Shown here: positions 1-46,824 of the stretch, piece after piece
Layout: the number at the start of each line of letters is the position of its first letter
How positions within the stretch are numbered: position 1 is the stretch's first letter
From: an uncultured Prevotella sp.
GTDB lineage: Bacteria > Bacteroidota > Bacteroidia > Bacteroidales > Bacteroidaceae
Reading direction: 5' to 3'
Length of the DNA: 46,824 nucleotides
Assembly: GCA_900314995.1 (NCBI GenBank)
Contig: OMXK01000047.1
Coordinates: forward strand, 1-46,824
Made by a program: the position numbers and the translations under genes
The notes under the pieces: generated by a model
Seen by the model: only the letters and a program-made list of their open reading frames with translations
Databases searched by the model: none
What the model was told of the DNA's origin: nothing

Positions 1-1
1 C

Positions 2-151
2 AAACCATTTTCGACAAACAAAACATTAAAAAAACAGAAAAATGAAACTGGTTGGTTAACTTTACGAAAAACTGGTGTGTTTAGATTTGCTTATTACAAG
101 GTGACGCCGCTGGAGGACTGGATCGCGGAGCAGAAGGCGCAGAACCCTTAA
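2..151 (+). CDS. possible 3' end of an unrecognised gene, cut by window start
   Basis: An open frame runs from the window edge to a TAA at 149-151 with no start codon inside it. The last 20 or so residues (ending VTPLEDWIAEQKAQNP) use GC-rich codons like the rest of the chromosome. The first 80 bases are AT-rich and look more like intergenic DNA, so this may be a gene tail joined to unrelated DNA, or a remnant. I do not recognise the family. Its place just before a smalltalk gene is where an HU-like DNA-binding protein gene is often found in Bacteroidales, but the visible residues do not show an HU fold, so no function is assigned. Confidence 0.35.
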   Translation, partial: KPFSTNKTLKKQKNETGWLTLRKTGVFRFAYYKVTPLEDWIAEQKAQNP

Positions 152-201
152 TTTGAGGCGGGGGGCTTCCGCTGGAGCATTGCGGCGGTGATTGCGGCGG
201 G

Positions 202-276
202 GCCTCTCGCTAGGGTCAGGATCTGACGAGAAAGTCGCTTGCGACTTTACGTCAGTGCCAGACCCCAGTGAGAGGC
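202..276. repeat. long imperfect hairpin before the smalltalk gene
   Basis: The arms pair over nearly the whole length: GCCTCTC (202-208) with GAGAGGC (270-276), GGGTC (213-217) with GACCC (261-265), CTGACG (223-228) with CGTCAG (250-255), and AAAGTCGC (231-238) with GCGACTTT (241-248), leaving a 2-base loop. There is no T-run after it, so it is not a standard terminator. It could be a structured RNA element or a palindromic repeat unit. It shares the GGGTCAGG core of the repeats near 41.4 and 46.35 kb, but the rest differs. Confidence 0.7.
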
Positions 277-310
277 AAGAGTACAGAATTAAAAAAGAAT
301 TGTTAAGGAA

Positions 311-424
311 ATGAAAAAGCGTATTGTTGAGATTGCAGTGAAGGTCATAGTAGCTGCACTCACGGCCTTCTTGACGGCCATCACGACTACTTCGTGTATG
401 GGCTACGGACCATTAGTAATCTGA
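311..424 (+). CDS. smalltalk family micro-protein (37 aa)
   Basis: A 37-residue product starting MKKRIVEIAVKVIVAALTAF, followed by a short Thr-rich segment, a single Cys (residue 29) and a Gly/Tyr tail. The N-terminus is basic and amphipathic and leads into one hydrophobic helix (about residues 8-24), so it should be a small membrane peptide. I recognise it as the smalltalk family of Bacteroidales, which commonly lies next to HU-like DNA-binding protein genes and N-acetylmuramoyl-L-alanine amidase genes; its function is unknown. The bases AAGGAA lie just before the ATG. The usual amidase partner does not follow here; an amidase gene does appear at the far right end of the window. A hairpin terminator follows the stop closely. 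Confidence 0.8.
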   Translation: MKKRIVEIAVKVIVAALTAFLTAITTTSCMGYGPLVI

Positions 425-459
425 AGCCATACTACGTGCAGCGTGCATATCATGTTATA

Positions 460-495
460 AGAGGTGTTTCCAATACACGGAATACCTCTTTTTTC
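460..495 (+). terminator. Rho-independent terminator after the smalltalk gene
   Basis: AGAGGTGTTTCC pairs with GGAATACCTCT around a short loop and is followed directly by a run of six T. It lies 36 bases after the smalltalk stop codon. Confidence 0.8.
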
Positions 496-617
496 TATTG
501 CAAGAAGTCGATACAATCTTCACTTTTTAGACTATCACGAAATGGTATTTTTATACGTTTGTGTTGCATTTAAGGATTTTTAACTAGAATTTATCCTGTA
601 GTTTAATAACTTTTTCG

Positions 618-625
618 TATATTTG
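618..625 (+). promoter_or_regulatory. Bacteroidota -7 box for the LruC gene
   Basis: TATATTTG matches TAnnTTTG, the -7 element of the Bacteroidota housekeeping sigma factor. It places the transcript start near 632, giving a leader of about 70 bases before the ATG at 704. No good -33 TTTG is visible. Because the longer reading frame (upstream to 623) would begin inside this box, the start at 704 is preferred. Confidence 0.6.
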
Positions 626-703
626 CAAAGTGATATGGCACAAAAACGCTTATCAACACTATTACTAATTCTGATTTTAAAACAATTTAAATTATTTAGG
701 CTT

Positions 704-2731
704 ATGAAAAAATATTTAATTTCATTTGTTGCAGCCACCGCACTCATCTTAGCGTTCACGGGCTGCTCTAAGTCGAATGACCTTTACAATCAAGGAATCA
801 TTGACGAGAAGAACAAGGAGGATCAGGCAAAGCAGGATCAGCAGAACGAATTGGCAATAAACGAAGCTTATGCCACTGCTTTTGAGAAAGCTTTTGGTCC
901 CGTTGGTTCAAATGTGGACTGGGGTTTCAGTCGTAAGAGTTCCGGTGCGCGTGCTTTCACACGCGATGGCGGTGTGACCTTTAGCACTGATATTGTTTTC
1001 CCGGGAGATTATACAGGCAGTTTTGCTCCAGATCTCACGGGAATACCTTCTTATAATGAATATTTATCAAGCAAAGGTACACAATGGTGGACCCCAGAGG
1101 AAATAAATGATGGAGGAGTGGTCTATATCAACGCAGTCCAGCCTATTAAAATCTCTGGCGGCACTGAAGAAGAGCATGCCAAACTTTACATCAAGGCTGG
1201 AACGTATGATTTCACAGATGTATCATTTGATTTAAACATAAACACAGATTTGTACTTATTAGAAGGTGCAACTGTTACATTCGATAACGCTGTTGCTTCA
1301 ACTGCCATATTTGATATATACATCGCAGATGGAGCCGAGCTAATCGCAAATGGCGAAGATGGTTTGGTAGCGAATTCCGTCCATATTTATAACCATGGTA
1401 CCATTACATGTTCTAAATTTAAAGTTAACTCGACTGGCCTACTTTATAATAGTGGTACGCTGGATGTTACCGGAACTGTAAGTGCAGAAAGCAATTCAAG
1501 CCGAATCGTAAATAATGGCACCATAGAATGTGCAGATGTTATAGTGAATGCTGGTGCTGTGCTGAACATTTTTGAGTGGAAAGTTTCTGGCACTACTAAA
1601 ATCAACTCTAACAACTCGGGCTGGATCAACAATGGACAGTGGAAGACCAAGGATTATGCCTATGTCGGCGGAAGCGAGAACGTGATCAACAATTGTTACC
1701 TTTGGGTGACGAACGACTTCGAGATGAACATTTCATCAGTGAAGGGATCATTCAAGATTAATAGTGAAGGTGGTGTGCTGGCAAGTAATTTCTATGGAGG
1801 TAGAGATTCAAGTACAGGAGCTGTTTCAGGTCCGTTCAAAATCGAGATGGCCGAGAATGCTGTCTTCGTTGTCGAGAATGATGCTCAGTTTGAGTCAGGG
1901 CGTAGCGAGATTGATAATGATAAATATGCCTATGGAATCTTTGGCCCCACCGAAGGCGGATATGCCGTGTTCCAAGCCAAGAACATTGTCAGAGTAGCGT
2001 CGATTGCAAATACCTGGGGTGCTGTGACCTATCGCGGACACTTATACGTTTCTGCAGAAACGCATTTTGCACAGGGGAACGACGGCATGGAATCTCACAA
2101 GTTTATTATCGAGCAGGACGGCTTCAGCATCGCTGACAATATCTATGCCGCAGGCTTCAAGTCAGGCAAGCCCAGTATCACTATTCCTCAGACGACTTGC
2201 AGCCCGGGATTCAAGGGAGGTAATCCGCTCTATCGCGTGATAGCTGAAGACCTGTCGGCTTCGGAGGCAGGTGACTTCGACTTCAACGATGTAGTCTTCG
2301 ACGTGGTGAAGGCTGAAGGTGGCGTGACCACTCTGAAGCTGATCTGTGCCGGTGGTGTGCTGCCGCTGAGAGTCAGAGGTGCAAATCAGGCTGAGGGTAC
2401 AGAGATCCACAGTCTATTCGGCGAGAATGAGCCTAACGCGAATGGTCAGTATAAGATGTATAACACAGGTCTCAGTCCTAAGATGCCAGAGGCAGAATTT
2501 ACCGTTGAGGGCACTTACACGACGCCTGAGCAGATCAGGAATATCATCATCGAGGTATGGAAGAATGACAAATGGATGGAGCTTAAAGCTGAAACAGGTA
2601 AGGCTGCATGTAAGATTCTGGTCGATGACACGTTCGTGCCTGTTAAGGAGAGACAGAACATCGCTGACGCGAATGGTAATTTCACCGACTACGTACAAGG
2701 CAATTTCGTGGATGACTTCTGGTGGAAGTAA
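704..2731 (+). CDS. LruC domain-containing lipoprotein
   Basis: A 675-residue predicted lipoprotein. The start at 704 gives MKKYLISF, a hydrophobic stretch and the lipobox FTGC, so the mature protein would begin at Cys 20 and be membrane-anchored. An acidic/Gln-rich linker and a conserved-looking N-terminal segment (AYATAFEKAFGPV) follow. The middle is rich in Asn, Gly and Val repeats of beta-helix or beta-sandwich character. The C-terminal third (about residues 500-670) contains EAGDFDFNDVVFD, which I recognise as the hallmark of the LruC domain (DUF4842 type), an Asp-rich, possibly calcium-binding module. The biological role is unknown; surface exposure is inferred. The next gene starts only 13 bases later, so the two may be co-transcribed. 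Confidence 0.85.
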   Translation: MKKYLISFVAATALILAFTGCSKSNDLYNQGIIDEKNKEDQAKQDQQNELAINEAYATAFEKAFGPVGSNVDWGFSRKSSGARAFTRDGGVTFSTDIVFPGDYTGSFAPDLTGIPSYNEYLSSKGTQWWTPEEINDGGVVYINAVQPIKISGGTEEEHAKLYIKAGTYDFTDVSFDLNINTDLYLLEGATVTFDNAVASTAIFDIYIADGAELIANGEDGLVANSVHIYNHGTITCSKFKVNSTGLLYNSGTLDVTGTVSAESNSSRIVNNGTIECADVIVNAGAVLNIFEWKVSGTTKINSNNSGWINNGQWKTKDYAYVGGSENVINNCYLWVTNDFEMNISSVKGSFKINSEGGVLASNFYGGRDSSTGAVSGPFKIEMAENAVFVVENDAQFESGRSEIDNDKYAYGIFGPTEGGYAVFQAKNIVRVASIANTWGAVTYRGHLYVSAETHFAQGNDGMESHKFIIEQDGFSIADNIYAAGFKSGKPSITIPQTTCSPGFKGGNPLYRVIAEDLSASEAGDFDFNDVVFDVVKAEGGVTTLKLICAGGVLPLRVRGANQAEGTEIHSLFGENEPNANGQYKMYNTGLSPKMPEAEFTVEGTYTTPEQIRNIIIEVWKNDKWMELKAETGKAACKILVDDTFVPVKERQNIADANGNFTDYVQGNFVDDFWWK

Positions 2732-2744
2732 TTCCTAATGTAAG

Positions 2745-4106
2745 ATGGCAAAGAACAACAGCGAGAAGAATCTGAGTCGCAGGGACTTTCTGCGCCGTGT
2801 GGGACTGGGGGCAGGCAGCGCCATGGCCATGAGCGTGCTGGGGCCTTTACGGGCACTGGCGCAGGAAGATAAAAAGGAACCCGTACAGAACCGCATGACC
2901 TATCGCGTGCAGCATGGTTCTGGCGAACAGATCTCGCTGTTGGGCTTTGGCATGATGCGACTGCCTGACAATCAGGAGGAAGTGAACCGGCTGGTGGACT
3001 ATGCCATCGCTCACGGGGTGAACTACTTCGATACGGCACCGATGTATATGGGCGGGCGCTCGGAGGTGCTTACCGGCAACGCCCTGAGCCGCCACCCGCG
3101 CGACAAGTACTTTGTGGCCACGAAGATGTCGAACCAGCGGAACAATCTGTGGGACTTTGAAGAGGCCACGAAGATATACTACCAGTCGTTCCAGCGCCTG
3201 AAGGTGGATCATATCGACTACTACCTGCTGCACAGCATCGGCGGCGGCGGTATGGATGCGCTGAAGGGGCGATTCTTCGACAACAATCTGCTGGAGTTCC
3301 TGCTGAAAGAGCGCGAGGCAGGGCGGATCAGGCATCTGGGTTTCTCGTATCACGGCGATGTAAGACCGTTCGACTGGCTGCTGGACCATCAGGAGGAGTA
3401 TCACTGGGACTTCGTGCAGATTCAGATGAACTTCCTCGACTGGCGTCATGCCTCGCTCCAAACCAACGGGTGGCGGAAGGATGCCGATGCCGAGTACTTA
3501 TATAATAAATGTGAGAAGACTGGCGTGCAGTGTGTGATCATGGAACCGCTCCGGGGTGGTGCATTCGGAAAAATGGCCAAAGAGCTGACAAACCAGCTGA
3601 AGGCTGTTCGCCCTGATGACAGCACTGCGCGCTGGGCTTTCCGCTGGGTGGGCTCCTACCCCAATATCCTCACCACGCTGAGTGGCATGAACCAGATGAG
3701 CCACCTGAGGGAAAACGTAGAAACCTTCTCGCCATTGGAAACCTGTACGGAAAACGAGAAAGCCCTTCTGGCAGAGATTGCAGACAAGATGGCCGGCTAT
3801 CCGACGATTCCCTGCACGACATGCGCCTATTGCATGCCCTGCCCCTACGGTGTGGATATCCCGGCGAACTTCGCTTACTATAACGAGGCTGTGAACAATC
3901 ATATACTGCCGCTGCCCGACAAACAGGCACCCGACTATCTAGAGCGTAAGCAGCAGTTTGCAGACGGTCTGCGAGAAGCATTGCCCAATGTAGAGGCCTG
4001 GGCCAGAAGCTGTGCCGACTGCGAGGAATGCCTGCCCAAATGTCCACAGTCGATCCGCATTCCCAACCAGATGGCCCGCATCGTGGAAGTGCTGCGAAAA
4101 AGATAG
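2745..4106 (+). CDS. Tat-exported aldo/keto reductase with C-terminal Fe-S domain
   Basis: A 453-residue oxidoreductase. The N-terminus carries a twin-arginine signal (SRRDFLRR, residues 11-18) and a hydrophobic Ala/Gly segment ending in ALAQ near residue 40, so it should be exported folded to the periplasm. The aldo/keto reductase barrel follows, with the expected catalytic tetrad at Asp96, Tyr101, Lys127 and His163. The C-terminal part contains two Cys clusters (CTTCAYCMPCP near 356 and CADCEECLPKCP near 423), a ferredoxin-like pair expected to bind 4Fe-4S clusters. The substrate is unknown; the family uses NADPH or flavin-linked electron supply. A ferredoxin gene lies just beyond the shared terminator on the other strand, which may be coincidence. 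Confidence 0.9.
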   Translation: MAKNNSEKNLSRRDFLRRVGLGAGSAMAMSVLGPLRALAQEDKKEPVQNRMTYRVQHGSGEQISLLGFGMMRLPDNQEEVNRLVDYAIAHGVNYFDTAPMYMGGRSEVLTGNALSRHPRDKYFVATKMSNQRNNLWDFEEATKIYYQSFQRLKVDHIDYYLLHSIGGGGMDALKGRFFDNNLLEFLLKEREAGRIRHLGFSYHGDVRPFDWLLDHQEEYHWDFVQIQMNFLDWRHASLQTNGWRKDADAEYLYNKCEKTGVQCVIMEPLRGGAFGKMAKELTNQLKAVRPDDSTARWAFRWVGSYPNILTTLSGMNQMSHLRENVETFSPLETCTENEKALLAEIADKMAGYPTIPCTTCAYCMPCPYGVDIPANFAYYNEAVNNHILPLPDKQAPDYLERKQQFADGLREALPNVEAWARSCADCEECLPKCPQSIRIPNQMARIVEVLRKR

Positions 4107-4111
4107 GAAGG

Positions 4112-4157
4112 CAAAAAAAAACAGGTACCCCATTTCCGGAGCACCTGCTTTTTTTTT
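4112..4157. terminator. bidirectional terminator between reductase and ferredoxin genes
   Basis: CAGGT (from 4122) pairs with ACCTG (to 4147), flanked by nine A on the left and nine T on the right, so it can stop transcription from both convergent genes. Confidence 0.85.
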
Positions 4158-4171
4158 ATTACCTTACTTAA

Positions 4172-4339
4172 TTAGGGAAGGCTGATAGCCTCTGACGGGC
4201 AAACACTTGCACAAGTACCGCACTCAGTGCAGAGATCGGGATTGATTGAATACTTCTCACCCTCAGAAATAGCCTCAACGGGGCACTCACCCTGACATGT
4301 ACCGCAAGCGATGCAGTCGTCACCAATTACATATGCCAT
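4172..4339 (-). CDS. 2[4Fe-4S] ferredoxin (55 aa)
   Basis: A 55-residue clostridial-type ferredoxin, a soluble low-potential electron carrier. Two classic cluster-binding motifs are present: CIACGTCQGECP (Cys 9, 12, 15, 19) and CTECGTCASVCP (Cys 37, 40, 43, 47), each followed by the usual Glu-Ala-Ile. The length is typical. In anaerobic Bacteroidales such ferredoxins serve pyruvate:ferredoxin oxidoreductase and related enzymes (family knowledge). The gene stands alone, with its own promoter upstream and a shared terminator downstream. Confidence 0.97.
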   Translation of the reverse strand: MAYVIGDDCIACGTCQGECPVEAISEGEKYSINPDLCTECGTCASVCPSEAISLP

Positions 4340-4391
4340 AATTCTTATAAATTTTAGTTGTTAATACTGTTAATACTCACATTTGATGACG

Positions 4392-4423
4392 CAAAGGTAC
4401 AACAATTTTTGAATAATACCAAA
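4392..4423 (-). promoter_or_regulatory. ferredoxin gene promoter
   Basis: On the minus strand TTTG (4420-4423) is followed after 20 bases by TACCTTTG (4392-4399), a full match to the Bacteroidota -33/-7 promoter. The leader to the ATG is about 46 bases. Confidence 0.85.
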
Positions 4424-4509
4424 CTTTAGGTATCTTTTTTTGCAATTTATACGATGTCGAAATAAAAATAAATATAATATCTGCGCTTTTTTTCCGTTAT
4501 TTAATAACA

Positions 4510-5256
4510 ATGAGGAAGATATTTTTAATCACATCGGCGCTATTTCTGCTGGCGATGGCCACGATGGCCCAGGAGCGGAAGATACAGTATAAACCGTATA
4601 TCGATCTGCGGCCCATGCACTTCGGTATACTCGTAGGCATGAACCTGCAGGATATCGAATTCGACAACGTGGGGCCACAGACCATCACACTCGAAGACGG
4701 AACGACAGAGGTGAAGACCATCCTGTGTGACGAAGACCGCTGGAACATGGGGTTCAGCGTGGGTGTGCTGGCCGACCTGAGGCTGAGCCAGCACCTGAAC
4801 CTGCGCTTTACGCCGAGTATGCACTTCGGAGCGAAGCACCTGGCATTCCGTAACCTGACAGACCAGACACAGGACGGGCGCCCTATCGAAATGCGGCAGG
4901 ACATGAAGAACACCTATATCTCATTCCCGCTTGACCTGAAGTTCTCGGCCGAGCGCTGGAACAACTACAGGCCGTACCTGATGGCTGGCGTGAACCCGAT
5001 GATCAATCTGACGAGCAAGAATCAGGAGTATATCCAGCTGAAGAAATCAGACCTGTTTGTGGAAGTGGGTTTGGGCTGCGACCTGTATCTCCCCTTCTTC
5101 AAACTGATACCCGAACTGAAGTTCTGCTACAGTCTGCGCGACGCGCTGGACCATCACCATGCCGACGAACTGAAGGATGCCAATATGCGTATGTACACAA
5201 ATGCTTTGACCAGTGGCCACAGCAAGATGATTGTGTTGACATTCTATTTCGAATAG
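4510..5256 (+). CDS. PorT-like outer-membrane beta-barrel protein
   Basis: A 248-residue protein with a Sec signal peptide (MRKIFLITSALFLLAMA, cleavage after the Ala-Gln near residue 21). The mature part starts with the pattern RPMHFGILVGMNLQDIEF and continues with alternating polar/hydrophobic strands ending in a terminal aromatic residue (FYFE), as in small outer-membrane barrels. The motif around HFG..VGMN resembles PorT, a barrel needed for type IX secretion in Porphyromonas. PorQ and a likely T9SS cargo elsewhere in the window agree with that reading, but a generic porin-family barrel is possible. It is convergent with the 5'-nucleotidase genes, whose end lies only 6 bases away. Confidence 0.7.
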   Translation: MRKIFLITSALFLLAMATMAQERKIQYKPYIDLRPMHFGILVGMNLQDIEFDNVGPQTITLEDGTTEVKTILCDEDRWNMGFSVGVLADLRLSQHLNLRFTPSMHFGAKHLAFRNLTDQTQDGRPIEMRQDMKNTYISFPLDLKFSAERWNNYRPYLMAGVNPMINLTSKNQEYIQLKKSDLFVEVGLGCDLYLPFFKLIPELKFCYSLRDALDHHHADELKDANMRMYTNALTSGHSKMIVLTFYFE

Positions 5257-5262
5257 TGCCTG

Positions 5263-6114
5263 CTACTTCTGCTCCAGGTTCAGCACAAGCTTGCCTACGA
5301 AGACACCATGCTTGCCGTTCTGATCGACGGGAATCATCTTCCCCGTCTTGTCGGGCGCATATTCCAGTTCTTTCATATAGGTATGGGTGTGGCCTCCTAA
5401 CACGAGGTCGCAACCTTCCACCTGACTAAGGAACTGCTCGTCGCAGTAGCCCGAGACATTCCAGCCGAGATGGGAGATGCAGATCACGAGGTCGCACTTC
5501 TCCTGCTTACGGAGGATGTCGATATACTTCTGGGCGGCCTCAGCGGGATCGATATAGGTGATTCCCTCGCAGTTGCCATCGAAGACAAGGCCCTTCAGCT
5601 GTGGAGCCAGGGCAAAGATGCCGATCTTGATGCCATTGCGCTTCAGGGTGATATAAGGCTTGACCAGCCCTTCGAGCACAGTTCCCGTGCAGTCGTAGTT
5701 GGAACACACGATGGGGAAGTTTGCCATACGGAAGAGTTTGGCCATATTGTCCATGCCGAAGTCGAACTCATGGTTGCCGATGGTAACGGCATCATAGTGC
5801 ATCTCGTTCATCAGGCCGACCTCGACCTCTCCCTTGAAAAGGGTATAGTAGCCAGAACCCTGCGAGAAGTCGCCGCTGTCGATGAGCAGCAGTTCGGGAT
5901 GCTGCTGGCGCTGTTCCTTGATCATATTGATACGACGCAGGAATCCGCCACGGCCTGCAAGATCCTTATTGTCGAGGTTCACATTGAGCGGCATGATGGT
6001 GGAATGGGTATCATTGGTGTGCAGAATGACGAGTTGCTTCTGCTTCTTGGCAGCAGCTGTCAGCACAGACAGCAGTGCTATTATTATAATAAGGTGTAAG
6101 CGTTTCATAATCAT
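5263..6114 (-). CDS. periplasmic metallophosphoesterase (5'-nucleotidase catalytic half)
   Basis: A 283-residue secreted protein with a hydrophobic signal peptide (MIMKRLHLIIIIALLSV). It carries all metal-binding motifs of the UshA-type metallophosphatase domain: LHTNDTH (near residue 32), DSGDFSQG, GNHEFDFG, the SHLGWN block and GGHTHT near residue 241. It lacks the 5'-nucleotidase C-terminal substrate-binding domain, which is supplied as a separate protein by the gene directly upstream. The start codon overlaps the stop of that gene (ATGA), which suggests translational coupling and joint function. Expected reaction: release of phosphate from nucleotides or related phosphoesters outside the cytoplasm. 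Start at 6114 is chosen because of the overlap; an internal ATG at 6108 is also possible. Confidence 0.9.
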   Translation of the reverse strand: MIMKRLHLIIIIALLSVLTAAAKKQKQLVILHTNDTHSTIMPLNVNLDNKDLAGRGGFLRRINMIKEQRQQHPELLLIDSGDFSQGSGYYTLFKGEVEVGLMNEMHYDAVTIGNHEFDFGMDNMAKLFRMANFPIVCSNYDCTGTVLEGLVKPYITLKRNGIKIGIFALAPQLKGLVFDGNCEGITYIDPAEAAQKYIDILRKQEKCDLVICISHLGWNVSGYCDEQFLSQVEGCDLVLGGHTHTYMKELEYAPDKTGKMIPVDQNGKHGVFVGKLVLNLEQK

Positions 6115-6890
6115 TGTATCGTTATGCGGCCCTCTACCTGTGAGTCGACGACTTCACCGCGAGCCTGATGGTCTTTGAAATAGTTCATGATGAGAAAGCG
6201 GGTGTTGTTGCTGGCCTCGGTAGGCGACACGACATTCGTGCCCTGCTTGAGAGCGGGCATACCGTCATTACCCTCACGCAGATAGTTGAGGGTTGTGACG
6301 CGGTATTCGGCAGCCGGGTCGATTTCCTGGCCATGCAAGCGCGCAGACACCAGCTGTCCGTGCTTGCCGTCGGCATCCATCTTGACGACCAGCTGCACAC
6401 CCTTGCTGACACCCTCGCCACGGCGGTAGGCTATCTGCTGGAAGAGTTCCAGCACCTGGGCACCCGTCAGCGTCAGGAAACAGATCTTATTCTCGAAAGG
6501 CGCCACATCGAGCACATTGCCATAGGTTACATCGCCCTTGGTGAAATCAGAACGGATGCCACCCATGTTGTAGATGCCGAACACCGGCTGTTCGTTGTAG
6601 TCCTTGGCTGCCCATACGAGGATGTCGGCGAGCAAGTTGGAAAGGTCGCTTTCCGGACGCTTGGAGTGCATGTTATGAGCCACCTGCCCGACGACCGGAC
6701 CCATGATACTGTCGTTGACCCGCTTATAGGGTGCGATAAAGGCCGCTGCTGCCTCATCGGGATGCTGGTCATAGCGGCTGTCAACAATGATTCGGGTACG
6801 CTCTACGCTGGCCAGCTGGTAGTGTTTCGGAGCACAGCCGGCGATGGTCAGAAGGGCCATACCACTCAAGAAAAGATGCTTAATACTCAT
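6111..6890 (-). CDS. 5'-nucleotidase C-terminal domain lipoprotein
   Basis: A 259-residue predicted lipoprotein (lipobox TIAGC near residue 19). The rest is a 5'-nucleotidase C-terminal domain: the NMGGIRSDF motif, GDVTYGNVLDVAPFEN and the LREGNDGMPAL segment match the substrate-binding domain of UshA-like enzymes. It has no catalytic metal-binding half; that half is encoded by the overlapping downstream gene. The pair is thus a two-subunit form of an enzyme that is a single chain in Escherichia coli, with the domain order reversed in the operon. Split 5'-nucleotidases are seen in other Bacteroidetes (family knowledge). Confidence 0.9.
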   Translation of the reverse strand: MSIKHLFLSGMALLTIAGCAPKHYQLASVERTRIIVDSRYDQHPDEAAAAFIAPYKRVNDSIMGPVVGQVAHNMHSKRPESDLSNLLADILVWAAKDYNEQPVFGIYNMGGIRSDFTKGDVTYGNVLDVAPFENKICFLTLTGAQVLELFQQIAYRRGEGVSKGVQLVVKMDADGKHGQLVSARLHGQEIDPAAEYRVTTLNYLREGNDGMPALKQGTNVVSPTEASNNTRFLIMNYFKDHQARGEVVDSQVEGRITIQ

Positions 6891-6910
6891 ATTTTTAGGG
6901 TTTTACGGTG

Positions 6911-6918
6911 CAAAGATA
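6911..6918 (-). promoter_or_regulatory. -7 box for the split 5'-nucleotidase operon
   Basis: TATCTTTG on the minus strand, 20 bases before the ATG, fits TAnnTTTG. No clear -33 element is visible. It diverges from the rplS promoter. Confidence 0.65.
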
Positions 6919-6948
6919 GATAAAAATTGCGAAATAATTATGTTTTTA

Positions 6949-6980
6949 TTTGTTTTTTTGCCGAGTTATTTGTACCTTTG
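6949..6980 (+). promoter_or_regulatory. rplS promoter
   Basis: TTTG (6949-6952), a 20-base spacer and TACCTTTG (6973-6980) form a complete Bacteroidota promoter. Transcription should begin near 6987, leaving a 90-base leader. Confidence 0.85.
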
Positions 6981-6984
6981 CACC

Positions 6985-7076
6985 CGCTTTTCGGCGTAAT
7001 CGCTGGCAGGAGGTATCGAGAGGCCTGTTATGTTGCGTTGGAACGATACAACAAATTTAATTATTAGATTAATAAA
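6985..7076 (+). promoter_or_regulatory. structured rplS leader, possible autoregulatory element
   Basis: The leader contains GTATCG (7013-7018) pairing with CGATAC (7044-7049) around a 25-base internal region rich in G, followed by an AT-rich stretch up to the ATG. Ribosomal protein leaders that bind L19 are known in the related Flavobacteria; whether this is the same kind of element is an inference from position and the stem only. Confidence 0.4.
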
Positions 7077-7439
7077 ATGGATTTAATTAAAGTTGCTGAA
7101 GAAGCATTTGCAACCGGCAAGAAGTTCCCAGAGTTCAAGGCTGGTGACACGATTACTGTCGCTTACAAAATTATCGAGGGTGCAAAGGAGCGTATCCAGC
7201 TCTACCGTGGTGTTGTGATTAAGATTGCAGGTCATGGTGACAAAAAGCGCTTCACCGTTCGTAAAATGTCGGGTACCGTTGGTGTAGAGCGTATCTTCCC
7301 CATCGAGTCTCCTAACATCGAGAGCATTGAGATCAACAAGGTTGGTAAGGTTCGTCGCGCTAAGCTTTACTATCTGCGCAAGCTCACTGGTAAGGCTGCC
7401 CGTATCAAGGAGAAGCGTCGCGCCCTCACCGCTGAGTAA
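7077..7439 (+). CDS. rplS: 50S ribosomal protein L19
   Basis: A 120-residue protein with the L19 core: [13 protein letters not shown], the IQLYRGVVI block, the [17 protein letters not shown] signature and the basic [15 protein letters not shown] tail. L19 sits at the 30S-50S interface of the ribosome. Length and sequence are standard. It is expressed from its own promoter with a structured leader and ends at a strong bidirectional terminator, so it is probably monocistronic here. Codon use is visibly different from neighbours (GGT, CGT, GTT preferred), as expected of a highly expressed gene. Confidence 0.98.
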
Positions 7440-7456
7440 TCAGCCTTTCGAAAAGA

Positions 7457-7495
7457 TAAAAAGAGAAGCATTATCAGAAGTGCTTCTCTTTTTTG
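7457..7495. terminator. bidirectional terminator after rplS
   Basis: AGAGAAGCA (7462-7470) pairs perfectly with TGCTTCTCT (7481-7489), with an A-run on the left and a T-run on the right. The convergent small gene on the minus strand has its stop codon inside the hairpin loop. Confidence 0.9.
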
Positions 7496-7668
7496 TTGTA
7501 GTTCTCATCGGCGCTCACATCACCGTGGAGTGCTTCCTGGAATGAATCCCAGTCCTGGAATCCGACGAGCAGCGACAATCGGTCGAGCGTCTTCCTGTCG
7601 GGCTTTTTGAGGATTTCCTTCTCGACCGCTTCCAGCAGTTTACGAAGGGCTTGACGTTTCTTCTCCAT
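7474..7668 (-). CDS. small conserved-looking hypothetical protein (64 aa)
   Basis: A 64-residue, highly charged, mostly helical product (MEKKRQALRKLLEAVEKEIL...). An internal block, LDRLSLLVGFQDWDSFQEALHG, has the look of a compact helical domain. No known motif is recognised. Support for being real: it has an ATG start, a plausible -7 box 19 bases upstream on its own strand, it fills the space between two convergent/divergent genes, and its end coincides with a bidirectional terminator. The last five codons lie in the terminator stem. Confidence 0.7.
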   Translation of the reverse strand: MEKKRQALRKLLEAVEKEILKKPDRKTLDRLSLLVGFQDWDSFQEALHGDVSADENYNKKEKHF

Positions 7669-7687
7669 TATTATGCTAGTTTTGGTG

Positions 7688-7716
7688 CAAAATTACAAAA
7701 CTTTTTTGTAAATTTG
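7688..7716. promoter_or_regulatory. divergent promoter boxes for the small gene and purH-like gene
   Basis: On the minus strand TAATTTTG (7688-7695) faces the 64-residue gene; on the plus strand TAAATTTG (7709-7716) faces the AICAR transformylase gene at 7746. Both fit TAnnTTTG. -33 elements are not clear. Confidence 0.6.
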
Positions 7717-7745
7717 CAGCCGAAATCGAAAATTTCTCAAAAACA

Positions 7746-8933
7746 ATGAAAGAATTAGCACTCAAGTACGGATGTAATCCCAACCAGAAGCCCTCGCGCA
7801 TCTTCATGACCGAGGGAGAGTTACCCATCGAAGTGATCAACGGCCGTCCTGGTTACATTAACTTCCTCGACGCCTTCAATGCCTGGCAGCTGGTGAAGGA
7901 ACTGAAGGCTGCAACAGGTATGCCCGCAGCCGCCTCGTTCAAGCATGTGAGCCCAGCAGGCGCTGCTGTAGGATTGCCGCTGAGCGACACCCTGAAGAAA
8001 GTGTATTTCGTGGATGACATCGCCGGACTCGACGACTCCCCCATCGCCTGTGCATACGCCAGAGCCCGCGGTGCCGACCGTATGTCGAGCTATGGCGACT
8101 TCGTGGCCCTATCAGATACCTGCGACGCCGTGACAGCCAAGATCCTGAAGCGCGAAGTATCCGACGGTGTGATTGCACCCGACTATACCCCTGAGGCCAT
8201 TGAGATCCTGAAGGACAAGCGTAAGGGCACCTATAATGTGATCAAGATCGACCCCAGCTATGTGCCTGAGCCCATAGAGCGCAAGCAGGTATTCGGCATC
8301 ACTTTCGAACAGGGACGCAATGAGATCAAACTCGACGACGATGCCCTCTTCGAGAATATGCCTACACAGAACAAGACCTTCTCGCCTGAGGCCAAGCGCG
8401 ACCTGATCATCGCCCTCATCACGCTGAAGTACACCCAGAGCAACTCTGTCTGCTACGTGAAGGACGGTCAGGCTATCGGCATCGGCGCCGGACAGCAGAG
8501 CCGCATCCACTGCACCCGTCTGGCAGGCAACAAGGCCGACATCTGGTGGCTGCGCCAGCATCCGAAGGTGATGAACCTGCCTTTTATCGATGGTATCCGC
8601 CGTGCTGACCGCGACAACACCATCGACGTGTATATCTCTGAGGACGAGCATGACGACGTGCTGCGCGACGGGGCCTGGCAGCAGTTCTTCAAGGAGAAGC
8701 CCGAGGTGCTGACCATGGAAGAGAAGAAAGCCTGGATAGCTCAGAACACCAAGGTGGCACTCGGCAGCGATGCCTTCTTCCCCTTCGGCGACAACATCGA
8801 GCGCGCTCACAAGAGCGGTGTAGAGTTCATTGCCCAAGCTGGCGGCTCAGTGCGCGACGACAACGTGATCGAGACCTGCGACAAGTATGGCATCGCCATG
8901 GCCTTCACGGGTGTGCGCCTCTTCCACCATTAA
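7746..8933 (+). CDS. phosphoribosylaminoimidazolecarboxamide formyltransferase (monofunctional)
   Basis: A 395-residue enzyme matching the AICAR transformylase half of PurH. It would transfer a formyl group from 10-formyltetrahydrofolate to AICAR in the ninth step of purine synthesis. The catalytic Lys66-His67 lie in SFKHVSPAGAA, equal to the Lys-His pair of bifunctional PurH; FPFGDNIERAHKSGVEFIAQAGGS and the final ITGVRLFHH-like end (here AFTGVRLFHH) are also typical. The IMP cyclohydrolase domain that normally precedes it is absent, so another protein must close the ring. Such stand-alone forms occur in Bacteroidetes and Clostridia. The symbol purH is avoided because the protein is only the transformylase part. 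Confidence 0.9.
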   Translation: MKELALKYGCNPNQKPSRIFMTEGELPIEVINGRPGYINFLDAFNAWQLVKELKAATGMPAAASFKHVSPAGAAVGLPLSDTLKKVYFVDDIAGLDDSPIACAYARARGADRMSSYGDFVALSDTCDAVTAKILKREVSDGVIAPDYTPEAIEILKDKRKGTYNVIKIDPSYVPEPIERKQVFGITFEQGRNEIKLDDDALFENMPTQNKTFSPEAKRDLIIALITLKYTQSNSVCYVKDGQAIGIGAGQQSRIHCTRLAGNKADIWWLRQHPKVMNLPFIDGIRRADRDNTIDVYISEDEHDDVLRDGAWQQFFKEKPEVLTMEEKKAWIAQNTKVALGSDAFFPFGDNIERAHKSGVEFIAQAGGSVRDDNVIETCDKYGIAMAFTGVRLFHH

Positions 8934-8971
8934 TCTATAAGAACTAGAAATACTAGGATTACTAGGATAAA

Positions 8972-9160
8972 ATGGACGATTTTCAGCATATCCTTGAAAA
9001 CGGCATCAACTTCGGTCGTGGAGGTGATAAGCCGAAAGATTCCGGCAAGGTGAAGACCAAGGCCAAGAAGAAACAGTATATCACAGGTGCTCACGGTAGC
9101 GGCTCTGCCCGGCAGAAAGCCAAATACCGTGAGCAGCGTGCCAACCGCCACAAGAAATAA
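8972..9160 (+). CDS. small basic hypothetical protein (62 aa)
   Basis: A 62-residue product with an acidic start (MDDFQHILENGINFG) and a strongly basic, Lys/Arg-rich rest that could bind nucleic acid. It begins 38 bases after the AICAR transformylase gene and may be co-transcribed with it. The gap holds short tandem-like ACTAGGAT repeats. The stop is followed by a weak AAGCAA/TTGCTT hairpin. No family is recognised; the coding status rests on position, start codon and composition. Confidence 0.55.
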   Translation: MDDFQHILENGINFGRGGDKPKDSGKVKTKAKKKQYITGAHGSGSARQKAKYREQRANRHKK

Positions 9161-9175
9161 AAAGCAAGAATTTGC

Positions 9176-10984
9176 TTATTTGACGGGAACCGTTATGACG
9201 AAACGGCTTCCTTCCGTATATTCCGGATCCAATTCCAGCGTGCCGCCTAGGGAATCTATCAGCCGTCTGCTGATGGGGAGTCCTAGGCCGATGCCGACCT
9301 TGAAGTCATCCAGTTTGGTGAAATCCTCGAAGATGCGTTCACGATCTTCAGGTTTGATGCCCAATCCGGTGTCCTTGACGCTGAATTCAACCTTGTCGCC
9401 CCGTTTCTCCACACGCACCTCTACATAGCCTATATCCGTGAACTTCAGGGCATTGTCAACCAAATGCGCCAAAGCACTTCTCAAACGATAGACATTCGAG
9501 CAGATGGTGAAATCGTCGCCCACATTTGTAGAGAAGCGCAGTTCAACGATAGAACGCCCCTTGCCTCGCATCGATTCGATCACGGAACGGCAGAATTCAT
9601 TGCATTTGAAATCGCGTTTCTCCACAGCCTTCGTCTGACTCTCGCTTTCACTCTCCGAGAGTTCCAGAACCTCGTTGACGATGGAGACCACCTGACTGAG
9701 ATTGCTGGAAAGGTTCTTCTGGATATTACTCTTCTCCTCTTCGGAAATGTCGTAGTCAGAACTGCAGAGTATCTGCGAGAAGCCTGCGACGGCATTCAGA
9801 GGCGTACGGATTTCGTGAGTCATACTCTGAATGAAGGCTGTTTTCATGCGGTCAGACTCCTCTGCCCTTGCCAAGGCCTGCTTCAACTCCTTGCTGCGAG
9901 CCCAGATCTTTCGCATCAGCCGGCGACGCCCCATGATATACACAAACAAAAATACTGCCGTCATACCTATCAGCCAGTTCACCAGCCGTTTTGAAAGATT
10001 CTTGTTGGCGGCAGCCTCCTCGCGGGAGCGCATCAGGCTTGTCTCTGTGGCCAGCTGGTCGAAGTTTGCACTCTGAATGATGCTATAGACAGAGTCCATT
10101 TCCACATAGTGGCGCTTCATGGCCTCGAAACCTTGATTGATATCTCCCTGCATGGCGATGACGCGAATAGCGACCAACGAACTGTCGACTTGCAGGTTTC
10201 CTTCACGAACCTTGTTCATGGCTTTCTGGTAGTCAGTATCGAAAGCCATTTTAGCCACCTCCATCACATTATCATAGCGGTAGTTGAACTCTGGCTCGTC
10301 CATGCTCCTCAACCCCAGGTACTGATCATAGATATGATAGAACTGCGGGGCATCGCCCATGAGGAAGAACAGATAGCCCTTCATGGCCATCGCCATGGAG
10401 AGATAGTCGACATTCTTTTCCTCCTGTGCCTTCGCAATGGCCTTATCGACCCAATGGAGGGCGCGCTGGGGATCCTTCATACTAAGCAATTCTGCCAGTC
10501 CCATATAGGTGCGCATGGAAAATTTCACGTCGCGATCGCCCACCTCGTCGAGTGCCTGCAAGAAATACGCCTCGGCTCTCACCCGGTCATGACTGTTGCT
10601 GTAGATATCTGCATACAGGCCTGTCGCCAGATAAAAATACTCCTGGGCGCCATCAGTCCTGACTTCATTATCGAGTTCGCGGGCAAACTCAATAGCCCGA
10701 TACACCTGATTATGACGAAGCGCAAAGAATCCCTTGTTGCCCAACAGCTTGTAATAGAGCATCATATAGCCCTTCTTGCGCAGATCCTGCTGGTACTCTT
10801 CAGCATATCTGAAGAATTCTTCCTGGTTATCACTCTTGAACAAATAACGGAATTTGTCATACATCGCACGATCCTCGCCAGTCAAGTCCGCAACGGTCTT
10901 GTCTGCGAAAGCTACACTCGTAGACGCAATGGTCAAAAATACGACGAGAGTATGTCTTAGGTTATTAAAAACAGATCTTAACAT
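9176..10984 (-). CDS. TPR-containing sensor histidine kinase
   Basis: A 602-residue membrane kinase. The start at 10984 is chosen because it gives a signal peptide (MLRSVFNNLRHTLVVFLTIA) and because the longer frame would begin upstream of the promoter. Residues 27-330 are helical repeats of TPR type and should be periplasmic. One transmembrane helix lies at about 335-352. The HisKA H-box MTHEIRTPLN has the phosphorylated His at 390; the HATPase part has the N-box HLVDNALKF (Asn 511), DTGLG (538) and GIGLGLP (about 564). No receiver domain and no response-regulator gene is nearby, so it is an orphan kinase. Its position after a MacAB-TolC operon on the same strand suggests envelope sensing, but this is only inference. 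Confidence 0.92.
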   Translation of the reverse strand: MLRSVFNNLRHTLVVFLTIASTSVAFADKTVADLTGEDRAMYDKFRYLFKSDNQEEFFRYAEEYQQDLRKKGYMMLYYKLLGNKGFFALRHNQVYRAIEFARELDNEVRTDGAQEYFYLATGLYADIYSNSHDRVRAEAYFLQALDEVGDRDVKFSMRTYMGLAELLSMKDPQRALHWVDKAIAKAQEEKNVDYLSMAMAMKGYLFFLMGDAPQFYHIYDQYLGLRSMDEPEFNYRYDNVMEVAKMAFDTDYQKAMNKVREGNLQVDSSLVAIRVIAMQGDINQGFEAMKRHYVEMDSVYSIIQSANFDQLATETSLMRSREEAAANKNLSKRLVNWLIGMTAVFLFVYIMGRRRLMRKIWARSKELKQALARAEESDRMKTAFIQSMTHEIRTPLNAVAGFSQILCSSDYDISEEEKSNIQKNLSSNLSQVVSIVNEVLELSESESESQTKAVEKRDFKCNEFCRSVIESMRGKGRSIVELRFSTNVGDDFTICSNVYRLRSALAHLVDNALKFTDIGYVEVRVEKRGDKVEFSVKDTGLGIKPEDRERIFEDFTKLDDFKVGIGLGLPISRRLIDSLGGTLELDPEYTEGSRFVITVPVK

Positions 10985-11036
10985 AGTTTCCTGTGCAAAA
11001 GTACAATCTTTTAATGACTCTTGCAAGGAAACTATG
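10982..11036 (-). promoter_or_regulatory. histidine kinase promoter enclosed by an inverted repeat
   Basis: TACTTTTG (minus strand, 10996-11003) with TTG 20 bases upstream (11024-11026) forms the promoter; transcription would start almost at the ATG (10984). The promoter lies between perfect 11-base inverted arms, CATAGTTTCCT (10982-10992) and AGGAAACTATG (11026-11036), which extend inward with one gap (TGCAA / TTGCA). This could be an operator for a dimeric regulator or the arms of an invertible promoter. Confidence 0.65.
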
Positions 11037-11057
11037 AAAAAAATCGCAAAAAAGTGA

Positions 11058-12389
11058 TTAGAAGTCCAATTCTTTACCTCGGTAGAACTCTATAAGCGCA
11101 TGCTGGTAGAGGTTCTCATAACGGGCTTGAACGAGATCGGACTCTGATTTCAGATAGTGATTCTTCGACTCGTTGAACTCCGTAATCGTTGCCTTTCCGT
11201 TCTCATACTTTGCCTGCATCAGCTGGAAAGCATCCTTTGAACTCTGCACGGCTTCTAACGATGACTGCTCCTTCTGCTGTGCATTGAGCGCGTTGTAATA
11301 CACCTGCTGGATCTCCTTATAAAGTGTCTTCTTGGTGTTGTCGAGCTGCAGTTGTTGATTCTCCATATCAATACGGGCACTGCGGATATTGTTGCGCGTC
11401 TGGAATCGGTTAAAGATGGGAATGTTCAAGTTCAGACCGATAAACTGATTGAAATTATTCTTCAGCTGCTTGCCGAAGGCGTCTGAATCAAAACCTGAAG
11501 TCGTGTTATAGTTCGTACCGAGGCCACCGTTCAGGGTGAGTGTGGGATAGTTGGCTGCCTGAGCAATCTTGATGCTGTGTTCCGTGCCTTTGAGTTTCAA
11601 TTGCTGGGAAACGATCTCAGGCTTCACACCGAGTGCCTCGGCGTAGATCTGATCAGGGCCTAAAGTACCCATATTACCCAGAGCCAGCAGTTCGGCCTCT
11701 GTGGGGGGCTCTACGGCAAAGCCCTCGGGCGTAGGCAACTCGAGCAACTGTGTCAGGGTAAGGACTGCCAACCGATAGTTATTGTCGGCCTGAGTAGCCG
11801 TCAACTTGCTGTTGGCCAGTGTCGCCTTCTGCTGGGAGAGTTCAGCTTCGGCAGCCTTGCCATTCTCGACGAATGCTTCCAGGCGGGCAACCTGTGCTGA
11901 GTCGATGCTGATCTGTCGATGAGCCACCTCGGCCATCTCCATATCGTAGAGAATCTGGACATAGGCCTTCGCCACCTGCATGCGGATATCGTTCTTCGCC
12001 TTCTCAAGGTCGGCAGTAGCAGCCTCCAGGTTCAGCTGGTTCAGCTTAATCTGATTGGGTATCCTGAAACCCGTGAAAAGTGGCATACTGGTACCCAACT
12101 GAAGCGAAGTGGAAGTGGTATTCCTGTTCAAATAGGTATTCTCTGCCGTCAGACCGCGACCGAACGAGAAATTCTGACCGACACTACCGCTGAGATCCGG
12201 CAGACGCGAGTTCTTCGCTGTCGAGAGCTGGAGTTCTCTTTGGCGACGCTGATTCTCCTGCTGCTTGATGCTGATGTTATGTGCTACTGCATAGTCGCAG
12301 CACTCCCGCAGGCTCCAAGCCTTTTCCTGGGCTAGCAGATCCAATCTGGCCAGCACTACTAAAGTTATTAGAATAACTGTCTTTTTCAT
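11058..12389 (-). CDS. TolC-family outer-membrane efflux protein
   Basis: A 443-residue outer-membrane channel protein with a signal peptide (MKKTVILITLVVLARLDLLAQ). Two repeated long coiled-coil halves are visible, each with the family features: WSLRECCDYAVAHN at the N-terminus of the first, GVKPEIVSQQLKLKG opening the second, and the helix AQQKEQSSLEAVQSSKDAFQL before the end. It should form the trimeric exit duct for the ABC pump encoded upstream in the same operon; the adaptor gene ends 6 bases before it. Confidence 0.95.
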   Translation of the reverse strand: MKKTVILITLVVLARLDLLAQEKAWSLRECCDYAVAHNISIKQQENQRRQRELQLSTAKNSRLPDLSGSVGQNFSFGRGLTAENTYLNRNTTSTSLQLGTSMPLFTGFRIPNQIKLNQLNLEAATADLEKAKNDIRMQVAKAYVQILYDMEMAEVAHRQISIDSAQVARLEAFVENGKAAEAELSQQKATLANSKLTATQADNNYRLAVLTLTQLLELPTPEGFAVEPPTEAELLALGNMGTLGPDQIYAEALGVKPEIVSQQLKLKGTEHSIKIAQAANYPTLTLNGGLGTNYNTTSGFDSDAFGKQLKNNFNQFIGLNLNIPIFNRFQTRNNIRSARIDMENQQLQLDNTKKTLYKEIQQVYYNALNAQQKEQSSLEAVQSSKDAFQLMQAKYENGKATITEFNESKNHYLKSESDLVQARYENLYQHALIEFYRGKELDF

Positions 12390-12395
12390 CGCTCA

Positions 12396-13505
12396 TCAGT
12401 CTTTATCATCAGTTACAATCTCAGGGCCACGCACCTTGTCCTTATCGGTAATGCCCTTCTTAATCTCAATGTTCACACCGTCGGAGAGACCTGTCTCAAC
12501 CTGCTTACGCTCATAGGTTTTATTTTTCCCCTCGCCTTTTACGATATAGACAAAGGTCGTATCACCACTAAACTCGATGGCGCTCTCGGGGATGCTGAGC
12601 ACCTTCGGAGCCGAAGCCAGTATAATCTCGGCATTGGCACTATAGCCGGCACGGATCTTGCTGCCCTCAGAGAGCTTCACGGCTGCCTTGATCTCAAACT
12701 GGTTGGCACCATTCGACTCTACGGCCTTCGGCGAGATATACTCAAGGGCTGCATCGAAACTCAGATCCTGCAGGGCTCCGATTGTAATCTTCATGTTCAT
12801 ACCATCCACCAGCTGTCCCACTTCGGTTTCATCAATATTACCTCGGAAGATCAGGTCGTTCATGTTGGCAACAGTAGCGATCGTGGTACCATCGTTGAAG
12901 GTATTCGACAAGATGACTGAGTTACCAACCTTTACAGGGATGTCGAGGATAACACCGCTTATCGTGGAACGAATCAGCGTAGAAGATGCCGAGGCATTAG
13001 ATTTCGATACGCCATCACGAACCACCTGCAATGCATCCACAGCGGCAATTCTCTCATGTTTTGCCTGCTCCAATGCCTGTTTACTCTTATCGTACTCATC
13101 AGCCGACACAAGTTTCTGATTGTAAAGGTTCTCTTCGCGCTGAAAATCCGTCTGTGCCTGTTTCAAATTGATCTCAGCCAAGCGTACACGCATCTCGGCA
13201 GAACTCAACTGCCCCATATCAGGAATCACCTTAACCTTGGCAATCACATCGCCAGCATTCACACGATCACCAGGTTCTTTGTATAGTTCCGAAATAATTC
13301 CAGAGATCTGCGGTTTGACGTTTACCTCGTTACGAGGCTCTATCTTACCTGTAATGATAGTCGTTTTCTGAATACTGTCTAGTTTCGGAGTAAACTCGTT
13401 ATAAACCACTTCCTTAGGTTGACTCTTCTGCCACAAGAAAACGAATGTTCCGATGAAAATCAACGCGATAATCGCTGCGACAATCAATTTGCTGTACTTT
13501 TTCAT
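12396..13505 (-). CDS. MacA/HlyD-type periplasmic adaptor
   Basis: A 369-residue membrane-fusion protein. An N-terminal membrane anchor (about residues 7-25), a first barrel-sandwich part (IEPRNEVNVKPQISGII, ELYKEPGDRVNAGDVIAKV), a coiled-coil hairpin, the second lipoyl part (ISGVILDIPVKVGNSV) and the beta-barrel domains follow in the usual order. It links the inner-membrane permeases to TolC. The gene lies between the permeases and the tolC-like gene on the same strand with short spacings, so all are one operon. Confidence 0.95.
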   Translation of the reverse strand: MKKYSKLIVAAIIALIFIGTFVFLWQKSQPKEVVYNEFTPKLDSIQKTTIITGKIEPRNEVNVKPQISGIISELYKEPGDRVNAGDVIAKVKVIPDMGQLSSAEMRVRLAEINLKQAQTDFQREENLYNQKLVSADEYDKSKQALEQAKHERIAAVDALQVVRDGVSKSNASASSTLIRSTISGVILDIPVKVGNSVILSNTFNDGTTIATVANMNDLIFRGNIDETEVGQLVDGMNMKITIGALQDLSFDAALEYISPKAVESNGANQFEIKAAVKLSEGSKIRAGYSANAEIILASAPKVLSIPESAIEFSGDTTFVYIVKGEGKNKTYERKQVETGLSDGVNIEIKKGITDKDKVRGPEIVTDDKD

Positions 13506-13544
13506 AATTATTCTATTTTTTCAATTCTTTCAACGCTTCAACTT

Positions 13545-14798
13545 TTATTCATCCCTCATAGCGTCAACAGGTTTGATGCTCATAGCTCTAGCTGCAGGCG
13601 CGAGTCCTGCCAAAACACCAAGCGAGCTAACCACAACAGCACAGAAGATCGCTGTCCAGAAACTTACCTGGAAATGCGTCTCGATAATGCCGTCCTCTGT
13701 ATTATACATCTCCAACATCTGGAGTATCATTACACCGAAGAGAATGCCACTCATGCCCGCCACCATCGTCAGCACGATACTCTCGGAGATAATCTGCGAC
13801 AAAATCATCTTTGGAGTGGCACCGATGGCTCGGCGGATACCAATCTCTGTTGTTCGTTCACGAACGGTAACCATCATGATGTTCGATACGCCGATGGCAC
13901 CTGCAAGGAGGGTTCCCAAGCCTACCAGCCAAATAAGGATATTGACACCTTTGAAAAGGTTGTTGATCATCTGAAACATCAACTCGGTGTTAAACACAAA
14001 CACTCCTTGTTCGTCAGTCGGATCTATATAGTGCGCTCTGGCAATTGTCTCACGGATACGGTCTGTAATCTTACTCATTAACACCCCCTGACGGCCTGTG
14101 GCTGCTATGATATCGATTTCATTGCCTCGATTAAAGGCAGCTTGCATCATAGTGATGGGAATGGTAATCTTTTCTTCCGTACGACCACCGATGGAGATAT
14201 TACCCGAACTATAGTCGACACCTACTACCTCATAATAGGTAGAGTCAACACGAATCTTCTTGCCACAAGGGTCACCACCCTCCTTGAAAAGGTCTTTATA
14301 TACCTTCTTTCCGATGACACACACCTTACGATGCTCCTTGATGTCCATCTCGTTGAGATAACGTCCGTAATACATCTTCGGTGCTATGATCTCGACGATT
14401 TCTGGCACAGTACCCTGTATTCTCGGTGTAGTTTTCTGATCGCCGTAATAGGCCGTGTTGCCGCCTCGCCAACTTGAGAACAATATGGGCGCAGCTGCAT
14501 TCAGTTCAGGCACTTTCTGCTTCAGACGATCGATATCCTTATACTCCATCGCCCACCAACGGCCCTTGCGGAATCCTTTATAGGGTTTAGTAGTTTGATT
14601 GGCTCCTATGATAACAGTATTCTGAGCGAAGCCCTCGAAATTCTTGTCGAGTTTCTCCTTCAGTCCTTTACCGCCTCCCATCAGGGCTACGAGCATAAAC
14701 ACGCCCCAAAATACACCGAAACCTGTTAAAAACGAGCGCGACTTATTACGAGTCAGCGTGTCAATGATTTCTCTATATGTATCAATATCCAGTCTCAT
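13545..14798 (-). CDS. MacB/FtsX-type ABC transporter permease
   Basis: A 417-residue permease with one N-terminal transmembrane helix, a periplasmic MacB-core domain (about residues 45-270) and three C-terminal helices. The conserved stretch [32 protein letters not shown] is cut here to its core [19 protein letters not shown], diagnostic of the family. The ATPase domain is absent and is provided by a separate gene. The ATG at 14798 is chosen; it begins two bases after the stop of the upstream permease gene. A TTG six bases earlier is less likely. Confidence 0.94.
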   Translation of the reverse strand: [417 protein letters not shown]

Positions 14799-14800
14799 AA

Positions 14801-16057
14801 TCAATCAGCTCTTAATGCCTCGATGGGGCGAATTTTACTTGCTTTATAGGCTGGGATGAGTCCTGCAATGGTTCCTGCAATGATCATCACCATTGTTGCT
14901 TCAAAACAGACATCGAGTCCCACAGTAGGATTAACAAAGAGTTTAATCTTCTCGACACCCAAATCTGTCACCTCATGTCCCAATGTGGCATCCATATATT
15001 CATTAGCAAATATACCCAGCAGCATACCTACATAGCCAAAGAAGGTAGTGATGATTACACTCTCTGTAATAATCAGTCTTAAGATGCTCCAGGGCTTGGC
15101 ACCGATGGCCTTACGGATACCAAACTCATGGGTGCGCTCCTTCACGGTGATCAGCATAATGTTCGACACGCCTACTATTCCACTCAACAGCGTAAACAAC
15201 CCCACGACCCAAAGAAACGTGCGGATGATTGCCATACCTGTTTCCATCTGCAGACTCTGGGTATAACTATTCCATAGCCAGATGGCACGTTCATCTTCAG
15301 GATGAGCCTGATGGTTGGCATTCAGCCGTCGGCGATAGACTTTCTCAAATGCCTCATTGGCTTCCTCTGTTGTCAATCCATGGAAGGTAAACTCAATATT
15401 ACCTATGCTGGGGTTATTTGCACCATAGATTCCCTTGATTGTAGAATAGGCCGAATAAGCATTGCCTTCACCATCACCCGGGTTCTTATAGATACCAACC
15501 ACTTTGAAAGAGAAATCGCCAACCTTCACGTATTTCCCAAGCAGGGTCTTGTAATCTTTAGGTTCCAGTTCTTTGGCCTGCTTATCATTAAGCACCAGTA
15601 CCTTACGCTTCTCTTTCTGGTCAATATCGTTGACAAAGCGCCCACATATCAGCGTCTGCTTCACAATCTTCGTGTGAACGGGATACACACCAACGATCTG
15701 CATACTCATGTATTGTTCGCCATGAGTAACTGTATTACTAAAATAGTAACAAGCTCCCACCTCGTCGATGTTATTCCTGAATTCCGACTCGCTGGCCTCA
15801 ATGTCATGCTTATTCAGTTGGATATATCGTCCTTCGCTCATGCCTTGATACGCTTTCGAGGTCTGACCGCCATACGCCTCCATGGAGTTGGTCAGAAAAT
15901 CGCCCGTCATCTTCATGGTAGCATTGATGAGTCCGTTGCCCGCACCCAACAGCACGATGAGCATAAAGATACCCCACGCCACGGCAAAACCAGTGAGCGT
16001 CGTACGGAGCTTATTACGCCGTGCCGTCTGCCATATTTCAGTTATTATATCATGCAT
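14801..16057 (-). CDS. MacB/FtsX-type ABC transporter permease
   Basis: A 418-residue paralogue of the next gene, with the same plan: first helix around residues 20-42, periplasmic domain, and three C-terminal helices around the NIMLITVKERTHEFGIRKA motif. Two different permeases in tandem suggest a heterodimeric pump rather than the MacB homodimer. It follows the ATPase gene by 25 bases and precedes the second permease by two bases. Confidence 0.94.
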   Translation of the reverse strand: MHDIITEIWQTARRNKLRTTLTGFAVAWGIFMLIVLLGAGNGLINATMKMTGDFLTNSMEAYGGQTSKAYQGMSEGRYIQLNKHDIEASESEFRNNIDEVGACYYFSNTVTHGEQYMSMQIVGVYPVHTKIVKQTLICGRFVNDIDQKEKRKVLVLNDKQAKELEPKDYKTLLGKYVKVGDFSFKVVGIYKNPGDGEGNAYSAYSTIKGIYGANNPSIGNIEFTFHGLTTEEANEAFEKVYRRRLNANHQAHPEDERAIWLWNSYTQSLQMETGMAIIRTFLWVVGLFTLLSGIVGVSNIMLITVKERTHEFGIRKAIGAKPWSILRLIITESVIITTFFGYVGMLLGIFANEYMDATLGHEVTDLGVEKIKLFVNPTVGLDVCFEATMVMIIAGTIAGLIPAYKASKIRPIEALRAD

Positions 16058-16082
16058 ATTCTTGTTCTTTTGGCACGGATTC

Positions 16083-16802
16083 CTATTTCATCATTCCATT
16101 AATTCCGAAGGGCGAGGCATCGTGATTCAGATTCTCCCCGATTTCTCCGATGATGCCGTCCTTGATGTGAATGATCTTGTTTGTCTCATTCGCCACACCG
16201 CTTTCGTGAGTCACCACGACGATGGTCATGCCCTCGTCCTGGTTCAGTTGCTTGAGCAGCTGCATCACCTCCACAGAGGTCTTCGAGTCGAGTGCGCCCG
16301 TAGGCTCGTCGGCCAGGATGATCTGCGGACGGGTGATGAGTGCTCTGGCAATTGCCACGCGTTGTTTCTGTCCTCCCGACAGTTCATTAGGGTAATGCTC
16401 TGCCCAATCCCGCAGTCCGAGACGCTCCAGATACTCCAGAGCCATCTGATGACGCTTCTTGCGCGACACTCCCTGATAAAATAATGGCAACTCAACGTTT
16501 TCCACGGCGGTCTTAAAAGAGATGAGATTAAACGACTGGAAAATAAAACCTATCATCTTGTTACGATACTCGGCTGCCTTCGTCTCTGAGAGGTTCAAGA
16601 TGGGGACGCCTGCCAGTTCGTAGGTGCCCGAGTCGTAGTTGTCGAGAATACCTAATATATTCAATAAGGTACTCTTACCAGAGCCCGAAGCACCCATAAT
16701 GGATACGAACTCTCCTTTCGCAATATCGAGCGAGATGCCCTTCAACACGTGAAGTGGCTGTGCTCCCTGATAGGTCTTGTTGATGTCTTGAAGATGTATC
16801 AT
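16083..16802 (-). CDS. MacB/LolD-type ABC transporter ATP-binding protein
   Basis: A 239-residue ATPase, first gene of the exporter operon. Walker A GASGSGKST (near residue 37), Q-loop FQSFNLI, signature LSGGQKQR, Walker B IILADEPTGALD and the switch His in VVVTHESGVA are all intact. It resembles LolD and the N-terminal domain of MacB and should drive the two permeases with the adaptor and TolC protein. Possible substrates are antimicrobial peptides, lipoproteins or siderophore-like compounds; the sequence does not say which. Confidence 0.95.
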   Translation of the reverse strand: MIHLQDINKTYQGAQPLHVLKGISLDIAKGEFVSIMGASGSGKSTLLNILGILDNYDSGTYELAGVPILNLSETKAAEYRNKMIGFIFQSFNLISFKTAVENVELPLFYQGVSRKKRHQMALEYLERLGLRDWAEHYPNELSGGQKQRVAIARALITRPQIILADEPTGALDSKTSVEVMQLLKQLNQDEGMTIVVVTHESGVANETNKIIHIKDGIIGEIGENLNHDASPFGINGMMK

Positions 16803-16864
16803 GAAAAAAACTAATACCTTAGTTTAACTTATACCTTAACTTAGTTTCTGTCTGTTTGACGCTG

Positions 16865-16895
16865 CAAAAGTACGAAAAGTTGCAGTATCCACAAA
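16865..16895 (-). promoter_or_regulatory. promoter of the MacAB-TolC-like operon
   Basis: On the minus strand TTTG (16892-16895), a 19-base spacer and TACTTTTG (16865-16872). The 55-base leader contains two copies of an AAGGTAT-based repeat (AAGGTATAAGTTA and AAGGTATTAGTT), which could be a regulator site. Confidence 0.8.
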
Positions 16896-16943
16896 TTATT
16901 TGGGATAATATGTAGAGATTTGTGACGAATGGACGGAAAATTC

Positions 16944-17312
16944 TCATACTTTAACACTCTTTAAGTCGTTATACGCTTCAGTAACGTCATCTATTGTTAT
17001 ATCGAGCAGCTGCATCTGTCGGAACAGTTCTGGCAGACGCTCTTTCATAAACTCCTTCTTACGGGCCTTGAGAATCTGCTTCTTCGCGCCTTTCGTCACG
17101 AAGTAGCCCAGGCCTCGCTTGTTGTAAATAATCTCCTCGCGCGCCAGTTGCTCGTAGGCCTTGACGGCTGTGTTGGTGTTTACCTCCAACAGCACGGCAT
17201 ACTCACGGACACTAGGTATGCGGTCATCGTCTTTATACACCCCGGATAGGATCTCGTCGCACAGACGGTCGGCCATCTGGATGTAAATCGGTTTATCGTT
17301 TGAGAATGTCAT
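16944..17312 (-). CDS. GntR-family (YtrA-type) transcriptional regulator
   Basis: A 122-residue regulator. The N-terminal winged helix-turn-helix (residues 5-75) has the GntR pattern PIYIQMADRLCDEILSG, IPSVREYAVLLEVNTNTAVKAYEQL and a wing at RGLGYFVTKGA. The C-terminal part is only a short helix, as in the YtrA subfamily, which usually regulates ABC transporters. Here it is the last gene of such an operon and overlaps the end of the preceding permease gene by 20 bases. It probably represses its own operon through the palindrome at 19820-19841. Confidence 0.92.
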   Translation of the reverse strand: MTFSNDKPIYIQMADRLCDEILSGVYKDDDRIPSVREYAVLLEVNTNTAVKAYEQLAREEIIYNKRGLGYFVTKGAKKQILKARKKEFMKERLPELFRQMQLLDITIDDVTEAYNDLKSVKV

Positions 17313-18180
17313 AATTAGTCCACTTATTAGTCATTAATTGAAAGCCCTTGAACATACGGAACGATGCCCAATAGTTGAAGCAGGAGAAGATGATGAACAG
17401 TACGCAGAGTACATAGGCCATCAGACCCACCTCCTGGGATACATAATGATTATCACGCCACACCGAAGGAAACAAAGACATCTCTGACTTATGCATGAAA
17501 TAGGCGAAGGCCATCACACACAGGATCAGGATCAGAGTCGTCACCACAAAAGAATACTTCCTAAGCAGCGAGCCGCCAAATGCATAGGAGGAGTGAACCC
17601 ACACGCCAAAGAGTAAAGCCGATAACACATACATCACCTGATGCAGCAGGGTGTAGTGATACAGGTCGGTCTCTATGAATCTGGGAATGAAGTTGCTCCA
17701 CACACCGGGAAGGGCCGACGACCACCAATAGATGTTTACCATGTTGCCTCCATCAGGAAGCGAATAGAACTGATTCCAAGCGGCCAGCACTCCCATGCGC
17801 AGCAGGTCGCCCAGGATGAAACTCACGGTGGAGACGATCAGACCTGCAAACGTCACGAAGATTATCAGAGCCAGAAACTTCTCCAGATTCGAAGCGGGCA
17901 GCATCAGGAAGTTGGTGCGCTGCTGCTTGCTGCCAATACTGGTTAGACTCGTAAACAACCCACTAACATATACCAATGTCAGCGCCAAGATGCCAAACGT
18001 CATGAAGCCCGCAACATTCCTGATATAGCCAGATGGCTCTGAATACAGAATGAGCGTCACCATCTCCAGCAGGAACATACTGACTGCACAGCCTGAAGAC
18101 ACGCCTAACAGCACCAGCCAGTTCACACTCAACAGCCAGCGGAACACCTTACAAAGCCTATCGAAACTAAAACTGCTCAT
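17293..18180 (-). CDS. multi-pass ABC-2-like membrane permease
   Basis: A 295-residue hydrophobic protein with about six transmembrane helices and no ATPase motifs. It resembles the paralogue encoded just upstream (shared pattern of LMLPASN.EK after the second helix and a WxSYRMFKGFQLMTNKW-like end), so the two are probably the membrane parts of one exporter. Three bases separate it from the upstream gene. The substrate is unknown. Confidence 0.8.
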   Translation of the reverse strand: MSSFSFDRLCKVFRWLLSVNWLVLLGVSSGCAVSMFLLEMVTLILYSEPSGYIRNVAGFMTFGILALTLVYVSGLFTSLTSIGSKQQRTNFLMLPASNLEKFLALIIFVTFAGLIVSTVSFILGDLLRMGVLAAWNQFYSLPDGGNMVNIYWWSSALPGVWSNFIPRFIETDLYHYTLLHQVMYVLSALLFGVWVHSSYAFGGSLLRKYSFVVTTLILILCVMAFAYFMHKSEMSLFPSVWRDNHYVSQEVGLMAYVLCVLFIIFSCFNYWASFRMFKGFQLMTNKWTNYDILKR

Positions 18181-18183
18181 ATC

Positions 18184-18945
18184 TTATGCATTTACATATT
18201 TACCGATTACCTGAATCCTGCAGAAGAGTCTGTAAGACAACCAGAAGTTCACCACAAAGAGTACCGGGAACAACAGACTGAAATAATCATGATTATTCCA
18301 CCAGAACATATTGACATTCTGCCAGTGGCCTGCTATGGCTGAAAGCAGGATGCCGACCACGATGAGCACCAGAGTCGTCGCTATCCAGCTGTTCTTGCGG
18401 AAGCGGAAGAAGGTCGCCCCTACGGCATAGAGCGAATGCAGCCACACGAAGAGCCACACAAAGTTCATGCGGTATGACAGGGGCATGTCGCTCTGGCAAA
18501 ATTCGATGACGGCACTGGTCACCAGTTTCACCTGTTCGTGGCCCACCACCAGACCAAACACATACTGTATCAAGTCGGCTGCGAAGAAGGCCGCCAACTG
18601 GATGGGCAGCAGGATGATCCACGAGGCATAGCGCATCAGGTACTTCTCCTGGTTCGACGCCGGCAGCATCAGCAGCCTCTGCATGTCGTGCTTTCCACTC
18701 ATGCTATAGAACATGAACGACGAGCCCAGGACTAACGTCACGGCAAAGGCGACGATGGCTGTTATACTGCAGGGCAGATAGTTAGCGGCCTGCTGGCTTA
18801 CTGTAAAGGTGATCGAGGTGAAGAACACGAACACCAGCGTAAAGATTACCAGATTCTGGAAGAACGACTTAATGTGGTACTTCTTGTCGACCGTCAGCGT
18901 CCATCGTGCCAACTTGATGAATCGTTGCAAATTGAATTGTATCAT
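18184..18945 (-). CDS. multi-pass ABC-2-like membrane permease
   Basis: A 253-residue integral membrane protein with about six hydrophobic helices. The start at 18945 (MIQFNLQRFIKLARW) is chosen: the upstream extension to 19158 overlaps the ATPase gene in another frame and is low-complexity Arg/Ser, typical of a shadow. The stretch LMLPASNQEKYLMR is shared with the following gene, marking the pair as paralogues. Gap to the ATPase gene: 22 bases. Confidence 0.8.
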   Translation of the reverse strand: MIQFNLQRFIKLARWTLTVDKKYHIKSFFQNLVIFTLVFVFFTSITFTVSQQAANYLPCSITAIVAFAVTLVLGSSFMFYSMSGKHDMQRLLMLPASNQEKYLMRYASWIILLPIQLAAFFAADLIQYVFGLVVGHEQVKLVTSAVIEFCQSDMPLSYRMNFVWLFVWLHSLYAVGATFFRFRKNSWIATTLVLIVVGILLSAIAGHWQNVNMFWWNNHDYFSLLFPVLFVVNFWLSYRLFCRIQVIGKYVNA

Positions 18946-18967
18946 ACTCCTTCTTGTTTTTTTCTGT

Positions 18968-19783
18968 CTATATGCGTCCTTGGGTGACGGCGTTGAAGAG
19001 CAGCTCGAGATTAATCTGCGTTTCCGGACTGTCAGCCTTGCGAGGGGCGATGACGGCATTGCCCTGCAGCGACGGCTCGGCATAGAGTGCATCGTCCATC
19101 TCGGCTGGTGTGCGATACTCGAAAGTATATTTTTCTTGGATATCTGCCACCGAAGCATCGAGCAGCAGCTTCTGCTGAGAGAGAATCAGAATATGGTCCA
19201 GCAACGATTCTACATCGTGCACCTGATGGGTGGAGATGATCAGCGTGCGATCTTCGGTCATATACTGGGCCACTACCTTGCGGAACTGCGATTTCGATGG
19301 AATGTCGAGACCGTTAGTGGGCTCGTCCATCAGGAGCAGCTCTGTGCCTGCAGCCAGGGCGAAACTCATGAACACCTTCTTCTTCTGTCCCATCGAGAGG
19401 GCATTCAGCTTCAGGTCTGTCGTGAGTTCAAAGTCCTTCAGACAGTTCTCGAGCACCTCGCGGGAGAAACGGGGATAGAACGGCTCGTTGATCTTCACAT
19501 ATTGCTCAAGCGACATCATCGGCAAGTCGAACTCCTCAGGCACGATGAAAATCTCGCTCAGTGTCTCAGGGCGACGGAGCCTGGTCTCTATACCATCGAA
19601 TACCACATGGCCCTTCTTAGGCCTCAGCAAGCCGCTGATGAGATACAGCAGTGTACTCTTACCTGTACCGTTCTTACCCAGCAGACCATAGATATTGTTC
19701 TCCTCCAGTCTCAGACTGAAATCATCGAATACCAGATCCTTCCCTCCGGCATACTTGAAACTGATGTTGTTTACATCTATCAT
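18968..19783 (-). CDS. ABC transporter ATP-binding protein (YtrB-like)
   Basis: A 271-residue ATPase, first gene of a four-gene operon with two permeases and a GntR regulator. Walker A LLGKNGTGKST (near residue 35), signature LSMGQKKK (a variant of LSGGQ), Walker B LLLMDEPTNGLD and switch region IISTHQ are visible. The C-terminal extension of about 60 residues is typical of ABC-2 exporters such as YtrB. Together with the YtrA-type regulator it points to a cell-envelope-stress exporter. Confidence 0.93.
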   Translation of the reverse strand: MIDVNNISFKYAGGKDLVFDDFSLRLEENNIYGLLGKNGTGKSTLLYLISGLLRPKKGHVVFDGIETRLRRPETLSEIFIVPEEFDLPMMSLEQYVKINEPFYPRFSREVLENCLKDFELTTDLKLNALSMGQKKKVFMSFALAAGTELLLMDEPTNGLDIPSKSQFRKVVAQYMTEDRTLIISTHQVHDVESLLDHILILSQQKLLLDASVADIQEKYTFEYRTPAEMDDALYAEPSLQGNAVIAPRKADSPETQINLELLFNAVTQGRI

Positions 19784-19819
19784 ACCTTATATTTTTAATG
19801 GTTTTATACTTCTGTTATA

Positions 19820-19875
19820 GTGTACTACTTTAATAGTACACCGCAAAGGTACGGCAATGATAGTTTCCCTCCAAA
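19820..19875 (-). promoter_or_regulatory. promoter and GntR operator of the ABC exporter operon
   Basis: On the minus strand TTTG (19872-19875), a 20-base spacer and TACCTTTG (19844-19851) form the promoter. Directly downstream, over the expected transcription start, lies the perfect palindrome GTGTACTA-6-TAGTACAC (19820-19841). Operators of YtrA-type GntR proteins are palindromes of this type with GT...AC ends, so this is the likely autoregulatory site for the regulator at the end of the operon. Confidence 0.8.
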
Positions 19876-19897
19876 CTTTTTGGAGAAAAACTATCAT
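19857..19897. repeat. 41-bp palindrome over the -33 region
   Basis: ATGATAGTTT (19857-19866) and CTCCAAA (19869-19875) pair with TTTGGAG (19879-19885) and AAACTATCAT (19888-19897) around a 3-base loop, with a 2-base mismatch. It lies between the AAA gene stop and the exporter promoter. The -33 TTTG is in one arm. No T-run follows on the minus strand, so it is more likely a second operator or a processing hairpin than a plain terminator. Confidence 0.65.
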
Positions 19898-19917
19898 TTC
19901 TTAACACAGTTTAAGAC

Positions 19918-22900
19918 TTAGTCCGTCGGAATATCTTCTTTGGCGATGGTGACGAGTGCTTCATTACTGATATCGGCAGCCGATGCAAGACGGGTATTCT
20001 GACGGAAGATAACCTCGTTGAAGAGAAGTTTCATTTCCGAGCGTCCGCCTTCGGCATGAGAGCCGAAATAGCCTACAAGCGTTTCCTGGGCATCGTCTGC
20101 CAAGTGCATGTTTTGCTGGTGCAGATAGTCTATAAACAGACGGGCGAGTTCTGAAGGTGTATAATCGTCGAACACGAAACGGTCGTTGATGAACTCAGAG
20201 AGCACCGGGAGCTGTTCTTCCACCTCTTTCCATTCTGACGGATTGGCATCGATGATGTAAATGGTCTTGCCATGCTGCGCCAGCATCTCGTCGATGAGTC
20301 TGCGTTCGGCACCGTTCTGAGTCAACGTGGTAAGCAACTGCGAGGCCTGCCATGTCTTAACCGCATCCTTTTCAATAAGACCAATGTCAGAGAGCACGCG
20401 TGTCATCGCCTGACGGAACTCCTTCTGGCCTGTATCGGGATGTCCGATGAAGGCAAAGCAGATGCTGAGGTTCTGGAATGGCACATGCGTAAGTTCGGCA
20501 CGACGACGGTTGAGCTTTATCTGATTAAGTAGGTTCTCCATCTTCTTCTTGGCACTGGCTGCACCAATAAGCCGATCGAAGGCGTGCATCAGTTCCTCAG
20601 TTGAAGCATTGGCCCGTGCCTGATCTCCGGCAATATCCACCAGTGTCAGTGTACGAAGGTCGTCAGGCGAACATTGTCCCATCTCCATCATCGGAGCAAG
20701 ACGTGCGCCTTGGCGCTCCTTGGCCTGCTTGAAGATATTCACCACTGCGCCGGCATTGCCAAACGACTGCGGATTGCGCTGGTCGTAGACGGTGCGGAAG
20801 TAGGCAGCGAGACCTTTCTCGGCACCGTCGTCGAGCCTCATGTCATGCTTCTTCAGCAGATTGCGGAAGATCTGTTCGAGTGCAGCAGGCTCGTAGTCAC
20901 AGAACTCTATTTTACGGAAGCGACGCTCTAACCCAGAGTTGGTCTGCAGGAACTCGTTCATCTCCTTAGTATAGCCGGCAAGAACACAGACAAACTTGCC
21001 TGCATCGGCAGTGAGTCGCTGTAGGAGGGTGTTGATAGCCTCCTGGCCAAAGCCGCCGCCTTCGCCCTTATTGAGCGAATATGCCTCATCAATGAATAGT
21101 ACACCGCCCATGGCTGAGTCGATGACATTGGAGGTCTTGATGGCGGTCTGACCTGTATAGCCGGCCACCAAATCCTTCTCGGTGACCTCGACAAGATGAC
21201 CGCGAGAGAGTACGCCGAGCGAGGTGAGGATATCGGCCATGAGTCTGGCTACGGTAGTCTTGCCCGTACCAGGGTTACCCATAAATATATAATGTGGAGC
21301 CTCACGGTGAACGATTTCCCCCGTCAACTTGGCGCGTGCATCGTCGGCACGGAACGACTCCACCATCTGGCGCATCTGCGTCTTGATGTTATCCAGCCCT
21401 ACCAGCTTATCGAGTTCGGCCAAGGCTTCATCAGCAGACAGCACTTTGCGCTGCTCGAAGGGGATATCCTCGGGTTGTATCGTCTGATAGACTTCGGCCG
21501 TACGTTGTTCCTTGGGCAGTTCACGGATACGGAGCGACAAACGGCCCTTGACAGCCTCAAGCAGTTTTGCCATCTCACCGGCATTGCCCCAGTTCTTGTC
21601 TTTCGTGGCAAGCATCTCATTGACCTTACGGAAGATGACCGACTCAGTATCCGCAGCCAGATGATACCCTTGCCGTTGGGCCATCTGCGTAAAGATCTTC
21701 ACCAGTTCTACAGCAGAGTAGTCATCTATATGGATGCGGTGGGTGATGCGGCGGGCGATACCCTCGTTGACACGGATGAAATTGTCCATCGGTGCAGGAT
21801 AGCCGGCCAGGACCACAGCGAACTTGCCGGCATCGTCCTCCATGCGCTTCATGAGCACTTCGACGGCCTTGGTTGCTTCGGCATCCTTCGTGCCCGCATC
21901 GTTGACGGGGGCGAAACTATAGGCCTCATCGATGAAGAGCAGCTTGCCCATGGCGAGGTCACAGTACTTACCCATATTCTCACCAGCACTATTCTGGTAC
22001 TTGCCTACGATGTCCTTACGCTCACACTCTACGATATCAGGAGAAGAGAGCAGTTTCATCGCATACAGTATCTCACCAAGCTTACGGGCGACGGTCGTCT
22101 TGCCTGTACCAGGATTACCCGTCAGAATGATGTTTAGCTTCATCGTCTGCTGGGTCTGCAGGCCGAGTTCAAGCCGTTCGTCCATATCGGCCTTCTGAGA
22201 GGCTATCTCACGCACGAAGTCCTTGACAGCCTGCATGCCAACAAAGTCTCTGTCAAGCTGTGCCACTATCTGATCGACATCAAGTTCTTTCAAAGCCTCG
22301 GCACCTTCTATATCGGCACGGTTGAAAAGGCGGTCTTCGGTCTTACCTTCTATAAGCAGACGTTCACGGTGGCGCTCCAAGGCACACTCAAAAGTGGACA
22401 TCACCTCACGGGCATTGCCGAAGTTCTTCGTGCGACGCTTGTACATCTTCTCGAAGAACTTGTCGATGTGGGACTCGGCATCTGCATCGAGACCATAGCC
22501 CTCCTTCTCAAGTTTCTTGCGGAAGATATTGGTAAGCTGTTCGGGGGTATAGTCTGAGAACTCCATACGTTTATTGAAACGGGAGGCAATGCCGGAGTTG
22601 GCATCGAAGAAGTCGAGCATCTCCTTGGTATATCCTGCTATGATACAGACGAATTTTCCGCGCAGCTCCTCGACGGGCTTGAGGAGGGTGTTGATAGCCT
22701 CACGCCCATAGTCACTACCCTCACCCGAAGAGAGGGTATAAGCCTCGTCAATGAAAAGCACGCCACCCATGGCGGAATCAACCACCTGACGTGTCTTCGG
22801 AGCAGTGCCACCCACAAACTTAGCCACCAGATCCTCACGGGTAACCTCAATCAGCTGGCCACCCGGCAGTATGCCCAACGCACTGAGCATGTCGGCAAAG

Positions 22901-23968
22901 ATACGGGCTATCGTGGTTTTACCCGTACCTGGATTACCGAGGAACACATACTGATCCTTGAATGGCGGCAGTGCTTTCGGATCGTTCTTCTCAAGACGGT
23001 ACTGCTTGATATTCTCGACGATGCTGTGCATCTCGCGCTTCACGTCGTCGATGCCCACGAAGGCATCCAGGCGGCTGAGGATCTCGTCGGGGGTCTGCCT
23101 TCTCCACCGCCTCGTAGCCGTTGCGGAAGGATATCTTACGGTGCTTGACCAAGTAGCGGAAATAGCCAAGGAGCTTCTTCTCGGCCTCGCCCTCAACGGA
23201 GAAGCCGAGGCGCAACAGCTCCCGCTCGCAGATGGCCAGCAACTCCTGCGGGCTACAGTCGTGGAGCTCGAACACCTGGGCAAAGCGGCTGCGTCCGCTC
23301 TTCTTTTTCTGGAAATAGTATTCTATCTGGTTCTTCTCACCCTCGAAAATAACGATCGGATAGGTGTGCCAGTCAGCAGAGAGATCGCGCTCCCAGTCTT
23401 CCATCATGCTGAAGAGACGATCGATGGGTGTCAGATGCTCTGTATCCGTCATCAACAGGTGGGCATTGTCGATGACGATCAGACGTCCTCTCAACTCCTC
23501 GAGTGTCTTCTCGTTGAGGGTGCCTATCCACTGATTGTACTCCGAGGCATCAACCTTCTTGATGCGGGGATGGGTAATAATCCCGTTAACGAGGAACAAC
23601 TGATGAATCAGACTGATGAGGAAGGTCTTACCCGTGCCACTGTTACCAAGTACGAGCATGTCCATCTCGGGGCGCTGGCGCAGCCGGCCCTCGCGCTTCG
23701 AGGCGGTATAGAAAGCCACCAGGCGCTGTACCTCCTCGATGGCGTCGTGCTTGCCTACGGCCTCGGCGAGGAGGGCGGCAGGATCAACGGCGGAAAGAGC
23801 CGCGGGCGCGGCAGGTGCAGCCTGGGATGCTGGCTGTGCAGGAGCGACCTGCGGCATCGCCGGGGCGGCCTGCGGCGCTGTGTTCACATCGGGCTGGCGT
23901 GTTCCGCAGTGGGTGCAGAACCTTGCATTGTCGGCCAGTTCATGCTGGCATTTGATACATCTTTTCAT
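19918..23968 (-). CDS. giant zinc-ribbon protein with five AAA+ (CbxX/CfxQ-type) modules, frameshifted
   Basis: Read through one extra base at 23089-23093, this gene encodes 1349 residues. Order: a zinc ribbon (CIKCQHELADNARFCTHCG, residues 4-22), an Ala/Pro/Gln linker (30-60), then AAA module 1 with Walker A GNSGTGKT (108) and an unusual Walker B VIDNAH; modules 2, 3 and 4 of the CbxX/CfxQ type, each with Walker A GNPGTGKTT (344, 617, 897) and Walker B LFIDEAY; and module 5, degenerate (GHPDTGQKE near 1175). CbxX-type ATPases remodel protein complexes, as in rubisco activation and ESX secretion; five in one chain is rare. The zinc ribbon suggests a cytoplasmic location. It is the last gene of the TMEM43 cluster. 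As the sequence stands, two separate frames (22991-23968 and 19918-23283) would be called. Confidence 0.85.
23089..23093 (-). other. frameshift site in the five-AAA gene
   Basis: The N-terminal frame reads ...NGYEAVEKADP and then runs out of the conserved frame; the other frame continues ...TPDEILSRLDAFVGIDDVKREM, a standard start of a CbxX AAA domain. Removing one base from the run of five C (minus strand) joins the two exactly. Either an assembly indel or a real +1 mutation. Confidence 0.85.
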
Positions 23969-23990
23969 ATTCGTAAGGTTTTAAGTTTCA

Positions 23991-25490
23991 TTAGAACGTG
24001 ACGTTTTCGAAATATCCCCTCAAGGGCTCACCCTGTGGCAGACGGTCGAAACGCTCCTTGACGGCCTCCTGAGAGGTTTCGCGGCCATTAATGGTGCCCT
24101 CGCTGACCTCACCATAGATCTCGAGCGCAGTAAACTCCTCCTTTTTCTTTCCATCCTCGAAAACCCACACGCGGGTGTAGTAGGAAGGACCGCCGGCAGG
24201 GCCTGAGAGCTTCAGGTAGTAAGCGCCGTCTTTATAGGCAGACGAGAACTTCAGGCGCTCCGTCTCGACGCCGACGAGCGAGAACTTGCCGTCCTTGCGG
24301 GTGAAAAGAGCGCCATTATGGTCGAGGCTGTCGCGCATCAGGATCCACTCGTTATCCAAGTCGACATCGGTATGGGCCCACTTCGAAAGACGGATGTCCT
24401 TATGCTCATGGGGATCGTCGGCGAGGAAGAGACGACGCATCTCGGCGATGTCCTTCTTCCATACGGGTATCTCCTCATCGACCATGTTGTGGTAGGTTTC
24501 ATAGAGCACCTTGACGAGCTGTCCGCCACGCAGGAAGAACATGCCGACGGCAGTACTCTCGGGCGCGCCTCGCTCAAAACAGATCTCCAGGCCCTTGGGA
24601 CCCTCGAAAACCGCCACGGGGGCATGGCCCCCATACTCGCCTTCGTCGTCGGCATTCCACGTGGTGCCGTACTGCTCATCATACATCCCCAGTTCCTCGT
24701 TGACATAGTACTTGTCGCCGTCGATGAGCACATCCAGGCCCAGGCCGACGGGGCTGTCGCCATAGAAATTGTCCTTGGGCGCATTCTTCCACTGGCCCTT
24801 GAACTGGAGAACGCACCAGAGATAGCGCCCATCGATGGTGGCAACCTGATGCATGCGATCCACCTTCATGCCATACTTCTTCTCCAGTTGGCTGACAATG
24901 GCTGCCGGCAGCGGCTTGGGATTGCTCCACGAATCTTCGTCGAACTCCACCGGCAGGAGCTTGCGCGAGGCGAGGTAGCTGTCGGTGACGATGACCGTGC
25001 CGAAATTGTAGCCCCACTCCTCCTTCACCTTCTCCTTGGGATTAGCAAAATCGAAGCGGGCACAGAGCGAAGGTATCTCCGGGCGATGACGCTCGCCCGT
25101 GCCGGGACGGTTGCCGTCGGGATCCTCGAGGACCTCGTCGATGAACTTGATCTTGAAGAACTTGTCGCCCATGAGCATGTTGGTGTATGCGGTCTTGTTG
25201 CGACGGAACATCTCCTGCAGGGTCCAGAGCTGGTGGGACGTCTCGAAATAGTCATCGTTGTCATCCTTCTTCTGCGGCTCTTCAAGATCCGTCCAGTAGA
25301 GCATCAGGCCATACTGTTTGTCCTGCCCCATGAGGAACATCGGCATCGGGGTGGTGTCGTTCTCCTCGATGATGCTGTCGATGACTGCTGCCACCGAGTC
25401 CTGCGCCGTAACGGCCTCAATCTTACCCTTGTTCTTGCAACTGACCACTATGGTCATCGCACAAACGGCCAAAAGCAATATCTTCTTCAT
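23991..25490 (-). CDS. lipoprotein of unknown function in the AAA cluster
   Basis: A 499-residue predicted lipoprotein; the start at 25490 gives MKKILLLAVCAMTIVVSC with the lipobox Cys at 18. The six-codon upstream extension would spoil the signal peptide. The mature protein is acidic, of mixed alpha/beta character, with many Trp and Tyr and no recognised motif. The region around YYTRVWVFEDGKKKEEFTAL near the C-terminus looks like a beta-sandwich. It lies between the two AAA genes with gaps of 19 and 22 bases, so a joint function is likely but unknown. Confidence 0.8.
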   Translation of the reverse strand: MKKILLLAVCAMTIVVSCKNKGKIEAVTAQDSVAAVIDSIIEENDTTPMPMFLMGQDKQYGLMLYWTDLEEPQKKDDNDDYFETSHQLWTLQEMFRRNKTAYTNMLMGDKFFKIKFIDEVLEDPDGNRPGTGERHRPEIPSLCARFDFANPKEKVKEEWGYNFGTVIVTDSYLASRKLLPVEFDEDSWSNPKPLPAAIVSQLEKKYGMKVDRMHQVATIDGRYLWCVLQFKGQWKNAPKDNFYGDSPVGLGLDVLIDGDKYYVNEELGMYDEQYGTTWNADDEGEYGGHAPVAVFEGPKGLEICFERGAPESTAVGMFFLRGGQLVKVLYETYHNMVDEEIPVWKKDIAEMRRLFLADDPHEHKDIRLSKWAHTDVDLDNEWILMRDSLDHNGALFTRKDGKFSLVGVETERLKFSSAYKDGAYYLKLSGPAGGPSYYTRVWVFEDGKKKEEFTALEIYGEVSEGTINGRETSQEAVKERFDRLPQGEPLRGYFENVTF

Positions 25491-25509
25491 ATCTCCAACC
25501 TCTAACAAA

Positions 25510-26541
25510 CTATTTCCCTATATTCGACTTCGAAGCAAAACCCTCCTGAAGATCGGAAACGGTCAATTCCGTCAGTTCCCGCTCGTTCAGATTTGTCCTT
25601 CCCTCCAGACGGTTAGCTTGCGCCTGAATACTCTTCTCAAAGACGTTGCGCGCATAGCGGGCATTACCGAAGTTGCGGTCTTTATGGGCCACGGCATAGT
25701 CGAGCTGCTCTCTAAGATAGTTCTCGGCATCGGGCGCCAACGTGTATTGGTTCTTCTTCATATACATCTTGAAGATGTCCGTCAGTTCCGCACTTGTATA
25801 GTCGGGGAAGTCGATATAGCGGTTGAAGCGCGACTGCAGTCCGGGGTTGGAGTCGATGAAGCGTTGCATCTCGTTCTTATAGCCGGCGATGATCACCACG
25901 AGACTGTCGCGATAGTCCTCCATACGCTTCAGTAGCGTGGAGATGGCCTCCTGACCGTAGTCCTCACCGTTGCCTCCCTCAGGCACAAGAGCATAGGCCT
26001 CGTCGATGAAGAGCACGCCATGGATGGCATGCTGCACCACAGTATCGGTCTTCAGCGCCGTCTGTCCCAGGTACTTCGCCACAAGACCGCTACGGTCGGT
26101 CTCGACGGTATGTCCTTTCTTCAGCACACCTAGGTCCTTGTAGATACGGCCGATGATACGGGCCACAGTAGTCTTACCAGTACCGGGGGAACCGTAGAAC
26201 ACCAGGTGGTAGGACACCTTCGCCGTCTTCAGTCCCTTCGCCTCGCGCTGTTTCTGGAGCTTGACGAAATTCGCCAGCGAGCGTACTTCCTTTTTCACCT
26301 CGCCCAGTCCTATCAGGTCATCGAGTTCCTTGTAGGGGTCGCCCTGAAGGGGCTCATTCACGACGACGGAGTCTTTCTTCTCAACCTTTTCCTGCTGTTC
26401 CGTCTGCTCTGTATTGTCATTATCGTCCTTGTTGTCGTCATCGTCGGTACACATGCCCACGACAAACAACAAGCCGATAAAGCAGAGGGTCATGCAACCG
26501 CAACCTTTGAGCGTCTTGTCAAATATTTGCTTAAAATCCAT
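25510..26541 (-). CDS. membrane-anchored CbxX/CfxQ-type AAA+ ATPase
   Basis: A 343-residue ATPase. An N-terminal hydrophobic segment (CMTLCFIGLLFVVGM, about residues 16-31) is followed by a very acidic Asp/Asn/Glu linker and one full CbxX module: Walker A GSPGTGKTT (near 114), pore-loop region DRSGLVAKYLGQT, Walker B GVLFIDEAYAL, sensor IIAGYKNEM and the Arg-finger region PGLQSRFNRYIDF. It closely parallels modules 2 and 4 of the giant AAA protein two genes downstream. The Cys in GCGCM might look like a lipobox, but an N-terminal signal-anchor with the ATPase on the cytoplasmic or the periplasmic side cannot be decided by eye; ATP use argues for the cytoplasm. Confidence 0.9.
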   Translation of the reverse strand: MDFKQIFDKTLKGCGCMTLCFIGLLFVVGMCTDDDDNKDDNDNTEQTEQQEKVEKKDSVVVNEPLQGDPYKELDDLIGLGEVKKEVRSLANFVKLQKQREAKGLKTAKVSYHLVFYGSPGTGKTTVARIIGRIYKDLGVLKKGHTVETDRSGLVAKYLGQTALKTDTVVQHAIHGVLFIDEAYALVPEGGNGEDYGQEAISTLLKRMEDYRDSLVVIIAGYKNEMQRFIDSNPGLQSRFNRYIDFPDYTSAELTDIFKMYMKKNQYTLAPDAENYLREQLDYAVAHKDRNFGNARYARNVFEKSIQAQANRLEGRTNLNERELTELTVSDLQEGFASKSNIGK

Positions 26542-26569
26542 ATATCATCAATCCTTTTATAAAGACAGT

Positions 26570-27673
26570 TTATTCCGCATAATCTGCAAGCTTTAGCTTT
26601 CGTTCGACAGGCCGCCAGTAGGGTGTAACGGATACTGTGTCCCCCAGCATCTTCTCGGCCTCGTTCCAAGCCTCATCCGAGATGGCCTTCCCATTCTTCG
26701 TCTGCGCAAGGTGGATAGTCTCCTGCTCTTCCGAGAAGATGTTGAACTTGTGCTCCATGAAGTACTCATCGACAGGAAGGCTGTTTTTCACGATGGTAAA
26801 AGCCTTGCGGTCTTCACCCGTTCCATAATAGCCGCTGAAGCCCACGGCCCCCTTGTAGAAGTCGATCTCACTACGGGCATCGGAGCAGGCCAGCAGGCGC
26901 ACCGAGTCACCGACGACGGAATAAACGCCCTGAAAATCCTGTCCCTCGTCGCCCTTCACCCACACCTCAGGGTGCCCGTCGCTATCGACATCGACAAAGG
27001 TATAAGCTATGATCCGGATATCATCTGTACCCTTGGAGAAAATCACATAGGCTTCCGACTCCATCTGCCCGACATATTTATTGATGTCGAAAGTTTTCTC
27101 GAATGCCATATAACGGGCATATCTCTTCATCTCCGCCAGCAGATCCATGCCCTGCATAGACTCAAAGAAGATGTCGGCGACACGCCACTGACCATCCTCC
27201 ACCCGCATCAGCCAGCGCATGGGGACGCCCCCGATGGTGACGGCATCCTTGACGAGGAATCGCACATCAGCCGTGCCGTTGGGCAGCAGCTTGACGCTGA
27301 CGCTATCGGCACTGACACGTCCCTCATAGCAGTCGAAGGTCCAGGCATCGAGCGGTCCCTCGTCACCGAAGTCGAAGAAACCGCCACACTCACAGTCCTT
27401 ATCGACAGCCCGTACATCAGCCAGTGCCTGCTGCCACTCCCTGGTGGCAAAGCGCTCATCGAGGGAGGGCATGCCTTCCTTGTAGTGCTGGCGCATATAG
27501 TCGAGATAGTCATAGACGGCATCTACCTGTCTGACAACAGCCTCGACCGTATTGAGCGTGTCGGGCACCTCAAATACCTGTGTGGAGTCGGCATCCGCAG
27601 CACCGTCCTGAGCCTTATTGCCACAGGCCACCCACGTCAAGGCTACGACGACAAAGAACATCAGTTTCTTCAT
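26570..27673 (-). CDS. lipoprotein with DUF3828-like N-terminal half
   Basis: A 367-residue predicted lipoprotein (MKKLMFFVVVALTWVAC, lipobox Cys 17). The N-terminal half (about 40-190) ends in RWLMRVEDGQWRVADIFFE, resembling the NTF2-like fold of DUF3828 lipoproteins and similar to the next gene upstream. The C-terminal half contains FVDVDSDGHPEVWVKGDEG, an Asp-rich turn reminiscent of VCBS/FG-GAP calcium loops. Function unknown. It sits 28 bases before the AAA ATPase gene in the same run of genes. Confidence 0.8.
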   Translation of the reverse strand: MKKLMFFVVVALTWVACGNKAQDGAADADSTQVFEVPDTLNTVEAVVRQVDAVYDYLDYMRQHYKEGMPSLDERFATREWQQALADVRAVDKDCECGGFFDFGDEGPLDAWTFDCYEGRVSADSVSVKLLPNGTADVRFLVKDAVTIGGVPMRWLMRVEDGQWRVADIFFESMQGMDLLAEMKRYARYMAFEKTFDINKYVGQMESEAYVIFSKGTDDIRIIAYTFVDVDSDGHPEVWVKGDEGQDFQGVYSVVGDSVRLLACSDARSEIDFYKGAVGFSGYYGTGEDRKAFTIVKNSLPVDEYFMEHKFNIFSEEQETIHLAQTKNGKAISDEAWNEAEKMLGDTVSVTPYWRPVERKLKLADYAE

Positions 27674-27684
27674 ACGCGTACATT

Positions 27685-28725
27685 CTATTTCTCTATATAC
27701 TTCTCCATGTTGCTCAGTATGCTGCCTGTGGCATCATGGCTCTTCTCAAGCCAGTCATGGATGCGCCACTCAGACTTCTCATACTCCAATAAGAGTATCT
27801 CCTTGGAGGAGAATCCTCCCTCTGTCTCCTTCAGCGTGACGACGGCCTCAGCAGTAGTACCCGTGGTAAGCTCTACCTTGATATTCTGCACCATCAAGGG
27901 TGTTTCCAGACCACCTGTCCAGTGATTGTCATCGATGAAGAAACAGGTTTCCACCGATGGCTGCTTACCGTCTTTCTCATTCACTTTATTATAGACCTCG
28001 TTCCAATACTGGGTGTAGTACTTTTTGTCGAGGTCGAAGGGGGAGAGCCCGGACCCCTCGGCAAAGGTCTCGTTGACGGCCTGGATGTATTTCTTGATCT
28101 GACGTGCCACGGCCTCTTCCGTCCAGTCTTCATCGGGTGCCACGAGCACCTCACCCGTCTGCGCGCCGAGATAGCTCTTCATCCAGTCGAGATAGTTACC
28201 CTCAGGGAAGGCCTCTTCGTCGATCCAGTTGTGGATTTTCCACTGTCCGCCCTCCTGCAGCATCACGAGGTGCTGGCGCGCCTTGACACCACGTTTGTCG
28301 ATGAGCCGGAACTTGACCTCCACCCTACCCTTCATGATCAGCTCCACGGCGACGGAATCGACGGTCTCAGCCACACTGATGCCGGGGAACCATCGCCAGC
28401 CTTCGTCGCTGAAGGTCTCTTCCGGCGACGTGGCGTTGCGTGCCTTCTCATAGACGTCATCCTCCAATTCAAGGAACTCCCTGGAACAGAAGAGATTGTC
28501 GAGTTCACGCGTATTGATACCTTCGCCAGAGGCATCCATCTCGCGCAACTTGGCATAGACAGTATTCAACTGCGCCTCTATGTCCTTCTGAATATCTTCC
28601 TCGGCAACGGTGGCGATGCTGTCCGTCACCGTCGATTCGGCACTGGCGTTATTGGCTCCCGTCTTGTTGCCGCAGGCTGCCATCATCAGCACAGCCTCAG
28701 CGAGCACGAAAAACTGTTTCTTCAT
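27685..28725 (-). CDS. lipoprotein with two DUF3828-like repeats
   Basis: A 346-residue predicted lipoprotein (MKKQFFVLAEAVLMMAAC, lipobox Cys 18, then GNKTG as in its neighbour GNKAQ). Two copies of one domain are visible: each begins with a helix (IQKDIEAQLNTVYAKL; VARQIKKYIQAVNETF) and ends with a Trp strand (GGQWKIHNWIDE; KSEWRIHDWLEK). The Trp-Lys/Arg-Ile-His/Asp strand is typical of DUF3828/NTF2-like lipoproteins. The neighbour downstream is a probable relative, so this part of the cluster may have grown by duplication. Confidence 0.8.
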   Translation of the reverse strand: MKKQFFVLAEAVLMMAACGNKTGANNASAESTVTDSIATVAEEDIQKDIEAQLNTVYAKLREMDASGEGINTRELDNLFCSREFLELEDDVYEKARNATSPEETFSDEGWRWFPGISVAETVDSVAVELIMKGRVEVKFRLIDKRGVKARQHLVMLQEGGQWKIHNWIDEEAFPEGNYLDWMKSYLGAQTGEVLVAPDEDWTEEAVARQIKKYIQAVNETFAEGSGLSPFDLDKKYYTQYWNEVYNKVNEKDGKQPSVETCFFIDDNHWTGGLETPLMVQNIKVELTTGTTAEAVVTLKETEGGFSSKEILLLEYEKSEWRIHDWLEKSHDATGSILSNMEKYIEK

Positions 28726-28736
28726 AAAGTTCCCTT

Positions 28737-29927
28737 CTATTTCTCCTTTACAAACTTACTGCCGTTCCAGGTGAAACGCCTGGCAATCTTGCCCGACGAC
28801 AGGTGACTGTTGATGACAAACGTTTTTCCCTGACGGGGTAGTTCGTGCGTCACACCAGTGCAGCCGGGAGGTATTTCTAAATCGAGTCCGAGTTCTGGCT
28901 CGGAGGCTATCTTCAACTTGCGTGTGGCATTGTCATACATATAGAAGATGACACCCGTGATCTCTGTCATAACGGGCCTTCCTGCCTGGAAGTAGTCATT
29001 GCTCACGGCTAAGAGTTTATGCTTCCCGTCGGCACAGTTCCAGTAGCAGCACTCGATGACCTGACGGCTCTCATCGTCTTTCGACTCATAGCCCATGTAG
29101 CCGTTGCGCACGTCGACGATGATCTCGTCGCCAGGCATCTGCTTCATACCGTTACGATACAGATCCCAACTCTGCTGCACGCCACTGAAGCCCTCGCCCA
29201 TATCCTCCTGTGAGAGGATGGCCGAGACGAAGTCCTTGATATTGGGCTGCGCACCCTTGGTCTTGACTACGATGCCCGTGTCAGTATCGTCAACAACCTC
29301 TGTCTTTGAGAAGACAGGCTTCATACCGTTCCATGTGAACGTGTGGCGAAGATGCCCTTCTTCGTTATACATGTCGATGAGCAGATCTTTCCCTTGCTTC
29401 GGCAGACTCACAAAATAGGGTTCCTCCACTGTCCACGGTCTGAAGCCTCCCAGTATATCCGGCTCGGGGATGAGTGCCTTTTTCTGCGGGTCGTAGTCGT
29501 AGAAGCATACAAATTCGATGAAGGGGTCAGTGGGATCACCCATGCAGATAGCCAACAGCTTATGACCGTTGGTGCGATTCCAGTAGCAGGCAGACATATA
29601 CTCGCCATCGGTTCCGGCATCGCTCACTTTCGCATAGCCGTTCTTGCCGTCAACGATTACCTTAAGGGCCGTCTCCTCATCGAGTACCACCTTCGACAGT
29701 CCTTTCTCCATGGCATCCCTCACGCTGGAGACCATCCATGTGGGCCACGTCTGGTCGAAGCGCTCCAGCATGATGCCGAAGCTACCGTTTGCCACATTGT
29801 CGATGGTCTTGGTCTTCCAGCCCTTTTCAATATCTTCGAGTGATACCGTCTCCTGTGCCCAGGCTGAACCAAGCGACAGGCATAACAATAATAATACTGT
29901 CAATAATGATTTTTTCTGCATCTTCAC
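28737..29927 (-). CDS. secreted tandem-repeat protein of unknown function
   Basis: A 396-residue protein with a Sec signal peptide (MKMQKKSLLTVLLLLCLSLGSAWA). The mature part consists of two halves of about 175 residues that repeat each other: GKNGYAKV ... ACYWNRTNGHKLLAICMGD in the first and VRNGYMGY ... CCYWNCADGKHKLLAVSND in the second, each ending in a TFTWNG / RFTWNG strand. No known family is recognised. Start at 29927 or two codons later. Twelve bases separate it from the next lipoprotein gene. Confidence 0.8.
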   Translation of the reverse strand: MKMQKKSLLTVLLLLCLSLGSAWAQETVSLEDIEKGWKTKTIDNVANGSFGIMLERFDQTWPTWMVSSVRDAMEKGLSKVVLDEETALKVIVDGKNGYAKVSDAGTDGEYMSACYWNRTNGHKLLAICMGDPTDPFIEFVCFYDYDPQKKALIPEPDILGGFRPWTVEEPYFVSLPKQGKDLLIDMYNEEGHLRHTFTWNGMKPVFSKTEVVDDTDTGIVVKTKGAQPNIKDFVSAILSQEDMGEGFSGVQQSWDLYRNGMKQMPGDEIIVDVRNGYMGYESKDDESRQVIECCYWNCADGKHKLLAVSNDYFQAGRPVMTEITGVIFYMYDNATRKLKIASEPELGLDLEIPPGCTGVTHELPRQGKTFVINSHLSSGKIARRFTWNGSKFVKEK

Positions 29928-29956
29928 TAATCACTCATTACTAATCACTAAAAAAC

Positions 29957-31545
29957 TCATTTCGGCCCTGTCCCACGAGACTGGATATTCACGTCGAGCG
30001 GATTCGGCGAGAACCAATTCTTGGCGCCTGACTGGTCTGCCATATCAATGGTACCAAGGTTCTCCCCATATAGAACGTATTGTCGAGACCGAACAGCGGT
30101 GCATCGCCGTCGTTGGCGAAGAAGCGGCAATCCTGGAACGATACCCCCTCACAGCCCGTAGCCTCAATCAGCGTGAACTCACGGTTGTGGAAGAAATCGT
30201 TCCTGTCGAACCTGACAGCCATGCAACTACGCATCTCCATGATGCCGTATGTGCAATCATGTATGTTAGAGTCTATCAAACCGAAGTCGCTTGTCTCAAT
30301 CAGTTCCAGACCGTAAGTTCCGCAACCGTAGAGGTCACAGTCCTTCACCACATTGTGCTGGCCGCCTCTCATGCCGACCACGCCACCAGAGCAATTGCCG
30401 CCCTCAGTATGGCCGATGATCAGATTGATCAGCTGGCAGTGATCGCAGTTCACGAAGTTGAAGCAGAAGCTATAGCGCGGATCTACCTCGATGCTGGCGT
30501 TCTTGCCGCCCTTGATGGTTAGGCCGCTGAAGTTGACGAGAGTCAGCTGACGTCCGTCAAACACATCCTCGCTCACCACCAGCGGTTCCTTCGAGATAAT
30601 GGCTGTTGCATCCGATGACCAGCGTCTGCCTGGACGATTCTTGAAATGGACGTCGTTCTCCAGGATACGCGACAAGTTCAGATGTACGTTGTCGGGGATA
30701 TATACCGTTCTGTTAGGACGAAGGTTGGCGATGAGTTGCTCTTCATTCTCCACCACATAGACCTCTTCACCGTCAATGATCTCTGGGCCGCGGCCATCGT
30801 CAGCCAGTCCACCGGGGAAGTCCTCGGCAGTGATCTCCCGCGCTGGCAGGCCATTGAAGCGATCTCTGTGGATCCTGTCTTTCTCGGGCACAGTCTCCTC
30901 ACTCTTGATGAGCTGGATATTGGTCTCCTCGATGACATTCAGTTTCACCTGATTGTTATCAGCCACGGGCTTATACCACGACTGTTTTCCGAAATGGTCC
31001 TTCAGATCCTGCGACTGGAATTTCCAGCCGTGACGGGCAAGTATCTCATTACGCATCAGGCGCAGCTCCGACTTGTTAAACCGTCCAAGATAGGCAGGAC
31101 TGAGCAACATATTGGTGAGTATGTCGCTCACGGGCTGCTGTTCTGCCCACTCCTCCTGAGCCGTGCAGTTCTCCACGTTGTCAGGCGTCAGCACAAGTGT
31201 GTGACAGATTTCACCTTTAGGCTTGCGGATGGCAATGAAGTTCATGCCGTCCTTGCGGATATAGTCGACATCCCACCCCAGTTCGCCGCGCACCGGCAAC
31301 ACAGCGTCGGGTGCGTCTGCGGAGAGACAGTACGGGTACTTGCCTCCTTCTACGGGTGAGAGACTAAAAGAGAAATTGCCCGGATGTGACCAGATGCCAC
31401 TCATGTGTACGACACCGAACTCATCGATGGTGGCGGTATAAAGCACCATGCCATCCCACCACTTCGAACCGTCCTTGATAGTCTGGGCTTCCATGCCTAG
31501 CACCGCCATCAAGCCAATTATTGCAGTTAAGACTATCCTCCTCAT
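29957..31545 (-). CDS. secreted YARHG / right-handed beta-helix protein, frameshifted near its end
   Basis: A secreted protein of about 529 residues when repaired. The signal peptide (MRRIVLTAIIGLMAVLGMEA) is followed by a beta-rich domain, then RNEILARHGWKF (near residue 167), the YARHG motif of a small envelope domain, and from about 270 a right-handed beta-helix of pectate-lyase type (repeats such as NVVKDCDLYGCGTYGLELIE). After TFYMG the frame is lost: as written it stops at 29989 with a nonsense tail, whereas the other frame gives ENLGTIDMADQSGAKNWF and ends at 29957. One missing G in the run at 30064-30067 explains this. Function unknown; possibly binds or cuts glycans. Confidence 0.8.
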
Positions 31546-31557
31546 ATTATCAATTTT

Positions 31558-31680
31558 TCATTCCAGTCCTCCCCAGGTGCCACGTATCTGGCGACAACCT
31601 GTATAGAGCGACGGACAGTTGAACACCTGATACTGCTCGTGACCAGGCTCTAGTATTACTAAATATTTTGCTGTCTTCAT
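31558..31680 (-). CDS. micro-protein between the TMEM43 and YARHG genes (40 aa)
   Basis: An ATG frame of 40 codons starting MKTAKYLVILEPGHEQYQVF, with two Cys and a Gly/Trp-rich end. It exactly fills the 157-base gap between two cluster genes (22 bases after TMEM43, 12 before the YARHG gene) on the same strand, and its composition is protein-like. No family is recognised, and it is short enough that chance is not excluded. Confidence 0.5.
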   Translation of the reverse strand: MKTAKYLVILEPGHEQYQVFNCPSLYTGCRQIRGTWGGLE

Positions 31681-31702
31681 CACACAAACTGTGAACAACG
31701 AC

Positions 31703-33112
31703 TTACTTCTGCGGCACTGGTTCAGTCTTAGGCTGACCGTACTTCGAGGCCAAGTCCTTCAGTTTGTCCTTGCCCTTGAAAGCGAACACCCATACCAGGA
31801 AGCCCGCAAGTACCAGGAGCGAGATACCCAGCAACGGACGATAGAACAGCCATGCAATGGCGATGACGATCAGTGACCATGCCACACCGATAACCGTGCA
31901 TACGATACCGACACCCCAGCCGAAGATACCAGCGATGAAAGGTACGACCTTGAGGATTGTCGTCAGGAAGCCGAAGATACCCTTCAGACCGCCAATCACG
32001 ATCAGAATACCGAAGATACGCAGAGCCCATGTCCACATATTGTTTGCACTCTGGGCATCTTCAATGATCTCGTCACCGGTCTTCTTACCCATCACGAGGG
32101 TCTGGAAGCGCTTGCCGTTCTTCGCCTTGTAGGGCTTGAAGGTATCACCATCGACCACGGCCATCACGGTCACCTTGGCTGGCACGATCTTCTCGAAGGT
32201 GACACGAACGTCACCCACCTCAGGAGAGCCAGGCACACGACCGAAGTAGAGCACATTGCTGGCCTGGTGGATATACTGCAGGTCTTTCTTGTTCTCAGCA
32301 TTCTCCATCGCCTTGCTGATAGAGTCATTCACGGCCTGCAGCGAGTCGAGCCTTGCCTTGACAGAATCAGGCAGCAAAGCCTTTATCGAATCGGGGATAG
32401 CAGGCTGTGCAGGCTGCTGGACAGGCTGCTGTGCCTGCTGCGTACTCTTCTGTACCCCGTAGAAACGCTCATAGGCGGCCTGGGTACTCTTGTCGAACTG
32501 CTTCAGCAGATCCTCTGAGATGGCCAAATCCAGTTCCTCGTTTGAAGAGATGCTGTGAATCAACGACTCCGACAGTTTATAAGCTCCCCACGACACATTC
32601 TCAGCATACTGCTCGGCATCCTCAAAGGTGGCCAGCACCATGTTCTTCTTCTGATAGGCAGGATCCTTGAATTGAGCCGACTCAACAGGGCGTCTCACCC
32701 ACTCCTTGCTGTAAGTGTAGGTCGTGGTGGTCACTTCCTTACCGCCCAACTTGTCCTCGCTCTTGCTCGACTCATGCTCCACCCACTGGTAGTACTCTAC
32801 CGTACGGCTGAGGGCGATAGCCTTCGCACCAATGCCAAACTGGTTGTCAACAAGTGAATCCTCTGTCGTAGCCATAGCCGTACCACAAATCAGTTCGCCG
32901 TCCAGCGAAGCATCTTTCTTGTTGGGGTTTTCCATCTCGACATAGGCACTGCCTGCCTCCTCGAGCATCTTCTCGGTCTTCACGGCGCGACCTTCGTTCC
33001 ACCACAACAGTGCTGTACCTGCAATAAACATCAGGAAGCCTGAGCCTATTGCCTTGAATGAGTTCCCTACTCGGGTTCCATAACCCGTCGTTGTTACTTC
33101 TTGATAAGCCAT
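31703..33112 (-). CDS. TMEM43-family membrane protein
   Basis: A 469-residue integral membrane protein. The N-terminus (GNSFKAIGSGFLMFIAGTALLWWNEGRAV) has the Trp-Asn-Glu-Gly-Arg signature of the TMEM43/LUMA family (DUF1625), which occurs from bacteria to animals. One helix at about 22-41, a large extracytoplasmic domain (about 45-345) with a Gln/Pro insert near 225-240, and three or four helices near the C-terminus (350-450) match the family plan. Its function in bacteria is unknown. It is the first gene after a promoter with an operator-like array, so it probably leads the cluster that ends with the five-AAA gene. Confidence 0.9.
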   Translation of the reverse strand: MAYQEVTTTGYGTRVGNSFKAIGSGFLMFIAGTALLWWNEGRAVKTEKMLEEAGSAYVEMENPNKKDASLDGELICGTAMATTEDSLVDNQFGIGAKAIALSRTVEYYQWVEHESSKSEDKLGGKEVTTTTYTYSKEWVRRPVESAQFKDPAYQKKNMVLATFEDAEQYAENVSWGAYKLSESLIHSISSNEELDLAISEDLLKQFDKSTQAAYERFYGVQKSTQQAQQPVQQPAQPAIPDSIKALLPDSVKARLDSLQAVNDSISKAMENAENKKDLQYIHQASNVLYFGRVPGSPEVGDVRVTFEKIVPAKVTVMAVVDGDTFKPYKAKNGKRFQTLVMGKKTGDEIIEDAQSANNMWTWALRIFGILIVIGGLKGIFGFLTTILKVVPFIAGIFGWGVGIVCTVIGVAWSLIVIAIAWLFYRPLLGISLLVLAGFLVWVFAFKGKDKLKDLASKYGQPKTEPVPQK

Positions 33113-33174
33113 AATGATTAATATTATGATTAATATTTATGATTAAAGATTTTACGAGCTTTGGTTTCTGGGGA

Positions 33175-33242
33175 CAAAGATACGATTTTTTTTAGAAAAT
33201 GCCCTATCATTTTCTAACAAATATTTGTCATTTTCTAACAAA
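33175..33242 (-). promoter_or_regulatory. TMEM43 cluster promoter with operator-like repeats
   Basis: TATCTTTG (33175-33182, minus strand) is the -7 box; there is no good -33. Upstream are three copies of CATTTTCTAA: a perfect inverted pair (33192-33201 and 33208-33217, 6-base spacer) and a third copy at 33229-33238, extending to a 14-base direct repeat CATTTTCTAACAAA with a period of 21 bases. The spacing of two helical turns suggests cooperative binding by a dimeric regulator. Confidence 0.7.
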
Positions 33243-33266
33243 AAGCCCGAAAAGGGGGAATATGGC

Positions 33267-33737
33267 CTATTGTTTCAGGTCGGTTGCGCTATAGTTGATA
33301 CGCAGGGCATAGGATTTCTGCAGGGCTTGCTTCACGTTGTTGATCACACCCATAGGGGTACGGCGGTCAGCCCGCAGGTTCACAGTCAGGTGCTCGGCAT
33401 TCTCGGGCGACATGCCTGCACGGAGCTGTTCGATACGGGCGGGAATCTCTTCGGGGGCCACCAAGTCGCCGTTGAACTGCACAAGCCAGGCTTTCTGATC
33501 GCCCTTGCCGTCGTTACGATGACCGATATAGATATTCACCACCGAGGCTTTGTTCGCCAGTTTCTGCATCTCCTTACCCTGGGGTACCTCCACCCGCACC
33601 TTCACCTCGTCGCTCCGCATGTGGGTGACGATCATGAAGAAGAACAATACGGTGAAGATCAGGTCGGGCATGGAAGCCATATTCAGCGAGGGCACGTTCA
33701 TCCGCTTCCGCTGGAACTTACTCTGCATCGGTCTCAT
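33267..33737 (-). CDS. exbD: ExbD-family biopolymer transport protein
   Basis: A 156-residue protein with a short cytoplasmic start, one transmembrane helix (DLIFTVLFFFMIVTHM) carrying the Asp required for proton movement (Asp near 25) and a periplasmic domain. Part of the ExbB-ExbD motor that energises TonB. Its start overlaps the stop of the other exbD gene by 4 bases (ATGA). Two different ExbD proteins with one ExbB are normal in Bacteroidetes. A weak CCC/GGG hairpin with T-run follows at about 33241-33256. Confidence 0.92.
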   Translation of the reverse strand: MRPMQSKFQRKRMNVPSLNMASMPDLIFTVLFFFMIVTHMRSDEVKVRVEVPQGKEMQKLANKASVVNIYIGHRNDGKGDQKAWLVQFNGDLVAPEEIPARIEQLRAGMSPENAEHLTVNLRADRRTPMGVINNVKQALQKSYALRINYSATDLKQ

Positions 33738-34252
33738 GGGCGGCCTCCTTCCTCCATGTTCTCACTGATACGCTGGGGATAGTAGTCGTTGATGGTCTGG
33801 CGCTCCTCACTGGTACAACGCTGATAGTGCTTGCCGTAGTGCTGCTGGGCATACTGCTCGCGCAGGGCTTGATAGGCACTAACGATGGTGTTCTGCATCT
33901 TGAAGTAGGCCTCGTAGCTCGTGTTGGCATCAGCCTGAACGGATATCACGTGTCCCGTACGGTTCACTGAGGCCAGCGCCGTCACGGCTTCACCGAGTTC
34001 GTCGAGGGTCACCGCCTTGTCGTCGCAGGTCAGTTGATCCTTGGCATCGAGGGTCACACGCATCACCAGCGACTTATTGATGTCCATCGGCTGCTCATGC
34101 TCCTGGGGAGGTGGGGCCATCTGGCGCATCAGTCCCTTGTCCGTGTCCATCGACGATGTCACGAGGAAGAAGATCAGCAACATAAACGAGATGTCGGCTG
34201 TCGAAGTGGTGTTCAGCTCCGGAATCTGCTGACGATAGCGCTTACGAAACAT
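33734..34252 (-). CDS. exbD: ExbD-family biopolymer transport protein
   Basis: A 172-residue ExbD with the hallmark ELNTTSTADISFMLLIFFLVTSSMDTD: a single helix with the essential Asp. The start at 34252 (MFRKRYRQQIPELN) is chosen; the longer frame to 34405 is a shadow of the upstream membrane protein. It overlaps that gene by 40 bases. The C-terminal tail is longer and more polar than in the second ExbD. Confidence 0.92.
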   Translation of the reverse strand: MFRKRYRQQIPELNTTSTADISFMLLIFFLVTSSMDTDKGLMRQMAPPPQEHEQPMDINKSLVMRVTLDAKDQLTCDDKAVTLDELGEAVTALASVNRTGHVISVQADANTSYEAYFKMQNTIVSAYQALREQYAQQHYGKHYQRCTSEERQTINDYYPQRISENMEEGGRP

Positions 34253-34575
34253 CCGATGATCAATAAAGTGGAAGTGTAGATAAACATATCCGTCACCTTC
34301 AGCCACAACGTATCCGTAAAACGGACACCGTTGGTGACCACGGGGTCGGAAGAACCGAGGAGAAACGTAAGCACCATACAGACGACCAGTCCGATGGCGA
34401 CGCACCAGCCGATGCGACCGGCTGGCACTCGATTGATGACATCGTCGCCCTTCCTGCGGTTACGCAGACCGTGCCACACGCTGTAGGCCGTCACTCCGAG
34501 AGCGATGGCAACAACCAGGTACATCAGCCCCAGCATCACGTCGGCAAAGAAAGGCGAAACGATACTGTTCATCAC
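34213..34575 (-). CDS. small membrane protein between exbB and exbD
   Basis: A 120-residue protein with three hydrophobic helices (about 13-35, 54-73 and 95-115) and no known motif. It overlaps exbB by 4 bases and exbD by 40 bases, so it is certainly part of the same transcript. It is likely to be an accessory subunit of the ExbBD motor of this group; that is inference from position. Confidence 0.85.
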   Translation of the reverse strand: MMNSIVSPFFADVMLGLMYLVVAIALGVTAYSVWHGLRNRRKGDDVINRVPAGRIGWCVAIGLVVCMVLTFLLGSSDPVVTNGVRFTDTLWLKVTDMFIYTSTLLIIGCFVSAIVSRFRS

Positions 34576-35405
34576 TTTTCTGTTTTCAACTTATACGCCG
34601 TAATCAGGTCGAGCAGCGTGATGGCACTCTCCTCCATCTGGGCGGTCAGCCGTTCAATCTTCGAGAGGATGTAACTATAGAACAACTGCAGGATCAGCGC
34701 CACCACGATACCGAAGATGGTCGTGATCAGCGCCACCTTCATACCCTGAGCCACAATCGTAGGACCGATGTCGCCGGCCTGCTGAATCTGGTCGAAGGCC
34801 ATCACCATACCGATCACCGTTCCCAGGAATCCCAGCGAGGGTGCCATGGCGATAAACAGTTTGATCCACGAACAGCCTTTCTCCAGATTAGCCGCCTGCA
34901 GACCGCCGTAGTTCGTGATACTGCGCTCAATGGCATCCATGGGCTGATGGATATGCATCAATCCCTGATAGCACACCGATGCCACCGGGCCGCGCGTGTT
35001 GCGGCAGAGTGTCTTGGCACCTTCCACATCGTCGGCCTCCAGACGGTTCTCGATATCTTCCATCAGCTTATAGGCCTTGATCTCCGACAGTGTCAGATAG
35101 ATGATACGCTCGATGCAGAACGCCAGTCCCAGCACCAGGGCTAGGGCCACAAGCGACATGAAGCCGACATTACCGTCGATAAACTTCGTTTTCAACTGTT
35201 TATGGAAACCGCCTTCCTCGGCATCGTCTGCCGCATCGTCCTCTACCAGCAGGGTGCTGGCCAGCGAGTCTGCAGCCAGCGAATCGGCCACCGACAGGGA
35301 GTCAGCCACGGGCAATGTGTCTTGCTTAAGTTTATTTTGGGCGGTCATGGCTTGCGGAATCACGAGCAAACCTATCAGGGAAAACAGAATAATCAGTCTT
35401 TTCAT
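34572..35405 (-). CDS. exbB: MotA/TolQ/ExbB proton channel protein
   Basis: A 277-residue membrane protein. The start at 35405 (MKRLIILFSLIGLLVIPQAMTAQ) gives a signal-like N-terminus; the longer frame runs through the tRNA-Ser gene and is rejected. An Ala/Ser/Asp-rich periplasmic stretch follows, then a helix at about 80-102 and the ExbB core with GFLGTVIGMVMAFDQIQQAGD, TTIFGIVVALILQLFYSYI and the coupling residues. It forms the proton channel that drives TonB. The gene begins 18 bases after the end of tRNA-Ser, so it is probably co-transcribed with it. Confidence 0.94.
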   Translation of the reverse strand: MKRLIILFSLIGLLVIPQAMTAQNKLKQDTLPVADSLSVADSLAADSLASTLLVEDDAADDAEEGGFHKQLKTKFIDGNVGFMSLVALALVLGLAFCIERIIYLTLSEIKAYKLMEDIENRLEADDVEGAKTLCRNTRGPVASVCYQGLMHIHQPMDAIERSITNYGGLQAANLEKGCSWIKLFIAMAPSLGFLGTVIGMVMAFDQIQQAGDIGPTIVAQGMKVALITTIFGIVVALILQLFYSYILSKIERLTAQMEESAITLLDLITAYKLKTEK

Positions 35406-35422
35406 AATCACCACATATTCTG

Positions 35423-35510
35423 CGGAGAGAGGGGGATTCGAACCCCCGAAACGCTTTTGACGTTTACACGCTTTCCAGGCGTGCCTCTTCAGCCACTCGA
35501 GCACCTCTCC
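35423..35510 (-). tRNA. tRNA-Ser (GGA)
   Basis: An 88-base class II tRNA. Acceptor arm GGAGAGG with TCTCTCC, discriminator G; anticodon stem CACGC/GCGTG-like with loop CTGGAAA giving anticodon GGA; a long variable arm (GTCAAAAGCGTTTC region) as expected for serine; T-arm GGGGGTTCGAATCCCCC. The CCA end is not encoded. It is followed directly by exbB. Confidence 0.97.
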
Positions 35511-35525
35511 TCATTAAATTGCTTG

Positions 35526-35533
35526 CAAAGGTA
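35526..35533 (-). promoter_or_regulatory. -7 box for tRNA-Ser and probably exbB
   Basis: TACCTTTG on the minus strand, 16 bases upstream of the tRNA 5' end, the expected distance for a tRNA promoter. There is no separate promoter between tRNA and exbB. Confidence 0.7.
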
Positions 35534-35558
35534 GTATATTTAGCGCAGAAACTACCGA

Positions 35559-36329
35559 TTAGGGATGTATATTTAATATTTTTTCGCAGTTTGCATTGGT
35601 ACGGCGCGTCATCTCTTCCTCGCTCACACCGTATGCTTCAGCCAGTCGGCGGAGCACATAGGCCACGAAAGCGGGCTCGTTACGCTGCCCACGCATCGGC
35701 ACCGGAGCCATATACGGCGCATCGGTCTCCAGCACCAGCCGGTCTAAGGGCACCACGGCTGGCAGCACCTCGGGCAACGGACTTTTCTTGAAGGTCGATA
35801 CCCCGCCCACGCCGAGCACGAACCTATCGAACTGCAGCAGTTCCTGAGCTTCCAGTGCATTGCCCGTAAAACAGTGGAACACGCCGCCGGCCAACTGATT
35901 TCTATAGCGTTTCAGGATGGCCACCAGTTCGTTCTGAGCCTTCCGGCAGTGGATCATCAGGGGGAGCTGCAGCTCTACCGCCCATTTCACCTGTTCCTCG
36001 AAGGCCAGCAGCTGTTCCTGCTCGAACTCGCGGCTCCAGTAGTAGTCGAGTCCCACCTCACCGATGGCCACCACTTCCGGTGTGAGGTGCCGACGGATCT
36101 GCGCCAGCACCTCACGCCAGTCTGCCCGCACCTCTTCAGGGTGCAAGCCCAGCATCGGATAGCAAAAGCCCGGATACTGGCGACAGAGGGCCGGCACCGT
36201 CTCACATGAGTTCAGGTCGATTCCGGGTATACCGATTGCCTCTACCCCCACCTCACGGGCACGGGCAATGACATCGGCCAGGTCGGTCTTGAACTCCTCG
36301 CCGTCAAGATGGCAGTGGGTGTCTATCAT
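35559..36329 (-). CDS. tatD: TatD-family metal-dependent hydrolase
   Basis: A 256-residue TIM-barrel hydrolase. Metal ligands are present: HCH (His5, His7), Glu in VAIGEVGLDYYW, His in LPLMIHCRKA, His in FHCFTG and Asp in LVLETDAPYM. TatD proteins are 3'-5' DNases/RNases or D-aminoacyl-tRNA-related hydrolases (family knowledge). Last gene of the tonB / polyprenyl synthase / tatD run on the minus strand. Confidence 0.95.
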   Translation of the reverse strand: MIDTHCHLDGEEFKTDLADVIARAREVGVEAIGIPGIDLNSCETVPALCRQYPGFCYPMLGLHPEEVRADWREVLAQIRRHLTPEVVAIGEVGLDYYWSREFEQEQLLAFEEQVKWAVELQLPLMIHCRKAQNELVAILKRYRNQLAGGVFHCFTGNALEAQELLQFDRFVLGVGGVSTFKKSPLPEVLPAVVPLDRLVLETDAPYMAPVPMRGQRNEPAFVAYVLRRLAEAYGVSEEEMTRRTNANCEKILNIHP

Positions 36330-36359
36330 TGACCATTAACCATTGAACATTGACCATTA
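36327..36359. repeat. 12-bp direct repeat spanning the gene junction
   Basis: CATTGACCATTA occurs at 36327-36338 and 36348-36359, with a related CCATTGAACATT between. The first copy includes the tatD start codon and the second the stop codon of the polyprenyl synthase gene. Such ATTGACCATT repeats between genes are common in Bacteroidales. Confidence 0.75.
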
Positions 36360-37331
36360 GCTCTGGCGTTTCATCATGGCGGCGGCGTAGGCTTTCAGCT
36401 CAGCCTTGCGGTCCTCACTCACGCTCACCTTGGCCAGATAGTCCTTCGCCTTGGCATAGCAGGCTTCCATCTTCTCCTCGCAGAGCTGGCGGATACCAAT
36501 CTCGTCGTAGAGTCTCGTCACGGCCTTCACCTTCTCGTCGCGGTTGAATTCCTTGGCCTCAATCCAGCCCATCAGTTCCTTGCGCTGCGCTTCGTTGGCG
36601 CGGTTCACAGCATTGATGAGCATATAGGTCTTCTTGTTTGAAGTGATATCACCGCCGATATTCTTGCCGAACACCTTCGGGTCGCCATACACGTCGAGCA
36701 GATCGTCCTGCAACTGGAAGGCCAGCCCCACCTGTTCACCAAACTTGTACAGATTGTCCTGATCTTCTTTCGAGGCACCTGCGAGGATGGCACCGATCTT
36801 CACGGCACATGCCAGCAGCACACTGGTCTTCAGGCGGATCATCTCGATGTACTCTTCCTCTTTCACGTCGTTGCGGGTCTCAAACTCCACGTCGAGCTGC
36901 TGACCTTCATCAATCTCGTAGGTCGTCACCAGGAAGGTGTTGAACACGTCCTGCAACTTGTCGGCCTCACAGGCACCGATCCTGCCGAAAGCCTGCAACA
37001 GCATGGTGTCGCCCGAGAGGATGGCCTGGTTGGGATCCCACTTCCGATGCACGGTCTCATGACCGCGACGCATGTCGGCATTGTCCATCAGGTCGTCGTG
37101 CAAGAGCGTGAAGTTGTGATAGGTTTCCAGTCCGATGGCCTGTGTCATAATCCGTTCAGGATCATCCTTGAACAGATTGTAGGCCAGCAGCATCAGCACG
37201 GGTCTCACACGCTTGCCGCCCAATGACAACACGTACTTAATGGGGTCATACAACCTTGAGGGCTTGCGGTCATACTTGATCTCGTCAAGGGCCTCATTTA
37301 CTTTCTTCAATAGTTCCTCTGACTTATACAT
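36357..37331 (-). CDS. polyprenyl (isoprenyl) diphosphate synthase
   Basis: A 324-residue all-helical prenyltransferase. The two Asp-rich Mg-diphosphate motifs are present: DDLMD (79-83, first) and DDLLD (209-213, second), with GGKRVRP at 38-44 for IPP binding. It condenses isopentenyl diphosphate with allylic diphosphates; the chain length cannot be told by eye, so no symbol is given. It follows tonB by 9 bases. Confidence 0.93.
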   Translation of the reverse strand: MYKSEELLKKVNEALDEIKYDRKPSRLYDPIKYVLSLGGKRVRPVLMLLAYNLFKDDPERIMTQAIGLETYHNFTLLHDDLMDNADMRRGHETVHRKWDPNQAILSGDTMLLQAFGRIGACEADKLQDVFNTFLVTTYEIDEGQQLDVEFETRNDVKEEEYIEMIRLKTSVLLACAVKIGAILAGASKEDQDNLYKFGEQVGLAFQLQDDLLDVYGDPKVFGKNIGGDITSNKKTYMLINAVNRANEAQRKELMGWIEAKEFNRDEKVKAVTRLYDEIGIRQLCEEKMEACYAKAKDYLAKVSVSEDRKAELKAYAAAMMKRQS

Positions 37332-37340
37332 ATTATAATA

Positions 37341-38030
37341 TTACATGTTAAATACCACGGGAATACACACTTTCGTGCGACAGGGCTTGGCGTTCATCAT
37401 GCCGGCCTGCCATTTAGGCATCATCCGCAGCACCCGCAACACCTCATTGTCGCACGAGGTCTCCAGCTTCTCTGTCAGTTCCAGGTCACTGATGCTGCCG
37501 TCGGTGTTCACAACGAACTGTGCCACCACTCTGCCCTTCACCTTCCTTTTCTGGGCCAGGGCGGGATATTTCAGGTTCTTCGTCAACCATTTCATGAACT
37601 CGGCGGCACCACCTGGAAACTGCGGCAGATCCTCGACCACACGGAAGTCGATGGGCTCGTTGTACATATCCACCACCTCGGGCTTCTCCTCGGCCTCCGC
37701 CTCGGGATCGGGTTTTTCCATCAACTCCGGCTCCACCGGGGGCGGCAGTTCTACGTCTTCATCCACCAGGTTCAACTGTTCCGACTTGGGCTGCTCGGCC
37801 TTCTGTTCCTGTGGCAGCATCATCGGAATCTCATCCTGATCGCGCTTCAGGGGCGAGAGTTCCATCTCCGCCTCCAGGTCCTCGTCGTCGGCAAAGAATG
37901 TCCAGCCCGAGTCCGAACTGTTCCATTCCAGTGCCACGAACATGGCAGCAAGCACGACAATCAGCCCCAACAGGAACCCCTGCACCCGCTGATTTTCAAG
38001 ATTTGCCGTGTTACTTTTCTTCACTTCCAT
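37341..38030 (-). CDS. tonB: energy transducer TonB
   Basis: A 229-residue TonB. A membrane anchor (QGFLLGLIVVLAAMFVALEW, residues 17-36) is followed by a Pro/Glu-rich periplasmic spacer (about 60-130) and the C-terminal TonB domain with FPGGAAEFMKWLTKNLKYP, GRVVAQFVVNTDGSI and MPKWQAGMMNAKP. It transmits proton-motive force to outer-membrane receptors (SusC-type and siderophore). The exbB/exbD motor genes lie 2 kb downstream. Confidence 0.95.
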   Translation of the reverse strand: MEVKKSNTANLENQRVQGFLLGLIVVLAAMFVALEWNSSDSGWTFFADDEDLEAEMELSPLKRDQDEIPMMLPQEQKAEQPKSEQLNLVDEDVELPPPVEPELMEKPDPEAEAEEKPEVVDMYNEPIDFRVVEDLPQFPGGAAEFMKWLTKNLKYPALAQKRKVKGRVVAQFVVNTDGSISDLELTEKLETSCDNEVLRVLRMMPKWQAGMMNAKPCRTKVCIPVVFNM

Positions 38031-38072
38031 AATAAAAACGCGATTCTTCCGTTATATACTAAAAAGTAAGTG

Positions 38073-38080
38073 CAAAGGTA
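38073..38080 (-). promoter_or_regulatory. -7 box for the tonB operon
   Basis: TACCTTTG on the minus strand, 43 bases before the ATG. It diverges from the porQ promoter; no clear -33 box. Confidence 0.65.
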
Positions 38081-38144
38081 ATAAAAAAATAAAAAGGTAA
38101 AACAGTAATAGCGTAAAAAGGTGGCGATATTAAGAAATATTTCG

Positions 38145-38152
38145 TAATTTTG
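38145..38152 (+). promoter_or_regulatory. -7 box for porQ
   Basis: TAATTTTG, 19 bases before the ATG at 38171. It makes the longer frame (start 38150) impossible because that start lies in the box. Confidence 0.6.
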
Positions 38153-38170
38153 CGACCGATTTGGAGAAAA

Positions 38171-39178
38171 ATGGGAGAAATGCATTGGATTATCCGCCAT
38201 ACACAAAGGCTGCAGTGGCATAGGCTGCTGCCCCTCCGCCTGTGCCTGATAGTCTTCACGCTTCACGCGCCATTCTCCACGCTCAGCGCCCAGGAGAGCC
38301 AGACGGCCTACAACTTCCTGCGGCTGCCGGTGAGTGCCCATGCGGCAGCACTCGGCGGCGACAACATCTCGCTCGTCGATGACGATGCCACCCTCATCTT
38401 CCAGAACCCGGCACTCATCAACGATGTCAGCGACCGCACCATCAACCTCAACTTCATGACCTACATGGAAGGGGCCAAGACGGCCAGTGCCGCCTTCCTG
38501 AAGGCTGCGGGCGAAAGAGGCACGTGGGGCGTCACTGCCCAGTATATGGACTACGGCAGCATGAAGGAAACCACCGCCGACAACCAGGAACTCGGCACCT
38601 TCTCCGCCCGCGACATCGCCATCGGCGGCACCTTCGCCTATGCCCTGACCAATGAGATCAGCGGCGGCGTCACCGCCAAGTTCATCACGTCCTATATCGG
38701 CAGCTACAACTCGCTCGCCGTCGGGGTCGACCTCGGTCTGAATTACTACCACGAGGACTATGACCTGAGCGTCTCGGCCGTCGCACGTAACCTCGGCGGA
38801 CAGTTCAAGGCCTACAAAGACGACTTCGACCGCATCCCCCTCGACCTGCAGATAGGTGCCACCAAACGTATCGGGCACTCCCCGCTGCGCGTGTCGGCCA
38901 CAATGAGCCGGCTCAACGACTGGAGCGAGGGCTTCGGCCGCCACTTCGCCATCGGTGCCGACGTGCTGCTCGGACAGAGCATCTACGTGGCCGCAGGCTA
39001 TAACTTCCGGCGCGCCAGTGAGATGAAGATCAGCGATGCAGAGGGTTCCTCCGCCCACGGGGCAGGGCTCTCACTCGGTGCAGGACTCACGCTCGAGCGC
39101 TTCAAGCTACACGTGGCCTACGCCAAGTACCACGTCAGCGCATCATCCATATTGATAAACATATCCTACGCATTATGA
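38171..39178 (+). CDS. porQ: type IX secretion system protein PorQ
   Basis: A 335-residue outer-membrane protein. Signal peptide to about residue 40 ([18 protein letters not shown]), then [43 protein letters not shown] and [11 protein letters not shown], which match PorQ of Porphyromonas closely. PorQ, with PorU/PorV, belongs to the T9SS attachment complex at the cell surface. Start at 38171 chosen from the promoter; 38180 is an alternative. It overlaps cmk by 4 bases, a pairing conserved in Bacteroidales. Confidence 0.9.
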
Positions 39179-39867
39179 AAAAGATAACGATTGCTATCGA
39201 CGGCCACAGCTCCTGCGGAAAGAGCACGATGGCCAAGGACCTGGCCCGCGAGGTGGGCTACGTCTATGTTGACACGGGCGCCATGTACCGCTCCGTCACG
39301 CTCTATGCCCTCCGCCACGACTTCTTCAATGCCGACGGCAGCGTGAAGACCGCCGAGCTCGAAGCGGCCATGCCCGACATCCGCATCAGTTTCAAGTTCA
39401 ATCCAGAGACGGGCCGCCCCGACACCTATTTAAATAATGAGCGCGTCGAGGACGAGATCCGCTCCCTCGAGGTGTCCAACCACGTCAGCCCTATCGCCGC
39501 CATCGGTTTCGTGCGCACCGCCATGGTCGCCCAACAGCAGCAGATGGGTAAGGACAAGGGGGTAGTGATGGACGGCCGCGACATCGGCACCACCGTCTTC
39601 CCCGACGCCGAACTGAAGATCTTCGTCACCGCCTCGGCCGAGGTGCGCGCACAGCGACGCTTCGACGAACTCAAGGCCAAGGGTATGCCCGCCGACTTCG
39701 ACGATATCCTGAAGAACGTGCAGGAGCGCGACTATATCGACTCCCACCGTGAGGTTTCACCCTTGCGCAAGGCCGATGACGCCATCGAGCTCGACAACTC
39801 GAATATGACCATCGCTGAGCAGAAAGAGTGGCTCATGGAGCGCTTCCGCGAGCGTACAGCGCAATAA
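39175..39867 (+). CDS. cmk: (d)CMP kinase
   Basis: A 230-residue nucleoside monophosphate kinase. P-loop GHSSCGKST (9-17), [15 protein letters not shown] for CMP binding, and [29 protein letters not shown] are standard. It phosphorylates CMP and dCMP in the cytoplasm. Its start overlaps the stop of porQ (ATGA), so they share a transcript. Confidence 0.97.
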
Positions 39868-39924
39868 TTTGTTCGATTTACGTAATTTTCTCATCATTTT
39901 TTCGGTTTTTCTCGGTTTTATTGC

Positions 39925-39932
39925 TACCTTTG
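39925..39932 (+). promoter_or_regulatory. -7 box for the OmpP1/FadL-like gene
   Basis: TACCTTTG, 27 bases upstream of the ATG at 39960. No convincing -33 box in the T-rich region before it. Confidence 0.7.
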
Positions 39933-39959
39933 TAGCCGCAAACCATTAAGACTGACGAA

Positions 39960-41333
39960 ATGATGAGAAAATTATTGTTTTCCACCCTGTTGGCTCTTGC
40001 AGCCACGAGTGCCGTCCATGCCGGCGGCCTGATGACCAACACAAATTATCACATAGCCTTCGACCGTATGTTCGCCCGCGGCGCCAGCACCGAGATCGAC
40101 GCCGCCTACTCGAACCCGGCAGGTCTTGCCTGGGGGCACGAAGGTTTCCAACTCTCACTCAACTTCCAGAAGCCCTGGCAGAACCGCGACATCGAGGCCA
40201 GCATTCCCGGCTATCTGGGTTCCAATTTCGACAAGAAGTACAACGGCGTAGCCTCGGCGCCCATCGTGCCGGCCCTGTTTGCCTCCTACAAGAAAGACAT
40301 GTGGGCCTTCTCTGCGATGATCGGCATCGTGGGTAGCGGTGGCTTCGTGAAATACGACGAGGGCATCCCCATGTTCGAAGTACCCATCCGTGCCCTGCTG
40401 GCACAAGCCGGCATGACACCCGACAAATACAACTACAGCGCCAACATGAAGGGTAAGCAGTATATCTACGGCGGACAGCTGAACATCACCCGCAAGATCA
40501 ACGACAACTTCTCGGCGGCCATCGGTATCAGAGCAAATTACTACGACGGATACAACCGTGGATTCGTCAACGCGAATATGACGGCCGTTCTCAATTCTAT
40601 CGACCTGATCGACCTGCAGCTCGACTGCATCCAGCGCGGCTGGGGCTTCGCACCTATCGTCAGCTTCGACTACCACAACGATAACCTGACCGTCAGCGCA
40701 CGCTATGAGTTCCGCACGAAGATTGCCACCGAGAACGACACCCGTACACTCTCTGCACGCATCAAGAACACCGACCCCGCAACGGCTGCCGCCATGCCTT
40801 ATATCGAAGGGGCACTCGCCCTGCAGCAGTTCGGTGACAAGGTTGCCGCCTATCAGGACGGTGCCGAGACACGCTACGACATGCCCTCATTACTGGCTGT
40901 GGCTGTCGGATACGACTTCACCCCGCAGCTTCGCGCCGCCCTCGAGTACCATTTCTTCGACGACAAGCACGCCAAGATGGCTGGCAACCGTCAGAAGACA
41001 CTGACCCACGGCACGCACGAGATTCTGGCAGGTGTCGAGTTCGACATCAACGAGAAGTTCACTGTCAGCTGCGGTGGTCAGCGTACTGACTATGGCCTCT
41101 CCGACGACTACCAGCAGAACACCTCGTTCGCCTGCGACAGCTACAGCCTCGGCCTCGGCGGCGCCTGGAACATCACTGAGAAGATGCGCCTGAACGTCAG
41201 CTACTTCTGCTCGCTCTACAGCGACTACAAGACCGCACCAAAGGCCAAATACAACGGCACGCCCTACACCGGCACAGAGACCTACAGCCGCTCGAACCAC
41301 GTCATCGGCGTCGGCCTCGACTACAAGTTCTAA
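39960..41333 (+). CDS. OmpP1/FadL/TodX-family outer-membrane transport protein
   Basis: A 457-residue outer-membrane barrel with signal peptide (MMRKLLFSTLLALAATSAVHA). The mature start GGLMTNTNYHIAFDRMFARGASTEIDAAYSNPAGLAW (N-terminal hatch with the Asn-Pro-Ala motif) is diagnostic of the FadL family, and the chain ends with the strand VIGVGLDYKF. These proteins import hydrophobic compounds such as fatty acids or aromatics. The substrate is unknown. It has its own promoter and terminator. Confidence 0.93.
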   Translation: MMRKLLFSTLLALAATSAVHAGGLMTNTNYHIAFDRMFARGASTEIDAAYSNPAGLAWGHEGFQLSLNFQKPWQNRDIEASIPGYLGSNFDKKYNGVASAPIVPALFASYKKDMWAFSAMIGIVGSGGFVKYDEGIPMFEVPIRALLAQAGMTPDKYNYSANMKGKQYIYGGQLNITRKINDNFSAAIGIRANYYDGYNRGFVNANMTAVLNSIDLIDLQLDCIQRGWGFAPIVSFDYHNDNLTVSARYEFRTKIATENDTRTLSARIKNTDPATAAAMPYIEGALALQQFGDKVAAYQDGAETRYDMPSLLAVAVGYDFTPQLRAALEYHFFDDKHAKMAGNRQKTLTHGTHEILAGVEFDINEKFTVSCGGQRTDYGLSDDYQQNTSFACDSYSLGLGGAWNITEKMRLNVSYFCSLYSDYKTAPKAKYNGTPYTGTETYSRSNHVIGVGLDYKF

Positions 41334-41354
41334 GCCATAAACCAACACCAACAG

Positions 41355-41384
41355 AAAATCCCCGCCACCTGACGGGGATTTTTT
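41355..41384 (+). terminator. terminator after the FadL-family gene
   Basis: AAAATCCCCG (41355-41364) pairs with CGGGGATTTT (41373-41382) and runs into T6. Confidence 0.9.
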
Positions 41385-41475
41385 AGTGCTAGGGTCAGGC
41401 CCCAGCACTAAGTTTTGGGGCCTGACCCAAAGGTAAAAAAACTCGGCGGGCATTGCTGCGGGCCGAGTTTTTTGA
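41385..41475. repeat. palindromic repeat element, copy 1, including a bidirectional terminator
   Basis: GGGTCAGGCCCCA (41392-41404) pairs with TGGGGCCTGACCC (41416-41428); an alternative AGTGCT/AGCACT hairpin (41385-41409) competes with it. A second hairpin, A7-CTCGGC (41435-41447) with GCCGAG-T6 (41462-41473), has the form of a two-way terminator. The second part is nearly identical in copy 2 (46341-46444). It lies between convergent genes. Confidence 0.85.
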
Positions 41476-41481
41476 GGGAAT

Positions 41482-41587
41482 AGCTTGCTCACATTTCGCT
41501 CACTTAGTCACGACTATGAGTTTTGCTCGAACTCGTTCACGCTCGGAAATGTGAGCAAGCTCCCATTTCGCTCACTTAGTCACGACT
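41482..41587. repeat. nested inverted and direct repeats at the protease gene end
   Basis: AGCTTGCTCACATTTC (41482-41497) is repeated inverted at 41546-41561, and CATTTCGCTCACTTAGTCACGACT without the last bases (core CTCACTTAGTCACGACT) is repeated directly at 41499-41515 and 41571-41587; the full direct repeat is 24 bases (41492-41515, 41564-41587). The right copy contains the last five codons and stop of the protease gene, so its 3' end has been duplicated. Confidence 0.85.
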
Positions 41588-44500
41588 TTGCGGCCGTTGT
41601 GGATGTAGAGGCCGGGCTTGGCAGGCTGGGCTTCTACGCGACGACCGTCGAGCGAGTACCAGGCACCGTTGGCGGCACCTGACTCGGGCTGGAACGTCGT
41701 GTCGCTGATACCAGTGCCTGATCCACCCTTGTCGTTGAACGAGAACTTAGCGGCATTCACAACCTTGCCGTCGTTCTTGTCGATCAGCAGGGCTACGACC
41801 GTGAGATTCTCCTTGTCCTGAATGCGCGTATTGCCGGTGATGTCGATCTGATAGTTGTGGGTCATGGGCGCATCCTGGGCGATGGATGCGGGCACACTGC
41901 CCTCAATACCGTCGAACGGCTCGTAGGCGGCGACGGGCACATAGTTGTACGACACATTCTTCATCTTAGACTCATCCTTCGTCAGAGGGGCGAGGTTCTC
42001 GTCGGTTGTGCTTGAGCCAGCGTAATAGTTGGACTGGCACCATGTGTCGCCGGTGCCTTTCAGACCGTCGGCCACGAGCAGATAGCCGATGCGGTAGTTG
42101 GCGTTGGCCACATCCTCTACGAAGGTGGTTGTGGTCTTGACGTCGATCGTGTTGTCGTTGGCCCATGAGGCTTCAACCTCGATGCCGGCGGGCACATAAC
42201 TGCGGTGCACGGCCTCTACCTCACGGCTGATGCCAAAGGGCTTGCTGTTGCTGCCGTAGTAGGGATCGACAGTCTCACCGCGATTCACCATACAGCTGGG
42301 ATAGCCCGACACGTTGAGCTGATAGTTGTCGAGGATCATCGGGTCGTCATTGCCGCCACCGTGAACGGCTACGGTAATCACGTTCTTGCCATAGATCTTA
42401 TTCAGGAGTGCCAGAGCAGGAATACCACGGGCACACCAGCCGCACCAGGTGCCGGTAGCCTCTTCGACAAATGCCGTCACCTTGGGTTTCTTGGCCAAGG
42501 TCACCAGCTGACCCTTGGCCGACAAGTTCTCTGTGGTGCATTCGTTGGCCACGCCGTTCACCTTGGTCACCTTGAAGGTCTTGTCCTGCGAACCGAGAGC
42601 GCCGTCGGCCTCCAGCGGAACCAGGATCTCTGAGGTCATCATAAAGCTGACAGGCGACGGAAGATCGAGATGGTGCTCGGTCGTAGTGGAACCGGTGGTG
42701 ATGGTATAGTCGATATTGGTAACGGGCTCGATGCCTTCGCCAACCAGGGTGACGGGCACCTCCACGCTGCCGTTGACAGCCGCATAGGCCTTGCCGAAGT
42801 CGGTCGTTGCTACGCTGGCTGCATACTTCGCATACTCACCCTCCACATAGTCCATCTCGACAATCTTCCTGAAGTTGTCCCATCCCGGGGTGTTGGCGTA
42901 GGCCGCCTTCGTGCCATAGGGCACATAGAGTACGGCTGACTTCATGTTGTCGCCACTGAACACCATCGATGACACGGTAAAGGGTTTCCTGATATGAGAC
43001 ACCACCTTTGTCAACTGGTTGCAGTAGAGGAAGGCCTCGGCCTCGATTTTCTCCACGCTGGCAGGAATCTCGATCTCCGTCAGTGTGAAAATACTACGGA
43101 AGGAGGCTGCGGCAATTTTCTTCACGCCCTCGGGGATCTTCGTGGTAGAGAAGCCCTGGATCAGCGTGTTCGTAGCAGTCTCGATGATGGCGTTACAGTT
43201 GTCGCGCGAATCGTATTTCGGATTGTTCGGGTCGATCTCGAACGAAGTGATGTTTTCACATCCGCCGAAGGGCGATTCGCCTAAATCGGTGATGCCGGCC
43301 GACAGTTTCACCGTGGTCAGATCTTCATCGGCCCAGAAGGCTGCCCATCCTATCGACGTGACGCTATTGGGGAGTTTGACTTCCTTCAGTCCGCGTTTGC
43401 CGCTTAAGGCTGCTTCGCCGATGGCGGTGACGGACTCGGGGATGACAGTAGTCCTGCAGCCGATGCGCAGCGTGTTGGTAGCCGTCTCGATGATGGCGTT
43501 ACAGTTGTCGCGCGAGTCGAACGTGGTATTGCCGGCCTCTACGCTCAGCACCTCGAGGTTATCGGCATAGTAGAAGATGTCCCTGCCGATGGTGGTTACG
43601 TTCTTGGGCAGCACAAACTCCCTGATGCCACTGTCCTGGAAGGCAAACATGCCGATGGCTGTCAGGCTCTTCGGCAGAATGATGTTCTCCAGAGAGAAGG
43701 TGTTAATTAAGGCGGATTCCGGCAGCTCATTGGCGACGGTGCCTTCTCCGCTGACGATGTTAGCCTCAGAGAGATCGATGGTCGACAGCGGACAATCCCG
43801 GCCGCATAAGCTTCTCATGAACTCAAAGTCTTTACTGTTGATGGAGCCTGTCACTTTCAGTTCCCTGATGATCGACTTCCTATCGGCAGGGAATGCCGAC
43901 TCGAGCGTACCGGCAGAAGAGAGGTTGACGCTACAGATCCGTTGATTCTCAAATTCAGAAGCCTCCACGATCGCACGTTCTTCCAATTTGAAGTCTTGCC
44001 ATCCCGGGGCTGCGGCATATTTCGCCTTGGAGCCGTCGGGCACAATCAGGACAGTATTCGGGTTGAGGTAGCCGAAAGCATCATTAGGAATGGATAAAGG
44101 CGTTGCACCATGTGCGATGAAAGTCATGATTGAAGCTCCTTCAAAGACATTCTGGCCCATCTTGGAAACGGTCTCAGGGATATCAAGTTTCCTAATTCCC
44201 AAACGGGCAAAGGCATAATCACCCAAAGCCTTCACCGTGGCAGGAATGGCAACAGTGGAATTTGAAGCCTGAATAAGGGTATTGGTGGCCGTCTCGATGA
44301 TGGCGTTACAGTTGTCGCGCGAGTCCAATTTCTTGTTATCCTTATCGACCGTGATCGACACCAGATTAGCACAGGAGAAGAAAGCTCTTTGGGCTATTTT
44401 CTCCACAGAAGCCGGGATATAGAGATTCCTTATATCATAATTACTCGAGAAAGCTTGCGTCCCGATGGTCTTGATGCTCTTAGGCAGGTCGATGTTTTTC

Positions 44501-46158
44501 AGTCCGGCCGATGCGAATGCACCTTCGCCGATTTCCACCACGCCCTCGGGAATGCTTGTAGCCTTGCAGCCTCTGATAAGCACGCGTGTGTTTTTATCGT
44601 AGATGGCATTGTTCTGGGAATAATACGCCGTATTGCCTTCTTCCACCTCGATTGAATTCAGCGTAGAAGTGTCAAAGGCATAGCTCGCCAATTGTGTGAC
44701 AGACTTCGGAATGAAGACAGAGGAGATGTTTGTACCAGAGAACGCCCATATTCCAATGACTTTCAGCGTTTTAGGCAGCACGATTTCGGTCAGTGTGAAA
44801 CAATTAGCGAATATCCAGTCGTTAAATGTATCATCAATGCAGTCATAGCTATCGTCAGCATACTTCTGTCCGCCTACGATGCGGGCCTCTGAGAGGTCGA
44901 GTTTCGACAGACGGCCCTGATTAGGTCCACCATACTTATCGGCCGACATATCACGGAGTACGTCGATATCCTTACCGCCCACCACGCCGGTAACCTTCAG
45001 TCGGCTGATGCGATAGCGCTCGCCCTCGGGCAGCAGCGATGCCAGCTGGCCCTGCTTTTCCACGTGCACCTCACGGAAACCGATTTCCGGCTTCAACGCG
45101 TCATCTTTGTCGTCGCCGTTGCCCAATGCAGGCTGGAGGCCCACGACGGCATTCTGTTTCTCCTTGAAATCTATGTCGCCGGGCTTCAGGTTGGTCAGTT
45201 CGAAATAACCGTCCATACGTCCGCCCCAGCCCCAGTTGACGTAGAACTTGCCGTCCTTATAGCCATGCAGCACAAAGGAGTGGCCTGCCTCACCGCTAAA
45301 GCCGCTGTAGATGACAGGGCGCCCTGCCTTGATCTCATCATAGAGCACCTGCTCCCACTCCTCGTCGGAAAACTCCTCGCGGCCCAAGAGATTGGCACCC
45401 TTACTGAAATTGAAGATGGAGATGAGTGCTCCGGGAATATTACCCGAAGTGGCACTTGACTCGCCAATGTCATATTTCATCGACACGGCCTGACCGCAAT
45501 AGCGCATGAGCCAGGCGATGTCGTCGTCGTTCATGCCAAACCAGTTGAACTTGCGGGCCGGCAGCAACTCAAGGTTGATGCCGTGCTCGGTGGTATATCC
45601 AGCCACTTCGCGCACGTTATTGAGCGGCCACTGGAGGTAGTTCACCACCTGGGCCATCGCCGTGGCCACACAACCGGTCAGCGTCTTCATGCCATTCACT
45701 TCCGGGCAGTGCTGCTGATAGATGCCGGTCTGGTCCCACTGGGTAGTGAGCAGGGGAATGAGCTCGGCCTTGGCATCACCTCTGGTGGCAGCACGACGGT
45801 CGGCAGGCTGATTTCCCAGCGAGCGGGCGACCTCGGCATAGTAGTCGAAGAGCCATTTCACATTGTCGGGCGCCTGCGAGAGATCGAAACTGCCCCGCTC
45901 GGCATAGCCAAGCACCTCGGGCATCTGGTCGTTGCCGGCGATGACCACGAAACCGCCGTTTTTCTCGGCATTAAACACATAATAGGCCGGAACCGTCATC
46001 GAGGCGCCACGCGCCATGCTGCGGTTCTGGACCTGCGTCAACTGTTTGCCCTTCATCAGCTTCTGAGCCTTCTGAAGTGCCTGAGCTTCTGTTATCTCTC
46101 CTGCCTGCATGCTCAAGCCGAAGAAGAAGCTGACTAACAACAATGTAAGTTTTTTCAT
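41572..46158 (-). CDS. giant secreted C10 (streptopain) protease with BspA-type LRRs, thioredoxin-like domain and T9SS tail
   Basis: A 1528-residue protein, start 46158 (MKKLTLLLVSFFFGLSMQAG signal peptide). Residues 20-110 form a Spi-type propeptide; the C10 catalytic domain has its Cys in LTGCVATAMAQ (163) and His in AGHSFVLHGY (293), with the WGWGG motif after it. Residues 360-1140 hold many BspA-type leucine-rich repeats, interrupted by three copies of DSRDNCNAIIETATNTL. A thioredoxin-like/Omp28-type domain follows with GTWCGWCARG (CxxC at 1237-1240). The end has YSLDGRRV ... KPGLYIHNGRKVVTK, typical of T9SS sorting domains in Prevotella. The protease-LRR-thioredoxin combination suggests a surface protease with an adhesive arm. 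It probably depends on PorT/PorQ-type secretion. Confidence 0.92.
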   Translation of the reverse strand: MKKLTLLLVSFFFGLSMQAGEITEAQALQKAQKLMKGKQLTQVQNRSMARGASMTVPAYYVFNAEKNGGFVVIAGNDQMPEVLGYAERGSFDLSQAPDNVKWLFDYYAEVARSLGNQPADRRAATRGDAKAELIPLLTTQWDQTGIYQQHCPEVNGMKTLTGCVATAMAQVVNYLQWPLNNVREVAGYTTEHGINLELLPARKFNWFGMNDDDIAWLMRYCGQAVSMKYDIGESSATSGNIPGALISIFNFSKGANLLGREEFSDEEWEQVLYDEIKAGRPVIYSGFSGEAGHSFVLHGYKDGKFYVNWGWGGRMDGYFELTNLKPGDIDFKEKQNAVVGLQPALGNGDDKDDALKPEIGFREVHVEKQGQLASLLPEGERYRISRLKVTGVVGGKDIDVLRDMSADKYGGPNQGRLSKLDLSEARIVGGQKYADDSYDCIDDTFNDWIFANCFTLTEIVLPKTLKVIGIWAFSGTNISSVFIPKSVTQLASYAFDTSTLNSIEVEEGNTAYYSQNNAIYDKNTRVLIRGCKATSIPEGVVEIGEGAFASAGLKNIDLPKSIKTIGTQAFSSNYDIRNLYIPASVEKIAQRAFFSCANLVSITVDKDNKKLDSRDNCNAIIETATNTLIQASNSTVAIPATVKALGDYAFARLGIRKLDIPETVSKMGQNVFEGASIMTFIAHGATPLSIPNDAFGYLNPNTVLIVPDGSKAKYAAAPGWQDFKLEERAIVEASEFENQRICSVNLSSAGTLESAFPADRKSIIRELKVTGSINSKDFEFMRSLCGRDCPLSTIDLSEANIVSGEGTVANELPESALINTFSLENIILPKSLTAIGMFAFQDSGIREFVLPKNVTTIGRDIFYYADNLEVLSVEAGNTTFDSRDNCNAIIETATNTLRIGCRTTVIPESVTAIGEAALSGKRGLKEVKLPNSVTSIGWAAFWADEDLTTVKLSAGITDLGESPFGGCENITSFEIDPNNPKYDSRDNCNAIIETATNTLIQGFSTTKIPEGVKKIAAASFRSIFTLTEIEIPASVEKIEAEAFLYCNQLTKVVSHIRKPFTVSSMVFSGDNMKSAVLYVPYGTKAAYANTPGWDNFRKIVEMDYVEGEYAKYAASVATTDFGKAYAAVNGSVEVPVTLVGEGIEPVTNIDYTITTGSTTTEHHLDLPSPVSFMMTSEILVPLEADGALGSQDKTFKVTKVNGVANECTTENLSAKGQLVTLAKKPKVTAFVEEATGTWCGWCARGIPALALLNKIYGKNVITVAVHGGGNDDPMILDNYQLNVSGYPSCMVNRGETVDPYYGSNSKPFGISREVEAVHRSYVPAGIEVEASWANDNTIDVKTTTTFVEDVANANYRIGYLLVADGLKGTGDTWCQSNYYAGSSTTDENLAPLTKDESKMKNVSYNYVPVAAYEPFDGIEGSVPASIAQDAPMTHNYQIDITGNTRIQDKENLTVVALLIDKNDGKVVNAAKFSFNDKGGSGTGISDTTFQPESGAANGAWYSLDGRRVEAQPAKPGLYIHNGRKVVTK
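43178..44322 (-). repeat. three identical 32-bp repeats inside the protease gene
   Basis: The same 32 bases occur at 43178-43209, 43484-43515 and 44291-44322, encoding the DNCNAIIETATN part of three LRR units. Complete identity at the DNA level, with more variable flanks, points to recent duplication or gene conversion and makes repeat-number change possible. Confidence 0.85.
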
Positions 46159-46266
46159 TTTAATGGTTTGATTAATATTGATATTCAGCGGGCAATGCAG
46201 CGATTTAGCGAGAGCCATGAAACATGTTTCGATGGCCGGGCGTAAGCGTCATCGCGGCGTATGCCG

Positions 46267-46274
46267 CAAAGTTA
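46267..46274 (-). promoter_or_regulatory. -7 box for the giant protease gene
   Basis: TAACTTTG on the minus strand gives a leader of about 100 bases before the ATG at 46158. No clear -33 element. The leader holds only a short frame beginning ATGACGCTTACG. Confidence 0.6.
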
Positions 46275-46340
46275 CGAAGAAAACGATAAACTCCGCCATT
46301 TCCTCTCTTAATTTTTGTTAACCGCCTCCAAAACTCATCG

Positions 46341-46444
46341 CTGGGGTCAGGCCCCAAGATAAAGTATCTTTTAGAAACTTAACTTCGGGGCCTGGCCCCA
46401 GAGGTAAAAAAACCGGCGGGCATTGCTGCAGGCCGAGTTTTTGG
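46341..46444. repeat. palindromic repeat element, copy 2
   Basis: CTGGGGTCAGGCCCC (46341-46355) pairs with GGGGCCTGGCCCCAG (46387-46401). It is followed by AGGTAAAAAAAC and the CGGCGGGCATTGCTGC core, then GGCCGAGTTTTTTG, as in copy 1. The terminator stem has lost one T on the left arm. On the minus strand it lies just after the amidase stop and may terminate that gene. Confidence 0.85.
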
Positions 46445-46451
46445 GGGGAAA

Positions 46452-46824
46452 TTAATCTAGGTTTAGTTGCCTGTAATCTGGGTCTGAGGCTACGTCGAGG
46501 CAGGGGCACTCTTTCTTGACATTAGGGAAGTCACGGTGGCCGACGACCTTGGCATTGGGATAATCCTTCTTGAGGTCTTTCAGCAGGAAGAGGATGGCGG
46601 CTTTCTGGGCCTCGGTGCGGGTGTCGGCGGGGCGGCCTTTCTCATCGAGGCCTCCTTCGTAGCAGATGCCGATGGCGTGCTGGTTGTAGTGCTTGACGTG
46701 AGCGCCGGCGATCCACTCAGGGCGGCCTTCGTGGTATTCGCCGTCGCGGGTGATGTACCAGTGGTAGCCGCAGTCGTAGGCGTAGCCTTTGGCGCGGTGA
46801 CAGCGCTTCAGGTCTTCGAACGTG
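46452..46824 (-). CDS. N-acetylmuramoyl-L-alanine amidase, 5' part outside the window
   Basis: The last 123 codons of an amidase-2 type peptidoglycan hydrolase; the frame is open to the window edge. Visible features: GYHWYITRDGEYHEGRP with GAHVKHYNQHAIGICYEGG (zinc- and substrate-site region), KVVGHRDFPNVKKECPC with the His-Arg-Asp of the family, and a short tail to TAA at 46452. The amidase of this size usually stands beside smalltalk and HU-like genes in Bacteroidales; those would lie beyond the edge. It cleaves the bond between MurNAc and the stem peptide. Confidence 0.9.
   Translation of the reverse strand, partial: TFEDLKRCHRAKGYAYDCGYHWYITRDGEYHEGRPEWIAGAHVKHYNQHAIGICYEGGLDEKGRPADTRTEAQKAAILFLLKDLKKDYPNAKVVGHRDFPNVKKECPCLDVASDPDYRQLNLD

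What the first reader, a model, noticed from the sequence alone, without database searches (positions are those of the whole stretch)
19918..33112. TMEM43 / CbxX AAA+ / lipoprotein cluster as a candidate undescribed envelope system
Eight same-strand genes and a micro-ORF, with short gaps (11-28 bp where both gene ends are intact), join a TMEM43-family membrane protein, secreted YARHG/beta-helix and tandem-repeat proteins, three lipoproteins, a membrane-anchored CbxX AAA+ ATPase and a five-module AAA+ protein with a zinc ribbon. A single promoter with an operator-like array precedes it. Seen directly: gene content, order and motifs. Known: CbxX-type ATPases act as assembly or activation chaperones; TMEM43 function in bacteria is open. 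Inferred: the ATPases energise or remodel an envelope assembly built by the TMEM43 protein and the lipoproteins.
Basis: partly seen in the sequence, partly recalled or inferred. Interest (0 to 1): 0.8.

Follow-up and report, generated by a model that had tools for sequence, protein, structure and literature searches.

The report
Rumen TMEM43-CbxX envelope gene cluster
In Prevotella-type bacteria, many of them from ruminant guts, a relative of the human membrane protein TMEM43 is repeatedly encoded beside a membrane-anchored ATPase and a set of exported proteins, which points to an undescribed cell-envelope system.

Summary
TMEM43 is patchy: 11 of 60 genomes of the genus, 35 of 301 of the family, 1 of 345 in a phylum draw (the window's own). 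Across 103 distinct TMEM43 loci, a one-TM CbxX ATPase (here CbxXm) lies within 5.2 kb in 38 and lipoprotein C in 55, always on the same strand. CbxXm also co-occurs with TMEM43 when unlinked: 12 of 14 CbxXm-positive family genomes carry TMEM43, against 22 of 286 others (p=5e-11, uncorrected for phylogeny). The rest is modular cargo. Here the cluster is partly decayed: the micro-ORF is the tail of a lost DUF6935 gene, and two genes carry frame-breaking gaps (25 and 86 bp) against relatives. The five-module ATPase recurs in only three other loci, one cut by its contig end. Most likely the anchored ATPase remodels a TMEM43-lipoprotein inner-membrane assembly. One oddity stands out: CbxXm's anchor has the charge pattern of a protein whose body lies outside the cytoplasm (46 of 47 sequences), although the ATPase motifs are kept. 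Function is unproven.

The parts
31703..33112 (-). TMEM43-family inner-membrane protein, 469 aa (N-terminal TM, large middle domain, C-terminal hydrophobic region)
   Evidence: PF07787, E 2.4e-67; alignment A1; hydropathy
31558..31680 (-). micro-ORF, 40 aa: remnant C-terminus of a DUF6935-type protein
   Evidence: 94% over 33 aa to L020 3891-4712, 85% to L050 2151-2978; DUF6935 in the L050 protein
29989..31545 (-). YARHG / right-handed beta-helix protein with a signal-like start; 25-bp frame-breaking gap near 30064 relative to L020
   Evidence: PF13308, PF13229
28737..29921 (-). protein of two related repeats, signal-like start
   Evidence: no Pfam family over cut-off; both halves match one stretch of L016
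27685..28725 (-). lipoprotein A (DUF3828 below cut-off)
   Evidence: relatives
26570..27673 (-). lipoprotein B
   Evidence: PG1828 lipoprotein model below cut-off; relatives
25510..26541 (-). CbxXm: one-TM CbxX-type AAA+ ATPase
   Evidence: AAA + AAA_lid_6; Walker A/B and SRF arginine 47 of 47; 38 of 103 TMEM43 loci
23991..25490 (-). lipoprotein C: beta-rich, no assigned fold
   Evidence: no Pfam; 55 of 103 TMEM43 loci; model pLDDT 86, pTM 0.80; no PDB match with E <= 0.001
19918..23968 (-). zinc-ribbon five-module CbxX ATPase, broken here by an 86-bp gap near 23095; intact relatives of 1367 and 1368 aa
33175..33238 (-). repeat array TTAGAAAAT (two direct copies 21 bp apart, one inverted) and a TATCTTTG promoter-like element
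   Evidence: TAnnTTTG as the Bacteroidota -7 element is recalled

Best explanation
An accessory envelope system. TMEM43 sits in the inner membrane with its large domain in the periplasm, where it would organise or be bound by exported partners, above all lipoprotein C. A membrane-anchored CbxX-type AAA+ ATPase forms a ring at the same membrane and uses ATP to assemble, remodel or dismantle the TMEM43 assembly or its partners, as CbxX-type ATPases do for other complexes. The other exported proteins (YARHG/beta-helix, repeat protein, lipoproteins A/B, DUF6935, and elsewhere a nucleoside-hydrolase/P-loop protein) are exchangeable cargo or sensors. The five-module ATPase is an optional cytosolic extra. 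Shown here: gene content, conservation, linkage, co-occurrence in trans and intact ATPase motifs. Inferred: physical complex, direction of action, TMEM43 topology in bacteria (transferred from fly and human work), export of the partners (by eye from their N-termini) and the substrate.
For: CbxXm lies within 5.2 kb of TMEM43 in 38 of 103 distinct loci (36 of the 78 with at least 8 kb held downstream), same strand 38 of 38; lipoprotein C in 55 of 103, same strand 55 of 55. Spacings fit operons: TMEM43 and CbxXm are 3 bp apart in L070 and 28 bp in L066, and TMEM43 often overlaps the next gene by 4 bp. Gene order is shuffled (CbxXm upstream of TMEM43 in L066, L072, L076) and flanking genes differ between loci. 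In 300 family genomes, 12 of 14 CbxXm-positive genomes have TMEM43 against 22 of 286 others; in 9 of the 12 the two lie on different contigs. Genus sample: 7 of 14 against 3 of 45, p 8e-4; lipoprotein C 7 of 9 against 3 of 50, p 1e-5. Eight of 8 TMEM43 genomes that I picked by locus, 2 of them without CbxXm in the locus, carry a CbxXm-type gene at 63-78% identity. Catalytic residues 47 of 47. Fly/human TMEM43: termini cytoplasmic, loop in the ER lumen (PMC9307560, passages).
Against: 21 of 84 loci with TMEM43 of at least 65% identity have none of CbxXm, lipoprotein C or the nucleoside hydrolase in the stretch held (some are cut by contig ends; L120 holds a short CbxXm piece); none of 19 more distant TMEM43 loci has CbxXm. 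Distances of CbxXm and TMEM43 correlate (r 0.65) only within the range of neighbouring control genes (dagK 0.36, miaA 0.53, ExbB 0.78). In the genus sample 7 of 14 CbxXm-positive genomes lack TMEM43, so CbxXm can occur without it; at 13 of 23 sites away from TMEM43 it is paired instead with a small membrane protein, F59. The Fisher tests are not corrected for phylogeny. The anchor charge pattern argues against a cytosolic ATPase body. The TMEM43 model was poor (pLDDT 56).
Confidence: 0.5

Rival explanations
1. Accessory hot spot: TMEM43, CbxXm and the exported proteins collect in the same variable islands but do not form one machine.
For: Highly variable content; 21 of 84 closer loci have none of the three commonest partners; co-divergence within the range of control genes; decayed genes in this window; one much-used site upstream of miaA.
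Against: Same strand in all 38 CbxXm loci and operon-like spacing in most; several unrelated sites; co-occurrence on different contigs.
Confidence: 0.25
2. Extracytoplasmic ATPase: CbxXm is inserted N-in/C-out so that its AAA+ ring works in the periplasm with the exported partners, using nucleotide present there.
For: Net charge is higher before than after the anchor in 46 of 47 CbxXm sequences, as in TonB and both ExbD proteins of this window (their N-in topology is recalled). AAA domains are cysteine-poor: 22 of 55 have none against 0 of 40 homologues. Where CbxXm is missing beside TMEM43, proteins with signal-like starts and an intact P-loop (17 of 17 long, 10 of 10 short ORFs, duplicates included) often stand in: 15 loci, 1 shared with CbxXm, p 6.5e-4. 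5'-nucleotidases with signal-like starts sit at 15 loci.
Against: No free ATP is known in the bacterial periplasm (recalled). Cysteine loss and charge bias may each reflect one ancestral event. The near-exclusivity may reflect clade structure. No topology predictor was run.
Confidence: 0.15
3. Anti-phage defence module of the IetAS type.
For: PADLOC IetA models match CbxXm at 2.8e-14 and the five-module protein at 7e-26.
Against: Far below the curated cut-off of the anti-phage ATPase model (44.6 and 70.9 against 510 bits); the other PADLOC hits of the two ATPases are further ATPase/P-loop models, and the only hit among the other proteins is a marginal JetC match of lipoprotein B (E 0.008); no partner protease among the nine proteins.
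Confidence: 0.03

Closest known systems
TMEM43/LUMA of animals (PF07787)
   Same: Family model over cut-off; hydrophobic N-terminal segment, large middle domain, hydrophobic C-terminal region
   Different: In animals an ER/nuclear-envelope protein, also described as a cation channel (passages) and as a contact-site factor (search listing only)
EccA of type VII secretion (CbxX-type AAA+)
   Same: CbxX ATPase encoded with a membrane protein and exported proteins
   Different: CbxXm scores 257 bits against a cut-off of 467, has its own TM anchor, and no ESX membrane component was found among the nine scanned cluster proteins
CbbX/CfxQ RuBisCO activase and SpoVK
   Same: With EccA the nearest single-module families by score
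   Different: CbxXm 237 and 301 bits against cut-offs of 459 and 423; no RuBisCO or other sporulation family among the nine scanned proteins
Ser/Thr kinase-FHA-PP2C locus with a ~1100-aa zinc-ribbon multi-CbxX ATPase (same genome, C29)
   Same: Zinc ribbon plus several CbxX modules; 31-37% identical to the five-module protein in the matches
   Different: Separate locus, common in the genus, no TMEM43 in the stretches read
Membrane-anchored AAA+ remodellers (FtsH, Msp1, YME1L; recalled, listing)
   Same: AAA+ ring tethered to a membrane
   Different: Different AAA family; no protease domain found in CbxXm; charge pattern of the anchor points to the other side

Membership tests
TMEM43 (PF07787) | Family model above curated cut-off | tested here: met
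   227.4 bits against 23.3
TMEM43 (PF07787) | Termini cytoplasmic, large loop on the lumenal side | not testable with these tools
   Shown for fly and human proteins (PMC9307560 passages); the bacterial model is too poor
CbbX/CfxQ activase | NCBIfam TIGR02880 above cut-off | tested here: not met
   CbxXm 237 against 459 bits; the five-module protein exceeds it (554) only as the sum of four stretches
SpoVK | NCBIfam TIGR02881 above cut-off | tested here: not met
   CbxXm 301 against 423; the five-module protein exceeds it (629) only as the sum of five stretches
Type VII secretion EccA | TIGR03922 above cut-off | tested here: not met
   CbxXm 257 against 467; the five-module protein exceeds it (573) only as the sum of four stretches
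Type VII secretion EccA | ESX membrane core encoded nearby | tested here: not met
   No ESX membrane family among the nine cluster proteins
IetAS defence | Curated ATPase model above cut-off, with a partner protease | tested here: not met
   44.6 and 70.9 against 510 bits; no partner hit
CbxX-type AAA+ superfamily | Walker A, Walker B, arginine finger, AAA_lid_6 | tested here: met
   Motifs 47 of 47 sequences; PF17866 in CbxXm

The most novel reading that the evidence does not exclude
CbxXm is an ATP-dependent AAA+ machine that works outside the cytoplasm: its ring lies in the periplasm with TMEM43's large domain and the exported lipoproteins, and TMEM43 (described as a channel in animals) or another route supplies nucleotide, which the neighbouring exported 5'-nucleotidases and nucleoside hydrolases clear. 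That would be a periplasmic ATP-driven remodelling system.
Probability: 0.12. Interest if true: 0.95.

Novelty: categorically new. Interest (0 to 1): 0.62.

Why it matters
A TMEM43 variant causes a severe inherited heart disease and the protein's molecular mechanism is called unclear; the same paper notes bacterial homologous domains (PMC9307560, passages). None of the papers listed by my searches (most lists were capped and subscription journals are mostly not held) was about a bacterial TMEM43 operon. A conserved bacterial partner ATPase and lipoprotein give a simple setting in which to find what a TMEM43 protein does. If the anchored ATPase really faces the periplasm, the rule that bacterial ATPases do not work there would need revision. 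Both points can be tested in cultured isolates such as Xylanibacter ruminicola Ga6B6, in which TMEM43 and CbxXm are 3 bp apart (L070).

Tried and rejected
Co-divergence (Mantel) test: within the range of control genes, so not used as support. First TMEM43 structure model (9 sequences): pLDDT 56, not searched. Lipoprotein C model: good, but no PDB match with E <= 0.001; no function assigned. VanZ resemblance of F59 by eye: no Pfam hit at E <= 0.05, dropped. Alphaproteobacterial plasmid TMEM43 (6 plasmid records): 2 of the 6 neighbourhoods read (Ruegeria, Methylobacterium); no CbxX gene is annotated there, but hypothetical genes follow TMEM43 in both and were not searched. IetA defence reading rejected. 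PDB search with the P-loop lipoprotein: nothing. PDB search with TMEM43: only chance-level hits. My first linkage count (36 of 103) used a greedy ORF caller that lost genes to opposite-strand ORFs (seen through) and counted L049's zinc-ribbon ATPase as CbxXm; it was replaced by tblastn counts (38 of 103). The tables of charge and cysteine, of spacing and of flanking genes still rest on the ORFs that were called. One search lists stop codons inside two matches; I first took this for gene loss, but in L124 the match runs past the end of an open 335-aa ORF, so I dropped it. Of 112 loci mapped, 9 were duplicates and were dropped. One TMEM43 gene split over two contigs (L023, L024) counts as two loci. 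A paper search on periplasmic AAA+ ATPases listed two reviews, neither opened.
Full report
What is there. On the - strand of the window, between an ExbB/ExbD/TonB region upstream and an ABC-transporter/GntR region downstream, lie TMEM43, a micro-ORF, a YARHG/beta-helix protein, a two-repeat protein with a signal-like start, lipoproteins A and B, a one-TM CbxX-type AAA+ ATPase (CbxXm), lipoprotein C and a zinc-ribbon multi-CbxX ATPase. Intact gaps are 11, 11, 28, 19 and 22 bp. Signal peptides and lipoprotein signals were judged by eye.

What is broken. The micro-ORF is the last part of a DUF6935-type protein that is whole in L020 and L050. Against L020, the YARHG gene lacks 25 bp near 30064; against L060, the large ATPase lacks 86 bp near 23095; both shift the frame. 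Relatives of the large ATPase are open over 1367 aa (L060) and 1368 aa (L124). Whether the gaps are real or assembly errors cannot be told here. TMEM43, the repeat protein, CbxXm and the three lipoproteins are open in this genome.

How widespread is it. TMEM43 occurs in 11 of 60 genomes of the genus, 35 of 301 of the family in 8 of 30 genera and 1 of 345 in a phylum draw; each count includes this genome, the last consists of it alone. A whole-collection scan reported 385 relatives and kept the best 80, named Prevotella, Prevotellaceae, Xylanibacter, Bacteroidaceae or Bacteroidales apart from one 'uncultured bacterium'; by my reading of the record titles 58 of 80 carry ruminant-project, ruminant-host or 'ruminicola' names. 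Sampling of this group is biased to ruminants.

Linkage. I mapped 112 TMEM43 loci: 11 from 10 genomes of the genus sample, 80 from the scan, 20 from the family sample (20 of its 34 TMEM43-positive genomes other than this one) and the window. Nine were duplicates, leaving 103; one gene split over two contigs counts twice. By tblastn, CbxXm (at least 60% identity over half its length) is present in 38 of 103, always on the same strand and within 5.2 kb; among the 78 loci with at least 8 kb held downstream, 36. Lipoprotein C: 55 of 103; YARHG 31; repeat protein 25; lipoprotein A 12; lipoprotein B 7; 5'-nucleotidase 15; nucleoside-hydrolase/P-loop protein 15; DUF6935 6; zinc-ribbon ATPase 4; F59 4. 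All 38 CbxXm loci have TMEM43 of at least 65% identity (38 of 84); none of the 19 more distant loci has it. Order changes (CbxXm first in L066, L072, L076) and so do the flanking genes. Of the 84 closer loci, 21 hold none of CbxXm, lipoprotein C or the hydrolase at these thresholds, some being cut by contig ends.

Co-occurrence without linkage. In 300 family genomes other than this one, CbxXm (E <= 1e-100) is in 14 and TMEM43 in 34; 12 have both, against 22 of the 286 without CbxXm (Fisher p 5e-11). In 9 of the 12 the two genes are on different contigs. In 59 genus genomes the same test gives 7 of 14 against 3 of 45 (p 8e-4), and lipoprotein C gives 7 of 9 against 3 of 50 (p 1e-5; one of the nine, G001, is a weak match). 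Relatedness inflates these values. Seven genus genomes have CbxXm without TMEM43 at these thresholds. Eight TMEM43 genomes picked by locus (L060, L070, L071, L074, L077, L079, L118, L124) each hold a CbxXm-type gene at 63-78% identity; in L071 it lies right behind TMEM43, where my ORF caller had missed it.

CbxXm elsewhere. Of 23 CbxXm-type loci fetched away from TMEM43, 13 have a small hydrophobic protein, F59, directly before the ATPase: L030-L035 (6 of 12) and L157-L162, L166 (7 of 11; L163 is cut at the contig end). Parts of the listing were cut from view, around L036 above all. F59 also occurs within TMEM43 clusters L049, L060, L086 and L124, directly before CbxXm in L060 and L124. It has no Pfam match at E <= 0.05. 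So CbxXm has a second, possibly older, membrane partner. Outside the family, 7 of 294 other class genomes hold a match at E <= 1e-75, at 49-56% identity; the ORF starts read there, one perhaps cut, show no comparable N-terminal anchor.

The five-module ATPase. It is not the common multi-CbxX protein of the genus: that one (open frames of 1101-1136 aa in 19 of 60 genomes by my count of the listing, the window's own copy left out) sits, in the stretches read, with a Ser/Thr kinase, zinc-ribbon proteins, an FHA protein and a PP2C phosphatase (families run on L039 only; layout) and is 31-37% identical in those matches. The TMEM43-linked form is in 4 of 103 loci (WIN, L049 cut by the contig end, L060, L124), and its N-terminal module in 2 of 301 family genomes, one of them this one and the other at 32% identity.

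The topology puzzle. In 46 of 47 CbxXm sequences (35 linked to TMEM43, 12 not) the 15 residues before the anchor are more positive than the 15 after it (40 linked ORFs, duplicates included, are listed). TonB and both ExbD proteins of this window show the same bias; they are recalled as N-in/C-out. The exception is L038, a 730-aa homologue. AAA domains of CbxXm hold no cysteine in 22 of 55, against 0 of 40 other CbxX domains. Walker A lysine, Walker B DE and the SRF arginine are kept in 47 of 47, so ATP use is expected. Either the charge rule misleads here, or the ATPase works outside the cytoplasm. I hold the first to be more likely because no ATP pool is known in the periplasm (recalled).

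P-loop proteins with signal-like starts. Fifteen TMEM43 loci carry a 632-651-aa protein with a weak nucleoside-hydrolase domain (E 1.4e-4, below Pfam's cut-off) and a P-loop, with or without a ~313-aa lipoprotein-like protein holding a P-loop; the motif is intact in 17 of 17 and 10 of 10 ORFs (duplicates included). Only one locus, L087, has both this protein and CbxXm by tblastn (expected 6.8 of 84; p 6.5e-4). This may reflect clade structure. In L058 and L067 5'-nucleotidases lie inside the cluster, between TMEM43 and lipoprotein C.

Lipoprotein C. From 46 sequences AlphaFold2 gives a confident, beta-rich model (pLDDT 86, pTM 0.80); no PDB chain matches with E <= 0.001.

Regulation. The array before TMEM43 is rare and shared only with L086 (2 of 101 loci examined), where the direct copies keep the 21-bp spacing and the second copy starts 35 bp before a TAnnTTTG element, as here. 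A pair of direct repeats at two helical turns would suit a LytTR-type regulator; that is a recalled analogy, not a test.

Literature. Topology of fly and human TMEM43 and the mention of bacterial homologous domains: PMC9307560 (passages). TMEM43 as a cation channel: PMC11059273 (passages; it reports extracellular termini in one study, unlike PMC9307560). Searches listed no paper on a bacterial TMEM43 operon; one search listed no paper that holds the word CbxX. Lists were capped and subscription journals are mostly not held.

Verdict. Observation confirmed; interpretation partly supported. A conserved TMEM43-CbxX-lipoprotein association, undescribed as far as my searches reach, is well supported; its mechanism is not. 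I file the system as categorically new because, apart from the generic ATPase fold, it met no tested defining feature of a known system, although TMEM43 and several of the other parts belong to known protein families.

Noticed in passing
L079 11431-14282; L021, L049, L086, L087 and others: Nucleoside-hydrolase-like proteins with signal-like starts and an intact P-loop, in some loci followed by a lipoprotein-like protein with its own P-loop, behind TMEM43 in 15 of 103 loci; P-loop proteins outside the cytoplasm would be odd.
   Followed up: partly
L030-L035, L157-L162, L166: F59, a small uncharacterised hydrophobic protein, is encoded directly before CbxXm-type ATPases at 13 of 23 sites away from TMEM43.
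   Followed up: partly
L039 2990-11536 (own genome C29) and L040-L046: Conserved locus: zinc-ribbon protein, Ser/Thr kinase, ~1100-aa zinc-ribbon multi-CbxX ATPase, zinc-ribbon/FHA protein and PP2C phosphatase (families run on L039 only).
   Followed up: partly
window 33192-33238 and L086 upstream of TMEM43: Rare repeat TTAGAAAAT, two direct copies 21 bp apart (plus one inverted copy here), 35 bp before a TAnnTTTG element; absent before the other 99 of 101 TMEM43 genes examined.
   Followed up: partly
L059 2984-6305, L070, L071 and others: DUF2207 membrane protein, a 69-aa protein and a 5'-nucleotidase directly upstream of TMEM43.
   Followed up: partly
phylum draw: PF07787 was found in none of the 344 other genomes of the phylum draw, yet in 34 of 300 others of the family: a strikingly narrow distribution within the phylum; the source of the gene was not traced.
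   Followed up: no
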